64,000 bases of DNA from Paenibacillus woosongensis (lineage in GTDB: Bacteria > Bacillota > Bacilli > Paenibacillales > Paenibacillaceae). Below, in pieces: positions 1 to 64,000 of this stretch (position 1 is its first letter; each line of letters begins with the position of its first letter). The notes under the pieces were generated by a model. That model was not told where the DNA came from. It was given only the letters and a program-made list of their open reading frames with translations, and ran no database searches. The stretch lies in contig NZ_WNZW01000001.1 in assembly GCF_009725165.1 (NCBI RefSeq), forward strand, positions 1,240,001 through 1,304,000. Direction: 5' to 3'. A program made the position numbers and the translations under genes.

Positions 1-122
1 TCCATTACGACAAGATCGCCTTCACCGTTCTTGGTCAGATAAACCGGTTCCCCGGATGTTTTGCATAGATCGGCGATTTCATTATAGTTTTGCCGGATAC
101 TGGCGGAAGGTTTGATAATCAT
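1..122 (-). CDS. Phd/YefM-family antitoxin, N-terminal part (runs off left edge)
   Basis: The first 40 or so residues begin MIIKPSASIRQNYNEIADLC and continue with GEPVYLTKNGEGDLVV, the conserved N-terminal DNA-binding fold of Phd/YefM type II antitoxins. The ATG at 122 follows an AAGGAG box 7 bases upstream. A near-consensus sigma-A promoter lies just ahead. The partner toxin (usually RelE/ParE or Doc type) would be left of the window and cannot be seen. Such modules often stabilise mobile elements, which fits its place at the edge of this one. Antitoxins of this family normally repress their own promoter. Confidence 0.8.
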   Translation of the reverse strand, partial: MIIKPSASIRQNYNEIADLCKTSGEPVYLTKNGEGDLVVM

Positions 123-157
123 CTTGGTCACTCCTTGCATAGCTGTATATTGATTTT

Positions 158-186
158 ATTATACCTATTACATGCTATACAATCAA
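158..186 (-). promoter_or_regulatory. Sigma-A promoter of the Phd/YefM module
   Basis: On the minus strand a TTGATT -35 box (181-186) and a perfect TATAAT -10 box (158-163) are separated by exactly 17 bases. It sits about 36 bases upstream of the antitoxin ATG. Confidence 0.75.
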
Positions 187-252
187 TGCGGCTGCACTTA
201 TCCCCATATATTCACATCTTATCCACATGATGTGAAAATTTTCCGTAGCCCA

Positions 253-282
253 GAAAGAAAAGACGCCAACCGTTCAGCGTCT
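253..282 (-). terminator. Rho-independent terminator after the primase gene
   Basis: The minus strand carries a 6-bp stem AGACGC/GCGTCT (261-282) followed by a T-rich tract (253-260). It lies 5 bases after the stop of the DUF3991-Toprim gene and closes that operon. Confidence 0.8.
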
Positions 283-286
283 ACCG

Positions 287-1237
287 CTATCGGGATGGTT
301 CACCGCGTCTTCTTCGGAATTCCATCAAATCGTTGTTTACATCCTTTCCGAACTTAGGCGGCTCATCGGATATGAGAAGGGCGGGGGAGAGGAGCCTCTG
401 TATCGTGGCTGCCGCCAATCGCCCCGGCTCATCATTGTCCAGGTGCAGGACAAGTCGATTCACCTGGGGAAAGCACTGCAAGTAATGCGTTAGGGCAGAC
501 GGGGGAGTAGAGTCCTCCCCATTTGTCCTGGGCCTGTATATTCCGGCCAGCGACAGCTTATGCGCCTGCCGCCAATCCCGGCCAGCGAGATGTTCCAGCG
601 TACAGTAGGATAAGAGATCAATAGCGCTCTCAAACAGATGCAGTTCCGTACAGTTTCCCGAGGCCGGAATGGAAAACGAATACCGCTTGTCGCTGCCAGC
701 GGCTTCCCCCATATAACGAGTGCTTGTCGTACCGCGTATCGCCGCATAGCGCGGCGTTCCTTGCTGGTCGAAACCGACGAATACCGCGTTGTGATAGCGG
801 CGGCTTTCATACAAACGCCCCGTTTCGAGACAGTAGTCGATCAACGTGCGATGGATACCACGTTTGCTGAGATAGGCCATGACGCGATGCGATGTACGAT
901 TCGGTTCAGGAAGTTCAAACCGCGCTGGAGATGAGCGTTGTTGCAAAGATTGCGAAAATGCAGGTGCGCTGCCTGGATGAACGCCTTCCATTTGCAGCAC
1001 CGCATCGGGAAAAGACATGCCCCGCACTTTGATCAAATAGTCCAGCGCCGAGCGCCCGCCGATCCCCCTTGACCACCAGTACCATTTACCGTTGGAAATT
1101 TTCAAGCTGTCGTGTGTCCGGGTGGTGTAGACATTGCGGGAGCATCGGACCAGTTCTGCCGGCTCGTACATTTGCAAATATGTGAGCAGGTCCAGTCTTT
1201 TGGCACGTTCGATCTGTTCCTTGTTTACATAGCTCAT
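287..1237 (-). CDS. DUF3991/Toprim domain primase-like protein
   Basis: A 316-residue protein with the two-part layout of mobile-element primases. A DUF3991 region (about residues 105-185) contains YLSKRGIHRTLIDYC and YHNAVFVGFD. A Toprim-type region (about 200-300) contains LHLFESAIDLLSYC and LHLDNDEPG, the acidic metal-binding motif. No CHC2 zinc-finger cysteines are seen at the N terminus, unlike DnaG. Related proteins on Firmicute ICEs are thought to prime DNA synthesis on transferred single strands. That role is inferred here. The ATG follows an AAAAGGAG box. The gene ends just before a strong terminator and is the last gene of its operon. Confidence 0.85.
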   Translation of the reverse strand: MSYVNKEQIERAKRLDLLTYLQMYEPAELVRCSRNVYTTRTHDSLKISNGKWYWWSRGIGGRSALDYLIKVRGMSFPDAVLQMEGVHPGSAPAFSQSLQQRSSPARFELPEPNRTSHRVMAYLSKRGIHRTLIDYCLETGRLYESRRYHNAVFVGFDQQGTPRYAAIRGTTSTRYMGEAAGSDKRYSFSIPASGNCTELHLFESAIDLLSYCTLEHLAGRDWRQAHKLSLAGIYRPRTNGEDSTPPSALTHYLQCFPQVNRLVLHLDNDEPGRLAAATIQRLLSPALLISDEPPKFGKDVNNDLMEFRRRRGEPSR

Positions 1238-1286
1238 TGCCGCAGCTCCTTTTGGAAATCCAGGCAGCGTCCGATGGGGTTATGGT

Positions 1287-1577
1287 TCATCGTGCCTTAC
1301 CCCTCTTTTTGGGGTACGTATAAGCTCTGCCTTCCTTCAACTTCGTAACGCCTTTCTTGTTCATGAATGCGTCTAAATCGCCTTCATGAACTTGACTGGT
1401 CACCCCGTTTGAGTCGCGGATGTAATAATACGTGTCGCCAAATCCGTTTTTCTCTTTGGATATCAACTCCAACGATGGCACGGTTTCTCCCTCCTTGATC
1501 AAGCTGGTTCCGTAACCAAAAGGCGGCAAAATCGGACAAAAGCATCCGCCGCTTGGGCTGGCATACAACATGTTCAT
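1287..1577 (-). CDS. Hypothetical small protein of the element
   Basis: The start is probably the ATG at 1577 or the one six bases later at 1571, because a GGAGGA box sits immediately upstream. The product is 94-96 residues. An N-terminal Gly/Pro-rich stretch (SPSGGCFCPILPPFGYG) leads into a small charged domain ending in a basic tail (YPKKRGKAR). I recognise no family. A longer reading starting at 1619 would run through the upstream terminator and is unlikely. The gene lies between the methylase-helicase terminator and the primase gene, so it may share transcription with the primase. Confidence 0.55.
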   Translation of the reverse strand: MNMLYASPSGGCFCPILPPFGYGTSLIKEGETVPSLELISKEKNGFGDTYYYIRDSNGVTSQVHEGDLDAFMNKKGVTKLKEGRAYTYPKKRGKAR

Positions 1578-1590
1578 TCCTCCGGAAACG

Positions 1591-1616
1591 AGAAAAGGAC
1601 CCCAAAACCGGAGTCC
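1591..1616 (-). terminator. Rho-independent terminator downstream of the giant methylase-helicase gene
   Basis: On the minus strand GGACTCC and GGGGTCC form a 7-bp stem with one G-U pair around a GGTTTT loop, followed by TTTTCT. It separates the giant gene from the two small downstream genes. Confidence 0.7.
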
Positions 1617-1622
1617 CATTCG

Positions 1623-1763
1623 TCATGAAATTGATAATTTTAACAAGTGAGCGATCTTCGACCTGTGAAATGCTCGCACCGATACCATGTTCTTCTCCGT
1701 AATGGTCAGCATGAAGTTCCCTTTCAGGGGGAGGAACGACGGTGTCAGGCCGTTATCGCCCAC
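1623..1763 (-). CDS. Possible small ORF overlapping the end of the giant gene
   Basis: A short frame ends seven bases before the terminator at 1591-1616. It may start at a GTG (1763) overlapping the giant gene's stop codon, giving 46 residues, or at an ATG (1712), giving 29 residues (MLTITEKNMVSVRAFHRSKI...). Its position between stop and terminator is what makes it credible. There is no convincing ribosome binding site and no family that I recognise. It could also be untranslated 3' sequence, or an alternative C terminus reached by frameshifting. Confidence 0.3.
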   Translation of the reverse strand: MGDNGLTPSFLPLKGNFMLTITEKNMVSVRAFHRSKIAHLLKLSIS

Positions 1764-4700
1764 GGCCCACCACTCGCCGTTCGGGCGCTTCCGGTTCTTC
1801 GTCCGGAACGCTGTCCACGGCTTCATTCTCCCGCTTATCCATATTAAGCAGGGCATTCAGTTCCGCGAGTCGCGCCGATTTCGTTAGCAGCTCCTGTTCT
1901 TTCTCGAAAGGAGCTTCGACTTGTTCCTTCGCTGTTTCCATCTGCTGGAGCAGCGTGGAGAGTTGCTGGCGGCTATGTTCCAGTTTGGCTGGCAAATCCG
2001 CCAACATATTGTTCAACCGGGTGATGTTGCCGCCTGCATCCATCCCTAGCGAGATGGTATGGTCCAATGCGCCGCGCAGGGTCGCCTTGTATTCTTTATG
2101 GAAGCTGTCAAAGGATAACCATAGGGAAAAACCGAGATAACTGCCCGCCTCCTGCGGCTCGGATGAAGTCATTCCCTTGCACGCCTCCAGCAAGGCCGCG
2201 CCTGCTGCCGCTCTCTCCGTGTAGGTAAAATCCTTAATGACCATACCTGGGAACTTGGATTCATCCGTTCCCTCCGGCACAGCCGATTTGGAACGCAGAT
2301 ATAGAGCGACATCCTGTTCATATCCGGCAATTCGATCTTCTGTAGATTTGACTTGTTGCGGCAATACTTTCAGCAACCGATCCTCCAATGCGTAGCGTTG
2401 GCTCAAGTGATTAGCCTTGAGCAGCTTAAGCTTGGAAACCTGGATATCCAGGTCCATCTTCTCTTTGATATACGGATTACCGGTTGCCAGCGCCTTGACT
2501 TCGGCATAAGAAAGGGCTGCTTCATCGATATCCTCGGCAGAACGTACCGGCGATTTACTGGTCATGATTTGCGAGATAAAGCGCTGTTTATTCTCCAGCG
2601 TCTGATACAAATAAGCGTCGAACGTGTTCTCCGTCACATACCGAAAAATGTGTACCTCGCTATTCTCATTGCCTTGCCGGATAATGCGTCCGCTTCGCTG
2701 CTCCAGGTCGCGCGGGCGCCAAGGGCAATCGAGATCATGAAGCGCAATCAGCTTCGTTTGCACATTGGTGCCCGCCCCCATTTTAAATGTCGATCCGAGC
2801 AGTATACGAATCTGGCCAGTCCGCACCTTGGCGAACAGTTCCTTTTTCTTCACCTCGGTGTTGGCATCGTGAATGTACGCAATCTCCTCGGTAGGCACCC
2901 CTTTCTCTGTCAGCTTGCGTCGCAGTTCGTCATACACATTGAACGTTCCGTCTTGCTTTGGGATGGATAGATCGCAAAACACCAGTTGGGCTAGCCGCTT
3001 TTCCTCGTGTTCCTTCCATAGCCGAAACACATTGTCCGCACAAACGCTCACTTTACTGCCTTCGTCATCGGGCAACATCGGATTGGCCAGCCGTTGATCC
3101 AGTGCCAGCTTACGCCCATCATTCGTAATCTTGAGCATATTGTCTTCGTGCGGCTCTACTTCCTTGGCTCGCACCCGCTCAGCACGGTGGGCGAGATCCG
3201 CGACCATTTCCCGCTGGAAGTCGCTTGGCGGCACGGCAACATTGTGGAAATGGGATTTCGGTACGGGAAGCTGGAGCATGTCCGCCGTCTGGATGTCAGC
3301 CACTTCCTTGAACATATTCATCAGTTCCGGCAAATTGTAAAAACGGGCAAACCGGGTTTTCGCCCGATAGCCCGTTCCTTCCGGTGCCAGTTCAATCGCC
3401 GTGACCGTCTCGCCAAACGTCGAAGCCCAGGAATCAAAATGTTGCAATCCTTGCTTTCGCAGCCGCTCATATTGCAAGTAGCGCTGCATCGTATACATTT
3501 CCGTAATGGAATTGGAGATCGGCGTACCCGTCGCAAAGATGATACCCCGGCCTCCGGTCAGTTCGTCCAGATAGCGGCATTTGGCAAACATGTCCGACGA
3601 CTTCTGCGCTTCGGTTTGCGACAGTCCGGCCACATTGCGCATTTTCGTGTAAAGAAACAGGTTTTTGTACGAATCGGCCTCGTCCACGAATAGCCGATCT
3701 ACGCCCAGCTCCTCGAAGGTGACCACATCATCCTTGCGGCTGGTATCGTTCAGCTTTGCCAGCTTGGCTTGCAGCGTCTTCCTCGTCTTCTCCAGTTGCT
3801 TGATCGCGTACCGTTCGCCCTTGGCCTCCTTCAGCTCGCGAATGCCGCTTGTGATCTCGTAAATTTGTTCCTCCAGTTGTTGACGTTGGCGCTCCATCGA
3901 TATGGGAATTTTCTCAAACTGCGAATGTCCGATGATGATCGCGTCATAGTCGCCGGTGGCAATCCGCGCGCAAAACGTTTTGCGGTTTTTCGTTTCAAAG
4001 TCCTTCTTGGTCGCCACCAGAATATTCGCCGATGGATATAGCTGCAAAAACTCCGCTGCCCACTGCTCCGTCAAATGATTAGGAACAACGAACATGCTTT
4101 TGCTGCATAAGCCAAGATGCTTGCTTTCCATGGCCGCAGCGGTCATGGCAAACGTTTTGCCTGCGCCTACACAATGAGCAAAAAGGGAATTGCCTCCATA
4201 CAGCGCCCGGGCAACCGCATTGACTTGATGTTGGCGCAGCCGGATTTCCGGATTCATTCCCGTAAACCGAATATGACTGCCATCGTACTCGCGCGGGCGG
4301 ATCGCATTGAAACGATCATTATACAAACGCGTTAATCGTTCCCGCCTCTGCGGGTCTTTCCAAATCCAATCGCGGAACGCTTCTTTCAGCATCTCCTGCT
4401 TTTGTTGGGCAATTGCGGTCTCTTGCTTGTTCAAAACGCGCTTTTCCACGCCATTCTCCAGCACGGTATCGAAAATGCGCACATCTCGCAAATTTAAGGT
4501 ATCTTCCAAAATCTTATACGCATTCACACGATTCGTTCCGAAGGTCACGTTGGCTTTAATGTTGTTGCTGCGGTCATTGCTTTTCCCTCGGACATTCCAG
4601 GCAGCTGTATATTCGGAATACAAGACGTCGATAGACTGCCGGAACATGTATGGCGTGTCCACCAGTTCGAATATAAACTCCCGGATCACTTCCGGAGGAA

Positions 4701-7700
4701 GCCACGTCGCTCCTAACCGCACATCAATCTCGGAAGCATCCAAATCTTTCGGCTGCACCGCTTCTAATGCTTTGACATTTTCGCCGTACCGCTCTGCATC
4801 CATTTCGGCGGCACGCCGTGCAATCAGAAGTTTGTCACGAACGTTGCCAGACAAATAAGCATCCGCCGTTTCAAAAACCGGCTGTCCTTTCTCATCCAGT
4901 CTTTCCGGGTTGGGGAAGATCACGCCGCGCAACTCCTGAACAAGCTGTTCCGTTGTCATGTCGGTCAATTCTTGCATATAGGGGAGATCGACACGTGCTT
5001 TTTCTCCAATGGAGACGCCCAGCGCTTCCTCTGCCGTTTCCACATGCCGAACGGTCGTGCGCTGCCGAATCGTACGCTTCGTGAACATATCGGCTTTGCG
5101 TAGCAGCTTCCCTTCCTCGTCGAGCACTTCCAATGAACAAAGTAAAAAATAGGCGCTATCGTCGGCGAATGCCAGGCTGTTGGCGCGGCTGTTGATCAGA
5201 CCGTATTGGGCGGTAAAACGATCATACTGCGCATTCAATTTCCGCTGCTGTTCCCGGATCTCTTCGTCGCTATAATCTTCCGTCTGGTATTCGATCAGTT
5301 CGCGCACCGTATCCCGCAATCGGATCATACCTTTGATTCGCCCGGCGGCCGTGGCCGACGTGTCCACTCGGTGCATCCGGCTGTTTTCGCGGTAATACAG
5401 TTGGCCGTCCACAAGGGTATAACTGAAATTGCGCACGGTCGGATCGGCCGGGAGGGACGTGTCTTCTTCATCCGGCATTACTTCCCTCTCAACCTCCACC
5501 CAATCGGCATGGATATTGGTCAGTGCTTCTCCCAGCAGTTCGCTTAAATTAGCATCCGGGTACGGGTTGCAAGTCGTCTCCTGTCTATTGCCATACATCC
5601 GGTCATCAAACGCCATCGTCCCAAGCACCATGTCAGGATGCGCAGCAAAGTACGCATTGATCGGCACGCCTTCGGCTGTCTCTGCCAAGCCAATCCATTC
5701 CACACTTTGTTCGGTGACAGTCACCATTCGGTCGCGCTTTTGCAGAAACAAAATATCCGCCGTCACTTCCGTTCCGGCGTTGGACTGAAAAGCGTTGTTC
5801 GGCAAACGAACCGCACCCAGCAATTCTGCCCGTTCCGCAATATACTTGCGGACAGCCGGGTTCTGTTTATCCATCGTTCCTTTGGACGTAATAAAGGCAA
5901 TAATGCCGCCCGGACGCACTTTGTCCAATGTTTTCGCAAAGAAGTAATCGTGAATGAGAAACTTGTGCTTGTCGTAGCGTTTATCCGCCACACCATACCC
6001 GCCGAAAGGAACATTCCCTATGGCCAAATCAAAAAAACTGTCCGGCAAAGCGGTTTCCTCATACCCGCTGATCGCAATCGTTGCCTGCGGGTAAAGCTGC
6101 TTGGCGATGCGACCTGTGATGCTGTCCAGCTCTACACCAAATAGCTGCGAGTCTTGAAACGACTCCGGAACTAACCCGAAGAAATTGCCGATCCCGCAGG
6201 ACGGCTCTAAAATATTGCCGTTGCGAAAGCCCATCCTTTCCAGGCAACCATAGATTGCTTTAATGACAACTGGAGACGTATAGTGAGCGTTCAGCGTTGA
6301 TGCGCGAGCGGACGCATATTCGTCCGGTTCCAGCAACGATTGCAGTTCGGCATATTCGGCCGTCCATTGCGCGTTCGCTTCGTCAAATACTTGTGGGATT
6401 CCGCCCCATCCGACATAGCGGGCGAGAACGACCTGTTCATCCGCAGTTGCCTGGCGGCCTTCTAGCTCCAATTGTTTGAGCAAGCGAATCGCGGCTACAT
6501 TAAAACCATACTTAACCTTGGCTCCGCCATGCCCTAACTGGTCATCGGTGATACGGTAATTCACCGCAGTCGTTTGCGGTGCAACAGACCGTACATCCTC
6601 GACAGCGGAAGGAGCAGAGGGTGCTTCCTCATTATGCGCCTCATCCGATACTTGTTCGGTTAACTGAAGGGATGCCGAGGCAGACTTCGGCTCATCTCCA
6701 TCCGAAAGCTCCGGCTCTATTTCTTTTCCGGCAGGTTCCTCCGCTTCGGTTTCCACTCCTTGTTCATCAGTTAGCAGATGATCATTAAGCGGATTTTCAC
6801 GCAGGATGCGTTCAAAATCTCGGCGTTCCAGTTCCTTGGTGAAAAGCGGAAAATGAACATCCCGCAGCATCACGTTACCGTTTTCCACCAGCAAAATCTC
6901 ATATTCGTCCGCGCCAAAAAAAACCGTATCGCCGGGCGCATAGGCATAACGCGCCTGCTTCCGCTCCATCGTCTCCGACTGCTGTGAGGAGGACGGATGT
7001 TCTTGTTCCAACCGTTCGCGAGCAGACGCTTCTTCGGCCATCTGCCCGCGGCGCCCCTCCAGTTGCTCGGCAAATGCAGGAAGTCGTTCCGTTTCCAAAC
7101 GATTCAGATAACGTCCCGCCGCCAGCAACTCGCCGATCCGCTTCTGTACCTTCATCCAAGGCAACACCAGCTTTTGCTCTTGATCCGTCATTGAACGTCG
7201 GGTCAACGTGATGCCTTTGCTATCATGATGCTCATAAATATCCGTGCCGATCAGTACAGGGGCGCGCCCGCCCGTGCCATATTCCCGTTTCAAAAATTCG
7301 GCGTTTTCTTTCTCCGATAACGATTGCTGAAAATGGAGAGCAATGCGATATTTACTGTTGGCAAAGCCGCTTCCTTGTTGGAGAATCGCATCGATCACCG
7401 CCTGCGGCCAGACAAAAGCGGAGGCTGTATCCGCCTCCGCCTGTTCCATAAATAAGGTTTGCTGCTGAACCGATGGCTCCGTCTTTCGTGCCGGGTCAAA
7501 TTCGTTAAGTACTATCATACTGTTGATATGGCCGGCGATCACTTCCCAATCGTAAAAACTTTGTGCGGTTGGTTCGGTTGCCGGACCCGTCCAAAGATGG
7601 AGCACATTGCGATACGGTTCATACCCGATGAGAAGGTCTTCGTCCAGCGTAAGCTCGGACTGACCCGGCGCAAACAGGCTACGCACATACAACGCCCGCT

Positions 7701-9036
7701 CCCCTTCATTTTCATGTGCGGCGAAGAAAGCCTCGATTTCCGACTTGCTTTTCAGTAAAGGAGCGGTGCGCAGTAGATCGTTGATGGCATGATGGTCATG
7801 AAAAAACGGAAGACTCCGATCTTCCGTTTTTCGATCATACCATTTTAGTTGTAAATCAGTTCTGTCAGAATGGTCTCCTCCACCTGTTGCTTCAGGCTGT
7901 TCATGTAACCCGTCCAGCCCAGCGGATCGCTCGCTTTGTCCGGGGCCGGGTGCAGACGGAGCAGTTCGTTCATCGTCTGTTCGAGCTGCGTCCGCGCCGA
8001 CCGGTCGATTTCCGTCAGATGCTGGTGCAGTTCGCCCGAGAGCAGCAGGCTGGCGTATGTGCCTTTCTTCTCGGTTTTCAGGTAGTTTTTGCGCAACATC
8101 CCATACTTGCCGATCAGTTGATGATCCTCGGTCAGTGTCAGGTCGGGCAGCAGATAGCCCCCTTGACGGGTGTAAGTCACTTCCATGTTCATCCGTCCTT
8201 TCTGGCAATCGTTTAGCTTCATTTTGTGTCAAGGCCGTTTCTCTTGCAACGGTGCGAACGTCTCTAGCCTGTGAAGTCTGACGTTCTACACGCCGCTGCA
8301 CCCGTATCGTCGATTCGATTTCCCGCAGCATCATCTCCGCGATGTCGCTGATCGCTGCTCCAAGCTGCGAAAGAGCGGGCAGTGTATTGAAATTCCCGAT
8401 GCCTGAAAGATCCTCCCGTCCAATATAGTGAGGGGCGTTCATACCACAGCGGGTTAGTGCCATATAGGCAACGGAATGATACACAATCTGACGGAACAGC
8501 ACTTCCACAGGTTGGCGTTCCAGTTCTTCAAGCAGACTGCCCTCAAGCTCTCGAACAAGCAAATCCACATAATCCGAACTGTTGTCATCCACTGCGTTCC
8601 GGGCTGCGCTCAGCAGCGCATTCGGCCATGCCGCATCCGGTTCCTGCTCGCCAAACGCATTGTTCAACGTTTCCGTAACGACCGCTATATCGCCCGGCTC
8701 CATGCGCCAAAGCGAGACCGGTCGAGGATCTCCGCTTTGCGTGTCCGAGATATCAAACACATGCCGTAACCCAAAATGGTTGCCCCGGTCTTCGATAAGT
8801 GCAATACCTTTCGCCCCGCGTTTGACCCAACGGTTGAGCCGCTTGTTCCAGACGTCGATGGATGCGCAAGCTGTAGCATCGGGCCGCTGTGCATAGATTA
8901 ATAACTGATCTTGAAACGGATACTTGTAGTTCCACGCCGCTGTCGATAAAAAATCCGCCCAACGGTCGGGATGTTCCACAACCGTGCGGGCGGTATGAAC
9001 GGACAAATCAACGATATGCTGTATTTTCGCGGTCAA
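1753..9036 (-). CDS. Giant DNA methylase-SNF2-like helicase protein (2427 residues)
   Basis: A very large protein of a family common on Firmicute mobile elements. The N-terminal part (1-250) resembles ArdC/LtrC-like regions (YPFQDQLLIYAQRPDA). A disordered charged linker (about 280-400) overlaps a TnpV frame. Next come an N6-adenine methylase module with EPSCGIGNFF (near 942, SAM binding) and AIGNVPFGGYG (near 1008, a variant NPPY motif), and the family motif YVGWGGIPQVFD. A helicase core follows: HCVGAGKT (near 1623), LFVDEAD (near 1783), ATGTPISNS (near 1837) and EQRSGRIIRQGN (near 2115). The start is TTG at 9036 after AAAGGAGAAAGG. The role is unproven. DNA modification, anti-restriction and a replication helper have all been suggested for relatives. 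The ORF is unbroken. Confidence 0.88.
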   Translation of the reverse strand: MTAKIQHIVDLSVHTARTVVEHPDRWADFLSTAAWNYKYPFQDQLLIYAQRPDATACASIDVWNKRLNRWVKRGAKGIALIEDRGNHFGLRHVFDISDTQSGDPRPVSLWRMEPGDIAVVTETLNNAFGEQEPDAAWPNALLSAARNAVDDNSSDYVDLLVRELEGSLLEELERQPVEVLFRQIVYHSVAYMALTRCGMNAPHYIGREDLSGIGNFNTLPALSQLGAAISDIAEMMLREIESTIRVQRRVERQTSQARDVRTVARETALTQNEAKRLPERTDEHGSDLHPSRGLSAARPDTDRGSSTDRQVWDVAQKLPENREERHIRQPAALGRTAPASDGNRPVGADAARTDDERTAPSAPGPGQSERSAGLDGLHEQPEATGGGDHSDRTDLQLKWYDRKTEDRSLPFFHDHHAINDLLRTAPLLKSKSEIEAFFAAHENEGERALYVRSLFAPGQSELTLDEDLLIGYEPYRNVLHLWTGPATEPTAQSFYDWEVIAGHINSMIVLNEFDPARKTEPSVQQQTLFMEQAEADTASAFVWPQAVIDAILQQGSGFANSKYRIALHFQQSLSEKENAEFLKREYGTGGRAPVLIGTDIYEHHDSKGITLTRRSMTDQEQKLVLPWMKVQKRIGELLAAGRYLNRLETERLPAFAEQLEGRRGQMAEEASARERLEQEHPSSSQQSETMERKQARYAYAPGDTVFFGADEYEILLVENGNVMLRDVHFPLFTKELERRDFERILRENPLNDHLLTDEQGVETEAEEPAGKEIEPELSDGDEPKSASASLQLTEQVSDEAHNEEAPSAPSAVEDVRSVAPQTTAVNYRITDDQLGHGGAKVKYGFNVAAIRLLKQLELEGRQATADEQVVLARYVGWGGIPQVFDEANAQWTAEYAELQSLLEPDEYASARASTLNAHYTSPVVIKAIYGCLERMGFRNGNILEPSCGIGNFFGLVPESFQDSQLFGVELDSITGRIAKQLYPQATIAISGYEETALPDSFFDLAIGNVPFGGYGVADKRYDKHKFLIHDYFFAKTLDKVRPGGIIAFITSKGTMDKQNPAVRKYIAERAELLGAVRLPNNAFQSNAGTEVTADILFLQKRDRMVTVTEQSVEWIGLAETAEGVPINAYFAAHPDMVLGTMAFDDRMYGNRQETTCNPYPDANLSELLGEALTNIHADWVEVEREVMPDEEDTSLPADPTVRNFSYTLVDGQLYYRENSRMHRVDTSATAAGRIKGMIRLRDTVRELIEYQTEDYSDEEIREQQRKLNAQYDRFTAQYGLINSRANSLAFADDSAYFLLCSLEVLDEEGKLLRKADMFTKRTIRQRTTVRHVETAEEALGVSIGEKARVDLPYMQELTDMTTEQLVQELRGVIFPNPERLDEKGQPVFETADAYLSGNVRDKLLIARRAAEMDAERYGENVKALEAVQPKDLDASEIDVRLGATWLPPEVIREFIFELVDTPYMFRQSIDVLYSEYTAAWNVRGKSNDRSNNIKANVTFGTNRVNAYKILEDTLNLRDVRIFDTVLENGVEKRVLNKQETAIAQQKQEMLKEAFRDWIWKDPQRRERLTRLYNDRFNAIRPREYDGSHIRFTGMNPEIRLRQHQVNAVARALYGGNSLFAHCVGAGKTFAMTAAAMESKHLGLCSKSMFVVPNHLTEQWAAEFLQLYPSANILVATKKDFETKNRKTFCARIATGDYDAIIIGHSQFEKIPISMERQRQQLEEQIYEITSGIRELKEAKGERYAIKQLEKTRKTLQAKLAKLNDTSRKDDVVTFEELGVDRLFVDEADSYKNLFLYTKMRNVAGLSQTEAQKSSDMFAKCRYLDELTGGRGIIFATGTPISNSITEMYTMQRYLQYERLRKQGLQHFDSWASTFGETVTAIELAPEGTGYRAKTRFARFYNLPELMNMFKEVADIQTADMLQLPVPKSHFHNVAVPPSDFQREMVADLAHRAERVRAKEVEPHEDNMLKITNDGRKLALDQRLANPMLPDDEGSKVSVCADNVFRLWKEHEEKRLAQLVFCDLSIPKQDGTFNVYDELRRKLTEKGVPTEEIAYIHDANTEVKKKELFAKVRTGQIRILLGSTFKMGAGTNVQTKLIALHDLDCPWRPRDLEQRSGRIIRQGNENSEVHIFRYVTENTFDAYLYQTLENKQRFISQIMTSKSPVRSAEDIDEAALSYAEVKALATGNPYIKEKMDLDIQVSKLKLLKANHLSQRYALEDRLLKVLPQQVKSTEDRIAGYEQDVALYLRSKSAVPEGTDESKFPGMVIKDFTYTERAAAGAALLEACKGMTSSEPQEAGSYLGFSLWLSFDSFHKEYKATLRGALDHTISLGMDAGGNITRLNNMLADLPAKLEHSRQQLSTLLQQMETAKEQVEAPFEKEQELLTKSARLAELNALLNMDKRENEAVDSVPDEEPEAPERRVVGRGR
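7845..8192 (-). CDS. TnpV-like protein encoded out of frame inside the methylase-helicase gene
   Basis: A 113-115 residue frame on the same strand as the giant gene but in another reading frame. It contains TYTRQGGYLLPDLTL, IGKYGMLRKNYLK, SLLLSGELHQHLTEID and a C-terminal ETILTELIYN, which match the TnpV transposon-protein family as I know it. A good AAAGGACGG box precedes ATG (8192 or 8186). The overlapped part of the giant protein (residues about 281-397) is a low-complexity R/D/E/P/G-rich linker, as expected if TnpV is the constrained frame. Function of TnpV is unknown. Family assignment is from memory of its consensus. Confidence 0.65.
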   Translation of the reverse strand: MNMEVTYTRQGGYLLPDLTLTEDHQLIGKYGMLRKNYLKTEKKGTYASLLLSGELHQHLTEIDRSARTQLEQTMNELLRLHPAPDKASDPLGWTGYMNSLKQQVEETILTELIYN

Positions 9037-9052
9037 CGGTACCTTTCTCCTT

Positions 9053-9314
9053 TCATAAGATCGTAATCTGATTGGCCAGTTGAATCCCCTCCTCCGAATA
9101 GCGGGTCATGATCCGAATCAAGCCCTTACTCTGCAAACGGTGCAAGTTTCGACATACCGTCGAAGGAGAAAAACCTACATCGATTGCCATTTTTGTACTG
9201 GACAGGTAGACCGACTTGTGTCGCCCGCCCTATCCAGCAATAGCCGTACAACAGCTTTGCAGCTGGCGGGACGGCTGCTCCCGCGATCAGCATGTAGCGT
9301 GCTAGATCATTCAT
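9053..9314 (-). pseudogene. Winged-helix (replication/transfer regulator-like) protein, frameshifted
   Basis: The ATG at 9314 has a strong AAGGAGG box and opens MNDLARYMLIAGAAVPPAAK. The C-terminal half, STKMAIDVGFSPSTVCRNLH, is a clear winged-helix recognition segment and continues in another frame to a TGA at 9053, 16 bases before the giant gene's TTG. The two halves cannot be joined without a frame change between about 9211 and 9240. Two single-base losses would restore a natural LLYGYLLDRAGDNKSVYL sequence. A single extra base would also join them. It may be a real mutation, an assembly error or programmed frameshifting. It overlaps the upstream gene by ATGA, showing translational coupling. 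Confidence 0.6.
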
Positions 9315-9790
9315 TGTACGTCCTCCTTCACAAGGTTTACCGCGCCGTTCTGGTTTTGCTGAACAGATCGGCCAAGCAAGTGATTCTTGCGGTAGCAGTA
9401 GATATAGAAGCTGTAATCGCCAAGATGGGGGAAGCAGCGAATATAATAGCGATAGTGAGTGGTTTGTAAACAGAAACCACAAACATCGGAATGCCATGCG
9501 CCGGGGATACGTGCTTCCGGGTGCCGCCTGCAATAGGCTCGCATCTCATTCAAATTGAGCAAAAGTCCTTGCCATTGCAAATGTTGCACAAGTGCCGCCA
9601 GTTCCTGGCGAAAGGCAAGCGTCCTCCGTTCCCCGGCATGATCCGACCATGACATCCAAAACTGATCGTCATCAGTGCCGAAATCTCCTCGCAAATGACC
9701 GATATAGCTGAGTTCCTTGCTTTGAGTCGCGATCGCTGAATAGAAGTAAGGTGTCTCTTCCGATGCTAACGGTTGAAGTTCGCCAAACAT
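9311..9790 (-). CDS. Conserved element protein, paralogue B of a tandem pair
   Basis: 159 residues starting at the ATG at 9790, which has a GGAGG box 8 bases upstream. A longer frame exists but would overlap the upstream paralogue. It shares with its neighbour the blocks IGHLRGDFG near the N terminus, then HPEARI-GAW, DV-GF, and RYY-RCFP--GDY-FY-YCY near the C terminus, so the two are diverged duplicates. Soluble, rich in Tyr and Trp, with no signal peptide. I do not recognise the family or a function. The end overlaps the winged-helix gene by four bases. Confidence 0.75.
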   Translation of the reverse strand: MFGELQPLASEETPYFYSAIATQSKELSYIGHLRGDFGTDDDQFWMSWSDHAGERRTLAFRQELAALVQHLQWQGLLLNLNEMRAYCRRHPEARIPGAWHSDVCGFCLQTTHYRYYIRCFPHLGDYSFYIYCYRKNHLLGRSVQQNQNGAVNLVKEDVQ

Positions 9791-9810
9791 CGCCCGAACC
9801 TCCGTTTCCA

Positions 9811-10284
9811 CTAACGTTGCTGTTCCGTTTTTTTCTTCTGCACGGCTGACGCTTGCCGCTGCTGCTCCGTCACGCGCTCCGGCCGGGCGTAGCAGTATAA
9901 GTAAAAGTTGTAATCCCCGGCAAAAGGAAAGCATCGCAAATAGTAGCGGTGATCCTGCGTCTCCATGCGGAAGCCGTACACATCTGTGCTCCAAGCGCCG
10001 CCGATCCGTGCTTCCGGATGCTGGCTGCAGAACCGAAGCATATGCCGACGGCTTTTCAGCACGCCCTGATCGCCGATCACTTGAAACGCCTTGCCCAATT
10101 CTTCTTGAAATGTAGGCGTTTCAAAAGGTGAGTTCCGGGGAAACCAGGTCACCCAGAACTCTTCGCCCGACCGTCCAAAATCGCCGCGCAGATGACCGAT
10201 GCATCCGCGCGCAATGCCCTCCTCAGCAGACGAGGAATAAAAATAAGCCGCCTCCTCCGGTGCGGCACTTTGTAACCTTTCCAT
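9811..10284 (-). CDS. Conserved element protein, paralogue A of a tandem pair
   Basis: 157 residues beginning MERLQSAAPEEAAYFYSSSA. It shares the IGHLRGDFG block, the HPEARIGGAW block and the RYYLRCFPFAGDYNFYLYCY-type C-terminal motif with the next gene downstream. The tail after the motif (residues about 135-157) is Gln/Lys rich. No membrane segment or signal peptide is visible. The function is unknown. The tight spacing to both neighbours suggests that it is in the same operon as the pilus and secreted-protein genes. Confidence 0.75.
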   Translation of the reverse strand: MERLQSAAPEEAAYFYSSSAEEGIARGCIGHLRGDFGRSGEEFWVTWFPRNSPFETPTFQEELGKAFQVIGDQGVLKSRRHMLRFCSQHPEARIGGAWSTDVYGFRMETQDHRYYLRCFPFAGDYNFYLYCYARPERVTEQQRQASAVQKKKTEQQR

Positions 10285-10310
10285 TTGATCTATCCTCCCG
10301 GCTGGTGAAT

Positions 10311-13300
10311 TTAATGGGTACCCCCTGTTCCAAAGTCATCATAAGAAGACAGGTCGGCATGATAGAACACCATATCGCCGTCCTGCAAACTAAACGTTGC
10401 TCCATACGGGTCGACAAAGCGATGCTGAAACCCTTCTCGTCGCCATTGATTGCTGAGCGGCGCGTGGATATACTGCAAATGCGGTTGATTCACATTCTGA
10501 TTGCGAATCGTTTCGATATTGAAATTGACAATGATGTACCCGTCCCGCAAAAAGATAGGCGACTTATCGTCCAGCCGATTGGTGCGTCCGTACTCGGCCA
10601 AGTTGAATCCTTTGGGGACGACATACGGCGCGGCAGGTAGACTGTATTCGCCAACCCATCGCTGCACCGAAGCATGGGCACGCGAAACGTCAATGCCGGA
10701 AGGAACTTCCATACTGCCGATAAATGTCCGAAGCCGTGGCGGGAGCAACATGACATCATATCCGCCCACGTAAACGGGCTGCTGTGCATCTTTCAAAAAC
10801 TGCTGAATAAACGTTTGCTGGTTGCCAGACGCACCGTTCAGCGACCAAAGGGAAGATGCCGTGTTCGTCAGTTCCTGCTGGGACATATTGCGCAAGCGGG
10901 TGTCCAGCGTCACATGACGCCGCTCCACATCTGCACTGGAGCCGATGCGAATAAAACGTTTATTCCCCGAATGATAGTACAAGTCCACCTCTTGCCGGTT
11001 CTTGCCCTTGCTGTCGACAAAGTAAAAGGTTGGCGTAATCTTGATCCCGTCGTCCGAACCGAACATATTGCCCATACTCTTCAATTCAAATTTAATATGG
11101 TAGCCGGTTTTGACAGCCACGTTTTTCTTGCCGGCATCCGGATGGCTCCCCGGTCGTATCGGCAACACGTAAGGAGGCTGATTCCCCCGTGCTGCGCCGT
11201 CGATGCCCTTCGTACCCACCCAATAAGCGTTGCCAGTCGGCGTTGCACTTCCTCGTTCTCTGCGAAATACGGTCTCCCAATTAAAGTCGGCAATGTCTGT
11301 GATGCGGAAATCATAGACACGGCCGATCACTTCAACCGGCACAACCTGTGTGGCCACATGGTGCGTCAAGTCTAAATTGGCGTTCATTTGTGACGTAAAG
11401 GAGGGAGGACTGTTTTCAGCAATGGTTCGGAATAGTACATCATAATTGCCCTCGTCCACCCAAACAGGTAAATAAAACGTTGTCTGAATCTGGCCGACCG
11501 GGATCGACGTCCATGTTTCTTTCGGGATCAGCGTTTTCCGATCCGCTTTGTACACGTCAAACGGAAACCATACTTGCTTGTCGCGCATATACTTGCCATA
11601 GTCGCGATTGCCGTAACCCTTTATATCCCGATGCGCTCCATTGGTTGGGATGATGACCGTAAATGGACGATCCAGAATAAGCGCGGCTCTCCCTGCGGTC
11701 GGCAGCGTTTTTTGATTATGCGCCTGATCGTCAGATACGGAAGCCTGGTTGACGACCGGCGTATGCACCGTCACCGGATTAATGCCATCAATGGGATAGC
11801 TTTGGTTCTGGCCGCCTCCAATTCCTTCGATGAGCGCATAGAAGATCGTGCCGGAGCTTGGCTGTTCGGCCTTGTTGGGTTTGCTGGCATCGATCAACAA
11901 ACCGTTGCTATACAGAACATTTTGTCCGATCTCGGGCGGAGTCGGTATCTCCCTCGGGGGCGGGGCGGTTTCTTCCGTGATCCGGTTGTCCATAATCGTT
12001 TGCCCGTTAAAGATCAGTGAGTCATTTTTCACTTTGATTTTTCCGACAGCCTGTTCCGCTGCGTTGGTCCAATCCTCATTCGGCACAGATGGACGGCTGG
12101 AACCTCCTTGAATCGTTTGCCCAGGCAGCGTCACATTTTGATAGACCGGATCGATAATATGAGCCTGATGGGTGGCGTCGTGAGAAACCGAGACCCTTGG
12201 CTGCGCGTAGCCGTTCGGCTTCAAGGTAACTTGTCCGCTGGGTAACGCGTAGTTGGAAACCTCTGCTTTTTGCAAGCCATATACCTCCAGACGATCAATG
12301 AGCCAGTAGCTGTACTTGCGCTCCACGGTATAGCTTTTCGTTACGGTTTGTGTATCCGAGCGTGAAACAGGCACTCTGGTTGGATTGCCTTCGCTGTCCG
12401 GGGGACCGGAAACGTATTCCGTCCAGCGCAGCGTGTATGTTCGACTAACGGTAATCGGGTACGTCTTCGTCCCTTTGATTTCCGTAAATTTGTTTCGGTA
12501 CAGATACGCTTTGGCATTCGCTTGAACATAAAGACTCTCCGATGTCGGGATGCCTTGAAGCACGTCGAAGCGTTCCGCACCGCGAGTATCCGCTTGGATC
12601 ACAGCCGAAGCATCGGGATTCATCACTTCGTTTTCCTTGACAGCTCCAGGCTCTGTTTCGTCATCCGTACCGCCATTTCCCCCTTTGTATATGCCGATAA
12701 AATTGGAGCCTCCGGAACCGACAAAGATGGACCGATCCAGCAACTTGCTATCTCCTTTTTCCTGAATAAACAATTTCTCGTCGGGCTTGTTGTTGTTCGT
12801 GATATAAGACCGGATGATTTCATACGTCTGCCCGTCTTTGGTCAGTGCGGCTTCAAACGTGTGATTCACTTCATCTCCGGTCGCATATTCGCCTTTATCC
12901 ACCTCTTTCAGGACTTGGCCGCCTTCTGTCATATAAATCGCCTTCACCGTATTTTCCTCATGGTATTCGGCGATTAGATTCGTTCCGCCCAGCGCGACCG
13001 TAAAGCTGCGAATGCGCACTTTTTCGTTCGTTTCCGGGTTTTCCTGCACCCACGTTTTTCGCGACGGGTCTTGCTTCGGTGATATATAGGAGCGAGCGAT
13101 GGTATACGTTTTTCCATTGTCTTCGATCACCGCCGGAAATTCATGATTGATCGTTTCCCCGATCTCGAACTTTCCTTTTTCAAATGTCACATCCGGTCGG
13201 TCAATCACCCGTCCGTCTACTGTTTTAGCGATAACGTCCACCGGGAATTCCGCACTACGATATGGAATATGCAAGCCAAAGTAATCATCCAGATCGTCCG

Positions 13301-13823
13301 GAAATCTCCAGCCTTCCGCTTGTTTGATCCCGGACAACGTATAAAACGGACCTTTCCGCACCGAGCCGTCCGCATTGACCGATACCATCACAGCATAAAA
13401 GTAAAGATCGTCATTGTTCTGAATGCCTTCCATTCCTGCTTGCCAGAGGCGCTGCGTCACGATTTCTTCGGGGATTTCGTAGTATGATGTCAACGGTTGC
13501 CCCGGTACAGGAGGATCGGGATGCTGCCCGATTTGTCGTACTTCCTGATTCATAAACAAGGCATGCGGCCTGCTGCGCGGGTCAGCGCATTGTTTGGGCG
13601 ATGTTGTGCTGCAAACTTGCTCCCGGGTCACCACCCAGCCCACCGTCCGATACCGAATCGAAGTGCTCGCCGCCGTGCTGGTGATTTCGAATTGAATCTT
13701 GCCGTCACGGATAATCACTTGCGGGGGAGCTGCCGCCGCTTGTTGAACGACGAAAAACGGCATAAAAAAAGTGCATGCCAGCAGCATGCACAGTACACGT
13801 TGATAAAGTTTTCTGTTGCTCAC
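10311..13823 (-). CDS. Large secreted protein with internal repeats (DUF5704-like)
   Basis: 1170 residues with a classical signal peptide (residues 1-32, basic start, hydrophobic core, AAAAP cleavage region). About residues 220-305 and 310-395 are homologous repeats built around INHEFPAVIEDNGKTYTI-like and VNHTFEAALTKDGQTYEI-like blocks, each followed by RSYI, resembling MucBP or mucin-binding-like modules. A long beta-rich region follows, with a GGNGGTDDETEPG linker. There is no LPXTG or C-terminal membrane anchor. I recall similar Paenibacillus proteins being labelled DUF5704, but cannot confirm that. Placed directly downstream of the pilus genes, it may be a surface adhesin or a secreted substrate. 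This is inference. Confidence 0.7.
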   Translation of the reverse strand: MSNRKLYQRVLCMLLACTFFMPFFVVQQAAAAPPQVIIRDGKIQFEITSTAASTSIRYRTVGWVVTREQVCSTTSPKQCADPRSRPHALFMNQEVRQIGQHPDPPVPGQPLTSYYEIPEEIVTQRLWQAGMEGIQNNDDLYFYAVMVSVNADGSVRKGPFYTLSGIKQAEGWRFPDDLDDYFGLHIPYRSAEFPVDVIAKTVDGRVIDRPDVTFEKGKFEIGETINHEFPAVIEDNGKTYTIARSYISPKQDPSRKTWVQENPETNEKVRIRSFTVALGGTNLIAEYHEENTVKAIYMTEGGQVLKEVDKGEYATGDEVNHTFEAALTKDGQTYEIIRSYITNNNKPDEKLFIQEKGDSKLLDRSIFVGSGGSNFIGIYKGGNGGTDDETEPGAVKENEVMNPDASAVIQADTRGAERFDVLQGIPTSESLYVQANAKAYLYRNKFTEIKGTKTYPITVSRTYTLRWTEYVSGPPDSEGNPTRVPVSRSDTQTVTKSYTVERKYSYWLIDRLEVYGLQKAEVSNYALPSGQVTLKPNGYAQPRVSVSHDATHQAHIIDPVYQNVTLPGQTIQGGSSRPSVPNEDWTNAAEQAVGKIKVKNDSLIFNGQTIMDNRITEETAPPPREIPTPPEIGQNVLYSNGLLIDASKPNKAEQPSSGTIFYALIEGIGGGQNQSYPIDGINPVTVHTPVVNQASVSDDQAHNQKTLPTAGRAALILDRPFTVIIPTNGAHRDIKGYGNRDYGKYMRDKQVWFPFDVYKADRKTLIPKETWTSIPVGQIQTTFYLPVWVDEGNYDVLFRTIAENSPPSFTSQMNANLDLTHHVATQVVPVEVIGRVYDFRITDIADFNWETVFRRERGSATPTGNAYWVGTKGIDGAARGNQPPYVLPIRPGSHPDAGKKNVAVKTGYHIKFELKSMGNMFGSDDGIKITPTFYFVDSKGKNRQEVDLYYHSGNKRFIRIGSSADVERRHVTLDTRLRNMSQQELTNTASSLWSLNGASGNQQTFIQQFLKDAQQPVYVGGYDVMLLPPRLRTFIGSMEVPSGIDVSRAHASVQRWVGEYSLPAAPYVVPKGFNLAEYGRTNRLDDKSPIFLRDGYIIVNFNIETIRNQNVNQPHLQYIHAPLSNQWRREGFQHRFVDPYGATFSLQDGDMVFYHADLSSYDDFGTGGTH

Positions 13824-13826
13824 CGA

Positions 13827-14933
13827 TCATTCCACCTTTGAAATCGTGTGGTTGAAAAACAAGCTGGCCGTGGGCGAGACCTTTAACGTGCTTCCCCAAT
13901 GGCCGCCGACGTTGGTGACCATTTTGATGTCGGCGTACCCTTCATACCACACATTCTTTTCAAAATCTGCTTCCTGCGGAAACCAGTTATCATAAATCAA
14001 CCGTTCATGATGTTTAAACGAGAGGAATTGAACCCGAAACTTGACGCGAATATAATCCGCTCCAAACCCGTCATAAAAAATCATGGACGGCTCCGGTTCC
14101 AGGTAGCCCATAATATGAATTTGATTTTCTTTCACCCAATCCACATATTCACGAATGTATCTCAATTCCGCATTGGAGTTTTGCATCTTCGTTGCAAACA
14201 TGGCCTGCGCCCACGTATCATCAATCGTGCGGTAATCTACATTTAACAACAAAGCGCCAAACGTTTTTAAGTGTCCCATCCAGATGTCCACGTTCTGCTT
14301 GTTGTATTCGGGGATGGTCGCGTACAGTTCGGAAGACACTTTGCTTTCTGAAGGACGGGAGGGGGGGTACGCCATCTCGTACATCTCATTGGGAACATCG
14401 GCCAAAATGTAGGGATAGTCCGCCGCATTTTTCGGAAGATCCGTCTTGCGGAGCAAGCGGCCCCATTCATCCGTGTCGCTCTCAGAGATGTCCTTCGTGT
14501 GAATTGTCACCGTTGACGTACTGCCGTCCCATTCCACCTCTGCGCCCAGCACCTCGCTGACAAAACGCAGCGGCACAAACGTCCGGCCGTCCTTGGTTAC
14601 CACTTGCGTATCTAAAGCGACCTCTTGTCCATTGACAAGCGCAATATTTGAACCGATTTGCAGTCGAATCTGCTGGCCGTCCCGTTCAATCGGCACCGAT
14701 TGGCTCGGAGCTTCCCAGCCAACCTTGGCACCAAGCGATTCCGCAACAAAGCGAACTGGCACTAATGTTCGCTGGTTCTCGTCAACATAAGCTTGGGCAT
14801 CGGGAAACCATATTTTTTTACCGTCCAACACCACGCTTACAAACGTAGGAGGAAGACTGGCAGCACTTGCCGCAACTCCGAACAAGCTGCTAACCAGGAC
14901 GGTAATCGTCATGGCCATAAACCATTTCTTCAC
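13827..14933 (-). CDS. Secreted protein with copper-amine-oxidase-like N-terminal domain
   Basis: 368 residues with a signal peptide (1-25, ending ASAAS). Residues about 28-148 hold two copies of the CuAO N-like fold: RTLVPVRFVAESLGAKVGW and RTFVPLRFVSEVLGAEVEW. This domain (PF07833 type) is very common in exported Paenibacillus proteins and probably binds cell wall or another surface ligand. The remainder (150-368) matches nothing that I know and is rich in aromatic residues. It is three bases upstream of the giant secreted protein gene, so the two are co-transcribed and probably act together outside the cell. Confidence 0.8.
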   Translation of the reverse strand: MKKWFMAMTITVLVSSLFGVAASAASLPPTFVSVVLDGKKIWFPDAQAYVDENQRTLVPVRFVAESLGAKVGWEAPSQSVPIERDGQQIRLQIGSNIALVNGQEVALDTQVVTKDGRTFVPLRFVSEVLGAEVEWDGSTSTVTIHTKDISESDTDEWGRLLRKTDLPKNAADYPYILADVPNEMYEMAYPPSRPSESKVSSELYATIPEYNKQNVDIWMGHLKTFGALLLNVDYRTIDDTWAQAMFATKMQNSNAELRYIREYVDWVKENQIHIMGYLEPEPSMIFYDGFGADYIRVKFRVQFLSFKHHERLIYDNWFPQEADFEKNVWYEGYADIKMVTNVGGHWGSTLKVSPTASLFFNHTISKVE

Positions 14934-15021
14934 TCATTTCACCTCTTATTCAAGTAATCCTGACTGAACTGGTTGCACCTGTTACTACTAGCATAATGTG
15001 CATGAATCAGTCTGTCCACTT

Positions 15022-16017
15022 TTAGAAAGAGGAACAGGAAAGGGGCATATAGCCCTGTTTCGCAGCCGCTTTTTCACTTGTGAACGTTTCTTCTATCGGA
15101 TAGGAGAACGGGCAGGTTCTGCGATAATATACTTTCATATTGTCTTTCATCGCTCCCACAATCTCCGTTGGCTTCATCACGCGGCTGCCGCCCAATGCGT
15201 AGCTGTTATATACCTTGTGTCCGATCGGAATGCCCTGCATAAAAGCTACAACGCCTACATCGGCAATCGTGTTGTGCCATTCCTCCATCGGGATGGACGG
15301 AAATGTAAACGTATAGGAAAGACCATTTCGTAGGGCGACCTCGTTATGCTTGTTGATCCGATAGGATAGCTCATCTTGTATTGCGCCCACGATGGTGCTA
15401 CGACGCACTTCATTAAATAACGTAGCATCTCTTAACAACGGAATGTTGGCCTCCGCTTGAATGTCCCTGCGAAAACCCTCATGCCAACTACGAGTCGCCG
15501 CGACATACACCAGCACTTGTTCGTCCAACGTAAAGGAGTAGCTGTTGCCGCTTGAATCGGTATACGCATACGGCTGTTTGGTTCCCCAAGCCGATGCCAT
15601 GACGGTATGACCGTTACGATCTGTCCATTCATCCTCAGCATAGACATAAAACCCGTCGTATCCAATGACGATAATTACCGGAATGTAACGCTGCAACACC
15701 CCTTGCGAAACCGGATCGCTGGATATGCCAAAATTGGTGTACAGCGTCCGGTAAAACGCCGTGAGAGCTTCCTCCTTGTTGACCGTTACTTGCTTGACCG
15801 ACTCGTAGCGTGACTCATGCTGCTGATCAGCATTAATGATGAGTGCTTGTGCTGCCGCATCCACCGCTGCATCCATGGCAGCGTCATAACGCAGTTCGAG
15901 CAGCATCGTTTGACGCATCAGTTCCACGTCAATCTGATTGATCGTGGCAAACGGGAAAAAGATCAGCACGCCGACGACAGCCCATTCAATCCACTTCATT
16001 GCGTACCACCCCGCCAT
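15022..16017 (-). CDS. Pseudopilin-like/TadE-like membrane protein
   Basis: 331 residues with one N-terminal hydrophobic segment (about 10-26, WAVVGVLIFFPFATINQIDV) followed by a long extracytoplasmic part. The segment with an acidic residue soon after it is typical of TadE/F-like pseudopilins. An Ala-rich helix (about 42-62) follows, as in pilin stems. The start overlaps the 3' end of the upstream pseudopilin gene by 32 bases. A second ATG five codons inside is possible. The end, SCSSF, contains a cysteine that could form a disulfide with CPF near residue 304. Assigned by position and topology only. Confidence 0.6.
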   Translation of the reverse strand: MAGWYAMKWIEWAVVGVLIFFPFATINQIDVELMRQTMLLELRYDAAMDAAVDAAAQALIINADQQHESRYESVKQVTVNKEEALTAFYRTLYTNFGISSDPVSQGVLQRYIPVIIVIGYDGFYVYAEDEWTDRNGHTVMASAWGTKQPYAYTDSSGNSYSFTLDEQVLVYVAATRSWHEGFRRDIQAEANIPLLRDATLFNEVRRSTIVGAIQDELSYRINKHNEVALRNGLSYTFTFPSIPMEEWHNTIADVGVVAFMQGIPIGHKVYNSYALGGSRVMKPTEIVGAMKDNMKVYYRRTCPFSYPIEETFTSEKAAAKQGYMPLSCSSF

Positions 16018-16534
16018 AAGGAATGAATATTTTATCGTTCGGGCTGACGGTGCTGTTCAGAAAATCAAACAAGATCGTGCCGGGCGTACGGCTCACATTT
16101 TTGACCGTGACCGTGAACGTATCGCCCACCCGCAGTTTGTACCTTCTTGACGGGTCATCTCTGGGGGCAGAGCTATCGGGAAACAGCACCGGCAAGATTT
16201 GAGCGTTGTAAAACGCATCATAATGCACTTCATACGTGCCCTGGAACGTTTCCGGCCTGGCCGGATCGTCATATACCGGCACATATTTCTTGCTCTCATG
16301 TTCCATCTGCACATCGAAATTAAGGCCCGTCGCCTCAATAGCTTGTCTGAAATCGGTATACATGGTCGGTGAAATATATCCTTTGTCACGTACCGCATCC
16401 ACAAACGCCGTTGTCGCCCGCAGGACGACCAACTCAGAAATATCATCCTGCTGCTGGAACGCTGTGTAAATCGGGTAGATGTAAAGCAGCAGTACGGCAA
16501 GCAGTATCGCAAACACTTTGATATAACTGTTCAT
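15986..16534 (-). CDS. Pseudopilin-like protein of the Tad-like apparatus
   Basis: 182 residues with an N-terminal membrane helix (about 6-24) followed by an extracytoplasmic domain with little sequence signature. Layout and neighbours suggest a minor pilin. The 3' end overlaps the next gene, indicating translational coupling. An ATG start follows a GGAGAA box. I cannot assign it to a named family. Confidence 0.6.
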   Translation of the reverse strand: MNSYIKVFAILLAVLLLYIYPIYTAFQQQDDISELVVLRATTAFVDAVRDKGYISPTMYTDFRQAIEATGLNFDVQMEHESKKYVPVYDDPARPETFQGTYEVHYDAFYNAQILPVLFPDSSAPRDDPSRRYKLRVGDTFTVTVKNVSRTPGTILFDFLNSTVSPNDKIFIPYGGVVRNEVD

Positions 16535-16544
16535 GGCATTCTCC

Positions 16545-16934
16545 TTAACGTGTGACGACTATCAGGCACATCAGACGCCCGTCCGTGTCACGTTCGTGCG
16601 AGACGCTGTAGCGGCCATGGAGTTGGATTCTATCAGAAAACCATTGCTCCCGATTCACCGGTGATGCGTATCGGACGCCATCCACCACGATTTCCGCATC
16701 TCCTTCTTCCAACCGCGCGATGGCCTGAAACACTTCGGTTCCCGACATCCTGCCATCACCGGACAAGGGAGACAACGTTTGCCGGATGGTCCGGTCCTGC
16801 GTCATACCTGAGAAATAGGCCGAATCGGCAAGCGTCGCGCCGTTTTGAAACAGCCATAGCCCGCTAACTACGGCGACTAAAAACAGGAGACAGGATGCAC
16901 TCATCTCCAACATCGTTCGCGTTGCGTAATCCAA
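16545..16934 (-). CDS. Small pseudopilin-like protein
   Basis: 129 residues with a single N-terminal hydrophobic helix (about 9-29, ASCLLFLVAVVSGLWLF) and a short extracytoplasmic domain. It is the first gene after a hairpin that follows the main pilin-like gene, with 10 bases between it and the next pseudopilin. A minor pilin role is inferred from topology and position. Confidence 0.6.
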   Translation of the reverse strand: MDYATRTMLEMSASCLLFLVAVVSGLWLFQNGATLADSAYFSGMTQDRTIRQTLSPLSGDGRMSGTEVFQAIARLEEGDAEIVVDGVRYASPVNREQWFSDRIQLHGRYSVSHERDTDGRLMCLIVVTR

Positions 16935-16952
16935 TGGCTTCCTCCTTTCAGC

Positions 16953-16982
16953 AAAAGGGGGCGTCAGCTAGACAGACGCCCC
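16953..16982 (-). terminator. Hairpin (probable leaky terminator) after the pilin-like gene
   Basis: On the minus strand GGGGCGTC and GACGCCCC form an 8-bp GC-rich stem followed by CTTTT. It lies between the pilin-like gene and three downstream genes of the same apparatus. Because no promoter is obvious after it, it probably acts as a partial terminator that makes the pilin transcript more abundant. Confidence 0.7.
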
Positions 16983-17006
16983 TTGGCTTCATTTCATTTT
17001 CGCACC

Positions 17007-17486
17007 TTATTGTTGCCGGAACACGATCCCGCGAATGACGTTGCTGCGATCTAGCACCAATTGCGCCTGAAACTTTCCGCTCGGATTAACATAGTTCACA
17101 TTGGCTTCATCGACGGTATGCTCCAAACGTCCAGGCGCATCGCCAACGACCGATCCATACGTGATGCTGTCCATCGGAACGCCAATGTTGATGACTTTGC
17201 CATACCACTGTCCGGTCGGGTTTTTCCCGGTGATTATTTGGATGCCAAATTGTTCCTGATCCGAAAACTTGCGCAGAGCATTGACGACTTGACTACCCGA
17301 AAGTGTCGTGTTGTCGTACACCGTAAATGCCGTCTGCGATAATTCCGTTTGGATATTGCTAAAATTGCTTTGAGCTGCTTTTGTAGAATCTTGCGCGGAA
17401 ATAAACAACACGACAGCGAGGGTAATGAGCGCAATTGCGAGGAAAATGCCCGCCGCCATTACCAGCGCCTTTTGTGCATTGGACAT
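17007..17486 (-). CDS. Pilin-like protein, probable major subunit of the Tad-like pilus
   Basis: 159 residues with a hydrophobic N-terminal helix (about 8-30, ALVMAAGIFLAIALITLAVV) and a polar extracytoplasmic domain. The gene stands alone between the TadB/C-like gene and a GC-rich hairpin, and has a strong AAAGGAGAG box. That arrangement resembles a highly expressed major subunit. The short positive N terminus (MSNAQK) lacks the classical G-E prepilin cleavage site of Flp pilins, so processing, if any, is unclear. No prepilin peptidase gene is visible nearby. Confidence 0.6.
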   Translation of the reverse strand: MSNAQKALVMAAGIFLAIALITLAVVLFISAQDSTKAAQSNFSNIQTELSQTAFTVYDNTTLSGSQVVNALRKFSDQEQFGIQIITGKNPTGQWYGKVINIGVPMDSITYGSVVGDAPGRLEHTVDEANVNYVNPSGKFQAQLVLDRSNVIRGIVFRQQ

Positions 17487-17558
17487 AGTCGATCTCTCCT
17501 TTAAATGTAGAAATAAAAAACGGTCCTTTCCAACATGGAAAGCACCACTAAAGATGAA

Positions 17559-19622
17559 TTATTGAATGCGTTGCAATTGCTCGTAGTACACCGACATTTG
17601 GTTCAAGCTAACAACAATGAGCGGAATGACCAGATAACCGAAAATAAGCGCCATCATTGGTGCGAACCCGATCATTCTGCCCCAGTCCGCCTTGTGCTCA
17701 ATCAATCGTTCGTACTCCTGCTTGCGTTCTTCCTGTGCATACACGTACTCGGACTCCAAATCATCGAACGCTTTTCGAATCGGCAGCGTGCTTGCCGCCA
17801 GTTCCAGCTTTTCCACCATGCGCACGAATGGCTGAAAAGGCGCATCCTCCTTGAGCTGCGCCAGCGCCTGTTCAGCGCCTTGATCAAAATGGAGCAGGCA
17901 TGTTTGCAGCGGCTCTTCGAACACGCGGGCGAACTGCTCCATCCAAATTAGCAAATGCTCTACCGACATGCGATCCATATCGGCCAGCATCGCAATGACC
18001 GCCTGCAATTGATCCACTTCATGCTTCATTTCCATTTGCCGCATCTTGCGCTGGAACAGGCGAATGCCGACCGGCGCCCAGTAGCCGACCCAGCCCGCCA
18101 AAACGGTCAATAGCGCTTGCCACCATTTGACGTATTGCCTGTCGAGTTTCTCCAACTTGCCTATAATGCGCTGTGCATCCGCGCGAAGCGCTTCATCCGA
18201 ACGTTCTCCTCCGGTCTCCTTTCGCAACAGCTCCAAGAGCGACTCCTCTGTAGGCCTCACCCCCTTTACTTGTTCGATGATTCTCCGATCCAGCGCGGCT
18301 GCTTCCAGCGCTCTTTCCTGCTCCTCAGGCGTCGCTTGACCAAACAACGTATTGGCATACACCGGCGCATATAGCACTTGATGCCGATCCGTAAAATGCA
18401 AAGCTATGAATAGCCCCATTGCTGCAAGAAAAGCCATGCTTCCCGCCACGATTCGCTGGACATAAAACCATTCCAACCGTAGAGGAGAAGCCGTTTCTTT
18501 CAGTAGCTTCACCATCCGTTCCGCTTCCCTTGAGCCAGGAGCAGGACCCAATCGGTGAACGAGCCAACACATCCAGCCCCAGCCGTGCGCCCATTTCTCC
18601 CATCTCTTTCGGTTGGTGATTTTCGGCGAGGTCTCCAAGCTCTGAATATGACGAAGCAGAACATAGGAGAGCCAAACGACCCCCATCAAGCCGAGCTTTA
18701 TGCTCCAACCCATCACACTGCTGTAAAAGGCGTCCATCGCCGAAAAATAATAGCTGGCCCATGCTTCAATCGGACGGGTAAACAAGAGCGGAAGCAGGGC
18801 AATAACGGACAGCCCATGCAGCAAAAAACCAAGGCGTTCCCGGCGCAACAGTTCAAAGTTTAATTCACCGGCCAATTTTCCCAATGCCTTCAAATACAAT
18901 GATCCGCTATCCGTTTGTTTGTCTCCGTATTCCTTCACCAGATACGACAATCCGGCCAAACCTTTCAAATAACGGTTCGGAGCCGCTTCCAAGTATTGTT
19001 CCAGTCGTTCTTCCGCGTGGCTGTCGGTCAACACTTCAACGATTTCCTGGCCGTGCAAAGTCATTTCATACGGCGCTTCATCCGTCGCTTCGTAAATCGC
19101 TTCTTCTACCATTCCGTGTCGGTGATAATGATGACGGACATCCCCGAAAAACTGGCGTAGCTGACGCAACAATCGCATTTCCAACCGTTGTACGAATACG
19201 TCTGTTAACATGCCGTGGCAAACCCAACCGCCAATCATCAGCATGACAAGTGTAAATACATCGCGCACCCAAAGCGTGATCGGCACAGCCGCTGCAAGCA
19301 ACATGCCCCAGAGCCAAAGCGCCGTCCGCATCGTCTCCAGACGCAGCTTCCACTCATCGCCCAGGTGGAGAATAACCAAACGACGACGAATGAAGTGTAA
19401 GTAGGTACGCAAGAGCGGTACACGAGAGCAGAGGGTATAGAGTTGTTGCATGCCGTTGTGCAATGCCTGCTTGTTGCTCGTTTTGGCAGGTTGGCGCAAG
19501 GCTTCATACTTTCGTGCTGCCCCGGCTTCCCCATAGCGGGACAAAAATTGAAACGCTAAGACCGCCCCAAGAAACAACAGCGTCGCTCCGCCAAGCAGCA
19601 GGGAAAGCCACTCAAGATTCAT
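17559..19622 (-). CDS. Fused TadB/TadC-like (T2SSF) membrane platform protein
   Basis: 687 residues from the ATG at 19622, preceded by GGGGGG, and overlapping the ATPase gene by 11 bases. Several hydrophobic segments are grouped into two homologous-looking halves: one near residues 1-25, 95-145 and 275-335, and one near 395-415, 515-540 and 650-675. Each half has a charged cytoplasmic stretch. This matches two T2SSF modules (TadB and TadC) on one chain. In Tad systems these form the inner-membrane platform driven by TadA. The fusion is notable, but the family call rests on topology and on its neighbour TadA rather than on a diagnostic motif. Confidence 0.65.
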   Translation of the reverse strand: MNLEWLSLLLGGATLLFLGAVLAFQFLSRYGEAGAARKYEALRQPAKTSNKQALHNGMQQLYTLCSRVPLLRTYLHFIRRRLVILHLGDEWKLRLETMRTALWLWGMLLAAAVPITLWVRDVFTLVMLMIGGWVCHGMLTDVFVQRLEMRLLRQLRQFFGDVRHHYHRHGMVEEAIYEATDEAPYEMTLHGQEIVEVLTDSHAEERLEQYLEAAPNRYLKGLAGLSYLVKEYGDKQTDSGSLYLKALGKLAGELNFELLRRERLGFLLHGLSVIALLPLLFTRPIEAWASYYFSAMDAFYSSVMGWSIKLGLMGVVWLSYVLLRHIQSLETSPKITNRKRWEKWAHGWGWMCWLVHRLGPAPGSREAERMVKLLKETASPLRLEWFYVQRIVAGSMAFLAAMGLFIALHFTDRHQVLYAPVYANTLFGQATPEEQERALEAAALDRRIIEQVKGVRPTEESLLELLRKETGGERSDEALRADAQRIIGKLEKLDRQYVKWWQALLTVLAGWVGYWAPVGIRLFQRKMRQMEMKHEVDQLQAVIAMLADMDRMSVEHLLIWMEQFARVFEEPLQTCLLHFDQGAEQALAQLKEDAPFQPFVRMVEKLELAASTLPIRKAFDDLESEYVYAQEERKQEYERLIEHKADWGRMIGFAPMMALIFGYLVIPLIVVSLNQMSVYYEQLQRIQ

Positions 19623-21480
19623 CGCCATCCCCCCAATTACACAAAAACGCCTCGAAAGCTGCCTGGTCCGGACCGGAAAGCCGCTCGGCAATCTCTTTGC
19701 GGCTTTGTTCGGACAACGGATGAACCGCAACATAACGGCCATCCCGATATTCAATGACATTTCTCGCTTCATACAGCTTTCGATCCGTGGAGCGTTGGAA
19801 GTAATCCGTCACCGTCTCCATAAACGCATCCATCTTCTCATCCAGCGTCTTCTTCTCGCGAAAGTCTGTCCGGTAAGGCACTTCCTGTGCAAGCGGTACG
19901 CATTCCGTGATGCGCTCGATATAGCGGCGACCGTCCGCATCCCGTTTTAAATGAATATCGAAGTTGATGACGCTGACCACTTGCTGTTCTGCCACCTGTT
20001 CATTGGTAAACACGCCGGTTTTGAGCAATGAATTGCGCAAGGACAACACCAAATCGCGAAACGTTTTGGCGTGGTGGGTAAACAACGTAAAAAGTGAAGC
20101 CACTTGCGCCATTTGAATCATCCAGGCCGCTACCGGGTCGGTCGCCACCTCACCCAAAATGTTGACCGAGCCGTCCGTTTTTTTCTGTATATCCAGCCCA
20201 GCCTGACCGGAGATCGTTTCAGTTTCCCGAAGGCTGAGAATATTACGATTCGGATAAATTTTGCGCAGTTGCAGTTCAAAGCTCATCTCTTGAACGCGAA
20301 TCGGGAGCAGGGCGGATATATGACGCACCATGGCCATAAGCAGCGTCGTTTTCCCGCTGCCTTGCGCGCCAGTTATCGCCGTAATGCGCTCTCCCATCAC
20401 AAGATAGCGAATCAGAGCAATCGGCAGTTCCGCATGTTCATCGCGAATCAACTGTTCTAAAGTGGCATTTTGCACATCAAATTTGCGCACAAAAAAAGCC
20501 CACGACTCGACAAATCGGGGGCGCAGCACCACGACTCGAGAACCGTCGGCCATTTCATTCACCTTGTATCCGGTCGTTTCGGACAACTGGCCGGGAAAAT
20601 TATGTTTGTAGATGTTTTGGCATACACGCCGCAGTTCCAGTTCCGATCCAAAGGAGAGGAAACTGAGGTGAATGGATTTCCCTTCATAAAAAACCCACAC
20701 ACTATCATGCGCCCGCGGCACTTCGCCGAGTTGAACATCCCCTTCCCAATCCCATGTTTCTTCCCATACGGAAGGCGGCAAACCGGAAACTCCACCGGAC
20801 ACGCCGTCAATGCGCATATCGCGCAACTCGTCCACGACACTAAAGCCTTTGTAGTGCTGGTAAATGCGCTGCACCACGATTTGCAGTTTATCCTCTTCCG
20901 ATAGCCGGACGTCTTCTTGTTCATAAATCTCGCCGATCTCTTCAGCCGTGATACGGTAAGACAGCTCCTGTTCTTCTTGGACATCCGGCTTGGGCCGATC
21001 CAGATCATAGCGGCGTATGAGTTCACTAAGCGCATGATAGCCGTGACGTTTTTTGTATACATGAAGCAAGATGTCAAACCGATCCTGATGCGACAACGAT
21101 TCAGGGCGATCAAATGGGATCAACCGGTTCAGATGTTCATGATCCAACGTATAGTGCTGTGCAAGCAAATCCGTTATATATTGCTTAACATACATTTTGT
21201 CACGCAGATCGCCAGACGTGCATCCGCGCAGCGCTTTTTTCATCTCGGCCCGCTTGTTTTTCCGTCGCCGGTACTCTTCTTCTGATAGACCGTAATCCGT
21301 CAGATTGGCGCTTATCACGTCATGTAGTGCTCCTTTGACGTATTCTTCCATCGCCTTCAACGTGTACACCGGCGCTTCCTGCTGGCGTTCCGGCAAGGTT
21401 CGGCTCATGCGCAAATACAGGAACAATACGCCAATCAAGACAATGCCTCCGATCAACAGACCATGTAACACGCCCATCAT
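19612..21480 (-). CDS. tadA: TadA/CpaF-like secretion ATPase
   Basis: 622 residues. Residues 1-23 form a hydrophobic helix, unusual for TadA, which is normally soluble. A long helical N-terminal domain follows. The ATPase domain has GAQGSGKTTLL (Walker A near residue 373), an Asp/Glu-box region around LRETET, the degenerate Walker B NILGEVATD, and LFTLFTHHAKT in the position of the conserved His box. It powers pilus assembly or secretion in Tad and type II/IV systems. The start overlaps the upstream TadZ-like stop by ATGA and the end overlaps the platform gene, so the genes are translationally coupled. Confidence 0.85.
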   Translation of the reverse strand: MMGVLHGLLIGGIVLIGVLFLYLRMSRTLPERQQEAPVYTLKAMEEYVKGALHDVISANLTDYGLSEEEYRRRKNKRAEMKKALRGCTSGDLRDKMYVKQYITDLLAQHYTLDHEHLNRLIPFDRPESLSHQDRFDILLHVYKKRHGYHALSELIRRYDLDRPKPDVQEEQELSYRITAEEIGEIYEQEDVRLSEEDKLQIVVQRIYQHYKGFSVVDELRDMRIDGVSGGVSGLPPSVWEETWDWEGDVQLGEVPRAHDSVWVFYEGKSIHLSFLSFGSELELRRVCQNIYKHNFPGQLSETTGYKVNEMADGSRVVVLRPRFVESWAFFVRKFDVQNATLEQLIRDEHAELPIALIRYLVMGERITAITGAQGSGKTTLLMAMVRHISALLPIRVQEMSFELQLRKIYPNRNILSLRETETISGQAGLDIQKKTDGSVNILGEVATDPVAAWMIQMAQVASLFTLFTHHAKTFRDLVLSLRNSLLKTGVFTNEQVAEQQVVSVINFDIHLKRDADGRRYIERITECVPLAQEVPYRTDFREKKTLDEKMDAFMETVTDYFQRSTDRKLYEARNVIEYRDGRYVAVHPLSEQSRKEIAERLSGPDQAAFEAFLCNWGDGDES

Positions 21481-22325
21481 ATCGGGGTCTCCTTCCCGCC
21501 GAAAAAGGCATTGTGCAAACCCGTTTGTTCAGTCAACGCCTGTGCCAACGCTCGCACGTCCCGCATAAACAGATAGTTTTCATGTTCCCTCGGCACTTGC
21601 CGATTGCGATACATGTATGAAATCGCCTGCCCGTTTTGTCCATCATCCAACCACCGTGTATTGTAACTGACCGAACATGCTTGTAAGCGCCGTCCATAAG
21701 GACGCAACAAATTTTTATGGGTCAAAGATGAGTACCGATCATATTTTCCGAACACAAGCACATGCTTTTTAGTTGCGAGCATCGCTTGAAGTTCATCCAT
21801 CCGAAAAAAACGATGGACAGCCAACCGATTTTGCGGGAGGCACACCACCAGCACATCCGCCAGCCGCAGTAAACCGTTGGTCCATTCCGATGAATTTCCG
21901 CTGCCGCCATCCACAAACACAAGATCATACATCCGTTTCGCCATGCTTAGCAGCGGTTCCATCCAAGGCGTGGCCATGTCAATAAAACGATCATCCGGCT
22001 TGCTTGAACCCGGCAGCAAGTCGAGCCTGTCCTTTAACAAAGGCAGCGTGTAATCCCGAATCATGTTGGGTTGCAATTTTCGGTTTTGCAGCAGTCGCAA
22101 CAACGCATCTACACCCATATTGACTGAGACATCCATGTCCATCTCCCGAGAGGCATGCGTTTGATAAAAGCATTGCTTCAAGGCGATATCGTGACTTTCA
22201 CAATGACCCAGCAGCAACATGTGTGCCGAATATTCCAGTCCCATGACCGAGGCAGTCGCTGCCAGATTGCTCGTTGTCCCGGTTCCCGATACCGGACTCC
22301 AAAACACGATTGTATGTCCCGTCAC
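21477..22325 (-). CDS. CpaE/TadZ-like P-loop protein with a deviant Walker A motif
   Basis: 282 residues from a GTG at 22325, preceded by AGGAGGGG. The P-loop reads SPVSGTGTTSNLAAT, where the usual GKT/S lysine is replaced by threonine. LVFVDGGSGNSS occupies the place of the Walker B aspartate region. The fold is MinD/ParA-like, as in TadZ/CpaE proteins that place Tad machines at the cell pole. The missing lysine suggests weak or absent ATP hydrolysis, or binding only. It overlaps tadA by four bases. Confidence 0.7.
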   Translation of the reverse strand: MTGHTIVFWSPVSGTGTTSNLAATASVMGLEYSAHMLLLGHCESHDIALKQCFYQTHASREMDMDVSVNMGVDALLRLLQNRKLQPNMIRDYTLPLLKDRLDLLPGSSKPDDRFIDMATPWMEPLLSMAKRMYDLVFVDGGSGNSSEWTNGLLRLADVLVVCLPQNRLAVHRFFRMDELQAMLATKKHVLVFGKYDRYSSLTHKNLLRPYGRRLQACSVSYNTRWLDDGQNGQAISYMYRNRQVPREHENYLFMRDVRALAQALTEQTGLHNAFFGGKETPI

Positions 22326-22361
22326 CGTGTCCCCTCCTCTCAATCATTTTGATCAGCCTGA

Positions 22362-23084
22362 TTAGCGACGGAAGATGGCGCGTTCTTGGCGAAGCCGCTT
22401 CCATGCCTTGCGAACGGTTTTGTCGTCCCAATCAAACAACTGTTGTGCCATCTCCGATATGGTGCGACGATACGTTCCCGATAGTCCCTTCACATCGATT
22501 CGGCCATGATGCTGGTTTTCCAGCTCGGCGGATACATCACGCTCATCCAGCGGAAAACGAAAAACCGCTTCCTCCCAGCGAATGGTCTGCTGAGCAAAAG
22601 CGGAATCGAGATACGTCTCGGTGACAGTCAGATGAACAACGGATAGCATCATCTTGTAAAACGATACCGGTTGATTCTGCGCTTCATGCAAGCATAACCG
22701 CTGCATCAATTCGACATTTCGCTGCATGGTCAATCGGTTGAAATTGCTGCACCAGATCCGCTTGTCGTAATGGGGCAACTCCCGCCCTTTGACCATTTCG
22801 GTATGGTCGGTGTCCAGCAGCATCACATCATAATCCATGCCACTTGCTTTCTGATACAAGTATCGTTCCATCTGCGAATACAAGATAAAACCACAGGCCA
22901 CGTCCACACCTTCAAACTCGTAGAGCGGGGCGCGTAATTCTTCCTGCGGCAAATATCCTTGTGTCGTTTGTGCGAGAGTGGAGTCCACCACCAGCACCTT
23001 GTAATCCATTGCGGCCAGGAGTTTGCCAAGCAATAACAGCACATGGCTTTTATCCGGCGCTCCTAAAAATACAATCTTTTTCAT
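22362..23084 (-). CDS. Second MinD/CpaE-like protein, degenerate P-loop
   Basis: 240 residues. The N terminus, MKKIVFLGAPDKSHVLLLLG, is a beta strand plus a loop that takes the place of a P-loop but lacks the GKT signature. YKVLVVDSTLAQ and YDVMLLDTDH match the switch and Walker B strands of MinD-like proteins. The C terminus is basic and helical. It sits between the CpaB-like gene and the TadZ-like gene, so a pair of TadZ-like proteins serves this apparatus. It is unlikely to hydrolyse ATP. AAGGAGGAACC precedes the ATG. Confidence 0.6.
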   Translation of the reverse strand: MKKIVFLGAPDKSHVLLLLGKLLAAMDYKVLVVDSTLAQTTQGYLPQEELRAPLYEFEGVDVACGFILYSQMERYLYQKASGMDYDVMLLDTDHTEMVKGRELPHYDKRIWCSNFNRLTMQRNVELMQRLCLHEAQNQPVSFYKMMLSVVHLTVTETYLDSAFAQQTIRWEEAVFRFPLDERDVSAELENQHHGRIDVKGLSGTYRRTISEMAQQLFDWDDKTVRKAWKRLRQERAIFRR

Positions 23085-23093
23085 GGTTCCTCC

Positions 23094-24185
23094 TTATTGA
23101 TTAAAGATTTCTGAATAATCCGGGTCCGTTTCTGACTCTGGCTCGGACGCAGGCGGTGGATCGGGCAACGTCGCTTCGGGCGATTCTTCTTCTACCACGA
23201 CCGGAACGGAAGAAGGCGGCTGTTCATCTTCTCCTTGCACCGACTCTTGGTCATCCTGCTCCGGGAAACTAGGGGGCTGCGGCATTTGCTGAGCGGCATT
23301 GCTTTGCTGTGTTGCGGCCCGTTCATTCATGAGTTGTTGCTGCACGGTGACATTGCCGTACATCACCCGCATTTTGTCCGCTTCGCTCATTTCATTCAGG
23401 TTGCTTTCCAACCTTTCGCGTTGCTGACGAGCCAGCTCAGTAGAAACCTGCTCAACCAGGTTCGGGTTTTGCTCCAATAAATCCAACACCATCGGATTGG
23501 CCGGATAAGTCGCCGTCGCTGCCTCTTGCAGTCCCGGTTCGATATAGGGCACCGCGTATAATCTTGCGCCTTGCAGATAAGCATCGATGATCGCGCTTGA
23601 TGTGAGCAGCAGGTCGGTTTCATTCATCTCCAGCCAAATGACGGTTCCCTCGCGATCAAGCACCTGCTTTTTGGCAAGCACAACGAAATCTTCGCCAGTC
23701 GGGAAGTTGATCCTCACATCGATATACTGTGCTTTTCCCAGATGCGACGGAAGCTGAATGATTTGAAACTCTTGTGTCCGCACATCCTTGGCAATCGGGT
23801 TGCCCTCATACAGCACAGAAGCAAGAAGCGGCATTCCCGGGCGAAGTTCAACTTTGGCGTGTTTACCGACCGCCTCTTCTTCCTTAACGATCATTTCGGG
23901 CGAAACCAATGCGGTCGGCAGGGTCATTGCTGTGACGTCTTCCGGTTCGATCTGGTCACCGGCCGGAATGGTTCGAGCCACGGTCCATACCGTTTGCAGC
24001 GATTCTTCTTTAGTCGCTGTTAACTGTTCTATTTGCCTCTCATAATGGGCGATCACTTCCTGATGTTCCTGCTGTTGTTCAGCTTGTCTCATCAAGTGAA
24101 AAATGGCAGCCGACACGAGCAAAAGAATGCCGATCAAAATGGCAGCGATCACCAGCATCTTGCGATGACGATAGGTCCAAGACAT
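23094..24185 (-). CDS. CpaB/RcpC-like SAF-domain protein
   Basis: 363 residues from the ATG at 24185, spaced 7 bases from AAAGGAGT. An N-terminal membrane helix (about 10-32) is followed by a short coiled coil (about 34-58), then a SAF-type domain: TVWTVARTIPAGDQIEPEDV, AVGKHAKVELRPGMPLLAS. The C terminus (about 285-363) is Gln/Glu/Pro/Ser rich and probably disordered. CpaB/RcpC proteins act in the periplasm or wall-side part of Tad machines. It is the first gene of the pilus operon. Confidence 0.75.
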   Translation of the reverse strand: MSWTYRHRKMLVIAAILIGILLLVSAAIFHLMRQAEQQQEHQEVIAHYERQIEQLTATKEESLQTVWTVARTIPAGDQIEPEDVTAMTLPTALVSPEMIVKEEEAVGKHAKVELRPGMPLLASVLYEGNPIAKDVRTQEFQIIQLPSHLGKAQYIDVRINFPTGEDFVVLAKKQVLDREGTVIWLEMNETDLLLTSSAIIDAYLQGARLYAVPYIEPGLQEAATATYPANPMVLDLLEQNPNLVEQVSTELARQQRERLESNLNEMSEADKMRVMYGNVTVQQQLMNERAATQQSNAAQQMPQPPSFPEQDDQESVQGEDEQPPSSVPVVVEEESPEATLPDPPPASEPESETDPDYSEIFNQ

Positions 24186-24215
24186 GCTCACGACTCCTTT
24201 CTATACCAATGAATT

Positions 24216-24386
24216 TCAACTTTCTTCCTTCTCATTGCTTTTATGCTTTGCTCGACTTCTTTTTCTTCGTTCCTCTTTAGCTGTGTTGGAACGCTCCGAT
24301 TCATCTTTCGGTTCTCTGCGGTCAAAACCGGGCCTTTCTTTCATTAATCGTTCGTATTTCCGCCATTTACCTTCCGTAAAGAGCAT
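24216..24386 (-). CDS. Small highly charged protein (56 residues)
   Basis: A short ORF with a very strong AAGGAGGTGACGGAG box before the ATG at 24386. It begins MLFTEGKWRKYERLMKERPG and continues as an extremely Lys/Arg/Glu-rich chain ending in KSNEKEES. It lies between the ParB terminator and the CpaB-like gene and would be the first gene of the pilus operon. No family recognised. The ribosome binding site and position are the main support. Confidence 0.6.
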   Translation of the reverse strand: MLFTEGKWRKYERLMKERPGFDRREPKDESERSNTAKEERRKRSRAKHKSNEKEES

Positions 24387-24409
24387 CTCCGTCACCTCCT
24401 TGTAGGCAC

Positions 24410-24436
24410 AAAAAAACTCCCCGGCAATGGAGAGTA
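24410..24436 (-). terminator. Terminator after the parAB genes
   Basis: On the minus strand ACTCTCC and GGGGAGT pair around ATTGCC and are followed by seven T residues. It separates the partition operon from the pilus operon. Confidence 0.8.
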
Positions 24437-24470
24437 AGGAATGGCTATTTTTTGTTCATGTTGCTTAAGA

Positions 24471-25409
24471 TTATCTTCCATGTTCGCGCTGCCGCTTGCG
24501 ATACCAGCTTTCAAGCAATTGGACAATAAGGTCCTCCTTTTGTTTTTCAGTGAAATTCTTAGGGAAAAAGCGATCAATGCGCTCCCGCTGAATGTGCATT
24601 TTTTCCCTCTGATTGGGCTTTTCCTCCGTCAAAATCGAGAAGATAACATCCATATTGAGCCGTCCGCCCTGACTCAGTTTCTTCATACGCAGCGCCTGTG
24701 ACAAAGAAGGCGTACAGTCTTCGGACTGTATCGTTTCATAAAGGTCTTGCTGCTCTTTTTCGGCCAAGTAAGACAACTCAACAGCCGGATTAAACGCGAT
24801 CCGTTTTTCATCTACCATTTCAAGAATGGAAGGGATCAAATGAGTCAAGCGAATATATCGCTGAATTTGATTGCGACTTTCTCCAACTTGATCTGCTAGC
24901 AGTTCATCGGAACGTTTTTGTGTCCCAACTTGGGACACATTTTCTTTACTTGGTCTGCCTGCCTGTCTTTTCATCGCCTCCAGCTTCATCTTATAAGCAA
25001 ACGCCTTCTCGCTAGGCGCGATATGCTCCCTTTGCAGGTTGCTGTCCACCATAATAATGGTCGCTTGATCGTCGTCCAGTTCGCGGACGATGCAAGGCAT
25101 CATTTCCATACCCGCCAGCTCGCTCGCCTTTTTCCGCCGATGTCCGGCGACCATCTCATAACCGCCCTCTGCCTTCGGACGTACTAATCCAGGAACCAAT
25201 ACGCCGTATTGCTTCACACTATCTGCCATTTCCAGCATCGCTTCATCCGCTTTTACTTTGAATGGATGATCGGGGAAATCGCTGATCTCTGACAACGGGA
25301 TGTCCATCACTTTTTCCCGCTGTGCATCGGCGCGGCTCTCATCGGTCGAAAACAAATCATCGACTGTGGTCAGCTTGATGCTGGCGCGTCTGTCGTCTTT
25401 CTTTGCCAA
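24471..25409 (-). CDS. parB: ParB/Spo0J-family partition protein of the element
   Basis: 312 residues starting at TTG (25409), which follows AAAGGAGGTGAAGG. The ParB CTPase box region is visible as GYEMVAGHRRKKASELAG, and NLQREHIAPSEKAFAYKMKL follows it. A helix-turn-helix lies at about residues 175-200 (LADQVGESRNQIQRYIRL). The domain order is like Noc/Spo0J. The C terminus is basic. It overlaps parA by 53 bases. The pair probably segregates or stabilises the element when it replicates. It is distinct from the chromosomal Spo0J/Soj copy expected elsewhere. Confidence 0.9.
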   Translation of the reverse strand: MAKKDDRRASIKLTTVDDLFSTDESRADAQREKVMDIPLSEISDFPDHPFKVKADEAMLEMADSVKQYGVLVPGLVRPKAEGGYEMVAGHRRKKASELAGMEMMPCIVRELDDDQATIIMVDSNLQREHIAPSEKAFAYKMKLEAMKRQAGRPSKENVSQVGTQKRSDELLADQVGESRNQIQRYIRLTHLIPSILEMVDEKRIAFNPAVELSYLAEKEQQDLYETIQSEDCTPSLSQALRMKKLSQGGRLNMDVIFSILTEEKPNQREKMHIQRERIDRFFPKNFTEKQKEDLIVQLLESWYRKRQREHGR

Positions 25410-26184
25410 TACCCTTCACCTCCTTTGTAAATGCCGCATACGCTTCGGCTACTTGTCCGTTCGGATCATGCTTATAAATGCTCTTCCCCTTGGCGCTCGT
25501 TTCCGCCGCACGGATGGAAAGCGGAATTTCCGTTTGAAACACACGCAGCTTGTCTCCATAATCACGCCGAAGAACAAAGGAAATATCCTTGGCAAAGTTG
25601 GTCCGGTTGTCCACCATCGTCAGCAGCACGCCATCTACCAGCAACTTCGGGTTGATTTGGCGTCGGACACGGGAAATGGTTTGCAAAAGCTGCGTCATTC
25701 CTTTCGCCGGTAAATAATGCGCCTGAACCGGAATGATGACGCTATCAGCAGCCGCCAGTGCATTGATGGTCAACATGCCCAAGCTGGGCATACAGTCAAT
25801 AAGGACATAATCATAGTCCTTTTTCACCTTGTCTATATAGGAGCGCAAGATCGTTTCCCTGCTCATTGTATTGACAAGCGAGACTTCAACAGCAGACAAT
25901 TCGATGTTACCGGGCATTAGGTCAATCCCTTCGGGATGGTGCAAAATGCCTTTTTGGGGCGGATACGATTCTTCCAACATATTTTTAACGAGCAGTGTAG
26001 CCAAAGAAATTGACAAATTATCCGGTTCGCGGTAACCCAACGCATCTGTCAAATTGCCTTGTGCATCCGCATCCACTAGAAGAACCTTTTTACCTTCAGT
26101 CGCCAAGCCAATACCCAAATTAACAGCCGTAGTCGTTTTGCCGACACCGCCTTTCTGATTGGCAAGAGCAATCACCTTCGTCAT
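25357..26184 (-). CDS. parA: ParA-family partition ATPase of the element
   Basis: 275 residues. NQKGGVGKTTTAVNLG (residues 9-24) is the ParA deviant Walker A motif. VLLVDADAQGN (A' motif) and YVLIDCMPSLGMLTINAL (Walker B) follow. The last 30 or so residues are basic and Gln rich, and could bind DNA non-specifically. With the overlapping ParB gene it forms a standard partition pair. It is the first element gene after the rlmD junction and is preceded by a hairpin with a T-rich end. Confidence 0.92.
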   Translation of the reverse strand: MTKVIALANQKGGVGKTTTAVNLGIGLATEGKKVLLVDADAQGNLTDALGYREPDNLSISLATLLVKNMLEESYPPQKGILHHPEGIDLMPGNIELSAVEVSLVNTMSRETILRSYIDKVKKDYDYVLIDCMPSLGMLTINALAAADSVIIPVQAHYLPAKGMTQLLQTISRVRRQINPKLLVDGVLLTMVDNRTNFAKDISFVLRRDYGDKLRVFQTEIPLSIRAAETSAKGKSIYKHDPNGQVAEAYAAFTKEVKGIGKERRQTRQHQADHSR

Positions 26185-26204
26185 TCGCTGTTCCTCCTTT
26201 CATG

Positions 26205-26238
26205 AAAAATGCCGGCTGCCTGAGAGGGACAACCGGCT
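26205..26238 (-). terminator. Terminator-like hairpin in the parA leader
   Basis: On the minus strand GCCGG and CCGGC close a long-looped hairpin followed by ATTTTT. It lies 20 bases before the parA start, so it may attenuate parA transcription or simply block read-through from rlmD. Confidence 0.45.
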
Positions 26239-26256
26239 CTTTGAAGAAATATCTAT

Positions 26257-26290
26257 ATAAAAAGAGAACGCCCCGATAAGGACGCTCTCT
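26257..26290 (-). terminator. Rho-independent terminator downstream of rlmD
   Basis: On the minus strand AGAGCGTCC and GGGGCGTTCTCT pair and are followed by TTTTTATA. It closes the rlmD transcript after the small ORF at 26310-26471. Confidence 0.75.
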
Positions 26291-26309
26291 TGGATATTCT
26301 TGTTTTCAA

Positions 26310-26471
26310 TTAAAAATCACTAGGTGAATCTATCCATTCCAAGTCGAGAACAATAGAAACCTCGATTTTATCGTTTAACACCTTATTCCTGTAGTCCTTT
26401 CCATTAGTCGTAAACGAAGCATACTTTGCAGAATACTGATAATTCAGCACTTCTACGTATCGTCTCGACAT
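26310..26471 (-). CDS. Small ORF or gene remnant overlapping the rlmD stop
   Basis: A 53-residue frame (MSRRYVEVLNYQYSAKYASF ... LEWIDSPSDF). Its ATG lies inside the last codons of rlmD, with only a weak AGGA nearby, so its translation is uncertain. The composition looks like real protein sequence, and it is more AT-rich than rlmD. It may be the C-terminal remnant of a gene cut by integration at the rlmD 3' end. No family recognised. Confidence 0.4.
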   Translation of the reverse strand: MSRRYVEVLNYQYSAKYASFTTNGKDYRNKVLNDKIEVSIVLDLEWIDSPSDF

Positions 26472-28054
26472 ATTCCTATTACGCACTCCACATGTGTTGT
26501 GTGCGGGAACATATCCACCGGCTGCACCTCTAGTGTCCGGTAGCCACCGTCCTCCAAAATCCGCAGATCCCTTGCCAGCGTCGAAGGATTACAGCTTACA
26601 TATACCACCCGCTCCGGCTTCATCTCCAGGATCGTCTCCAGCAAGCGGGGATCGCAGCCTTTGCGCGGTGGATCGACCACGATCACATCTGCTTCAATGC
26701 CCTGCTCCTTCCAGCGTGGAATAACATCCTCCGAAGCTCCCACCTCAAACGTCACATGCTTCATCCCGTTTAACTCGGCATTGCTGCGGGCGTCTTCGAT
26801 CGCTTCCTTGACGATTTCTACCCCATATACGCGTTCAGCGTGCTGCGCCAGGAACAAGGAAATCGTCCCGATGCCGCAGTAGGCGTCGATGACGGTCTCT
26901 CTTCCGGTCAGCCCTGCATATTCCACCGTCTTGCTGTACAACACTTCTGTTTGCACCGGATTCACTTGGTAAAAAGAGCGCGCCGAGATCGCAAACTGGA
27001 CGTCACCGATATAATCATAAATGACGTCTCGTCCCCAGAGGACGCGGGTTTCGTCGCCAAAGATGACGTTGGTCTGCTTCGTATTAATGTTCTGGCAAAT
27101 GCTGACCACCTGCGGGAGCTGTTCCCGGATCAGGTTGATCCAGGCTTCGACGTGCGGAATGACCTGCCCGTTGGTGACGAGGACAAGCATCATTTCTCCA
27201 GTGCGAAAAGCCTTCTTCACGACGACATGGCGCAAGAGGCCTCGTCCCGTCTCTTCGTCGTAGGCCGTGATGCCGAGCTCGCGCCCGATCGCCTTCACGC
27301 GGGTGACGACATCGTCGTTATGCTCATGCTGGATCAGGCAGGTCTCCATGTCGACGATGCGGTGGCTGCCACGCGCATAGAAGCCGCCCACCAAGCCGCC
27401 GTCGGTCACACCAATCGGCACCTGGGCCTTGTTGCGGTAGCGCCAAGGCTCCGCCATGCCAAGCGTCGGCAGCACAACAATACCCTCGCCGCCACGCGCT
27501 GCTCCCGGCGTCTCAACGTCCTCGCTCGCCGCAGAGCCCTCCGCCGCCACGCGCAGCTTGCCGATGCGCTCCAGCGCATCGACCACGTGCTGGCGCTTCC
27601 AGGCCAGCTGGCCTGAGTAGCTCCAGTGCTGCAGCTGGCAGCCGCCGCACTTGTCGTAAATGCCGCACGGCGCGGCTACGCGATCCGGGCTGGCTTCACG
27701 CAGCTCAAGCAGTTTGGCATAGCCGTACTGCTTCTTCGTCTTCAGCACCTTCACGAGCGCCTTCTCGCCCGGAAGGGCCCCAGGCACAAACAGCGTATAC
27801 CCATCTGCCCGGCCCACGCCCTCGCCGTCGTGGTTCATGCCGATGATTTCGATAACAACTTCATCGTTTTTGCTGACAGGCAGTCCGGCGATTTCTGGAG
27901 CCTGCTGCTTCCTAGCGCCACGCAAATTACCGGGACTTCCATTTTTGCTTCGTTTACTAGAGCTGCGCATACCTGTCTCGCGTTCCGCTGATCCATAGGC
28001 ACGGCCCGCCGCTTCCTTCCTGCCCGCTGCCCCATTACTTCGCTGCCTCTTCAT
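26453..28054 (-). CDS. rlmD: 23S rRNA (uracil-C5)-methyltransferase RlmD/RlmCD-like
   Basis: 533 residues. A basic disordered extension (1-60) precedes a TRAM domain (EIIGMNHDGEGVGRADGYTL). The cluster-binding cysteines are CGIYDKCGGCQ, plus a further Cys in METCLIQHE. The SAM motif is DAYCGIGTISLFLA (near 390) and the catalytic cysteine is in VSCNPSTLARDL. The enzyme methylates U1939 and, in Bacillus-type versions, also U747. The extension makes it longer than usual. A later start is possible. The gene is intact even though the mobile element abuts its 3' end. Confidence 0.93.
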   Translation of the reverse strand: MKRQRSNGAAGRKEAAGRAYGSAERETGMRSSSKRSKNGSPGNLRGARKQQAPEIAGLPVSKNDEVVIEIIGMNHDGEGVGRADGYTLFVPGALPGEKALVKVLKTKKQYGYAKLLELREASPDRVAAPCGIYDKCGGCQLQHWSYSGQLAWKRQHVVDALERIGKLRVAAEGSAASEDVETPGAARGGEGIVVLPTLGMAEPWRYRNKAQVPIGVTDGGLVGGFYARGSHRIVDMETCLIQHEHNDDVVTRVKAIGRELGITAYDEETGRGLLRHVVVKKAFRTGEMMLVLVTNGQVIPHVEAWINLIREQLPQVVSICQNINTKQTNVIFGDETRVLWGRDVIYDYIGDVQFAISARSFYQVNPVQTEVLYSKTVEYAGLTGRETVIDAYCGIGTISLFLAQHAERVYGVEIVKEAIEDARSNAELNGMKHVTFEVGASEDVIPRWKEQGIEADVIVVDPPRKGCDPRLLETILEMKPERVVYVSCNPSTLARDLRILEDGGYRTLEVQPVDMFPHTTHVECVIGICRDDT

Positions 28055-28669
28055 TGCTGGTATTTCACTTCTTTCTTGTAAGGTTATTCCCTCATATTTA
28101 GAAAATCCGCCAGGGTTTCCATTTCTCCACGATTCCCGGCTTTAATGCCTTCCGCTTCTGTCAGTTCTGTCAGTTTTTCCGGGCTTGTCAGGTTTGTCAG
28201 GTTTCCCGGGCTTACCAGTTCTGCCGGGCTTGCCAGGTTTGTCCGGTCTGTCGGGCCTACTGAGCCTCTTAGGTCTCCAGGCCACCCGGTCCTGCCACTT
28301 ATCCTGATCTTAATCTTCTCTCATCAGGTTTTCGGGTCTTCTTGCCCTTCTTGCCTTCTTGCCCAGCCTACTCTACGCTCTTCCAGCCCACCCTAGCCCA
28401 CTAACACATCAGCCTGCCGGACTCCATCATGCCACCTTCATGAAGCCGGGGCTGTTCCCCGCATCCTGCATGCTTCGGAAAACAGCCCCTCTATATCCGT
28501 CCAAATATCGACTCTTCACTATCCTATTACCTGCAATCCGCCCAGTCCGATATAGCCAGTCCGGCGCGAACGCTCTTCACCCAGCCAAGGGGTCTCCCCG
28601 ACAAGCATGCAACCCCACCTGCCACTGGCCTCTTGCCCAGCCAATCCCCTAACCCGCTAACCCTCGTAT
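28055..28669. repeat. Intergenic region of degenerate short GC-rich repeats
   Basis: Between dgkB and rlmD. The part at 28150-28260 is built of variants of CCGGGCTTG(T/C)CAGGTTTGT, with near-direct repeats of 9 and 18 bases. A weaker Ser/Pro-type repeat lies around 28340-28400. Apart from the small ORF listed separately, I see no gene, tRNA or clear promoter in it. Confidence 0.6.
28142..28285 (-). CDS. Possible small Lys/Pro/Gly repeat peptide
   Basis: A 47-residue frame from GTG (28285) whose middle reads as K-P-G/D triplets (KPGKPGRTGKPGKPDKPDKP), a collagen-like pattern. It coincides exactly with the repeat array, so the frame may be a by-product of the DNA repeat. There is no clear ribosome binding site. 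Low confidence. Confidence 0.25.
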   Translation of the reverse strand: MAWRPKRLSRPDRPDKPGKPGRTGKPGKPDKPDKPGKTDRTDRSGRH

Positions 28670-29551
28670 TTACGCAAAAATCCGCAAATGCGACGGCAAA
28701 ATCTCGAACACGCCGGGCAGCTCCCCGCCCAGTTCGCCGTCCAGGTTCAACTGAACCAGGCCCGGTGAAGTGACCTCCATCCGGGTCGTCTTGAAATAGA
28801 CGACACGAGGATCACTGAAATGATCGCCGCGCAGCGCCATCGTCAGCAGGCGGATGAATTCCGCCAGATTGCATTTGCGCACCGCGATCACGTCCAGCAG
28901 GCCATCATCAATTCGCGCATCCGGCGCCAGCTTCTCAAAGCCGCCGACAGAGTTGCTGTTCGCAATCAGGAACAGCATGAACTCGCCTTCCAGCACCCCG
29001 TGCCCATCAGCACGAATGATTAGCTCCGTCGGCGACAGACTGGCAACCTTCTCGATCCCCTTCATATAATAAGCCAACTGGCCGATCATCGTCTTGAGCT
29101 TGCTGGGCACCTCATACGTCAGCTCCGTCAGCGAGCCGCCGCCGGCGATATTAATAAAGTGGCGGCCATTCACCTTGCCGATATCAATCGGCCGCGTCTT
29201 GTTCTCAATCACTAAATCGCAATAATCCTCCCAGCGCTTGGGAATTCCCATAGCCCGGGCGAAGTCGTTCGTCGTTCCCATCGGAAAGATGCCGAGCGGC
29301 GGCAAATGCTCAAGCCCTGCCATGCCGTTCACCACTTCATTTAACGTGCCGTCGCCGCCGGCCGCAATAATGATATCGTAGCCGCGCCGCACCGCTTCCG
29401 CTGCTTCCCGCGTAGCATCGCCCTCGCCTGTCGTAGCATGGCATGATGTCTCAATGCCGGCAAGATCCAAGCGATCCAGCACATCGGGAAGCAAGCGCCG
29501 CATTTCCTCTCGTCCGGAGGACGGATTATAAATCAACCTAGCTCTTTTCAT
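28670..29551 (-). CDS. dgkB: Diacylglycerol kinase DgkB
   Basis: 293 residues. GGDGTLNEVVNGMAG (residues 65-79) is the nucleotide-binding and catalytic loop of the DAGK_cat family. FPMGTTNDFARAMGIP and INIAGGGSLTELTYEVP follow in the usual order, and the length is normal. It phosphorylates diacylglycerol released by lipoteichoic acid synthesis, recycling it to phosphatidic acid at the membrane. It neighbours rlmD, as commonly seen in Bacillales, where dgkB and yefA-like genes are adjacent. Confidence 0.92.
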   Translation of the reverse strand: MKRARLIYNPSSGREEMRRLLPDVLDRLDLAGIETSCHATTGEGDATREAAEAVRRGYDIIIAAGGDGTLNEVVNGMAGLEHLPPLGIFPMGTTNDFARAMGIPKRWEDYCDLVIENKTRPIDIGKVNGRHFINIAGGGSLTELTYEVPSKLKTMIGQLAYYMKGIEKVASLSPTELIIRADGHGVLEGEFMLFLIANSNSVGGFEKLAPDARIDDGLLDVIAVRKCNLAEFIRLLTMALRGDHFSDPRVVYFKTTRMEVTSPGLVQLNLDGELGGELPGVFEILPSHLRIFA

Positions 29552-29572
29552 GATATGAACGCCACCCGTTTA

Positions 29573-30469
29573 TCATAATTTCATTGACCTCATTATATGC
29601 AATATTTGATCCAACATCCAGTGAGGCAAAAGCGGATGGGGAAGCAGCGCTTCTCCCGAGTAGCGATATGTCAATCCTTCCAGTCTGGAAGGGATTTCTT
29701 TCTTCGTGAAATAACCTGCGCTTAGGAATAACGGGGCGATAGCCACCTCATATCCCCGTTCTTGCCAATAACTGACCTTCTTATGCACGCTATCTGGATT
29801 TAGAAGCGCATAGTCCGTCACGGCAAGGCCGCTGATGTCTTTCACCCGTGCCGCCAGGGAGGAGATGCCTTGCTCCCAGCGCTGGCGGAAGCCGTCATGC
29901 CTGCTGCCATGGCCGACCAGCAGCAGCGCCTCCCGCTCCGGATCGCGGAACAATGGCTTGACCTTATCCCAGATCATTTGGGCAACCAGCGGGTGATCGT
30001 CTACAGGCTCGCCAAAGAACACGCGCGCAGAGAGGCGAAAATGCTCCAAATCCGTCTCCTTATCCGCCGTGTCCTTAACCCCAAGCGCATACGCAATCTC
30101 ATCCACATGCGTGCTGCCCGAGGACATAAATAACGGAATGACAATCATATCGGTGACGCCAGCAAGCTCCAGCCGGTCGATCCCGTCCTGAATGAGGCGG
30201 CCATCTACGATTTCAAGGAAAGAGGCTTCCACTGGAAGCCCCCCCGGTAATCCTGCTTTGACTGCTGCGACCGCCTCATCCACCAGATTCACCCAGTGGC
30301 CGTCTGGAGAACCGTGGCTGATCACGAGCACGCCAGGCCGCCGCGGGCCGTCCGCCGAAAGCGGCTCTCGTGTAAATTCCGCCTCCTCGCTAACCAGCCC
30401 TTGCCGCAGCCCATGGTCCTGCCCTGAAGCTCCGCTTCCACCCTGCAGCATATCCAGGCTTTCCTTCAT
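29573..30469 (-). CDS. CbiX/SirB-type sirohydrochlorin chelatase-like protein
   Basis: 298 residues. After an extension of about 45 residues come two CbiX-like halves: VLVISHGSPDGHWVNLVDEA and LLLVGHGSRHDGFRQRWEQG. Each carries the HG motif with the metal-binding His. VIPLFMSSGSTHVDEIAY and IAPLFLSAGYFTKKEIPSRL are the matching second motifs. These enzymes insert Fe or Co into sirohydrochlorin for siroheme or cobalamin. No other tetrapyrrole gene is nearby, so the metal and pathway are uncertain. The ATG starts three bases after the yerC stop. Confidence 0.8.
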   Translation of the reverse strand: MKESLDMLQGGSGASGQDHGLRQGLVSEEAEFTREPLSADGPRRPGVLVISHGSPDGHWVNLVDEAVAAVKAGLPGGLPVEASFLEIVDGRLIQDGIDRLELAGVTDMIVIPLFMSSGSTHVDEIAYALGVKDTADKETDLEHFRLSARVFFGEPVDDHPLVAQMIWDKVKPLFRDPEREALLLVGHGSRHDGFRQRWEQGISSLAARVKDISGLAVTDYALLNPDSVHKKVSYWQERGYEVAIAPLFLSAGYFTKKEIPSRLEGLTYRYSGEALLPHPLLPHWMLDQILHIMRSMKL

Positions 30470-30471
30470 CC

Positions 30472-30762
30472 TTAGCGCCCCAGACGGTCAAGCGTCATCT
30501 TGTACCCGTCGTTGCCGTAATTCAAGCAGCGCTTGACGCGGGAAATCGTCGCCGTGCTGGCTCCGGTCTCCGCCTCGATTTGATTATAAGTATTTCCTTT
30601 GCCAAGCATGCGCGCCACTTCCAGGCGCTGGGACAAAGATTGTATTTCGTTAACTGTACATAAATCATCGAAAAAGATGTAGCATTCCTCGATATTCTTC
30701 AATGTAAGAATCGCTTCGAATAATTGGTCGATCGTTTTATCATTCAACTTCTTAAGTTGCAC
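30472..30762 (-). CDS. yerC: YerC/YecD-family TrpR-related regulator
   Basis: 96 residues. LTVNEIQSLSQRLEVARML-type sequence (here CTVNEIQSLSQRLEVARML) and the helix-turn-helix TYNQIEAETGASTATISRVK are diagnostic of the YerC family of TrpR-like DNA-binding proteins. The regulated genes are unknown in general. It is transcribed toward the chelatase-like gene, with a 2-base gap. Confidence 0.9.
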   Translation of the reverse strand: MQLKKLNDKTIDQLFEAILTLKNIEECYIFFDDLCTVNEIQSLSQRLEVARMLGKGNTYNQIEAETGASTATISRVKRCLNYGNDGYKMTLDRLGR

Positions 30763-30989
30763 TGATTAATCATCCCCTACGGTTACTATAAACACACCTA
30801 CATTGTACCTGAGCTATGGCCTGCTTTTCAAGCGTTAACGATTTCACGCATCACAGAAATAACGCCCAAAATACACAAAAGCCCACCACACCCGGGACAT
30901 TCGTCTATACACACGTTATTCGATACACATACAGTGTAATATACAAACGCCTATCTCCACCCTAAATATTGAAAAAGGAAAGTGATATT

Positions 30990-31523
30990 ATGCCTCATTA
31001 CTATCCTCCCCATCGAAGCGTAACGCCCTCTACCTATACAGATTATTATCCCGGGGTTATTCCGTATGAGCCGTCGCTTACGAATACAGCGGAAGCTTCC
31101 GCGCTTGTTCCTTATTCACCACCACAAGCCGCGGCGGGAGCAGCAGCGGCGGGCGAGAGCGCAGTACTGCCGGCCGCCGCTGCCGGAGCCGCAAAGTCCG
31201 CCGGGGGCTTCTCTCTCCCGAACATCGGCGATCTCAAAGGCATGATCGACAAGCTCGGCGGGATCGACGGCATACTTGCTACGATGGGGAAAGTGCAGAA
31301 GGTCATGCAAACCGTCCAGCAGTTTGCGCCAATGGCTAAGCTGATTACGGGTCTTCTCCCCGGCGGCAAAGGAGCCAGACCCAAGGGGGCCGGCTACAAG
31401 TTGGACGAATTCAGGCCGCGACGCCGCCGGCGGAGCAATAGAAGCGGCAGGAAGAGCAGCAGGAAAGGCAATAAGCGCTCCTCCTCCCGTATACACAACG
31501 GAAAAGCGAAACGCCGCCGCTAA
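30990..31523 (+). CDS. YqfQ-like, probable spore-associated protein with a basic tail
   Basis: 177 residues from the ATG at 30990, preceded by AAAGGAAAG. The N terminus is Tyr/Pro rich (MPHYYPPHRSVTPSTYTDYY), followed by an Ala-rich stretch. The segment GGIDGILATMGKVQKVMQTV with FAPMAKLITGLLPGGK resembles the core of YqfQ/VrrA-type spore proteins. The last 40 residues are extremely basic (RRRRRS, SGRKSSRKGNKRSSSR), like CotG-type coat proteins. It converges on a GT8 glycosyltransferase gene that also has a basic tail. The spore role is inferred from composition and family resemblance. Confidence 0.55.
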   Translation: MPHYYPPHRSVTPSTYTDYYPGVIPYEPSLTNTAEASALVPYSPPQAAAGAAAAGESAVLPAAAAGAAKSAGGFSLPNIGDLKGMIDKLGGIDGILATMGKVQKVMQTVQQFAPMAKLITGLLPGGKGARPKGAGYKLDEFRPRRRRRSNRSGRKSSRKGNKRSSSRIHNGKAKRRR

Positions 31524-31560
31524 TTCTTCAACCCGCACTAGATTATATTCGGGGCCGCAG

Positions 31561-31593
31561 AGCTGTCGAGAAGTCTCGGCAGCTATTTTTTCT
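31561..31593 (+). terminator. Rho-independent terminator
   Basis: AGCTGTCGAGA and TCTCGGCAGCT form an almost perfect stem (31561-31584) followed by ATTTTTTCTT. It closes the YqfQ-like gene. Confidence 0.9.
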
Positions 31594-31619
31594 TATCCCA
31601 TTCATAGCTATGAAATAGG

Positions 31620-31669
31620 GGCACCCTTCTTTCTTTCTCGCCTTCAGCTAATAAAGACCGAAGGGTGCC
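31620..31669. repeat. 10-bp inverted repeat with 30-base loop
   Basis: GGCACCCTTC and GAAGGGTGCC pair perfectly. It lies between two convergent genes and has no T tract on either strand. It may be a transcript-end structure for the glycosyltransferase gene. Confidence 0.5.
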
Positions 31670-31755
31670 TATCAAATCGGCTGTTCTCGCTATTTCCGGT
31701 AATCTGCGGTAATTTCTGTACTTTTCCATATGCGCCATCGTCCTTCTCTGCCCGC

Positions 31756-33006
31756 TTAAGGTTCGGGCGTGTACCGTCTATCAATCGGTTCTGTAATCAT
31801 TTTTCGCCGTGGTGCTTCGACCCGCTGACTCCTTCCCGGAGACGCAACTTTACCTGGATAGAAATTCTGCGTTCTCCTTTTAGGTTTCAATCGGTAATTC
31901 CGCTGCACCGGTGCTGCCTGATATGGCCGAGAGGGCTTGAGCGTTCCGAAGCCGGCCTGCCTTACAGGTCTTTTCAATAGCTTCTGTTTCGCTAATCTCC
32001 TAGACTTCTTCAGTCTTGATTGCCGCTTCATCCGCGTTTTCTTCATACCGTAAATACGCCGACGCCGTGGCGGATGCACTTTATGCACGGGCTGCTGCTT
32101 CTCGACATGCTGCAGAGGCGGCTGCGCAGAATCCTCGGGCTGAGCTGGCTCTTCATGTTCCAACCGGGGGGTGGACGGCCACGTACCCGCCTTTTTCTCA
32201 AGCGGCACTACAAAGTGCGATTCAGGCAATCTCCACGGTGTCAGATTAAGATATTCTTGGTACAGAGCGTATCCTGGGGACGCTGGATCCCACCATTTCG
32301 CCTCGCCGGCAAAATGTACGATTTTATGATTGAAATCTTGATCCGGATTACTGAAGCTAAAGGTGTTAAATTCCCCGCCAAGCTGTAAATAGTTGCTGCC
32401 GAAAACGTGATTGAGTACATCCTGGTCCGGCAGGGTTGTGCTGGGATGCAGCCGGAGGAAATCCTTCATCTTGTCATACCATTCCGGATTGTGGCGAATA
32501 TTGTCCAGTCCAAATACGATTACACCCGAATTGAAGTAATTATCCGGATTTAAACCTAAGGGTGGAAGTATGTCGATGAGTCCTGCGACGCCTGGATCTC
32601 GGGCCGCCGCCAAATAGTAACCGTTCAAATCGATATTCCATAACTCTTGAATATCCAGATTTACCAGCACATCGCAGTCCAGATAAATAACTTTTCCGAT
32701 ATTGGGGAGAAAAGGCAAGAGCAGACGGTACATGCTCCCCCGGGTCCATGTATTAACTGATTGAGCGCCCTCAACAACTTCGGCCAAGTCAGGAGGAAAG
32801 ACGACAGAGTAGAAATTGACCGTATGATTATAATGTGTAACCAGTTGTTTAATTCTTAGCTTGTTCTCTTCGGTCAACGACTCATCATGAAGAATATGAA
32901 CGTTAACTTGTGAACCTGTATGGAGGAAGACTGATGTAAGAACGACAGCGGCATGTTCAGCATAACTTCCATCCTTATCCGTAAATGCTAAAGCCAATTC
33001 AACCAT
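31756..33006 (-). CDS. Family 8 glycosyltransferase with a long basic C-terminal tail
   Basis: 416 residues. The GT8 domain spans about 1-265: LTSVFLHTGSQVNVHILHDE, the metal-binding DxD in VIYLDCDVLVNLD (residues 110-112), NYFNSGVIVFGLD, and HFAGEAKWW near the end. GT8 enzymes transfer hexoses from nucleotide sugars. The remaining 130 or so residues are very unusual: Pro/Gln-rich, then Arg/Lys-rich (PPRRRRIYGMKKTRMKRQSR, RLKKSRRLAKQKLLKR). The tail resembles basic spore-coat proteins and the neighbouring gene. The gene lies downstream of galU, which could supply UDP-glucose. A coat-glycosylating role is inference. Confidence 0.75.
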   Translation of the reverse strand: MVELALAFTDKDGSYAEHAAVVLTSVFLHTGSQVNVHILHDESLTEENKLRIKQLVTHYNHTVNFYSVVFPPDLAEVVEGAQSVNTWTRGSMYRLLLPFLPNIGKVIYLDCDVLVNLDIQELWNIDLNGYYLAAARDPGVAGLIDILPPLGLNPDNYFNSGVIVFGLDNIRHNPEWYDKMKDFLRLHPSTTLPDQDVLNHVFGSNYLQLGGEFNTFSFSNPDQDFNHKIVHFAGEAKWWDPASPGYALYQEYLNLTPWRLPESHFVVPLEKKAGTWPSTPRLEHEEPAQPEDSAQPPLQHVEKQQPVHKVHPPRRRRIYGMKKTRMKRQSRLKKSRRLAKQKLLKRPVRQAGFGTLKPSRPYQAAPVQRNYRLKPKRRTQNFYPGKVASPGRSQRVEAPRRKMITEPIDRRYTPEP

Positions 33007-33118
33007 TTACATTTAACACCTCTCCCTGGTTTTTAGACAATAACGCAGTTCACGATTGCCTTACTCGTTATTATCAGGCCTCTTGGCCCCTTCATGCTTA
33101 GTGATTATGCGTAGATAG

Positions 33119-34012
33119 CTATTGTTCGGAACTAGGGATATCATTGTCGACTTGCAGCAGTCTGCTTATCTCCTCTTGCAGATCATCCTTCAGATCTCCA
33201 CGATGCCTAGTAATAGCGAGAATAGCCTTAAGATAGCCAAGCGGGTCTCCAACATCATGCCAGCGGCCGTTGATCTCGCAAGTATAGACTGCTTCCTTGG
33301 TCAGGAGCCTGTTCAACGCGTCGGTGAGCTGAATTTCACCTCCTACGCCGGGCGGCTGATTCTCCAGAATATCAAAGATAGATGGCGTAAGAATATAACG
33401 GCCTACCATAGCCAGACGCGAAGGCGCCGCACCTGCCTGGGGCTTCTCGATTAATTGAGTAACATAAGCGAAAGCATCAATTAATGGCTTGGCATCTACA
33501 ATCCCGTATTTGGATACTTTATCTTCGGGAACCGTTTGAACTCCCAGAATGGAAGTCTGGAATCTGTCGAAGCCTTCGATCAACTGCTTCAGTGCCGGAG
33601 GCTCTGACTGGAAGAAGGTATCTCCCAGCAGAACAGCAAAGGGCTCTCTACCAACAAACTTTCTGCCCAGATGAATCGCATGGCCCAGCCCTTTCGGCTC
33701 GGATTGGCGGATATAATGAATGTCTGCCAGACCAGCAAACTCTCTGACCTTGCGAAGCTCTTCAAACTTTCCCTTCTGTTCCAGGATGTATTCAAGCTCA
33801 TGTGCCGAATCAAAATGGTCCTCGATAACCTTCTTCCCTTTGCCGGTGACAATCAGAATCTCCTCGATTCCAGCCGCTGCCGTTTCCTCGATAATGAATT
33901 GAATCGTTGGTTTATCAATAATCGGAAGCATTTCCTTGGGGATTGCTTTGGTTACTGGAAGAAGCCGTGTTCCGAAGCCTGCTGCTGGTATGATCGCCTT
34001 ACGAATCTTCAA
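33119..34012 (-). CDS. galU: UTP-glucose-1-phosphate uridylyltransferase
   Basis: 297 residues of normal family length. IIPAAGFGTRLLPVTKAIPK (8-27) is the nucleotide-binding signature. VTGKGKKVIEDHFD and LGDTFFQSEPPALKQLIEGF follow, with EKPQAG in the sugar-binding region. It makes UDP-glucose for wall polymers, glycolipids and exopolysaccharide. An AAAGGAGGAGG box precedes the ATG. It lies immediately upstream of the GT8 gene, which could use its product. Confidence 0.93.
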   Translation of the reverse strand: MKIRKAIIPAAGFGTRLLPVTKAIPKEMLPIIDKPTIQFIIEETAAAGIEEILIVTGKGKKVIEDHFDSAHELEYILEQKGKFEELRKVREFAGLADIHYIRQSEPKGLGHAIHLGRKFVGREPFAVLLGDTFFQSEPPALKQLIEGFDRFQTSILGVQTVPEDKVSKYGIVDAKPLIDAFAYVTQLIEKPQAGAAPSRLAMVGRYILTPSIFDILENQPPGVGGEIQLTDALNRLLTKEAVYTCEINGRWHDVGDPLGYLKAILAITRHRGDLKDDLQEEISRLLQVDNDIPSSEQ

Positions 34013-34132
34013 GTGGTCCTCCTCCTTTATAGTGCAGTTGTATATGATCTCATCGTATGCCAGAAAAGCAATTGTATAGTGGACATCTATCTAATCCGGA
34101 AAAAAATAATTGAATGCCCGTCCAGCGCTACA

Positions 34133-34180
34133 ACAAAAGACGGTCATTTCCCGCCTTAATTTGGGTAATGACCGTCTTTG
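34133..34180 (-). terminator. Terminator after the corA-like gene
   Basis: AGACGGTCAT (34138-34147) and ATGACCGTCT (34168-34177) form a perfect 10-bp stem. The minus strand continues with TTTTG. It lies between corA and galU and could work in both directions. Confidence 0.65.
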
Positions 34181-34227
34181 GAACTGAACTATAATTGATG
34201 TTCATAAATGCTTCAGAACTTCCTCCA

Positions 34228-35187
34228 TTACTTGAACCAGCCCCGCCGCATAAAACTGAGTACCATCCAGATGCTGAGTACGCCCATTAGGGTAAGCACG
34301 CCATAATAGCCATAGTGCCACTCCAGCTCACGCATGTTCACGAAGTTCATCCCGTAAATACCCGCTATCAGCGTAAGCGGCATGAACACTGTCGTAATAA
34401 CCGTCAGCGTCTTCATGATGCCGTTCATCCGGTTGGAATTGAGCGAAATATAGGAATCCCTCAAATCGGCCGTCATCTCACGGTTGCTGTCAATCATTTC
34501 CGACAGCTTCAGCAGATGATCATAGATGTCCGAGAAGTGCACTCTCGGCTCCTTCTCTCCCTGGATATGCTGAGAGTTCAGAACGCGGTACATCAAATCC
34601 CGCATCGGTACGATCGTGCGCCGCAGCTTGAGCAGACGGCTCCGCAGCGTAAACACTTGATTCAGCAGAACCTCCACTGACTCACGGCCCCCCAGCTTTT
34701 CCAATTCATCCAGATCGTCCTCAATGGAATATACACACGGAAAATAATTATCCACCAGGCTGTCGATGATCATATAAGCGGCAGCATAAGGCCCCTGGGA
34801 CCAGATTTTGCGGTTATGCGTCCCGCTCAGCATGTTCTCCCATGCTTGGTCCACCTCGTTTAGCGGCTTCTTGTGGTAAGACACAAGGTAGCTGCTGCCG
34901 ATGAACAAATCAACCTCTACCGTGCTCAAGGTGTCCGGATTCATCGCGTGCAGAACGAGAAATTGATAATCCTCATAATAATCCAGCTTCGGCCGCTGCA
35001 GGACGTGCAGGCAATCTTCAATAGCCAGAGGATGGAATTCAAAGAAGGAAGCAAGCAGCTCCGATTCCTCTGCCGACGGTTCATTGAAGTCCACCCAGCA
35101 CCAAACATATTGTCCCAGACGGACATCTTCCAGCGATAGATCCGCCTTTACTTTATGATCTCGCGTAACGCCCATGATTCGCAGCAT
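34228..35187 (-). CDS. corA: CorA-family magnesium/divalent cation channel
   Basis: 319 residues from the ATG at 35187 (AAGGAGGG upstream). The cytoplasmic domain comes first, including LHVLQRPKLDYYEDY. Two C-terminal membrane helices are separated by a short loop, and the family signature YGMNF ends the first helix. It is a typical pentameric Mg2+ uptake channel of the inner membrane. There is no regulatory RNA element that I can recognise upstream. It is followed by a strong hairpin and is probably monocistronic. Confidence 0.9.
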   Translation of the reverse strand: MLRIMGVTRDHKVKADLSLEDVRLGQYVWCWVDFNEPSAEESELLASFFEFHPLAIEDCLHVLQRPKLDYYEDYQFLVLHAMNPDTLSTVEVDLFIGSSYLVSYHKKPLNEVDQAWENMLSGTHNRKIWSQGPYAAAYMIIDSLVDNYFPCVYSIEDDLDELEKLGGRESVEVLLNQVFTLRSRLLKLRRTIVPMRDLMYRVLNSQHIQGEKEPRVHFSDIYDHLLKLSEMIDSNREMTADLRDSYISLNSNRMNGIMKTLTVITTVFMPLTLIAGIYGMNFVNMRELEWHYGYYGVLTLMGVLSIWMVLSFMRRGWFK

Positions 35188-35252
35188 GCTCCGCCCTCCT
35201 TGCCCGCTTCCGTATTTATTATCATTTATCATTTGTCGCCAAACATAATCTA

Positions 35253-35295
35253 TAAAAAAAAGCCAACCCTCGGCATAAACCCTAAGTGATTGGCT
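35253..35295 (-). terminator. Terminator after the phosphate transporter gene
   Basis: On the minus strand AGCCAA and TTGGCT close a hairpin that is followed by TTTTTTTT. It lies 14 bases after the pit stop codon. Confidence 0.8.
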
Positions 35296-35308
35296 TTTTC
35301 GTTACAAT

Positions 35309-36298
35309 CTAGAACAGTATGATATATATTAGCCCGGCAAGGACGGCTACAATCGGAATCGTAATCACCCAGGCGATGACGATTCGTCCGGCAACTCCCC
35401 ATTTAACCGCCGAGAAGCGTTTGGCTGATCCTACACCAAGGATCGCGGAAGTAATGGCATGTGTCGTGCTCACCGGCAAATGGAATAGCGTGGCGCCGAA
35501 AATAACCGATGCCGCCGACAGATCGGCCGCGAACCCGTTAACAGGCTCAATCTTGAATATTTTCGTCCCCATCGTCTTGATGATCTTCCAGCCGCCGACC
35601 GATGTGCCTAGTGCCATCGCTGTTGCTGCCGCGATCTTAACCCATAAAGGTACATCCATATTATCCTGATAATTGGCTGTAACCAGGGCAAAGGTAATAA
35701 TCCCCATCGCCTTCTGAGCGTCGTTGGTACCGTGCGTGAACGCTTGAATGGCCGCCGTAACGACCTGCATCGAGCGGAACCCTTTATTGACCGTATGCGG
35801 GCTGCGCTTCGCAAATACCCATTTCAGAATCATCATTACGACATACCCCATTGCAAAAGCAATCAGCGGAGAGAATATAAGTCCTTGAATAATCGTCGTA
35901 AACCCGCCCCAATTCAAGTTCTCCGAGCCGGCGCCAACGAATACCGCCCCGGCAAGAGCACCGATCAGAGCATGCGAAGATGAGGAAGGGATACCGAACC
36001 ACCAGGTAACCAAATTCCATATAATCGCGGCGAGCAATGTTGCGACAAGGATCTCCAGACCGTTATCCAGCTTGGCCGGATCGGCTACGCTTCCGCCTAT
36101 CGTCTTTGCCACGCCCGTAAACATCATGGCTCCCACGAAGTTCATGATGGCAGCCAGCATAATCGCCGTACGCGGCTTCAGCGCACGCGTAGACACCGAG
36201 GTCGCGATCGCATTGGCGGTATCATGGAACCCGTTGATGAAGTCGAAGGCCAGCGCCAGAAAGATGACAATCAGTATGATGATTAAACTCGTATCCAT
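35309..36298 (-). CDS. pit: Pit-family low-affinity phosphate transporter
   Basis: 329 residues with about 9-10 hydrophobic segments. The two inverted PHO4-family signatures are visible: FDFINGFHDTANAIATSVST near residue 20, and FTHGTNDAQKAMGIITFAL in the middle. It imports phosphate (as metal-phosphate) with protons. It is downstream of a DUF47 gene, the usual partner of Pit in Gram-positive bacteria, with which it is probably co-transcribed. Confidence 0.93.
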   Translation of the reverse strand: MDTSLIIILIVIFLALAFDFINGFHDTANAIATSVSTRALKPRTAIMLAAIMNFVGAMMFTGVAKTIGGSVADPAKLDNGLEILVATLLAAIIWNLVTWWFGIPSSSSHALIGALAGAVFVGAGSENLNWGGFTTIIQGLIFSPLIAFAMGYVVMMILKWVFAKRSPHTVNKGFRSMQVVTAAIQAFTHGTNDAQKAMGIITFALVTANYQDNMDVPLWVKIAAATAMALGTSVGGWKIIKTMGTKIFKIEPVNGFAADLSAASVIFGATLFHLPVSTTHAITSAILGVGSAKRFSAVKWGVAGRIVIAWVITIPIVAVLAGLIYIILF

Positions 36299-36387
36299 AG
36301 TCTCATTTATTGCACAGATCGTTGTATTTGTATATCATCCGCGCAATTCCAACCTCCCGAAAAATTGAATGATAAAGCGAAGTTATT

Positions 36388-37002
36388 TTATGAATTGCGC
36401 ATGATAATGGATTCCAGCATATTGGCAACGTGCTCGCACGCATCTGTCGTCGTTTCGAGACGTTCGTAGATTTCCTTTTTCTTAATCAGAACGATCGGAT
36501 CGGTTACTTTAGCGAACAGCTCTTTAATGCATATACGCAGCAGCTCGTCCCCCTGGTTCTCGAGATCGTTCAGACGAATCGTATGCTCGCGAATCGCCAG
36601 CAGCTTCTTCTGGGATAGCAAATGTACTGCTTTTTGAATTTCATAAGCAGAGGTACGCAGTATTTCCGCAAATTGAACAATATGCTCGTCCGGCTCGCTC
36701 AAATGATACATGAAGAAGCGGGAAGTCGTTGCTTCCAATCCATCCATCACATCGTCGAGCGTCGTCGTCAGGTTCATGATGTCATCGCGTTCAATCGGTG
36801 TAATAAACGTTTTGTTCAGTTCGACAATAATCGTGTGCGTAAAACCGTCACATTTCGACTCAAATTCCTTCATTTGCTTTGCGAATTGCTCTACATCCTT
36901 AAGCTCCGATACCTGCTGGGCGAAATAATCCGCCGAATGCACGATCGTATCCGCCATATTTTCTAACGTCTGGAAAAAGATATCCTTCTTTTTCGCTCGC
37001 AT
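36388..37002 (-). CDS. DUF47/PhoU-like accessory protein of Pit
   Basis: 204 residues and all-helical, of the DUF47 (YkaA/PhoU-like) family. Seen are FESKCDGFTHTIIVELNKTF, TPIERDDIMNLTTTLDDVMD and the helix around LENQGDELLRI. DUF47 proteins bind metal via Glu/Asp motifs such as ExxxD and modulate Pit phosphate transport. It lies 89 bases upstream of pit in the same direction. Function follows from the family and the gene pair. Confidence 0.9.
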   Translation of the reverse strand: MRAKKKDIFFQTLENMADTIVHSADYFAQQVSELKDVEQFAKQMKEFESKCDGFTHTIIVELNKTFITPIERDDIMNLTTTLDDVMDGLEATTSRFFMYHLSEPDEHIVQFAEILRTSAYEIQKAVHLLSQKKLLAIREHTIRLNDLENQGDELLRICIKELFAKVTDPIVLIKKKEIYERLETTTDACEHVANMLESIIMRNS

Positions 37003-37194
37003 CTCTTATCCCCTTTTCTCTGCATGTGTTTCTGATACACTCGGATGACATAACCCTGAATATCTTAACACAATTAGCGACAACGTGAATACTTTTGTTA
37101 CAAACATTTCACGTCTTCACATTATAATACCCCTTTGTTAGCGGTTCCTATCCCTTATATTGCATGAGAATGCAATACTTTCCTATTCTTCGAC

Positions 37195-38280
37195 TCATTC
37201 AGCCGTAAAACGACTGTCAAATCCCGGTTCATTTGGCACAACGTTAATGTATGTAACTCCAGGGTAAAATGGAATTTCCGCATTATCCTTCACAAAACGG
37301 ATAATATCGCCAGATTTCCGTATCCACTGGCCGCGAATCATGTTCCCGCGCTGAAAAATAACCGCTTCTCCGCCCGTTTCCAGGTTCACAGCCAGTCGGC
37401 CAACATCGTCCAGCACTTTATGGTCTGCTCCCATAATAACAACGTTGGCCGCAGTCAACTGGGTGCCTGTATCGAGATCGTTATGCGGCGCATCGTTAAT
37501 GAATCGTTTGTACAACTTCGTACCGGGATCATATTCATAAGTTACCCGATAATTATTAAGTTGAAATTTAACCTCGACCTGTCCGGCCGGCAATCCTTCT
37601 CCCGGGTCCTCTTCATTGCGGAATGGATAGGTCGGAACAGCCTCCTCTTGCTCGGTTGCATAACCCCGTTTGGCCGCTCCCTCCAGCAGCTGCTCCAAAT
37701 TGGTATACAGGTTATGAGGAGCCTTCCGCGATTTATCCCGCCAGAAATATGCACCAGCATTCGTAATCTCATCGAGATCCTCCTTGCGCTGCTGCTGAAG
37801 TATGGCAAACGCGTCATTGCTGGCTCCCGCATGGACAGTGACGGCGTGATGGCTTTCACCAAGATCGATCATATAAGGGCGTATGCTGCGCACCGGACCA
37901 ATCCGGATCGTCTCGTCACCGCTTTGATAGATGGCGATCATCCGGGTCACCCCGCCCTCCGCCAGAACTTCATACACGATATCCGCTTGTCCCAAGCCGG
38001 ATTGCGGCCTGGCGGCCGGGGCGTTGTTAATCATTACTGCGAACGGCCTCCGGGTAATTGGGTCCTCTACCGGAAGGCCGGTCAGCGGCGCCTTAAAGAC
38101 TACCGGCGGTTCCTCCACAACCGGCTCCTCCATTTGCACAGGGATGTCCTCTACCTCGTTCCCGCCTATGACGGCAGCTTTCCCTTGCCCGCAAGCGGGT
38201 ATAATAAATAAGCTAGACAACAATAAGAGCAGCAGCGCATGTTTCGATCGTTTCGATCTATTTGAGTATTTCAAAATCAT
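37195..38280 (-). CDS. yerB: DUF3048 (YerB-like) lipoprotein
   Basis: 361 residues. The signal peptide ends in a lipobox FIIPACGQG with the acylated Cys at residue 30. The family motifs are visible: RRPFAVMINNAPAARPQSGL, YEVLAEGGVTRMIAIYQ and IGPVRSIRPYMIDL, then YPFRN and NDLDTGTQL. YerB-like proteins are outer-face membrane lipoproteins of unknown function, widely kept in spore formers. An Glu/Pro/Val-rich spacer lies after the Cys. Confidence 0.9.
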   Translation of the reverse strand: MILKYSNRSKRSKHALLLLLLSSLFIIPACGQGKAAVIGGNEVEDIPVQMEEPVVEEPPVVFKAPLTGLPVEDPITRRPFAVMINNAPAARPQSGLGQADIVYEVLAEGGVTRMIAIYQSGDETIRIGPVRSIRPYMIDLGESHHAVTVHAGASNDAFAILQQQRKEDLDEITNAGAYFWRDKSRKAPHNLYTNLEQLLEGAAKRGYATEQEEAVPTYPFRNEEDPGEGLPAGQVEVKFQLNNYRVTYEYDPGTKLYKRFINDAPHNDLDTGTQLTAANVVIMGADHKVLDDVGRLAVNLETGGEAVIFQRGNMIRGQWIRKSGDIIRFVKDNAEIPFYPGVTYINVVPNEPGFDSRFTAE

Positions 38281-38350
38281 ATCCTCCGAGCACCATGTTT
38301 TTCCTCATATTATACGCTGATTGTCCATATGTCGAAAAGACTTCAGCCAA

Positions 38351-38381
38351 AGAAAAAACAGTGCCGTTGTTTACGGCACTG
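38351..38381 (-). terminator. Terminator after an alpha/beta hydrolase gene
   Basis: On the minus strand CAGTGCCGT and ACGGCACTG pair around AAACA and are followed by TTTTTTCTTT. Confidence 0.9.
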
Positions 38382-38428
38382 TGCTTGAGAGTCCTGCGGA
38401 TATGAATTATCCTGTATCAGACGCCTTA

Positions 38429-39259
38429 CTATATCATCCAGTGCTGCCAGTCGCTCTGGACAGCTTCCAGCTGATTCAGCCACTCCTTCGTCTTCAGCAG
38501 CAATTGACTGCGATGCTCGCCGGAGGAATAGGTGTGATCAGCCTGAAAAATAATTTCCTTATCGCAGCGGCCTTCCGGACGCATCCAGAATACCTTCTGG
38601 AACAGGAACGCATAATCGACGGGGATTGCATCATCTGAAGTGCCGTGAATAACAAGCACGTCCCCGCTAAACTTAATCGCCTCCTGGAACGGCTGATAGG
38701 TGCCAAGCGAGTCAAAGAACACCGGGCTGAATCCGTAACCGAGATAATCGGCGACACCTTTCTCCTGCGCTTCATCGTAGACGTTCCGGCCCGTAATTTT
38801 AACGATGTCATTGAAAGGATAGCCGACAGAAGACCACAGAATAAGCTTCTTGACGCGGCGGTCGCGCACGGCGGTAAGAAGTGCGATCGCGCCTCCGAGG
38901 CTGTGCCCGATAAGAATGACCCGCGTCGGATCAATGTCCCCGCAGCTTAATCCGTAATCCAGAACCGTGCGCGTCTGGGCAATCATGGAGTCAATGCCTT
39001 CCTGTCCGTACTCTCCGCTGCTCTCTCCGCAGCCGATATAATCGAACCGGACAACTAGATTGCCCTCGGCGGCCAGCTCGCGGGCCGCCTTCACAAACAA
39101 GCGATCCACGCCAATCCGGCTGCCGACGAATCCATGGCAGATGATGATCAGCGGCACGCGGTCCTTGCAGCGCCCCTCTCTCTTGCCCGTCTCGCCTGGG
39201 TAATGAATACTGGCCGTTATTTTCTCTTCTCCATGATTAATCACGATTTGCCGTTCCAT
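38429..39259 (-). CDS. Alpha/beta-hydrolase fold protein
   Basis: 276 residues. The nucleophile elbow is IGHSLGGAIAL with Ser at 120. The oxyanion region is ICHGFVGSRIG. Candidates for the acidic and His members of the triad are D in HGTSDDAIPVD and H in FQADHTYSSGEH. The fold resembles serine aminopeptidase/BAAT-like esterases. The substrate is unknown. An inverted repeat lies just upstream of the gene, next to a good promoter, so it may be repressed by an unlinked regulator. Confidence 0.85.
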   Translation of the reverse strand: MERQIVINHGEEKITASIHYPGETGKREGRCKDRVPLIIICHGFVGSRIGVDRLFVKAARELAAEGNLVVRFDYIGCGESSGEYGQEGIDSMIAQTRTVLDYGLSCGDIDPTRVILIGHSLGGAIALLTAVRDRRVKKLILWSSVGYPFNDIVKITGRNVYDEAQEKGVADYLGYGFSPVFFDSLGTYQPFQEAIKFSGDVLVIHGTSDDAIPVDYAFLFQKVFWMRPEGRCDKEIIFQADHTYSSGEHRSQLLLKTKEWLNQLEAVQSDWQHWMI

Positions 39260-39303
39260 CCACTCAAGCCTCCCTTTATGCCATGCAATATATCAATTAA
39301 TCC

Positions 39304-39360
39304 GATAAGTTTAATATGAATTATAAACTTATCTTAGCATCTCAGGAGGCTGAGTGTCAA
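39304..39360 (-). promoter_or_regulatory. Promoter with adjacent inverted-repeat operator for the hydrolase gene
   Basis: On the minus strand TTGACA (39355-39360), an 18-base spacer and TAAGAT (39331-39336) make a sigma-A promoter. Directly after the -10 box lies a perfect 9-bp inverted repeat, GATAAGTTT and AAACTTATC (39304-39312 and 39325-39333), with a 12-base spacer. This is the position of a repressor site. Confidence 0.5.
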
Positions 39361-39372
39361 TCGTTTCCTGAA

Positions 39373-39594
39373 TTAATCATAATACTGCCGAAAATAGTTT
39401 TGGGTCAACTCCTGGCCTTCGCTGGAGCCGCCCCCCGGTATGTCCCCGGCAAGCCATGGCTCCTCGTCCTGCAGCGGCTGCTCCTGAGCCGCGAATTTCT
39501 CCTCGGCATCAATCTCCGTCACTTCTTCAAGACTGCCCCTCGATTGGCTATTCAGCAAATATTTCCGAGTCAGCTCCGAGTGGAACTTTCCCAT
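39373..39594 (-). CDS. Hypothetical small acidic protein
   Basis: 73 residues (MGKFHSELTRKYLLNSQSRG...), acidic and Gln/Glu rich, with a GAGGTG box before the ATG. Hydrophilic, no membrane segment. No family that I recognise. Codon composition is like its neighbours, which favours a real gene. Confidence 0.45.
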   Translation of the reverse strand: MGKFHSELTRKYLLNSQSRGSLEEVTEIDAEEKFAAQEQPLQDEEPWLAGDIPGGGSSEGQELTQNYFRQYYD

Positions 39595-39842
39595 GGCTGT
39601 GCACCTCGCTTCTTGTAATCTTGGAAGAAATGCCGCTCATTTCTTCCTGCTTTATAGTGTTGGAGGGACGGCGTATTTTTATTCCAGCTCCTTCGGTGAT
39701 TCTCCAGACTCACTCCGGCGACACTTCCGAGGACCCTTGCGGGAGACGTGAAATATACAGTATACTACTGGAGAAAATCGGTAATTCACACACAGAATTG
39801 GGAGATTGCATAATTAGCCAATCCGCCTGGAAGGAGAGATTC

Positions 39843-40556
39843 ATGTACATTCACGAAATGATCAGAGAGACGAATCAATTAAGAGGGCAGATGTCCCCGG
39901 CTAATGAGGCTTATTTCGGAGAAATGGTGATGTATTTTCGCTCCGGTTCCAGTTCGCTGACGGAGGCCAAGGGTGAAGAAGTTCTTCTAGAGCTAGCCCG
40001 GCGCATTATTAAAAATCAAGAAAAGAATATTTCCGCTGCCGAATTATTCGGCGACGATCCGAGAGCTTACTGCGAGCAGCTTGCGGATGACGTCATGATG
40101 AAAAAGCCGCGAACCTTGAAGGAAAAAATCAAATATTATACGATGATTCCCTGGGTCGCTCTGACTTGGGTATTCTTTATTTACATGCTCACTGGCTTCT
40201 TCAGCAAATGGTTTGGCGGAGAACTGGAATACACCCGGATCAGCACAGCTTCGCTGCTTGTCATCGCCGTTCTCTCGATCGCGCTTGTCGAAGGGGTTAC
40301 CCGGTATCTCGGCCCGGGAACGAAGCGCAAAGCAGAGCAAGAGCAGGGGCAGGAGCATACCAAACCCCAGCCAGCGAAATTCGACCCGAAGACATTCGGG
40401 GTGTATATCGGAATTGTCGCAGCCGTGGCCGTAGTCGGCCTTGGATTAAACTGGCTGCTGCCCGCCTTCACCGTCTCACCTTGGGACAGCCTTATCATTT
40501 TCATGGTTGGCATTATCGGCAATAAGCTGATTTTCGGCCGAAAGAGCAAGTCTTAA
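39843..40556 (+). CDS. DUF1129-family membrane protein
   Basis: 237 residues from the ATG at 39843, with AAGGAGAG upstream. A longer open frame begins at 39456 but lacks a supported start. A soluble helical N-terminal domain (1-95) is followed by four hydrophobic segments (about 100-120, 130-150, 185-205, 212-230). A charged loop rich in Gln/Lys lies between helices 2 and 3. This is the layout of the DUF1129 family, whose function is unknown. A strong terminator follows. Confidence 0.75.
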   Translation: MYIHEMIRETNQLRGQMSPANEAYFGEMVMYFRSGSSSLTEAKGEEVLLELARRIIKNQEKNISAAELFGDDPRAYCEQLADDVMMKKPRTLKEKIKYYTMIPWVALTWVFFIYMLTGFFSKWFGGELEYTRISTASLLVIAVLSIALVEGVTRYLGPGTKRKAEQEQGQEHTKPQPAKFDPKTFGVYIGIVAAVAVVGLGLNWLLPAFTVSPWDSLIIFMVGIIGNKLIFGRKSKS

Positions 40557-40585
40557 TACCATTCTACTGGGCACAGTACACACAA

Positions 40586-40617
40586 AGGGGCCAAGCAGCA
40601 CATCCTGCTTGGCCTTT
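40586..40617 (+). terminator. Terminator after the DUF1129 gene
   Basis: GGCCAAGCAG and CTGCTTGGCC form a perfect 10-bp stem around CACATC, followed by TTTAAG. AAAG on the other side could make it bidirectional. Confidence 0.75.
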
Positions 40618-40727
40618 AAGCTGTGTATGCCAAAACATTGACAAAGCGATGACCATTTAGATACATTTGCAATTCCTGCATCATGTATACTACACAATGA
40701 GATTTTTAATTGAAGGAGTTGCTCAGT

Positions 40728-41435
40728 GTGCTTATCCAATATTTAAATAAATGCATATTATTTATGTTGATCGCCTTTACGCTTTCCGCTTGCGGCCATG
40801 CCAGCGAGAACGCCGCCGGCGATAATGCGGCCTCTGCGCCGGATGAGGGCCTGATCCATCTGGTCAAAGCAAATGACGTGATTATTTCCGCTTCTAAGCA
40901 TACGGATTCGGATGTTTTCAGAGGGCTTACCGTTCAGGCCGGCCAGGTCAGCAAATATTTCGATTGGACCAATGTCACGAACAAGACATATTATCCCGCC
41001 GTTCATATCGCAGACATTAATCGCGACGAGCAGCATGAAATCATTATTATCCTGACCACGAGCTACGGAACAGGAATGAACGAACAGGAAATCCATGTGC
41101 TGAGCAAGGAGGACTTGTCTGAGCTGTCGCTTGAAGACCCTCTTCAGGCCATTAAAGACCAGGTAACCTCTGCTATCCAGCATGAGCAGAACCAAGTCAG
41201 GGTCAGCGTGACGACAGATACCGATCAGGTGGAACAAAACTACCTCGAGTCGGATGCAGTACTCTGGAATGAGGAGGTTTCGTTCGGCTCGTTCATCGGA
41301 TACAGCGCTGCCGACGGCGTAATTACCGCTACTGTCCCGGGAAGCGTCTCCCCCGCAGCGTTTGCCGTAAACGCCATCCTGGAATACGGATCGGATCTCA
41401 GAGTTAGATCGATCAGCCTGGAGCCCATCGAGTAA
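40728..41435 (+). CDS. Small secreted lipoprotein, unknown function
   Basis: 235 residues from a GTG at 40728, spaced 9 bases from AAGGAG. The signal peptide ends with a lipobox, LSACGHA (Cys 22). The mature part has an FG-GAP-like or calcium-loop-like stretch, DINRDEQHEIIIIL. No known family. A TTGACA box at 40639-40644 may belong to its promoter, but the -10 is weak. It converges on the ABC permease gene. Confidence 0.6.
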   Translation: MLIQYLNKCILFMLIAFTLSACGHASENAAGDNAASAPDEGLIHLVKANDVIISASKHTDSDVFRGLTVQAGQVSKYFDWTNVTNKTYYPAVHIADINRDEQHEIIIILTTSYGTGMNEQEIHVLSKEDLSELSLEDPLQAIKDQVTSAIQHEQNQVRVSVTTDTDQVEQNYLESDAVLWNEEVSFGSFIGYSAADGVITATVPGSVSPAAFAVNAILEYGSDLRVRSISLEPIE

Positions 41436-41450
41436 ATGCGAATGGGCTCT
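41422..41450. terminator. Shared hairpin between convergent genes
   Basis: GAGCCCAT and ATGGGCTC pair perfectly. The left arm covers the end of the lipoprotein gene and a TTCT run follows it. It sits exactly between convergent stops and may end both transcripts. Confidence 0.5.
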
Positions 41451-41451
41451 T

Positions 41452-42210
41452 CTATATTTCAACCTTCTTGCTCAATAAATAGTTGATCAGCAGCAGCATC
41501 AAGGCAAACATAGCTCCATCAAACAGCAGCTGCCCTATCTGCAGCATCGGCGCGCTCGACATGACCTGGGCGTTAATGGAATCATTGGAGGATTGTATAA
41601 CACCTATGCTAAACAGCTTCGCGTCAAATCCGCCGAACAGCGCGCTCTCTACAAGGCTTAATACATATTGAATTACAAAAAATGCTATGATCCCCACCCA
41701 TGTGCCGGCTTTGCCGCGCAGGCTGACGCTGGCCCCGATCGTCATCGACAAGAGGATCATCAGCATCAAATAGGTGAGCGTCCAGAAGATGGCGAAGATG
41801 AATTTAAACAATTCCAGCAGGCTGGTTACCATCATTTCCTCCGGCCACACCGGGGTCGAATGGACCAAACTAACATAAATATAATAGTGGAGCAAGACGA
41901 TTCCCGCTAACACTGCAGTAAACAGCCACCACAGCACGATGCTGGATACGGCCGTCCAGACCGGACGAACCGGCAGCAGCCTGCGGCTATAAGCCTTTAT
42001 ATTATTCTCGAACGTCTTGGAGGCGATGATGATTAGAATGATCCCGGTCATCGTATACAACATAAAGGAGAGGACAAATATGATCGATTGCTCCCAACCC
42101 CTGACATTGCCTACGACCCCGATGACGATTTGCAGAAAAACCAGCACAGCGAGCAGCCCCAGCGACAAATTCGCATTTCGCTTCCAATCGTACTTAAGCA
42201 GCTTCAACAT
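41452..42210 (-). CDS. ABC-2-type permease, second pair of the operon
   Basis: 252 residues with six predicted membrane helices, opening MLKLLKYDWKRNANLSLGLL, typical of ABC-2 permeases. No substrate motif. Its ATG overlaps the stop of the ATP-binding gene just upstream, so the two subunits are coupled. This is the last gene of a five-gene operon with a GntR regulator. Confidence 0.8.
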   Translation of the reverse strand: MLKLLKYDWKRNANLSLGLLAVLVFLQIVIGVVGNVRGWEQSIIFVLSFMLYTMTGIILIIIASKTFENNIKAYSRRLLPVRPVWTAVSSIVLWWLFTAVLAGIVLLHYYIYVSLVHSTPVWPEEMMVTSLLELFKFIFAIFWTLTYLMLMILLSMTIGASVSLRGKAGTWVGIIAFFVIQYVLSLVESALFGGFDAKLFSIGVIQSSNDSINAQVMSSAPMLQIGQLLFDGAMFALMLLLINYLLSKKVEI

Positions 42211-42905
42211 TACGCATACACCTCTTTGAACATGTCATCTACGCTTTTTCCATACTTCATCCGCAGCTCTTCTACCTCCTGCTGCATCACGACTTCACCC
42301 TCGCGGATAAAAATCACTTCATCAAAAATCCGTTCAATATCCCGCACGAGATGGGTAGAGATCAGCAGACTGCTGTCCTCGTTATAGAATTCGACGATTG
42401 CATCGAGAATTTTATCCCGGGCTACCGGATCCACCCCGCCGATCGGCTCATCCAGCAAGTACAGCTTGGCATTTCTAGATAAAGTCAAGGTCAGATGCAG
42501 CCGCTCGTTCATCCCTTTGGACAAGGAGGTGATTCGCTCCTTTTCATTCAGGTTCATGAAGTCGAGCATCCGGCGCGCCTTCTCTTCGTCAAAATCATGA
42601 TAGAAATCCTGGTAAAACCTTACTGCATCACGGACCTTCATCCAGGATTCCGTCAACGGCTGATCCGGCATAAAGGACACGTCCGATTTCGTCTTCAGGC
42701 CGGCGGGAGTCCCAAGAACCGCAGCCGTTCCCTGCGACGGCTGGATCAGACCGGCCGCAACTTTCATGATCGTGCTTTTGCCGCTGCCGTTCGTTCCCAA
42801 GAGGCCTACGATTTTACCGGCCCCGACGGTGAATGACACCTCGTGCAATGCTTTTTTGGAACCATAGGATTTGGATACACTTTGAAATTCCAGTATATTT
42901 TCCAC
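42210..42905 (-). CDS. ABC transporter ATP-binding protein, second pair
   Basis: 231 residues from a GTG (42905) after AAGGGGAACG. Walker A is GLLGTNGSGKST, the signature loop is ITSLSKGMNERLHLTL (a divergent ABC signature, SKGM), Walker B is KLYLLDEPIGGVDP, and the H-loop is in LISTHLVRDIE. The GVDP and DEPIGG variants resemble YtrB-type exporters. Pairs with the next permease. Substrate unknown. Cell-wall antibiotic response is known for Ytr transporters of this type in Bacillus. Confidence 0.88.
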   Translation of the reverse strand: MENILEFQSVSKSYGSKKALHEVSFTVGAGKIVGLLGTNGSGKSTIMKVAAGLIQPSQGTAAVLGTPAGLKTKSDVSFMPDQPLTESWMKVRDAVRFYQDFYHDFDEEKARRMLDFMNLNEKERITSLSKGMNERLHLTLTLSRNAKLYLLDEPIGGVDPVARDKILDAIVEFYNEDSSLLISTHLVRDIERIFDEVIFIREGEVVMQQEVEELRMKYGKSVDDMFKEVYA

Positions 42906-42963
42906 GATAATCGTTCCCCTTCTCATACTGATGATTCTTTGCTCATGCCTCTGCTCAGCAATA

Positions 42964-43356
42964 TCAATCGTTTGAACGTTGTAGTTCGCTGGCCTCGCCT
43001 TGAACCGCTTCAGTAACGATTGCAGCGATATCCTCGCTTGAGAATCCGAGCTCCTGCATCCCGTGGATGAATCGTTCCAGCAAATCTCCGGCCATTTCCT
43101 TTTTAATCCTCATAATTTTCGATTCCTCACTTGTCACGTATCTTCCTAACCCTCTTCTAGTCTCTACAATCGCTTCCCGCTCCAGCTCCTGGAACGTCCG
43201 CTGCACGGTATTCGGATTGATTTGCAGCTCCACAGCAAGCTCGCGGACCGACGGAATTTTGTCTCCCGCCTTCAGCTTGCCCGTCACAATTTCTCTTTTG
43301 ATATAGTCCATGATCTGCAAATAAATCGGCAAGTTATTATCAAATTCAATACTCAC
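42964..43356 (-). CDS. YtrA-type GntR regulator
   Basis: 130 residues from a GTG (43356), preceded by AAAGGGG. PIYLQIMDYIKREIVTGKLK and the winged HTH DKIPSVRELAVELQINPNTV are the GntR N-terminal domain. The short C-terminal region (residues 70-130) marks the YtrA subfamily, which has no large ligand domain. It sits between the two ABC pairs, and an inverted repeat covers the operon promoter, so it probably represses its own operon. Confidence 0.88.
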   Translation of the reverse strand: MSIEFDNNLPIYLQIMDYIKREIVTGKLKAGDKIPSVRELAVELQINPNTVQRTFQELEREAIVETRRGLGRYVTSEESKIMRIKKEMAGDLLERFIHGMQELGFSSEDIAAIVTEAVQGEASELQRSND

Positions 43357-43401
43357 AATGTGTCGTACCCCTTTCCGCCCTATCCCATGGGGCAATGCCC
43401 C

Positions 43402-44160
43402 TTAGGCGACATCACGCTTCTTAAACGTAACAAAGCTGGCCCCGAGAAACAAGAACATGTAAACAGCCAATACGATGAGCGAAAAAGCCATAGTCATCCC
43501 CTCAAATGGCGGCCGGCCATTTGCATATACCGACAAATCGGCATTCGTGAACAGCAGATATTTCACGAACGAATATTTGGACAGCAGGGCAACGACGAGC
43601 CCTTCCAGCATCAGCAGCGTCATGCCGATGCCAATCGTCGCTCCGCTCGACCGGGTTAGCGTCCCGAGCATAAACGCGGCGGTCACATAAATGGCCATGT
43701 ATACAGCATGGTACAGAGTGGCGCTAAGCAGATTGCCGAACCCGGCCATGTCTGAGAAGCCAAACATCACGCTGCCCGTGACCAGGCCGACGATTAGTGC
43801 AAACAGGGTTAGCGATAATGAATACAGCAGCACGATCGCATACTTGGAAGCCAGAATTTTGCTGCGGCTGACCGAACGGATCAACAGCAGCTTGATCGTT
43901 CCGCCGCTGAACTCCTTGGAGACGACGCCCGCCGTGCAGATGATGCTCAGCATCACAAGGAATTGTCCAAGACCATTCTTCGAGATAACCGCCTGCGCAA
44001 ACTGCGGAGCCGTGAGGACGCTTTGCAGCCCGCCCATAAATTGCGTCATATAAGCCAAGAAAATAATGAAGGCTGCTATAATCGCATATGGCACGAAGAA
44101 GCTGCGCTTCTTGAACATTTTGAGCCATTCATTCCACACTAATTTACCAAAGCTACGCAA
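43402..44160 (-). CDS. ABC-2-type permease, first pair of the operon
   Basis: 252 residues with six hydrophobic segments. The N terminus, VWNEWLKMFKKRSFFVPYAI, and the segment VSKEFSGGTIKLLLIRSVSR are common in BcrB/BcrA-class permeases. The gene overlaps the upstream ATP-binding gene by 8 bases. Substrate unknown. Antibiotic or wall-stress export is suggested by the family. Confidence 0.85.
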   Translation of the reverse strand: MRSFGKLVWNEWLKMFKKRSFFVPYAIIAAFIIFLAYMTQFMGGLQSVLTAPQFAQAVISKNGLGQFLVMLSIICTAGVVSKEFSGGTIKLLLIRSVSRSKILASKYAIVLLYSLSLTLFALIVGLVTGSVMFGFSDMAGFGNLLSATLYHAVYMAIYVTAAFMLGTLTRSSGATIGIGMTLLMLEGLVVALLSKYSFVKYLLFTNADLSVYANGRPPFEGMTMAFSLIVLAVYMFLFLGASFVTFKKRDVA

Positions 44161-45103
44161 TGTAATTTCCTCCCGTCCATTTAAGGAATTCGTCTTCCAG
44201 CGATTCCCGGCTCTCTTCCATGCGGTACAGCCCGATCCGCTCCTCGCCCAGCGCCTGTACCATGCGAGGTATATAACATTCCCGAACGGTAACCGCGATT
44301 TCCTTGCTCTCCGGCGCTATTCCTGTGATAATAACTTCCTCCATCCGCTGCAGTCTTTCCTTAGCCCGCACGGCATCATCAACCCGCAGCTTCAGTTTGG
44401 CGTACTCTGTTTCACTTTGATGCTCTTCGAGGCTTCGCACCGTCACGAGCTCGCCTTGCTGGATGACAATGACCCGGCTGCACATCAGCTCCATCTCCGA
44501 CAGCAAATGGCTGGAGACCAGAATCGCGATCCCCTCATCCCGGGCGATTTGCTTCAAATAATCCCGCATTTCCCGAATGCCTGCCGGATCCAGGCCGTTC
44601 GTCGGCTCATCCAGGATAAGGATTGAAGGCCGGTGCAGCAGCGCCTGCGCAATTCCAAGCCGCTGGCGCATGCCGAGCGAGTATGCCTTTACCCTCTTAT
44701 GCAGCGCCTGCTCGAGCCCGACGAGCTTCGCCACTTCCATGATTCGTTCCTCTGTAATGCCCTCCGCCATCCGCTGATACTGCTTCAAATTATCATAGCC
44801 GCTCATATGCCGGTAGAACTCCGGATTCTCTATGATCCCGCCGATATGGGCAATCGCTTCGGTGAAATTCCGGCGAATGCTCTTATCCATGACAAAAATA
44901 TCGCCCTCGCTCATAGAAATTAACCCGACGATCATCCGAATCGTCGTCGTCTTGCCCGCTCCGTTAGGACCCAGCAGCCCGACGATTTCCCCTTTATGAA
45001 TATCGAAGGACAATCGGTTCACGAGCAGCTTGCCTCCGATTTTCTTGCTGACCTGGTTCACCGAAAGCACCGTAGGATATGTCTTTAGTTCGTGTATGCT
45101 CAT
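44153..45103 (-). CDS. ABC transporter ATP-binding protein, first pair (BcrA-like)
   Basis: 316 residues from the ATG at 45103 with a GGGAGTGGG box. Walker A GLLGPNGAGKTTTIRM, signature YSLGMRQRLGIAQALL, Walker B ILILDEPTNGLDPAG and H-loop LVSSHLLSEME are all intact. The C-terminal accessory domain (about 230-316) is typical of BcrA-like exporters. It is the first gene of the operon and is preceded by a promoter inside an 8-bp inverted repeat. Confidence 0.9.
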   Translation of the reverse strand: MSIHELKTYPTVLSVNQVSKKIGGKLLVNRLSFDIHKGEIVGLLGPNGAGKTTTIRMIVGLISMSEGDIFVMDKSIRRNFTEAIAHIGGIIENPEFYRHMSGYDNLKQYQRMAEGITEERIMEVAKLVGLEQALHKRVKAYSLGMRQRLGIAQALLHRPSILILDEPTNGLDPAGIREMRDYLKQIARDEGIAILVSSHLLSEMELMCSRVIVIQQGELVTVRSLEEHQSETEYAKLKLRVDDAVRAKERLQRMEEVIITGIAPESKEIAVTVRECYIPRMVQALGEERIGLYRMEESRESLEDEFLKWTGGNYIA

Positions 45104-45119
45104 AATCCCACTCCCTTGT

Positions 45120-45149
45120 ACTAGTGTTATAGTTGAATAGTACACTAGT
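45120..45149 (-). promoter_or_regulatory. Operator of the GntR/ABC operon
   Basis: ACTAGTGT (45120-45127) and ACACTAGT (45142-45149) are a perfect 8-bp inverted repeat with a 14-base spacer. On the minus strand it covers TATAAC (45126-45131), the likely -10 box, upstream of the ABC operon start. Arms AGTGT/ACACT resemble YtrA-family operators known from Bacillus. Confidence 0.7.
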
Positions 45150-45184
45150 GAATAATTACTGTAAAGCCCTTTTTAATTTTTCAC

Positions 45185-45209
45185 AAAAAAAATACGCCGG
45201 GGAGCGTAT
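45185..45209 (-). terminator. Terminator after the peptide exporter gene
   Basis: On the minus strand ATACGC and GCGTAT pair around TCCCCG and are followed by eight T residues. Confidence 0.85.
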
Positions 45210-45241
45210 CTCTCCAGCGCTAGACTGACAAGAACTGTTTA

Positions 45242-47110
45242 TTATCGAAATTCCCCGCTAAACTCCGCCTTTTCCTCCTGAACATACCACTTGGATTGAG
45301 CCTGAAACATCCTGTGATATTCTCCTTGCAATTGAATCAACTCATTATGGTTACCAGATTCAACAATTTTTCCTTCTTTCATAACAATAATTCGATCAGC
45401 ATTTCGGCAACTGCCTAGACGATGAGAAATAAAAATAGCTGTTTTTCCTTTAGATAGTGTCATGAACTGATCAAATATTGCAGCTTCAGCCAATGGATCT
45501 AGGGCAGCAGTAGGTTCATCCAAAATTACAATTGGAGCGTCACGAAAAAAAGCCCGGCTTATCGCCATCTTTTGCCATTGCCCTAAAGATAACTCCACTC
45601 CTCCTGAAAAATAGGGTCCTAATTGAGTATCGAAACCTAATTTTAAATCCTTAATGAAACCAAGCGCCCCTCCTTTTTCAGCCGCTCGAAATATCATCTC
45701 CTTATCCATCATTTTATCGACTCTCCCAACCCCAATATTTTCCTCCGCACTAAATTGGTATTGAACAAAATCTTGATACAAAACCGTGATATGATTTCGA
45801 AGCTCAGTTAAGTTTATTTGCCGGATATCAATATCATCGATTAATACTTCTCCCTCTGTCGCTGGATATAATCCAAGCAAACATTTTATTAACGTCGTTT
45901 TGCCACTGCCATTCTCACCGACAATTGCTATTTTCTCTCCTTGATTGATATGAAAGCTAACATTTTCTAATGCCTTTACATTCTGTTTAGGATACTTAAA
46001 TGATAGGTTCCTGACTTGAATACCCTTAAATATTTTATTTGGAAAAGAAAACACTCTCCCAGCATGATCCTCCTCTGGTAGTTCCAAAAACGTGAACAAG
46101 GGGTTGGAGAATAAAGAATCTTCGTAAATGGCTCCCATTCTGAAGGCGATATCTTCCAATCCCCGTTGTACAGTGGTTAGTGTCTGGGTCATTGCTACAT
46201 ATGCTCCCATAGTTAACTTCCCTATAGCTCCTAACCAAATAAGTAAAATCATTACTGTTCCTGTTACTAATATTCCAAATGCATCTACAACAAAAACAGA
46301 TACCGATGTTTTCTTTTCCAAATATAATTTTTCATATCCATTTTTCCAAAATAATTTACTCCATCTGTCTATAAAATATTTAGATAGATTAAAACTTCGC
46401 AATTCCTTCGCTGTTAACCTAGAACTCAACAAATCTAGTAAATATCCCGTTTTTCTTTCGACGGGAGTCTGCTCTAACATTTGCCGATATCTTAAATTCC
46501 CCATTGTAATATTCACAATTAGAGAAGGAATAATCAATAACAATACTCCTAATGCAAGCCCCCAATGAACAGCAGCCATTAAAATTAACATACTAAATAA
46601 CATGACCGTATTCTGTAAAATAGAAAATACATTATCAATAAGATTAATCACTCTAACAGAATTCCCTGAAATTCGATAAAAATGATCGTAGTAATCTGAA
46701 CTCTCCATATGAATTAGCGGTATTTTAGATGATTTTTCAGCTATTAGTTGATCAAAATGATATTGGGTTTTAATTCTTAATTTGGATAGAACGTATCGAT
46801 CACATGCTTTAATTCCGGCAGAAGCCATAAATACTAACAACTGTAACCATAATGTGCTAAGAGGATTTAATATATAAGGAGATCCTTTTTCTAGCAGCAA
46901 AGTAATTTGGTTTACCAACTGAAGAGTTAACCATGTCTGCAATACCGGAATAAGAGCCTGAGAGATCCTTAACAAGAGGGTTGTACAGAGTAAGAATGGA
47001 TCGATGGACCAAACAATGAGAAGCATTTTTTTTATGTATTGCACTGTTAACTTATATTTTCTGATTTTATCAGTACCCGTACTTTGTAACTCCTTATCGT
47101 TTAGCATCAT
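45242..47110 (-). CDS. ABC exporter, permease fused to ATPase, no peptidase domain
   Basis: 622 residues. The membrane domain (about 25-330) has about six hydrophobic helices. The ATPase domain has IVGENGSGKTTLIKCLLG (near 400), VELSLGQWQKMAISRAF (signature), PIVILDEPTAALDP (Walker B) and FISHRLGSC (H-loop). It resembles half-size exporters found beside lantibiotic and other small-peptide genes. There is no C39 peptidase domain at the N terminus, so the cargo would not be cut by this protein. The nearest candidate cargo is the 51-residue peptide just upstream. Confidence 0.88.
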   Translation of the reverse strand: MMLNDKELQSTGTDKIRKYKLTVQYIKKMLLIVWSIDPFLLCTTLLLRISQALIPVLQTWLTLQLVNQITLLLEKGSPYILNPLSTLWLQLLVFMASAGIKACDRYVLSKLRIKTQYHFDQLIAEKSSKIPLIHMESSDYYDHFYRISGNSVRVINLIDNVFSILQNTVMLFSMLILMAAVHWGLALGVLLLIIPSLIVNITMGNLRYRQMLEQTPVERKTGYLLDLLSSRLTAKELRSFNLSKYFIDRWSKLFWKNGYEKLYLEKKTSVSVFVVDAFGILVTGTVMILLIWLGAIGKLTMGAYVAMTQTLTTVQRGLEDIAFRMGAIYEDSLFSNPLFTFLELPEEDHAGRVFSFPNKIFKGIQVRNLSFKYPKQNVKALENVSFHINQGEKIAIVGENGSGKTTLIKCLLGLYPATEGEVLIDDIDIRQINLTELRNHITVLYQDFVQYQFSAEENIGVGRVDKMMDKEMIFRAAEKGGALGFIKDLKLGFDTQLGPYFSGGVELSLGQWQKMAISRAFFRDAPIVILDEPTAALDPLAEAAIFDQFMTLSKGKTAIFISHRLGSCRNADRIIVMKEGKIVESGNHNELIQLQGEYHRMFQAQSKWYVQEEKAEFSGEFR

Positions 47111-47144
47111 GAATTAGCCTCTTTCAAATCATAAATTTATAAGG

Positions 47145-47173
47145 CTAAGGATACACATAATGTGTATCCTTAG
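47145..47173 (-). other. 13-bp perfect stem-loop between peptide and exporter genes
   Basis: CTAAGGATACACA and TGTGTATCCTTAG pair without a mismatch around TAA. It begins 13 bases after the peptide stop codon. There is no T tract after it on the minus strand, so it is more likely an mRNA-stabilising or processing hairpin than a simple terminator. That would favour more peptide than exporter. Confidence 0.7.
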
Positions 47174-47185
47174 TTACAAAGAAAA

Positions 47186-47341
47186 TTAGCATTCACATAC
47201 ATACCACGTTCTGGATGTCGTATCGATAATTTGATTATTCGAATTATAAATACGACAGTATTCATTGTATTCTCTGATTTTAATACCGTAAGGACTACAG
47301 ATACTTGAAGTACAAGTTGAAGCAGTATTACAATATGTCAT
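47186..47341 (-). CDS. Six-cysteine small peptide, candidate exported peptide or bacteriocin precursor
   Basis: A 51-residue ORF with a near-perfect AAGGAGGTGATAGCTA box before the ATG. It begins MTYCNTASTCTSSICSPYGI and ends RTWYVCEC. Cysteines are at residues 4, 10, 15, 29, 49 and 51, an even number that could give three disulfides. There is no hydrophobic signal peptide and no double-Gly leader. It sits between a membrane redoxin and an ABC exporter. It could be a leaderless exported toxin, a signal, or an RiPP core, but no modifying enzyme such as a radical-SAM or lanthionine synthase gene is nearby. I know no family matching it. Confidence 0.7.
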   Translation of the reverse strand: MTYCNTASTCTSSICSPYGIKIREYNEYCRIYNSNNQIIDTTSRTWYVCEC

Positions 47342-47376
47342 TAGCTATCACCTCCTTTCTATATTTTTAATAAATT

Positions 47377-48006
47377 CTAGGATGCTTCACGAACCTGTGC
47401 GCCGATTTTAAGAAGTATATCCAGGTCTCTCAATCCATCATTAATGACCCCCTTAGACATAACAATACCTTCAGGAGAAATATAGTAAGCAAAGGGAAAT
47501 TTCCGTGTTCTTGTAATCGTTAAATCTGCTTCAGTCAAGTGATAAATTGGATGTTTGATTTGAAGAATTTTTGCTTTTTGAATAACTTCTTCAGGTGTAG
47601 GCGATTCCATAAATATTGTTAGATCATAGTATGGGTGGCGCTCAGAAAACAATTTTAGACCCTGGTAAACACTCTCACATATTTTGCAATTAACTGACAG
47701 ATAAACTATGATTAGTCCCCTGCTATTTCGTTCAGTCAAATTAATCATTTTACCGGAAACCTCTGTAAATTGAAGTACAGGAAATAACTCCCCCTGTTCT
47801 AATCCATAATCACTTAAAGGCAGAAATAGATCATTAATAACTGGATGCATGTTTGTGTTTGTGTTCGTGTTCATGTTAGTATTATTCACACTCATCGTTA
47901 TGCTTTGTACTTTTTTATACAAGAAGACAATGGCAAAAAGAATACAAATAATACATGTCCACATCGTAAATATTGCAATCACAAGGAAGTTCTCCAATAA
48001 ATTCAC
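47377..48006 (-). CDS. Membrane-anchored thioredoxin-like protein with CxxC (MauD-like)
   Basis: 209 residues starting at GTG (48006) after AAGGGG. A membrane helix (about 8-30) is followed by an Asn/Thr/Met repeat linker, then a redoxin domain with VYLSVNCKICESVYQGLK, the CxxC (Cys 107, 110) of thiol-disulfide oxidoreductases. The segment FPFAYYISPEGIV carries the cis-Pro position. It would face outward and could oxidise or shuffle disulfides. It pairs with the MauE-like gene upstream, four bases apart, as in MauD/MauE. Confidence 0.75.
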   Translation of the reverse strand: MNLLENFLVIAIFTMWTCIICILFAIVFLYKKVQSITMSVNNTNMNTNTNTNMHPVINDLFLPLSDYGLEQGELFPVLQFTEVSGKMINLTERNSRGLIIVYLSVNCKICESVYQGLKLFSERHPYYDLTIFMESPTPEEVIQKAKILQIKHPIYHLTEADLTITRTRKFPFAYYISPEGIVMSKGVINDGLRDLDILLKIGAQVREAS

Positions 48007-48009
48007 CCC

Positions 48010-48531
48010 TTACCCCTTATTTAAGATAACGCTTTCAAACAACTTTATAGTAATATTTATTAAACTGTACAACGTAAGTATTGAAATCGAAACATACAAT
48101 GAACCTAAAATATCCTTCAATGGATAGTTCCATATATTTAATGTAGTACTAGATAAAAGCAGTACTGCCCCGCATAAGGCAAGAGCACAAACTTTTAATA
48201 TCGTTCCCCAACCTAATGATTCACTTGTTACCCCGCCGAAACAATTGCAATCAATTAATTTATGTAAACTCATAGCTCTAACTGCAGCCCACAAAAATGA
48301 CAGTAATAATATGACTAATAATATCAGGGCAAATATCAATAACTCTTTAAACAGAATGCTTATGCCAATAATTAGTTCAATAATGATAACTGTCATCGCT
48401 CCCAATTGTTTGACCATATTTATTGGCTCTAACTGATCTATGGTTTTCTGAAATGAGGTTAAGTTAAAAATTTTTGTAATAGAAGAAACAAACAATAACA
48501 ACGAAATAAAAACTTGAAAATAAATAATCAT
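48010..48531 (-). CDS. MauE/DoxX-family membrane protein
   Basis: 173 residues with four hydrophobic helices (about 4-20, 45-65, 66-85, 107-127, with a weaker one near 140-160). The signature DCNCFGG with Cys 95 and 97 matches the C-x-CFG motif of MauE-like proteins. MauE works with MauD to form disulfides in methylamine dehydrogenase, and similar proteins sit near small Cys-rich proteins elsewhere. Its role here, as electron acceptor for the redoxin, is inferred. It is the first gene of the operon, just after an extended -10 promoter. Confidence 0.72.
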   Translation of the reverse strand: MIIYFQVFISLLLFVSSITKIFNLTSFQKTIDQLEPINMVKQLGAMTVIIIELIIGISILFKELLIFALILLVILLLSFLWAAVRAMSLHKLIDCNCFGGVTSESLGWGTILKVCALALCGAVLLLSSTTLNIWNYPLKDILGSLYVSISILTLYSLINITIKLFESVILNKG

Positions 48532-48595
48532 ATCCCCATTAACCTCCTCCTCTATCTAGTTGTTTCAAATGTCTAAATTCTATATTTTAAGCCAA

Positions 48596-48604
48596 ATTAT
48601 AGCA
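48596..48604 (-). promoter_or_regulatory. Extended -10 promoter of the peptide cassette
   Basis: On the minus strand TGCTATAAT is a TGn-extended, perfect -10 box 65 bases before the MauE-like ATG. No good -35 hexamer is found at 16-18 bases, which is usual for extended -10 promoters. Confidence 0.55.
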
Positions 48605-48670
48605 TGATTACATATTTTCCATATATGCTTTATTCTTCCGATTCTTTGTTGAAAATCTTCGGATGTATCT

Positions 48671-48698
48671 AAAAAAGACTGCCCATATCAGGCAGCCT
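48671..48698 (-). terminator. Terminator after the response regulator gene
   Basis: On the minus strand CTGCC and GGCAG pair around TGATATG, followed by TCTTTTTT. It overlaps the end of the response regulator gene. Confidence 0.8.
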
Positions 48699-49530
48699 AG
48701 GATTTGATTTTCACTTGATCGCGATATTGCTTCGGGGTCATGTTTTCAAACCTTTTGAACATGCGGATAAAATAGCTCGTCGTTTGCAGGCCGATCTGCT
48801 CCGAAATGGCGTCCAGGCTCAGGCTGGAGCCTTCCAGCAGCTCCTTGGCCTTCTTCATGCGAAGCCGGGTGACATAATCGATGAAGGTGACACCGGCTTC
48901 CTCCTTGAATAGCACGCTGAAATAACTTGGATTCAGATGGACCTGCTGAGCCACTTCCTTAATCGTAAGTACGTCGGAAATATGCTCATCGATGTATTGA
49001 ACCGCTTTGATCACATACTCGTTGCTCGTATGCAGACTAAGCGGGTCTTGACTCTGGCTCGTCTGGCCTTGCCGTCCATTTGCCGCACCCGCTTCATTTA
49101 GCTCAAGCTCGCTGAAATGCTGCTGCAGGCGCGCCCTTCGCTCTTTCGCCAGGCGGGCCTTGTTTAGCGCCTTCTCGGCCATCTTGATGAGCTCGGATTG
49201 CTGCACCGGCTTCAGCAGGTAATCGATCGCTCCCAGCCGCAGGCCCTGCTGGGCGTATTCGAATTCCGCGAACCCGGTGAGCAGTACGGCTGCGATCTCG
49301 TTTTTCTCCCTTCGCAGCGCCTCCAGCAGTTCAATACCGGTCATAAGGGGCATGCGAATATCGGTGATGAGCAGATCGTATTCCCGCTCCCGGAGCATGT
49401 TCAGCGCCTGCTGCCCGTTCTCCGCTGCGGCGATGTCGATCTTGCCGTCTCCCCATTGCTGCAGTGTGTAGGACACACCCATTCTCGTGTTGTATTCGTC
49501 ATCAACGACTAGGATCGCCGGTATGCTCAT
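48697..49530 (-). CDS. AraC-type response regulator
   Basis: 277 residues. The receiver domain spans 1-120 with DD at 10-11, phospho-acceptor Asp 57 in DLLITDIRMP and a Lys in DYLLKPVQQ. The C-terminal AraC HTH domain (about 170-275) has two helix-turn-helices (TIKEVAQQVHLNPSYFSVLF and DAISEQIGLQTTSYFIRMF). It is shorter than full YesN proteins because the linker is reduced. It overlaps the histidine kinase gene upstream by 29 bases. The pair probably controls the nearby sugar genes. Confidence 0.93.
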   Translation of the reverse strand: MSIPAILVVDDEYNTRMGVSYTLQQWGDGKIDIAAAENGQQALNMLREREYDLLITDIRMPLMTGIELLEALRREKNEIAAVLLTGFAEFEYAQQGLRLGAIDYLLKPVQQSELIKMAEKALNKARLAKERRARLQQHFSELELNEAGAANGRQGQTSQSQDPLSLHTSNEYVIKAVQYIDEHISDVLTIKEVAQQVHLNPSYFSVLFKEEAGVTFIDYVTRLRMKKAKELLEGSSLSLDAISEQIGLQTTSYFIRMFKRFENMTPKQYRDQVKIKS

Positions 49531-51283
49531 CTCGATCCACCTCCTCCTGAGCCTGCTCGGCAGGAATCCTCACCTCAACAACGGTGCCTCCATTTTGCCG
49601 GCTTTCGATGCGAATACCGTAATCGGGGCCGTAATGGAACTGGATCAGCTTGCTGACATTGAACATGCCAATGCCTTTGCCGCTGGACATAAACGCCACA
49701 TTCATATCGTTCTGCAGCCTTTCCCGAACGTCCGCCAGCTCGGCTTCACGCATGCCGACACCGTTATCGGCGATGAGGAACGAGACAATCCCGTCCCGCT
49801 CGCTTACCGTGAGCTCAATGATTCCTCCGCTTTCCAGCGGTTCAATGCCATGAACAATCGCATTCTCAATCAGCGGCTGAATCGTCAGCTTCGGAATTTT
49901 CAGCCCATGCACGGCCGGGTCGTCATGAATGTGGACCTGCAGCCGTTCATGCCAGCGCATCTTCATTATATAGACGTAGCGCCTGACCTGCTCCAGCTCC
50001 TCGGCTACAGTAACGAAGCCGTCCTCCCCGCTCGATTGAATACTGTAGCGGAACATATCGGCAAGCCGGATGACCATTTGGGCCAACTCGTCATCCCCTT
50101 TGCGGATATGGGCCCAGTATAGCGAATCCAGCGTATTGAACAGGAAATGCGGGTGAATTTGCGAATGCAGCGCTCTGATTTCGCTTTTGCTTTTGATCAG
50201 CTCTTTTTCATAAACCGACTTGATTAAATGGTTGATCTCCCGAACCATTTGATTATATTTCACGTTCAGCAGATTAACCTCACGATTGAAGTACGTTTCC
50301 GGATTCTCCTGCGGGTTCCCGCCTTTGCCCTTTTGCATCACCCTCGTCAGCCTTTTGATTGGCGACGTAATCAATAAAGACAGGTAATAGGAAAGGACCG
50401 CGAATACGACGATGCTAAGAACGCTGGCCCAGATGAGCACATCCTGCAGAAAATGGATTTCCTCCGTCAGAGCCGTCTTCAGAACCATAATCTCCAGCTG
50501 CCAGTCGGTCGTTTTGATCTTCCGCTGCACAGTGACATACTCCGCCCTGTTGATCGCATCCTCCTCCGGGGAATCGGATGAAGCCACAGCGCCTTCAGTT
50601 CCCGCCAGCGATATCTCGTTGCCATCGGCATCGAGCAGCCGCATGATGCTTCCCCTCGCTTTTGCGACATCCCTGCTGATGAAATCAACGAGGGAGGGCT
50701 TGATGCGAATGACCAAATATCCCCCGTTCTGGTAGTCCAGCTTCTCTACCTTGACCCGCCGGACCGCCAGCAGATCCTCCGGATTCTGGGGATCGCGGCC
50801 AATCCAGATCATCGCGCCAACCTGGTGAGCTTCATTCGCCTCCCGTACGTATCGTTCACCGACCCGGGCGGCAATATTCTGCTCGACAATCGGGTAAAGG
50901 CTGTTCTCCTCAGAGAACAGCTCGATTTCCCGGATCGTCTCCGAATATGCCGTTTTATCGATCAGAATCTTCCGCAGCTGCATTTTTTCGTCATAGGTTG
51001 TGGTTTCGCCCCGCAGTTCATCGGCAAGCTGATCCTGAACCCGCTCATCCATCGCAAGCTGCAGAGTCAGGACATTGATTTCGCTCAGCAGCGATTCCAA
51101 CCGTCCGCTGGCCTGCTCCGCAATCTCGTCAATATAGCGGGAGGCGTTCTCCTTCTGCACCTTCGACAGCAAATAATAGAGGCTGCTGACCGTTAGCGAC
51201 AACACGATAATCATCATGACGATGAATCCGACGAAAATCTGGCCTCTCGTCTTGTCCAAACCCATCTTGCTCAGCAGCCTCAT
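49502..51283 (-). CDS. YesM-family sensor histidine kinase
   Basis: 593 residues. Two membrane helices (about 15-38 and 285-308) flank an outward sensor domain; a HAMP-like region follows. The phospho-acceptor is in HSQIHPHFLFNTLDSLYWA (near 377). LTIQPLIENAIVHGIEP is the N box, and SFLIADNGVGM the G1-like box, of the ATPase domain. This is the LytS/YesM class. The sensor domain has no family name that I can assign. It is paired with the downstream response regulator. Confidence 0.93.
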   Translation of the reverse strand: MRLLSKMGLDKTRGQIFVGFIVMMIIVLSLTVSSLYYLLSKVQKENASRYIDEIAEQASGRLESLLSEINVLTLQLAMDERVQDQLADELRGETTTYDEKMQLRKILIDKTAYSETIREIELFSEENSLYPIVEQNIAARVGERYVREANEAHQVGAMIWIGRDPQNPEDLLAVRRVKVEKLDYQNGGYLVIRIKPSLVDFISRDVAKARGSIMRLLDADGNEISLAGTEGAVASSDSPEEDAINRAEYVTVQRKIKTTDWQLEIMVLKTALTEEIHFLQDVLIWASVLSIVVFAVLSYYLSLLITSPIKRLTRVMQKGKGGNPQENPETYFNREVNLLNVKYNQMVREINHLIKSVYEKELIKSKSEIRALHSQIHPHFLFNTLDSLYWAHIRKGDDELAQMVIRLADMFRYSIQSSGEDGFVTVAEELEQVRRYVYIMKMRWHERLQVHIHDDPAVHGLKIPKLTIQPLIENAIVHGIEPLESGGIIELTVSERDGIVSFLIADNGVGMREAELADVRERLQNDMNVAFMSSGKGIGMFNVSKLIQFHYGPDYGIRIESRQNGGTVVEVRIPAEQAQEEVDRDEHTGDPSR

Positions 51284-51338
51284 ATTTATTGCCTCCTGAC
51301 TGGTCTAAGGGGTATAGCGAAGCGGGCAGCCTGCCCGC

Positions 51339-52400
51339 TTACAGCTTCGGATAAATCATAACCTTGATGCTCGTTTCCTTCTCGGTGCGCGCGACTTCGA
51401 CCGCTTCTTTAATATCCTTAAGCGCATATTTATGCGTAATGACCTGTTCGATATCAATTTCGGATTTGCTTAGTGCCTGGATAGCTGACGGATACGTGTT
51501 CGCGTAACGGAACAATCCGTATACATCGATCTCACCGTCGATGATCGTGTTAATATCGACCGGGATTTCCGACGCTGCCGGCATGCCGACCAGCACAACA
51601 CGCCCGCCGCGGTTGACGGCACCGAAGGCATCCGCGATGGCCCGCGCGTTACCGGATGATTCCACGACGACCGTCACACCTTGTCCGCCGGTCAGCTCTG
51701 CGAGCCGCTCCTTCAAATTTTCCTTCGAAGGATCGATGACCGCGGTAACGCCCATTTTCAGCGCGAGCTCCTGCCGGAACGGAACGACGTCCGTCGCGTA
51801 AATTTCCGTGACGCCGTAAATTTTCGCAGCCTGGATCGCCAGGAGTCCGATCGGGCCGAGCCCTGTCACAAGCATCCGATCCGCCGGACTGACCTTGCCG
51901 CGAATCATCGCGTGCATGCCCACGGACAGCGGCTCCAACAAAGCCCCCTGCTCGAAACTCATCTCGTCCGGCAGCCGGAATAGGAAGTCGCTGCGCACGG
52001 CAACGTATTCCGCCCAGGCTCCATCCACCGGAGGAGTAGCCATGAAGACGACGTCCGGGCATAAATTATAGCGCCCTGATTTGCAGTATTCGCAGCGCCC
52101 GCAAGCCACTCCCGGCTCTACGGCGACCCGGTCGCCGACGGAGACGTTCGCGACCTTTGCTCCGATCTGCACCACTTCCCCGGCCAGCTCATGGCCGAGA
52201 ATGATCGGCTTCTCTACGACATAACGGCCGATCCGCCCATGCTCGTAATAATGGACATCGGAGCCGCATACCCCGATACAGTACACTTTCACCAAGGCCT
52301 CATCCTCTTTAATGCTTGGAACCGGCACCTGTTTGATTTCGATATCCATCGGTTTGTTCAGTACAGCAGCATCCATTACATTCGGTATATTGTTCGACAT
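51339..52400 (-). CDS. Zinc-dependent polyol/xylitol-type dehydrogenase
   Basis: 353 residues of the MDR family. Catalytic zinc ligands are in CGVCGSDVHYYEHG and in ILGHELAGEVV. The structural-zinc cysteines are in CGRCEYCKSGRYNLC. The Rossmann nucleotide site is VTGLGPIGLLAIQAAKI. It resembles sorbitol/xylitol dehydrogenases (GutB-like). Given the adjacent GH43 gene it may oxidise xylitol, or a related polyol, from xylan or arabinan breakdown. The substrate is inferred. Confidence 0.85.
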   Translation of the reverse strand: MSNNIPNVMDAAVLNKPMDIEIKQVPVPSIKEDEALVKVYCIGVCGSDVHYYEHGRIGRYVVEKPIILGHELAGEVVQIGAKVANVSVGDRVAVEPGVACGRCEYCKSGRYNLCPDVVFMATPPVDGAWAEYVAVRSDFLFRLPDEMSFEQGALLEPLSVGMHAMIRGKVSPADRMLVTGLGPIGLLAIQAAKIYGVTEIYATDVVPFRQELALKMGVTAVIDPSKENLKERLAELTGGQGVTVVVESSGNARAIADAFGAVNRGGRVVLVGMPAASEIPVDINTIIDGEIDVYGLFRYANTYPSAIQALSKSEIDIEQVITHKYALKDIKEAVEVARTEKETSIKVMIYPKL

Positions 52401-52508
52401 AGTCTGCTCTCCCTTAGCCTAAAAATTCTGCCTATCCGGCTCTCCAATATTAAATCCTGTTAGGACCTATTTCTCGTCTACCTTAGTTAACCAACCACAG
52501 TTTGACAG

Positions 52509-54116
52509 CTACTCATCCAGCTCGCGGTATGTGAAATAATCGAAATCGGCATGCAGCTGCCGGCCGCTCAAATCCTGGGCGCATATGCCGATAAAAGCTC
52601 CGGTAAAGCCCTGATCGAGGGCAATGCCATCCTTGACCAGCTCCGCATTCTCATCCGAGAGCTTGGTTGCATCCATTTCTCCGCCAATTGCGAGCCACTC
52701 TTCACCGTCGCGGGAATAATAGAAGCGCAGCGACTCGTAGCGAATGATTGCTTTCATATAGCAGCGCTCCCAGCCTTCGATGGAGACCGGCGCCTCCAGA
52801 GGTTCGTCGTAGACGCCACGGTCGCTCAACATGATGCCTAGGCATTTGCCCAATTGTTCATCGTGGCTGATCTGTAAGTAATAATAATTTTTTGTATTGT
52901 AGTAATAGATCAGACCGGCCATCTGCTGGTAGGTATCAGGTGCAAATTCAACGACGGTCTCCGCTTCCACGAGAAAAGACTGCTGCCGGCGCGCCACCAG
53001 ACTTTGGCGGTGATGCGAATACAACGACTCCCGGCCTCGCAGCCGCAAATAACCCGGACGCTCCTTCAGCGACGCCCATGCTTCGGCAAGCGGCTCGCGC
53101 AGTGTGCTGAAATGGCGGCTGATCTCTCCATCGTCGAAATGCTCAGTCTCCGGCTCTGGCGCAAAAGGATGCTCCGGCAGGCTCGGCCCCGCCACCTGAA
53201 CCTGCGGCTCATGATCGCCCGTCGTCAGGCGCAGCCAGCCGTCCTCCGACCATTCCACCTTCTGAATGGCCGTCTCGCGGCCGAGCGTGCAGCACATCGA
53301 TGGCCGCAGCGGACGTCCGCACAGATGCACGACGTACAGCTCGCCATGCTGCGTCTCCACCAGGCTTCCGTGACCTGCCCGCTGCAGCGCCGCTTCCGGG
53401 CGATCCGCCGAGGTCAGCAGCGGACCGTTCGGGTCGGCCTCGTAAGTGCCGAGCAGCGTAGCCGAACGCGCCATCGTGATGGCATGGCCGTACCGGGTTC
53501 CGCCTTCCGCTGTCATCAGATGATAATAGCCGTTGGCCTTATAAATATGCGAACCTTCCGTCAACCCCAGCGGTGTTCCCCGGAAAATATTGTGGATCGG
53601 CCCAACCAGCCGCTGCTCCTCTTCTGAATATTGCTGAATGACGATGCCGCCGAAGTGGTTTTTCCCTTTGCGGTGATCCCAGACCATGTTCAGCACCCAT
53701 TTTGTGCCGTCCTCTTCATGGTACATCGATGGGTCGAAGCCGCTGCTGTTCAGATAGACCGGCTCCGACCATGGACCGCGGATATCCTTCGCTGTAACCA
53801 GGTAGTTATGCGTATCCTTGAACGGCCCCATATGGCTTTTAACATCGGTATATATTAAATAATATGTTCCATCATGATAGCTTAGGCAAGGCGCCCAGAC
53901 TCCACCGGAGTCGGGATTCCCCATCATATCAAGCTGGCTCGTCCGGCTCAGCGGATGGCCGATGAGCTGCCAGTTTTTTAAATCTCGGGAATGATGGATC
54001 TGGACCCCCGGGAACCATTCAAACGTTGAAGTCGCGATATAGTAATCATCGCCCACCCGAATGATCGATGGATCCGGGTTAAATCCCCTCAAAATCGGAT
54101 TGATAATTTGAGACAC
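52509..54116 (-). CDS. Glycoside hydrolase family 43 (beta-xylosidase-like)
   Basis: 535 residues from the GTG at 54116 after GGAGG. The five-bladed propeller starts with GFNPDPSIIRVGDDYYIATS, which has the catalytic-base Asp. FDPSMYHEEDGTKWVLNM is the second Asp region and TEGSHIYKANGYYHLM the catalytic-acid Glu region. A C-terminal beta-sandwich (about 330-535) is typical of xylan 1,4-beta-xylosidases. No signal peptide is seen, so it works in the cytoplasm on imported oligosaccharides, fitting the ABC importer upstream. Confidence 0.9.
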   Translation of the reverse strand: MSQIINPILRGFNPDPSIIRVGDDYYIATSTFEWFPGVQIHHSRDLKNWQLIGHPLSRTSQLDMMGNPDSGGVWAPCLSYHDGTYYLIYTDVKSHMGPFKDTHNYLVTAKDIRGPWSEPVYLNSSGFDPSMYHEEDGTKWVLNMVWDHRKGKNHFGGIVIQQYSEEEQRLVGPIHNIFRGTPLGLTEGSHIYKANGYYHLMTAEGGTRYGHAITMARSATLLGTYEADPNGPLLTSADRPEAALQRAGHGSLVETQHGELYVVHLCGRPLRPSMCCTLGRETAIQKVEWSEDGWLRLTTGDHEPQVQVAGPSLPEHPFAPEPETEHFDDGEISRHFSTLREPLAEAWASLKERPGYLRLRGRESLYSHHRQSLVARRQQSFLVEAETVVEFAPDTYQQMAGLIYYYNTKNYYYLQISHDEQLGKCLGIMLSDRGVYDEPLEAPVSIEGWERCYMKAIIRYESLRFYYSRDGEEWLAIGGEMDATKLSDENAELVKDGIALDQGFTGAFIGICAQDLSGRQLHADFDYFTYRELDE

Positions 54117-54790
54117 CGCATTTTCCTCCACTTCGTCCTAGTTGTCTGCATTACTGCCGTTTCACTTATATAAGCAGTCACACCCTAAATTGCCATTCAT
54201 TAAAACTGCGCCGCACACTAAATGGAATTCATGTATCTAATTACACTCCAACCGAATGTTTCGAAAAATCAGATGGATTTCATGCACCTAAAATCAAGTA
54301 TCCAGCCCATAATGGCCATCTTGCTTCTTCTAATGACATGAAATACATTTAAATCTACTTTCCATTCCTTGCCGCAGAACTTAACTACCATAAATCCATT
54401 TATATAAGTTGAACCATGAAAATGAAAGTTGAACGACTGAACTGAAATGGATGTAGGGCAAGTTCCGTAAAATCCTTCCTGCGATCGCTGTTGTTCCCAG
54501 ATTTCTTTGGATGATTTAGGTTCATAATTGTCCATGTCTAAAGAGGTAGAAATCCGGGAATCGGTCACTAAGGCGACCACAAGCTTATGCTCTCTAAGCA
54601 GCTTTTGGCCAACCACAAGCCCATGCTCTCTAAGCAGCTTTAAGCCGACCATAAGCTTATTCACCCAAAGCAGATTTAAGCCAATCACAAGCAAAAGCAG
54701 CTTTCACCAGCAAGCTTACAGTTACTTCGGAATCACTTCTCTCCCTTGCCCGCATCCCATTTTGTAGTTCAACTTATATAATTCGCAGCC
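54117..54790. repeat. Intergenic stretch with 36-bp direct repeats
   Basis: Between the sugar-binding-protein gene and the GH43 gene. Three degenerate 36-bp units occupy 54577-54612, 54613-54648 and 54649-54684, sharing CACAAGC, CATGCTCTCTAAGCAGCTTT and AAGCC; a fourth partial unit follows. The rest (54120-54570) is AT-rich, with one doubtful ORF. I see no clear promoter. Confidence 0.7.
54269..54535 (-). CDS. Doubtful small ORF in the repeat region
   Basis: 88 residues (MDNYEPKSSKEIWEQQRSQE...) in the 674-base gap upstream of the GH43 gene. No ribosome binding site that I can see and no family. The upstream part of the same frame crosses the 36-bp repeats. Kept because it is a long frame in otherwise empty sequence. 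It could be a remnant. Confidence 0.25.
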   Translation of the reverse strand: MDNYEPKSSKEIWEQQRSQEGFYGTCPTSISVQSFNFHFHGSTYINGFMVVKFCGKEWKVDLNVFHVIRRSKMAIMGWILDFRCMKSI

Positions 54791-56044
54791 TTACTTAATC
54801 TTCGCCAATTCTTCCTTCACATCATTGCTGCTCTGGCCGACGATTGCCCCCATCAGATCGAGGAACTGGTCTGCCCGTCTCGCGTCAAGCGTCTGGTCGT
54901 AATATCCGAAGAAGCCTTCCAGATTGTCGCTGATCGACTTATCGTATTCATAAGCAAGCGGATGCATCTTGGAATCGTCGAGGCCAGGATTTTTCATCGG
55001 GCTGATGTTAGCGCCTTCGTAAATTTCCTTTCTCTGCTCTGGGCTGGACAGAAAACGAATCGCGCTATATGCCGCGTCCTGATCCGCCTTGGACGAGATC
55101 GCCATGCCTACGCCGAAGCCGCCTTGATACACATTGATGCTGCCTTGGCCGCCATCCACCGCAGGGAACGGCACGAAACCTACCTTCTCCGCAAACTCAT
55201 CGTTCAGAAAAGCTTCCATGGCCCATTCTCCCTGCAAATACATCGCCGCACGTTCGTTAACGAACAAAGACTCAGCCGCGGCATAATCCAATCCCAAGAA
55301 TCCGTTTACAAAACCCTTTCGATCAATCGCCAGCTCTCTCAGCATTTCTCCAGCCTGTACGAAGCTGTCCTGCGTGAAATCCGCCTCACCGTTCTTGGCC
55401 TTCTCGAACGGCTCCGTTCCACCGACCCGCTGAGCCAGATAAGAGAACCAGTGCAGCATCGGCCAGCGTTCCTTTCCGGCGATCGTAATCGGCGTAATAT
55501 CCTTCGCGTTCAGCTGATCCACCACACTTAAAAGTTCATCATAGGTTGCAGGCGGAGTCAAGCCATTCTCAGCAAAGATCTCTTTATTATACCAGAGCGA
55601 TACGCCGCTGAATAAGACAGGAATGGCATAGGTCTTATCTTCATAGGTGAACGTATCCAGTCCGCCCGGCAGCACGTTATCTTTTAACTCCGCGTCCTGG
55701 GCCAGCTTGTCCGTAATATCGCCCAGCATATTGGTGGACACCAGCGTATCGAACGTTTCCCCGCTCCAGTACGTAATAATATCCGGCAGCTGATTGCCCG
55801 CAATCGCCACCTTCATTTTCGTTTTCAAAGCCTCGTCCTCAAAAAACTCTGCCGTCAAATGGATATCCGGATGCGTATCATTGAATTCCTTGATCGATTT
55901 CTCGATCGTGTCCCGGCTGCGTGTCTCCATGCTCCACATCGTCAATTCCTTCACGCCTGCCTGTTTCTTGCTCTCCCCTTGGTTGGAGCATGCCGTAACG
56001 GTAAGCAACACGGCAAGCATCACTACTGCGAATACCTTCTTCAT
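54791..56044 (-). CDS. Sugar ABC importer, solute-binding lipoprotein
   Basis: 417 residues from the ATG at 56044 after GAGGGGG. Lipobox LTVTACSNQ with Cys 19. The family-1 binding-protein region TMWSMETRSRDTIEKSIKEF and the core ADQDAAYSAIRFLSSPEQRK are typical of sugar-binding proteins. It delivers oligosaccharides to the two permease subunits encoded just upstream. The sugar is not known. The GH43 neighbour suggests xylo- or arabino-oligosaccharides. Confidence 0.9.
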   Translation of the reverse strand: MKKVFAVVMLAVLLTVTACSNQGESKKQAGVKELTMWSMETRSRDTIEKSIKEFNDTHPDIHLTAEFFEDEALKTKMKVAIAGNQLPDIITYWSGETFDTLVSTNMLGDITDKLAQDAELKDNVLPGGLDTFTYEDKTYAIPVLFSGVSLWYNKEIFAENGLTPPATYDELLSVVDQLNAKDITPITIAGKERWPMLHWFSYLAQRVGGTEPFEKAKNGEADFTQDSFVQAGEMLRELAIDRKGFVNGFLGLDYAAAESLFVNERAAMYLQGEWAMEAFLNDEFAEKVGFVPFPAVDGGQGSINVYQGGFGVGMAISSKADQDAAYSAIRFLSSPEQRKEIYEGANISPMKNPGLDDSKMHPLAYEYDKSISDNLEGFFGYYDQTLDARRADQFLDLMGAIVGQSSNDVKEELAKIK

Positions 56045-56099
56045 TGGTGTTCCCCCTCGATTTGTCATGTTTATTATAAACCCCAGCCTGTCCCTGCAC

Positions 56100-56996
56100 C
56101 TAGCCCTTGACCGAGCCAGCCACAACCCCTTTGTGAACGTACTTTTGCAGGAACATGTACAGCATAAGGATCGGGGCTGTAGTTATAACTAATGCCGCGC
56201 TGATCAGTGAATAGTCTGCGCTGAAATTGCCTTTGAACATCATCAGTCCGATCGGCAGCGTTTTCAAAGATTCCTTGGAAATCATCACTAACGGAAAGAC
56301 GAAATCATTCATAATGTTGAAAAAAGAAACGATCGTCACCGTAGCCAGCACCGGCTTGGCCAGCGGAAAGTATACGCGGAAAAAGCTCTGGTATATGCCG
56401 CAGCCGTCCACGGTTGCCGCCTCCTCGATCTCCCTTGGTACCTCCCGGAAAAATCCATAGGACAGAAATACCGCCACCGGCAGGTTAAATGCGATGTATG
56501 GAAAAAACAACGCCCAAAACGTATCGTAAGTGCCGATCCGGTTCGAGATCATAAACAACGGAATCAGCGTGCTGTGCACCGGTATGAGCATACCTAAAAA
56601 GAACATTCCCAGCAGCAGGCCGGAGCCTTTGAAAGGACGGGCCGCAAAATAAAATCCGATCAAGGTCGCCACGATCAGCAGACCGATCACAGAGAACAGC
56701 GTAATGTACAAGCTGTTGAACAAATATCCGCCGATTCCTTCGCTCCAGGCTTTGGCGAAATTATCGAACCGCCACTCCGACGGCAATCCCCACGGATTCG
56801 CGAAATACTCCTTGTTGCTCTTAAAGGATGAGATGACCATCCAAACAAACGGATATCCCGTAAACACCAGGTGAGTCAGCAGGATAGCGTACAGCAGAAA
56901 TTTCACAGCGGTTTTCTGGCCAAAAAAGCGTCGTTCGCTGCTCACTCCCGTACTCTTCGGCTGTTGACGATGTGCTCCCGCATGTGCTCTAAGCAA
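56100..56996 (-). CDS. Sugar ABC permease subunit (MalG type)
   Basis: 298 residues from a TTG (56996) after AAAGGAGAGGG. Six membrane helices. The cytoplasmic EAA loop is EIEEAATVDGCGIYQSFFRV, the docking site for the ATPase. The N-terminal extension is basic. It lies between the SBP gene and the MalF-type gene in the same direction, forming one operon. Confidence 0.9.
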   Translation of the reverse strand: MLRAHAGAHRQQPKSTGVSSERRFFGQKTAVKFLLYAILLTHLVFTGYPFVWMVISSFKSNKEYFANPWGLPSEWRFDNFAKAWSEGIGGYLFNSLYITLFSVIGLLIVATLIGFYFAARPFKGSGLLLGMFFLGMLIPVHSTLIPLFMISNRIGTYDTFWALFFPYIAFNLPVAVFLSYGFFREVPREIEEAATVDGCGIYQSFFRVYFPLAKPVLATVTIVSFFNIMNDFVFPLVMISKESLKTLPIGLMMFKGNFSADYSLISAALVITTAPILMLYMFLQKYVHKGVVAGSVKG

Positions 56997-57082
56997 GATG
57001 ACCCTCTCCTTTCTTTAGGATGATGAAATTCATTCATAAGCATCTTCAGCCAGCGTTTTAGCTTCCTCCGCCTATGTTCTTC

Positions 57083-57970
57083 TTATTGAAATTTAGCGCT
57101 GCCCTTGTTTAGCAACTTAAAAATGATCAGCGCCAGGAACAACCCGAACAGCAGCAGGAAGGTCGATATGGCGCTTCCATACCCGTAATCCATCAGCTTG
57201 AAGGCGTTCTTCATCATGTAGCTGGCAATGACCTCGCTGGAGTTGTTAGGTCCGCCGCCCGTCATAATATAGATGAGGTCAAAATACTTCAGCGAGTTGA
57301 TGACACAGTTCAGCACCGTGAACGTAATCGTCCCCCAAATGAGCGGAATCTGAATGTTGAACACGATTCTCCACTCACTGGCCCCTTCAACCCGAGCGGC
57401 CTCAAGCACTTCGTCGGATATGTTCTGCAGCGCCGCGAAATATACGACAACATAGAAGCCGATAAACTGCCAGGCGACGACCGCAATAACCGAAGCCAGC
57501 GCCGTCCCCGTCTCCCCAAGCCAGGCATGGGTCCAGCTCTGCAGGCCAAGCTTGATCAGCAGGTTATTCAGCAGACCGAAGTTTGGATCATAGATCTGCG
57601 CCCACAGGATGCCCAGCACCGCGGTCGACAGCATCACGGGCGTAAAATAGATCGTTTTCATAAAATTGGAGCCTCTCAGCTTGTAGCCGAGCAGAATCGC
57701 CAGAAACAGCCCGACAGGCAGTTGGATCAGCAATGCCCCCAACGTGAGGAACAGCGAATTTTTTAACGAAATCCATAGCACCGGGTCCTGGAACAACCGC
57801 GTATAATTGTCCATTCCGGTAAAAATCATGGCCGAAATCGCATCCCATTGAAACAAGCTGTAATACATGCTCATCCCGATAGGAATAATGATAACCGCAG
57901 CAAAAATCAATAGCGCAGGCCCCATAAAAAAGGCTCCGCTCGTCAGCCGCTTCAAGCCCGTCTCTCTCAT
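57083..57970 (-). CDS. Sugar ABC permease subunit (MalF type)
   Basis: 295 residues from the ATG at 57970 (AAGGGGAGAGC). Six membrane helices. The EAA loop reads EVLEAARVEGASEWRIVFNI. Standard carbohydrate ABC membrane subunit. It is the first gene of the operon. No ATP-binding gene is present in the locus, so a shared ATPase of MsmX type, encoded elsewhere, probably drives it. Confidence 0.9.
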   Translation of the reverse strand: MRETGLKRLTSGAFFMGPALLIFAAVIIIPIGMSMYYSLFQWDAISAMIFTGMDNYTRLFQDPVLWISLKNSLFLTLGALLIQLPVGLFLAILLGYKLRGSNFMKTIYFTPVMLSTAVLGILWAQIYDPNFGLLNNLLIKLGLQSWTHAWLGETGTALASVIAVVAWQFIGFYVVVYFAALQNISDEVLEAARVEGASEWRIVFNIQIPLIWGTITFTVLNCVINSLKYFDLIYIMTGGGPNNSSEVIASYMMKNAFKLMDYGYGSAISTFLLLFGLFLALIIFKLLNKGSAKFQ

Positions 57971-58815
57971 TACAGCTCTCCCCTTTCTCATCGCAATTGT
58001 CCTGCTTGCTTTCAAGAACCGTTCCCACTAGATCACTGCGAAGGATTCATCGCATCTGTCGTGTACAACTACTGCCCGGCTCCGCTCGTGAACCGCATCG
58101 CCCGACGCTTCACCATGCATGAGGCTGCTGGCTGCAAAATTTTCGCGCGCTACGACCCTCCAGCTGGCGGTGTTGCAATGCATTGCTTTAAAGCCCTCCG
58201 CCCAGCGGTGGCGTTGCGCTGCATGCCAAACCTGGGGAACTCCCAGCGCGGCATTGAGCTAAATAGCCTTTCGAACCCTGGGAACCTCCAGAGCACGGTG
58301 CTTGGCATCTGAACAACAGCGGTTACAGAGTTAAAGCACTATACACACGCATTCTGTATACGCTTACAAGAACAATTGTAGCAATAGTTCCATCGTTTGT
58401 TATGGCACGACGATTAGTTAAAATAGGACATCGATTGGGTTCTTCTCTCGTTCAGCTTGTAGATTGATGCGCTGTTATGGAGCGTTCCGTTGAGTGCAGC
58501 CGCATGAATAGGAACAAGTACAGGGTAAGTAAGTTTAGTGCGAAATAGGGGCGACGGCGAGTGTAGGGGGGATGTGTAGTAATGGAGAATCATGTTGAGG
58601 CGAGACCTTATGGACACCATAGACGCTATCTGTGACAAAACTGCTCATTACCGTACCTAACGGATAACGGACACAGAAGACCCTATTCGCTAAAAATCAC
58701 CGGCTAAAGCAACCTTTTTAGCTAAATAAGGCCTCTCAGGTCCGTTAGCCTGGGTTTGTACTCAATTTTGCGACAATAGCGGCTCCTCGGTCCGTTAGTA
58801 ACTTGCTGACAACAC
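57971..58815. other. Intergenic region upstream of the sugar ABC operon
   Basis: About 845 bases without a supported gene. It contains a cre-like site at 58355-58368. A GC-rich stretch (58060-58310) has short near-repeats such as CCAGC.GCGG and AACC.GGGAAC. Open frames in it lack ribosome binding sites, so I list none. The promoter of the sugar operon should lie here but I cannot place it with confidence. Confidence 0.5.
58355..58368. promoter_or_regulatory. cre-like site (CcpA) upstream of the sugar ABC operon
   Basis: TGTATACGCTTACA matches the cre consensus TGWAANCGNTNWCA at 13 of 14 positions, the fifth being T. It lies about 385 bases upstream of the MalF-type start. Catabolite control of a xylan-type locus is expected. 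Distance is greater than usual. Confidence 0.45.
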
Positions 58816-58897
58816 AAAAAAGCAGCCCATCCAGCTCAATGAACTGTAACCTATTTCATAAATCCGGTCACAGTTCACTTTGGCCGCTGTAGGCTGC
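58816..58897 (-). terminator. Nested-hairpin terminator after the NUDIX gene
   Basis: On the minus strand an outer GCAGCC/GGCTGC stem encloses a second stem of GGTCACAGTTCA-type arms (12 bp with one mismatch, TGAACTGTAACC at 58840-58851). It is followed by TTTTTTG. The whole is about 75 bases long and could fold as a branched structure. Confidence 0.7.
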
Positions 58898-58950
58898 CTT
58901 CAATTTGCAACTTTTTTAGATCAACAGGCTGCTGAGTGCCGCAGTTCATT

Positions 58951-59580
58951 CTAATCGACAATTGTTGGTTTATCCGGGTTTCTCAGAAATTGGAACATCA
59001 TCTTGATCTGCTCCTCTGTGTTTCTTTGGAGGGATAGCTTCGGAAGCTGAGTTTCCTCAAAAAAGGCAACGCCGCTCGTTTCAAGCCCCTCTGCAGCTTC
59101 ACCGCCAATAATTTCGCATTGAATAAAAAACTTATAGACGTGATACGGCTCTGGAGGGTGACCATGGAATTTTTTATCCAGAACAGCGAGCAATCGAACC
59201 GGTACCGCTTCGTAGCCGGACTCCTCCTTGATTTCCTTCACCGCCACTTCGGTAGGAGACAGCCCGATATCTCCCCATCCTCCAGGCAATGCCCAATCAC
59301 CGTCAAGCTTCTCCTGTACGAGCAGTATTTTGTTATCCTTGAACACAACGCCGCGAATATCCACCTTAGGCGTAGCATACCCCCGCTCATTAGCGAACGA
59401 CAGCTCAATAATCTCCCGGTCCACCGTAGTATAACTATTCATAATATCGATGCTGAGTTCCCGGAGTGCTTCATAACGTTCCGCATCGTAGACATCCTTC
59501 GTATAGGCAAGCCCGGTTTGAGCAAGCGCCTGAATTTGCTTCGCCCATTCCAGCCATTTTGGATCCATGCCCATCTGCAC
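58951..59580 (-). CDS. NUDIX hydrolase with an N-terminal helical domain
   Basis: 209 residues from GTG (59580) or the ATG six bases on, both after GGAGG. A helical N-terminal part (1-60) of the kind seen in ADP-ribose or nucleoside-diphosphate-X NUDIX enzymes precedes a Nudix box: GGWGDIGLSPTEVAVKEIKE with EESGYEAV (about 100-126), where the glutamates bind metal. It hydrolyses a nucleoside diphosphate linked to another group. The exact substrate is not evident. Confidence 0.88.
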   Translation of the reverse strand: MQMGMDPKWLEWAKQIQALAQTGLAYTKDVYDAERYEALRELSIDIMNSYTTVDREIIELSFANERGYATPKVDIRGVVFKDNKILLVQEKLDGDWALPGGWGDIGLSPTEVAVKEIKEESGYEAVPVRLLAVLDKKFHGHPPEPYHVYKFFIQCEIIGGEAAEGLETSGVAFFEETQLPKLSLQRNTEEQIKMMFQFLRNPDKPTIVD

Positions 59581-59683
59581 CCGACCTCCGTTCTACAACC
59601 AGATTATTCCGCTGATCCAAACTCACCAGCTCAAGCTCCAACTCCAATTGAAGCTAAAATCAAAGCCAAGCTCCAACTCAAGC

Positions 59684-60958
59684 TCAAATCAACAAATTGA
59701 ACAAATTCAGATCTCGGTTCAGCTCCGTATAGGCAATCCCCTTTGCTTTCATACGGCCGATCAAGGCTGCATAATCCGCCGGGTCGCTCAGTTCGATGCC
59801 CACTAATGCTGGCCCGTTCTCCTTATTATGCTTCTTCGTATATTCGAACCGGGTAATGTCATCGTTTGGCCCCAGCACGTCCTGCAGGAATTCACGCAGC
59901 GCTCCGGCACGCTGAGGGAAGTTCACCATGAAATAATGCTTCAATCCTTCATAAATAAGCGAGCGCTCCTTCATTTCCTGCATGCGGTCGATATCATTAT
60001 TGCCGCCGCTGATGACACAGACAACCGTTTTACCGCAGATTTCGTCCTTATACATATCCAGCGCGGACACCGACAGCGCTCCGGCAGGCTCCACTACGAT
60101 CGCACTATCATTGTATAAATCGAGAATCGTTGTGCAGGCTTTGCCTTCCGGCACCTTCACGATATCGTCCAGCAGCTCGGCGCAAATGTGATAGTTCAAA
60201 TCACCAACCCGCTTCACGGCCGCACCGTCTACGAACTTATCGATCGTCTCCAGCGTCACCACTTGCTCCTGCTTGAATGACTCGCTCATGGAGGCAGCCC
60301 CCAGCGGCTCAACCCCGATTAATTTCGTCTCCGGACTCATCGCCTTGATATACGAGCCGACCCCCGAAGCCAATCCGCCGCCGCCAATCGTTACGAACAC
60401 ATAGTCCGCCGGCGTATCCAGGTTCTCCAGAATCTCCATGCCGATCGTTCCGTTGCCCGCCACAATCTTCGCATCGTCGAACGGATGAATGAACGTCATG
60501 CCGCGGTCCCGGCACGCCTTCATCGCTTCCTCATAAGCGTCGTCATACGTATCTCCAGTTAAAATAACTTCCACATGCGAGCCGCCAAACCGTTTAACCT
60601 GCTTCACCTTCTGATTTGGCGTCGTGCTCGGCATATAGATAGCGCCTGGAATTCCCAGTGCATTGCAGGAGAAGGCTACACCTTGCGCATGGTTGCCTGC
60701 GCTTGAACAAACAATGCCCTTCTCCAGCTCCTCCGGACTTAGACTGCGAATTTTATTGTAGGCTCCGCGAATTTTGAAAGAACGGACGACCTGAAGATCC
60801 TCCCGCTTCAAAAACACCCGGCAGCCGTATTTCGCCGACAATGTCGCATCCAGCTGCAGCGGTGTGCGCACAACAACTTCCTTAAGCACATGATGGGCCC
60901 GAACGATCTCTTCCATGCCTACCGTACGTTGTTCTGTTTCTTGTTCCGTTTGATTCAT
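59684..60958 (-). CDS. ilvA: Threonine ammonia-lyase, biosynthetic
   Basis: 424 residues. PLP-binding Lys 62 is in RSFKIRGAYNKI. SSAGNHAQGVAFSCNALGIP and the tetraglycine-type loop TIGGGGLASGVGSYIKAM are the cofactor-phosphate motifs. One C-terminal ACT-like regulatory domain (about 330-424) makes it the shorter Bacillus-type form. It makes 2-oxobutanoate from threonine, the first step of isoleucine synthesis, and is usually inhibited by isoleucine. Flanked by a low-complexity CAAGCTC-rich stretch (59625-59700). Confidence 0.93.
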   Translation of the reverse strand: MNQTEQETEQRTVGMEEIVRAHHVLKEVVVRTPLQLDATLSAKYGCRVFLKREDLQVVRSFKIRGAYNKIRSLSPEELEKGIVCSSAGNHAQGVAFSCNALGIPGAIYMPSTTPNQKVKQVKRFGGSHVEVILTGDTYDDAYEEAMKACRDRGMTFIHPFDDAKIVAGNGTIGMEILENLDTPADYVFVTIGGGGLASGVGSYIKAMSPETKLIGVEPLGAASMSESFKQEQVVTLETIDKFVDGAAVKRVGDLNYHICAELLDDIVKVPEGKACTTILDLYNDSAIVVEPAGALSVSALDMYKDEICGKTVVCVISGGNNDIDRMQEMKERSLIYEGLKHYFMVNFPQRAGALREFLQDVLGPNDDITRFEYTKKHNKENGPALVGIELSDPADYAALIGRMKAKGIAYTELNRDLNLFNLLI

Positions 60959-61042
60959 TCTTTTCTCCCCGCTTCTTTATAAACAAAATTAGTAATTCTC
61001 TATATAAAAATATAATGTAGTCCTGATGGCTCCCTTATCATT

Positions 61043-61654
61043 TTATAGCGCAAATGCCTGTCTGAACCAGGCAGCCGCCGCGTCAATTTCCGTTCCGGTC
61101 AAGCTGTGTCCCGCATTTTCCCAGTGCACCGTCAGCTTGGCGCCCGCTCCTTCCAGCAGGCTGCTCAGCTCCTCTGTCTCGGCCGGGGAACACATCCGGT
61201 CATTTCGCCCCGCTCCAATGAAGACGGGAACGTCCTTCAAATCCGGAAGCACTACGCTCCGCAGCGGAACCATCGGGTGATGCAGCACAGCCCCGCTAAG
61301 GGCATCATTATAATGAAACAGCAGACTCGCCGCGATATTAGCCCCATTCGAATATCCTACAGCAACATAATTGCGCCGATCAAGCCCATACTTCACGGCC
61401 GACTCATCGAGAAAATCATACAGCTCGCGAGTCCGCAGCGCCAAATCCTCCTCATCAAACACGCCTTCGGCTAACCGGCGGAAAAAACGGGGCATCCCGT
61501 TCTCAAGCACATTCCCGCGAATACCGAGAACCGAAGAATCTGGCGACAGAGCGGCGGCAAGCGGCAGCAAATCGCTCTCCGTTCCTCCCGTGCCATGCAG
61601 GAGTACCAGCACCGGCGCCGACCTATTCTTGCCTTCGTGAAATAAATGCCTCAT
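61043..61654 (-). CDS. mhqD: MhqD-like alpha/beta hydrolase
   Basis: 203 residues. Oxyanion region LLHGTGGTESDLLPLA, nucleophile elbow VGYSNGANIAASL (Ser 102), acid Asp in GRNDRMCSP and His in ENAGHSLT. It belongs to the phospholipase/carboxylesterase subgroup called MhqD in Bacillus, part of the quinone/diamide response. It overlaps the mhqO stop by four bases, so the two are coupled. Confidence 0.85.
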   Translation of the reverse strand: MRHLFHEGKNRSAPVLVLLHGTGGTESDLLPLAAALSPDSSVLGIRGNVLENGMPRFFRRLAEGVFDEEDLALRTRELYDFLDESAVKYGLDRRNYVAVGYSNGANIAASLLFHYNDALSGAVLHHPMVPLRSVVLPDLKDVPVFIGAGRNDRMCSPAETEELSSLLEGAGAKLTVHWENAGHSLTGTEIDAAAAWFRQAFAL

Positions 61655-62607
61655 TCCTCTGCCTCCTCTTCATATTCTAAAGAGCGTACCTGAAAACTGC
61701 TCAAATGAGAAAGAATCGCGCTGCGATGCGGCTCAAAACGATCCGGCAGCATCAGGTTCTCACCAAGATGCGCCAGCGGCTCGTCAATCGTAAACCCTGG
61801 AGGATCGGTGGCGATCTCGAACAGAATGCCGCCCGGTTCGCGGAAATACAGCGCTTTGAAGTACTCGCGGTTCACGATCGGCGTTGGTCGGAGACCGCAC
61901 TGCTCGATCATCCGCCGCCACTCTTCCTGCTCCTCGTCATCCTTCGCCCGCCAGGCGATATGGTGAACGGTTCCGGCACCGCCGCCGCATCTCGGAATGT
62001 CCTCTGCATTCAAATCAATCCAATTGCCGAGGTCGCCTGCGGCCTGATACCGAATCAGCCCTTCTTCCTCGCCGATCCGCTTCATATCGAGAATCAGCTC
62101 CAGCACCCTTGCCGTGCTTTCGCTGTTGCTGCTGAACAGCAATGCCCCGCCAAAACCCTTGATCGCGTACTTCAACGGCACCCCACTGAAAGACCAGGTG
62201 CTCTCCAGCCCTTCTGCGCGCTCTACCAGATCGATCAGCAAGCCGGAATTATCCGTAAAGCGAACATAATCCTCACCAAAGCGGGAATTGTCCATGAACG
62301 GAATCCCGAACTTTTTCAGACGTTTGCGCCAGAACAGCAGACTCCCTGGCGGTACGGCATATACCGTTACCCCAACCTGTCCTCCCCCGATCATCCCGTT
62401 CTCCGCGCCTTCTTGCGGAAAAAAGGTGATGATCGTTCCTGGATCGCCGGCCTCATTCCCGAAATATAAATGATACACCTCTGGTGCATCAAAATTAACC
62501 GTCTTCTTGACCAATCTCAAACCGAGGACGCCTGCGTAGAAATCCACGTTTCCCTGAACATCTCCCACAAACGCCGTAATATGATGTATTCCTGCCGTGG
62601 TTGGCAT
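61651..62607 (-). CDS. mhqO: MhqO-like ring-cleaving dioxygenase
   Basis: 318 residues with two vicinal-oxygen-chelate domains. Metal ligands are probably His in GIHHITAFVGDV, His in TVHHIAWRAKDD, and Glu in GGILFEIATDP. LGLRLVKKTVNFDAPEVYHL is family typical. It acts on hydroquinones, detoxifying quinone-type electrophiles. MhqR usually represses this pair in Bacillus; I could not identify an MhqR site upstream with confidence. Confidence 0.9.
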   Translation of the reverse strand: MPTTAGIHHITAFVGDVQGNVDFYAGVLGLRLVKKTVNFDAPEVYHLYFGNEAGDPGTIITFFPQEGAENGMIGGGQVGVTVYAVPPGSLLFWRKRLKKFGIPFMDNSRFGEDYVRFTDNSGLLIDLVERAEGLESTWSFSGVPLKYAIKGFGGALLFSSNSESTARVLELILDMKRIGEEEGLIRYQAAGDLGNWIDLNAEDIPRCGGGAGTVHHIAWRAKDDEEQEEWRRMIEQCGLRPTPIVNREYFKALYFREPGGILFEIATDPPGFTIDEPLAHLGENLMLPDRFEPHRSAILSHLSSFQVRSLEYEEEAEE

Positions 62608-62699
62608 GGCTCGTCCTCCCGAAAAAACTTCTTCTCGTTATTATACGTAACCTGAGTCAACAATTCATCTTCTATCGCAAAATATAGGCCGAAAAAATA

Positions 62700-62727
62700 C
62701 AAACAGCGCCAGATTTTATCTGGCGCT
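62700..62727 (-). terminator. Terminator after a small gene
   Basis: AGCGCCAGAT and ATCTGGCGCT form a perfect 10-bp stem with a 3-base loop. On the minus strand it is followed by GTTTGTATTTTTT. It lies 69 bases after the stop of the gene at 62796. Confidence 0.8.
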
Positions 62728-62795
62728 ATAGCTGACGTTGTGGCAGAAGTTGTGGCGGGCATTGTTAGCTCTAAAATACCGTTCTTACTGTATGA

Positions 62796-63044
62796 TCACT
62801 CCACTTGCCCGCTGCGGCGTTTTCCAGAATGCCCTGTATTCTCGAAGTCATCCGCAATATCGTGTTCGGCAGGATGGTCGGCCAGCTCTGTAAGCTTCCA
62901 TTCCGTCGAACCCATAATCAGATCCGCTGGGAACTCCTGCCCACGGTATAAATATTCCGAACGCCCCCATTCATCCGTATAAAGCCCTTCCACTTCCACC
63001 CTCTCACGCGAGATGGGGAGCATATCCTTCTTTTCCTTGCTCAT
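62796..63044 (-). CDS. Hypothetical small conserved-looking protein
   Basis: 82 residues from the ATG at 63044; a GGAGG box lies 12 bases upstream. It contains SRERVEVEGLYTDEWGRSEY and FPADLIMGSTEWKLTEL, a pattern that I associate with small YjzC-like proteins without being able to name the family. Hydrophilic, no membrane segment. A strong terminator follows. Confidence 0.6.
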   Translation of the reverse strand: MSKEKKDMLPISRERVEVEGLYTDEWGRSEYLYRGQEFPADLIMGSTEWKLTELADHPAEHDIADDFENTGHSGKRRSGQVE

Positions 63045-63133
63045 AATCGATTCGACGCCTCCATTCAACAATAAATCGTAAATTGCTCTTATCGTTAAGA
63101 TGCGTCAGAATCGGGCTGCTTATCCGGATTATA

Positions 63134-63322
63134 TTATTCAAAAAACAGCTCCTCAACAGATACTTTAAGGACTTTGGCGATGTTCATAGCCAGTTTCAAG
63201 CTAGGGTCATACTTGTTATTCTCTACCGCATTGATGGTTTGCCGTGTTACACTTACTCTCTCCGCCAGTTCCAGCTGGGACATGCCATGTTCTTTTCTTT
63301 TTAAATAGATGTTATTCTTCAT
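63134..63322 (-). CDS. Cro/C1-type (XRE) transcriptional regulator
   Basis: 62 residues with a full HTH_3 domain: MSQLELAERVSVTRQTINAV followed by ENNKYDPSLKLAMNIAKVLK. No effector domain. It is transcribed 16 bases after a small membrane protein gene, a pairing common in Firmicutes. The 20-bp palindrome at the operon promoter is its likely operator. Confidence 0.9.
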   Translation of the reverse strand: MKNNIYLKRKEHGMSQLELAERVSVTRQTINAVENNKYDPSLKLAMNIAKVLKVSVEELFFE

Positions 63323-63338
63323 CTCGTCCCGTTCTCCA

Positions 63339-63545
63339 TCATTGCATTTTTTGCTTCATCACCATCATCGAAACGAAGAAGATAATTAGACCTGCGAGTA
63401 ATATAATGAACTGAATGCCTAGTTGTTTATTAAAAAAGAGGTCTGTTACTGTCCAGAACAATAAACTGACTGTATAAAAAATACCAAGCCATTTCATTGC
63501 TCGCGTGGCAATTGACAATTGCATTTCATCCGCTTGCTTTTTCAT
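63339..63545 (-). CDS. Small membrane protein paired with an XRE regulator
   Basis: 68 residues from the ATG at 63545 (GAGGGTG box). Two hydrophobic helices (about 17-33 and 42-58, IQFIILLAGLIIFFVSMMVM). It lies 16 bases ahead of the XRE gene in one operon. Function unknown. Such membrane partners may modulate the regulator. Confidence 0.75.
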   Translation of the reverse strand: MKKQADEMQLSIATRAMKWLGIFYTVSLLFWTVTDLFFNKQLGIQFIILLAGLIIFFVSMMVMKQKMQ

Positions 63546-63578
63546 CTCCAACACCCTCTTTTGATATATTTGTTAATA

Positions 63579-63620
63579 ATTGTAACATCAGAAAGAGGGA
63601 ATGTAAAACATGTTTTACAT
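63579..63620 (-). promoter_or_regulatory. Promoter overlapped by a perfect 20-bp palindrome
   Basis: ATGTAAAACATGTTTTACAT (63601-63620) is a perfect palindrome. On the minus strand its end forms the TTTACA -35 box (63602-63607), 17 bases from TACAAT (63579-63584), which also has a TGn extension. It controls the membrane protein/XRE operon, and the XRE protein is the obvious binder. Confidence 0.75.
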
Positions 63621-63652
63621 TTCGGGCGGTTTGATCAACATTTGTATGGGAT

Positions 63653-63693
63653 AAAAAAAGGGCCATTCCAATCTACAGATTGGACAGCCCTTT
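63653..63693 (-). terminator. Terminator after purD
   Basis: On the minus strand AAAAGGGCTGTCCAATCT and AGATTGGAATGGCCCTTTT form a long stem with one bulge, ending in a T run. It closes the purine operon. Confidence 0.85.
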
Positions 63694-63710
63694 TCTATTT
63701 ACCTCAAATA

Positions 63711-64000
63711 TTATCGCAGCGCTTTAACCGCAATGTCCGAGCGCTGATGCTTGCCTTCGAAAGTGATGCGCCCTGCAGCAGCGTAGGCCTTCTCGCGGGC
63801 TTCCGCAATATCCTGCCCCAGCCCTACGACACCAAGCACACGTCCGCCGTTGGTAACCCACTCTCCGGCTTCATTCTTTGCCGTCCCGGCATGGAAAACA
63901 AGCGCGTCCCCGGCAGCATCCAGCCCGGAAATCGGCAGTCCCTTGGGATAGGACGCAGGATAGCCTCCCGAAGCGAGAACGACGCATACCGCCGCTTTAT
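63711..64000 (-). CDS. purD: Phosphoribosylamine-glycine ligase PurD, C-terminal part (runs off right edge)
   Basis: The last 95 or so residues are present. VVLASGGYPASYPKGLPISG is the diagnostic PurD motif, followed by NEAGEWVTNGGRVLGVVGLG and the C-terminal lid ending DIAVKALR. It catalyses the second step of purine synthesis. In Firmicutes purD is usually the last gene of the pur operon, which agrees with the terminator found directly after it. Confidence 0.93.
   Translation of the reverse strand, partial: KAAVCVVLASGGYPASYPKGLPISGLDAAGDALVFHAGTAKNEAGEWVTNGGRVLGVVGLGQDIAEAREKAYAAAGRITFEGKHQRSDIAVKALR

What the first reader, a model, noticed from the sequence alone, without database searches (positions are those of the whole stretch)
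45185..48604. AT-rich four-gene cassette that looks like a disulfide-peptide production and export system
In one transcription unit stand a MauE-like membrane protein, a membrane-anchored CxxC redoxin, a six-cysteine 51-residue peptide and an ABC exporter without peptidase domain. Base composition differs sharply from both flanks. Each part has a known relative, but I do not know this combination with a leaderless Cys-rich peptide. Prediction: the peptide is exported and folded with three disulfides by the redoxin/MauE pair, as a bacteriocin, toxin or signal.
Basis: partly seen in the sequence, partly recalled or inferred. Interest (0 to 1): 0.85.

Follow-up and report, generated by a model that had tools for sequence, protein, structure and literature searches.

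The report
Leaderless disulfide-peptide export cassette family
A four-gene bacterial island probably makes, exports and staples a small cysteine-rich peptide; sister cassettes in related bacteria carry their own different peptides, and one of these is the known antibiotic peptide laterosporulin.

Summary
In detail: MauE, anchored CxxC redoxin, 51-aa six-Cys ORF and C39-less ABC exporter, 34.1% GC against 51.3%. They form a 3.49-kb insertion; a relative with 96% identical flanks has 19 bp there.

Of 70 loci with redoxin, MauE and exporter, 69 carry a small Cys-rich ORF in the cassette zone (the 70th just outside); without the window and two loci fetched for laterosporulin, 66 of 67. Controls: 1 of 29 redoxin loci without exporter; 5.5% in a Markov null. 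The 94 peptides kept by hand have 4, 6 or 8 Cys; 74 have a Cys by residue 8. All 47 comparable pairs show pN<pS. The window peptide is identical in a second genome of its species, with two synonymous changes.

The gene of laterosporulin, a purified leaderless disulfide bacteriocin, sits in the same kind of cassette in Brevibacillus laterosporus. The window peptide is not in that family.

Verdict: one member of a broad, seemingly undescribed class. Export and oxidation are supported by comparison only; antibacterial action is inferred.

The parts
45221..48709 (.). inserted low-GC island holding the whole cassette (limits to within about 35 bp)
   Evidence: BLAST of the region against G022 (L167): alignments end at window 45220 and resume at 48710 with 19 bp between them in G022; G004 (L168) has 23 bp between 45220 and 48707. 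GC 34.1% vs 51.3%
48010..48531 (-). MauE-like membrane protein, 173 aa, several hydrophobic segments, CNCFG motif
   Evidence: PF07291 E 9.6e-20; CxC of the motif in 66 of 70 MauE rows; hydropathy
47377..48006 (-). MauD/ResA-like redoxin, 209 aa, one N-terminal membrane anchor, GTG start
   Evidence: weak MauD match, E 5.8e-4, 19.4 bits against a cut-off of 188.6; profile of 19 relatives matches ResA and StoA structures at E 5e-8 to 8e-8; anchor at residues 9-27
47677..47688 (-). CKIC active site (residues 107-110)
   Evidence: C107 and C110 invariant in 19 of 19; both columns Cys in 72 of 72
47348..47358 (-). strong ribosome-binding site of the peptide gene (aaaggaggtga)
   Evidence: sequence; RBS score 8, the highest of my scale
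47186..47341 (-). 51-aa six-cysteine peptide, no leader; Cys spacing 5,4,13,19,1 ending in CxC
   Evidence: 2 of 156 nt differ in G562, both synonymous; CxC ending shared by 37 of 55 distinct six-Cys cargo peptides, this one included
47145..47173 (-). RNA hairpin between peptide and exporter genes, perhaps setting peptide:exporter dosage (inference)
   Evidence: stem predicted at -20.6 kcal/mol for a 71-nt stretch, z -6.1; within these 29 nt only a loop base differs between the two same-species genomes
45242..47110 (-). ABC exporter (permease plus ATPase, 622 aa) without peptidase domain
   Evidence: ABC_tran 2e-31, no C39 match; best exporter hit 651-894 bits in 66 of the 70 loci and 462-559 in four whose hit is split or partial (L045, L102, L141, L153)

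Best explanation
The island is a self-contained production unit for a leaderless disulfide-rich peptide, most likely a bacteriocin. The 51-aa peptide is translated from a strong ribosome-binding site with no leader. The ABC exporter carries the reduced chain across the membrane without cutting it. Outside, the anchored redoxin oxidises the six cysteines through its CxxC to three disulfides, and MauE re-oxidises the redoxin and passes the electrons on, as proposed for the MauE/MauD pair of methylamine dehydrogenase. Shown by comparison: coding and constraint of the peptide, co-occurrence of the genes, insertion as a unit, and an experimentally known member of the same architecture (laterosporulin). 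Inferred: transport, oxidation, disulfide pairing, antibacterial action, and self-protection by the exporter (no immunity gene is seen).
For: 69 of 70 loci (45 of 46 clusters at 70% redoxin identity) carry a small Cys-rich ORF in the zone, against 1 of 29 controls (1 of 10 clusters) and 5.5% of null loci; 66 of 67 without the window and the two loci fetched for laterosporulin. pN<pS in 47 of 47 pairs. Synonymous-only change in the window peptide. Laterosporulin gene followed by redoxin, C39-less exporter, second redoxin and MauE in three genomes and in a named B. laterosporus record; paper passages give a purified leaderless peptide with antibacterial activity (PMC3293901) and three disulfides (PMC6510442). 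Redoxin CxxC 72 of 72; MauE CxC 66 of 70. Cargo Cys type is clustered on the exporter tree: 17 changes against a shuffled mean of 26.2, 0 of 200 as low. Exporterless redoxin loci stand beside a protein with 11-14 Cys in 23 of 29 (no control was run for this count). Clean insertion.
Against: No expression, mass or activity data for this peptide. It is slightly acidic (pI 5.9-6.0). No immunity gene recognised. In the laterosporulin paper's passages DTT did not change that peptide's activity, and its measured mass was 13.5 Da under the calculated one, more than three disulfides explain. Laterosporulin's exporter is a deep branch, so the likeness is of architecture, not close kinship. Of the five cargo classes on the exporter tree '6C-other' is not clustered at all and 4C only weakly (500 and 18 of 500 shuffles as low), and the window's nearest exporter (L044, 47% identity) carries a different Cys pattern. 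In 4 of 70 MauE rows the CxC is incomplete. In 9 of 93 peptides the gene is opposite in strand to the redoxin. The ORF rule was set after I had looked at loci by eye, and the pN/pS pairs were chosen at 60% or more identity and overlap.
Confidence: 0.72

Rival explanations
1. The same machinery makes an extracellular signal, or a peptide acting on eukaryotes, rather than a bacteriocin.
For: Neutral to acidic peptide and no recognised immunity gene in the window; solute-binding proteins stand near the cassette in some relatives and could be receptors.
Against: The one known member of the architecture is a bacteriocin (PMC3293901 passages). Cargo sequence is highly varied (84 distinct among 94) and arrays of up to six variants occur (L122), which fits antagonism better than a conserved signal. 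No receptor gene is within the window insert.
Confidence: 0.2
2. The small ORF is a regulatory leader (attenuator) of the exporter gene, not a product.
For: It precedes a strong hairpin and the exporter gene.
Against: In relatives the ORF lies before, after or apart from the exporter and in multiple copies; purifying selection on the amino acids; even Cys numbers; laterosporulin is a purified product.
Confidence: 0.03
3. The peptide carries other modifications (thioethers, heterocycles), and the redoxin/MauE pair keeps its cysteines reduced or serves an unseen enzyme.
For: Two redoxin loci (L053, L162) look like lanthipeptide loci: ORFs of 1058 and 1079 aa plus leader-bearing Cys-rich precursors (LanM identity judged from size, not scanned). 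ResA, the closest solved relative, is a reductase (recalled).
Against: The window insert has only four genes and no recognised modifying enzyme. Even Cys counts and the laterosporulin precedent point to disulfides.
Confidence: 0.07
4. Unrelated housekeeping thiol transport (CydDC-like) with a chance ORF.
For: CydD/CydC models match mainly the ATPase part of the exporter.
Against: Those scores (155.9-179.8 bits) are far below the curated cut-offs (329-435); co-occurrence and selection results.
Confidence: 0.01

Closest known systems
Laterosporulin cassette of Brevibacillus laterosporus (class IId bacteriocin; Pfam PF17861, NCBIfam NF033806)
   Same: Leaderless six-Cys peptide of about 50 aa with neighbouring redoxin, C39-less ABC exporter and MauE; lower GC than its genome (36.6 vs 41 mol% in the paper's passage).
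   Different: Window peptide matches neither laterosporulin model; its Cys spacing ends in CxC; one redoxin, not two; exporter distant on the tree; different gene order; a LuxR-type regulator (GerE) stands before laterosporulin but not in the window insert.
MauE/MauD of methylamine dehydrogenase maturation
   Same: A redoxin/MauE pair linked to a Cys-rich substrate; MauE family by Pfam; a paper passage says MauE is thought to help form disulfides there (PMC7794033).
   Different: No dehydrogenase subunits in the insert; MauD model match is weak and far under its cut-off.
Bactofencin A cluster
   Same: Disulfide bacteriocin cluster with a protein holding a thioredoxin-family domain, hypothesised to help disulfide formation (review PMC7616364, passage).
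   Different: That precursor has a leader (recalled; the passage seen was cut there); no MauE is mentioned in the passage seen.
Sublancin and pediocin systems
   Same: Dedicated disulfide helpers with an exporter (recalled, no call).
   Different: Leader peptides removed by a C39-type exporter; glycosylation in sublancin (recalled).
Classical leaderless bacteriocins (enterocin L50, aureocin, LsbB)
   Same: No leader (recalled; leaderless class described in PMC7616364 passages).
   Different: Cys-poor peptides without redox helpers (recalled).

Membership tests
Laterosporulin family (PF17861 / NF033806) | Match of the peptide to the family model | tested here: not met
   0 families for the window peptide in Pfam (E up to 0.1) and NCBIfam (E up to 1); laterosporulin itself scores 1.8e-41 and 4.4e-34
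Leaderless disulfide-peptide cassette of the laterosporulin kind | MauE + CxxC redoxin + C39-less ABC exporter together | tested here: met
Leaderless disulfide-peptide cassette of the laterosporulin kind | Small Cys-rich ORF with even Cys number in or beside the cassette, first Cys near the start | tested here: met
   6 Cys, first at residue 4
Leaderless disulfide-peptide cassette of the laterosporulin kind | Secreted peptide with disulfides and antibacterial activity | not testable with these tools
   needs mass spectrometry and bioassay
Lanthipeptide / sactipeptide | LanB/C/M or radical SAM enzyme in the cassette | tested here: not met
   only four genes in the insert; none of them matches such an enzyme
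Double-glycine-leader bacteriocin | Leader with GG site and C39 peptidase exporter | tested here: not met
   no leader; no C39 match
Methylamine dehydrogenase (mau) cluster | Dehydrogenase subunits present | tested here: not met
   not among the four genes of the insert
MauE family | PF07291 above curated cut-off | tested here: met
   71.6 bits against 27

The most novel reading that the evidence does not exclude
The MauE-redoxin-exporter trio is a general, leader-independent export-and-oxidative-folding platform for hypervariable disulfide miniproteins, carried by at least one in eight genomes of the window's bacterial family and moved with its cargo as cassettes; laterosporulin is its only characterised product known to me, and the exporter recognises the unfolded Cys-rich chain itself rather than a leader.
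Probability: 0.6. Interest if true: 0.82.

Novelty: new variant of a known kind. Interest (0 to 1): 0.72.

Why it matters
A review passage seen here says that production and export of leaderless bacteriocins are poorly understood (PMC7616364). This class gives a genetic handle: a four-gene unit, a cassette-free sister genome for comparison, and 84 distinct cargo peptides collected here. Ten of them were scanned against Pfam and NCBIfam, and only laterosporulin reached a family cut-off. The trio can serve as a search key for small peptides that annotation misses (the laterosporulin ORF itself was not annotated in one genome, PMC3293901 passage). It also suggests a testable reason for the failed heterologous expression of laterosporulin reported by two groups (PMC6510442 passage): missing or unsuited redox partners (my inference).

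Tried and rejected
Peptide homologues by sequence: 1 of 146 relatives, the own genome itself (the same-species genome G562 was not in that set); none in plasmids; no family in Pfam, NCBIfam or PHROGs. Redoxin in plasmids: 3 weak records (two Pseudomonas mauD, one Nonomuraea), none of them Bacilli; in phages none. Redoxin scan of named genomes: 30 stretches, none confirmed. Laterosporulin in the first genus tried (of G328): 0 of 26; then 3 of 5 in the genus of G211. Rfam on 44000-49800: none. Promoters: no excess over shuffles. The downstream ABC operon (BcrA-like by eye, not scanned) was considered as immunity and rejected as part of the unit, because it lies at the cassette-free site in G022 and G004. 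Low GC as a general mark of the class: only 49 of 70 are lower than their flanks. A shared fifth gene: the widest neighbour family (24 proteins) occurs in 13 redoxin clusters; two members scanned are solute-binding proteins. The first CxxC count used a plain pattern that could pick a wrong Cys pair; it was redone on an alignment. Structure prediction was not used: its rule admits few of my relatives, and a lone small peptide without alignment folds poorly.

Rows and limits behind the counts. The 101 long loci are the window, 20 regions chosen from the matches (down to E 1.3e-6), 20 chosen, 57 chosen, the same-species and laterosporulin genomes included where noted, L108 and L109 being fetched for their laterosporulin hit (both genomes are also redoxin hits). 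Three hits above about E 4e-21 were not fetched (G683:C8:514926, G684:C1:4462668, G041:C35:152927), nor most weaker ones, so 50 of 381 genomes with a full cassette is a lower bound. The ORF rule was fixed after I had seen loci by eye, not before; it was applied alike to cassettes and controls. My notebook entry calls the count blind; that word is too strong. Five of 99 peptide ORFs were dropped by hand as spurious (L048 8939, L052 4770, L084 8320, L136 3248, L142 4841); each of these loci keeps another peptide, so 69 of 70 does not change. Two loci (L130, L162) had an exporter but no separate MauE hit and were counted apart: 1 of 2 carries a peptide.
Full report
What is there. On the - strand of the window stand, in order of transcription, a MauE-family membrane protein (48010-48531, PF07291 E 9.6e-20), a redoxin with an N-terminal membrane anchor and a CKIC site (47377-48006), a 51-aa ORF with six cysteines behind a strong ribosome-binding site (47186-47341), a 29-nt palindrome whose surroundings fold at z -6.1 (47145-47173), and a 622-aa ABC exporter without peptidase domain (45242-47110). 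The genome has this redoxin once. GC is 34.1% in the island and 51.3% in the rest of the window.

It is an insertion. The flanking genes are an ABC operon on one side and a regulator plus histidine kinase on the other (BcrA-like and AraC-type by eye, not scanned). In G022, whose flanks are 96% identical, the alignments end at window 45220 and resume at 48710 with 19 bp between them; in G004 (81%) 23 bp; in G011 the same slot holds another, 5.6-kb insert with other ABC genes. So the four genes arrived as a unit, the slot is reused, and the neighbouring ABC operon is not part of the system.

The small ORF is a gene. A second genome of the species (G562) holds the whole cassette at 95.3% DNA identity over 4.8 kb; the peptide gene differs at 2 of 156 positions, both synonymous. 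In the palindrome only a loop base changed.

I gathered loci by redoxin similarity: a single-protein search of 146 relatives, then a 19-row profile over 398 genomes of the class and 381 of the family. The 101 long loci examined include the window and two loci fetched for their laterosporulin hit. Seventy have redoxin, MauE and exporter within a few kb. One rule (25-80 aa, at least 4 Cys and 7% Cys, RBS score 5 or more, not overlapping large ORFs), set after I had looked at loci by eye, finds an ORF within the cassette plus or minus 1.5 kb in 69 of 70; L150, the miss, has one about 150 bp outside. Without the window and the two laterosporulin loci it is 66 of 67. The rule fires in 1 of 29 redoxin loci without exporter (1 ORF in 29.7 kb of non-coding sequence), and 5 times in 175.8 kb away from the 70 cassettes (one of the five is the L150 peptide), against 97 times in 108.5 kb inside the zones. 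A first-order Markov null gives 77 of 1400 locus equivalents (5.5%) and 0.037 ORFs per kb, about four chance ORFs in 108.5 kb, in line with the five I dropped by hand. Collapsed at 70% redoxin identity the count is 45 of 46 clusters against 1 of 10. In the family search 50 of 381 genomes carry at least one full cassette, a lower bound.

What the peptides look like. 97 ORFs from the 70 zones, one from L130 and the one of L150 make 99; after dropping 5 as spurious, 94 peptides (84 distinct, 31-76 aa) have 6 (62), 4 (17) or 8 (15) cysteines and no other number; before dropping, 98 of 99 are even. The first Cys is at residue 8 or earlier in 74 of 94, which leaves no room for a leader; others (for example L099, L102, L103, L085) have 15-24 residues before it. 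Of 55 distinct six-Cys peptides 37 end in CxC; the window peptide (spacing 5,4,13,19,1) fits the common pattern C-x5/6-C-x4-C-...-C-...-C-x-C. In 47 of 47 same-length pairs at 60% or more identity pN is below pS (pooled ratio 0.24; pairs overlap and were chosen by identity). Arrays of two to six copies occur (L122, L118, L126).

The machinery. Both active-site cysteines are present in 72 of 72 redoxins, and the MauE CxC in 66 of 70. The redoxin profile matches ResA and StoA structures. On an exporter tree of 46 loci (near-copies collapsed) cargo Cys type is clustered: 17 changes against a shuffled mean of 26.2, 0 of 200 shuffles as low; by class, 6C-CxC, 8C and 6C-CC cluster, 4C weakly, 6C-other not at all, and the window's nearest exporter (L044) carries another Cys pattern. 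Of the 29 redoxin loci without exporter, 23 stand beside a protein of 131-158 aa with 11-14 Cys (12 in 19 of them) (no control count). So this redoxin group tends to stand with Cys-rich partners in both settings.

A known member. A laterosporulin homologue printed in PMC6510442 hits 3 of 5 genomes of one genus. In G277 the ORF is 50 aa, aligns with PDB 4ozk over all 49 residues, and matches PF17861 and NF033806. In all three genomes the gene is followed by a redoxin, a C39-less ABC exporter, a second redoxin and MauE (Pfam run on G277's copies only). The named record L172, Brevibacillus laterosporus MSSRFCCT15, holds the same five genes in order; it is the contig of G211. [quoted passage not shown] its table was not seen). 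They also report that DTT did not change the activity and that the mass was 13.5 Da below the calculated one. Passages of PMC6510442 state three disulfides from structural studies and that two groups failed to express the cluster in other hosts. So the architecture has one experimentally known product.

Mechanism, step by step. Shown by comparison: the peptide is a constrained gene; the four genes are a unit; the trio co-occurs with such peptides. Inferred from families: ABC export without cleavage; oxidation outside by the redoxin; re-oxidation of the redoxin by MauE. Inferred by analogy with laterosporulin: three disulfides, antibacterial action. Open: immunity, target, regulation.

Known or new. 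I found no description of the class in seven full-text searches of the open library (several listings were capped, for instance 25 of 12,188 and 8 of 1,107); subscription papers and preprints are not covered. The nearest statement seen is in PMC7794033 (passage): three Streptomyces candidate RiPP families with mauE, one of them also with mauD. Ten cargo peptides scanned against Pfam and NCBIfam give one family above cut-off, laterosporulin. I therefore call it a new variant of a known kind: it works like laterosporulin's cassette, but its peptide fails the laterosporulin membership test.

Noticed in passing
L149 6295-6762, L166 6094-6564, L091 6055-6483 and 20 more of the 29 exporterless loci: A second, exporterless set of redoxin loci stands beside a protein of 131-158 aa with 11-14 Cys; the L149 one has no Pfam match, and its neighbour at 7335-7874 has a CGCFG motif like MauE. 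It recalls the methylamine dehydrogenase light chain in Cys number only (recalled).
   Followed up: partly
L053 6345-12222; L162 874-7102: A redoxin of this group (with MauE in L053) sits in lanthipeptide-like loci with a LanM-sized ORF and a leader-bearing Cys-rich precursor, suggesting that the redox module may also serve other peptide classes.
   Followed up: partly
L036 3387-4649, L039 2955-4259, L043 7968-9257, L150 4841-6184: Solute-binding proteins (PF01547) stand near the cassette; the widest neighbour family, to which the L036 and L039 ones belong, occurs in 13 redoxin clusters. Possible immunity or receptor protein, absent from the window insert.
   Followed up: partly
L040 6140-6721 and kin: A gene family of about 190 aa recurs in six clusters beside the 8-Cys cargo group; the L040 member is an ECF sigma factor. 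Another neighbour in L120 (2240-2809) is DUF4303.
   Followed up: partly
L169 2881-8486 (G011): The same chromosomal slot as the window island holds a different 5.6-kb insert with two ABC ATPase genes, so the slot is used repeatedly.
   Followed up: partly
L085 5961-6343: Two tandem 56-aa cargo ORFs with identical protein sequence differ at 11 synonymous sites, a sign of strong amino-acid constraint within one genome.
   Followed up: yes
window 47377-48006: The redoxin linker holds an Asn/Thr/Met repeat, and the gene is 6 nt longer in the second genome of the species; whether the 6 nt lie in the repeat was not checked.
   Followed up: no
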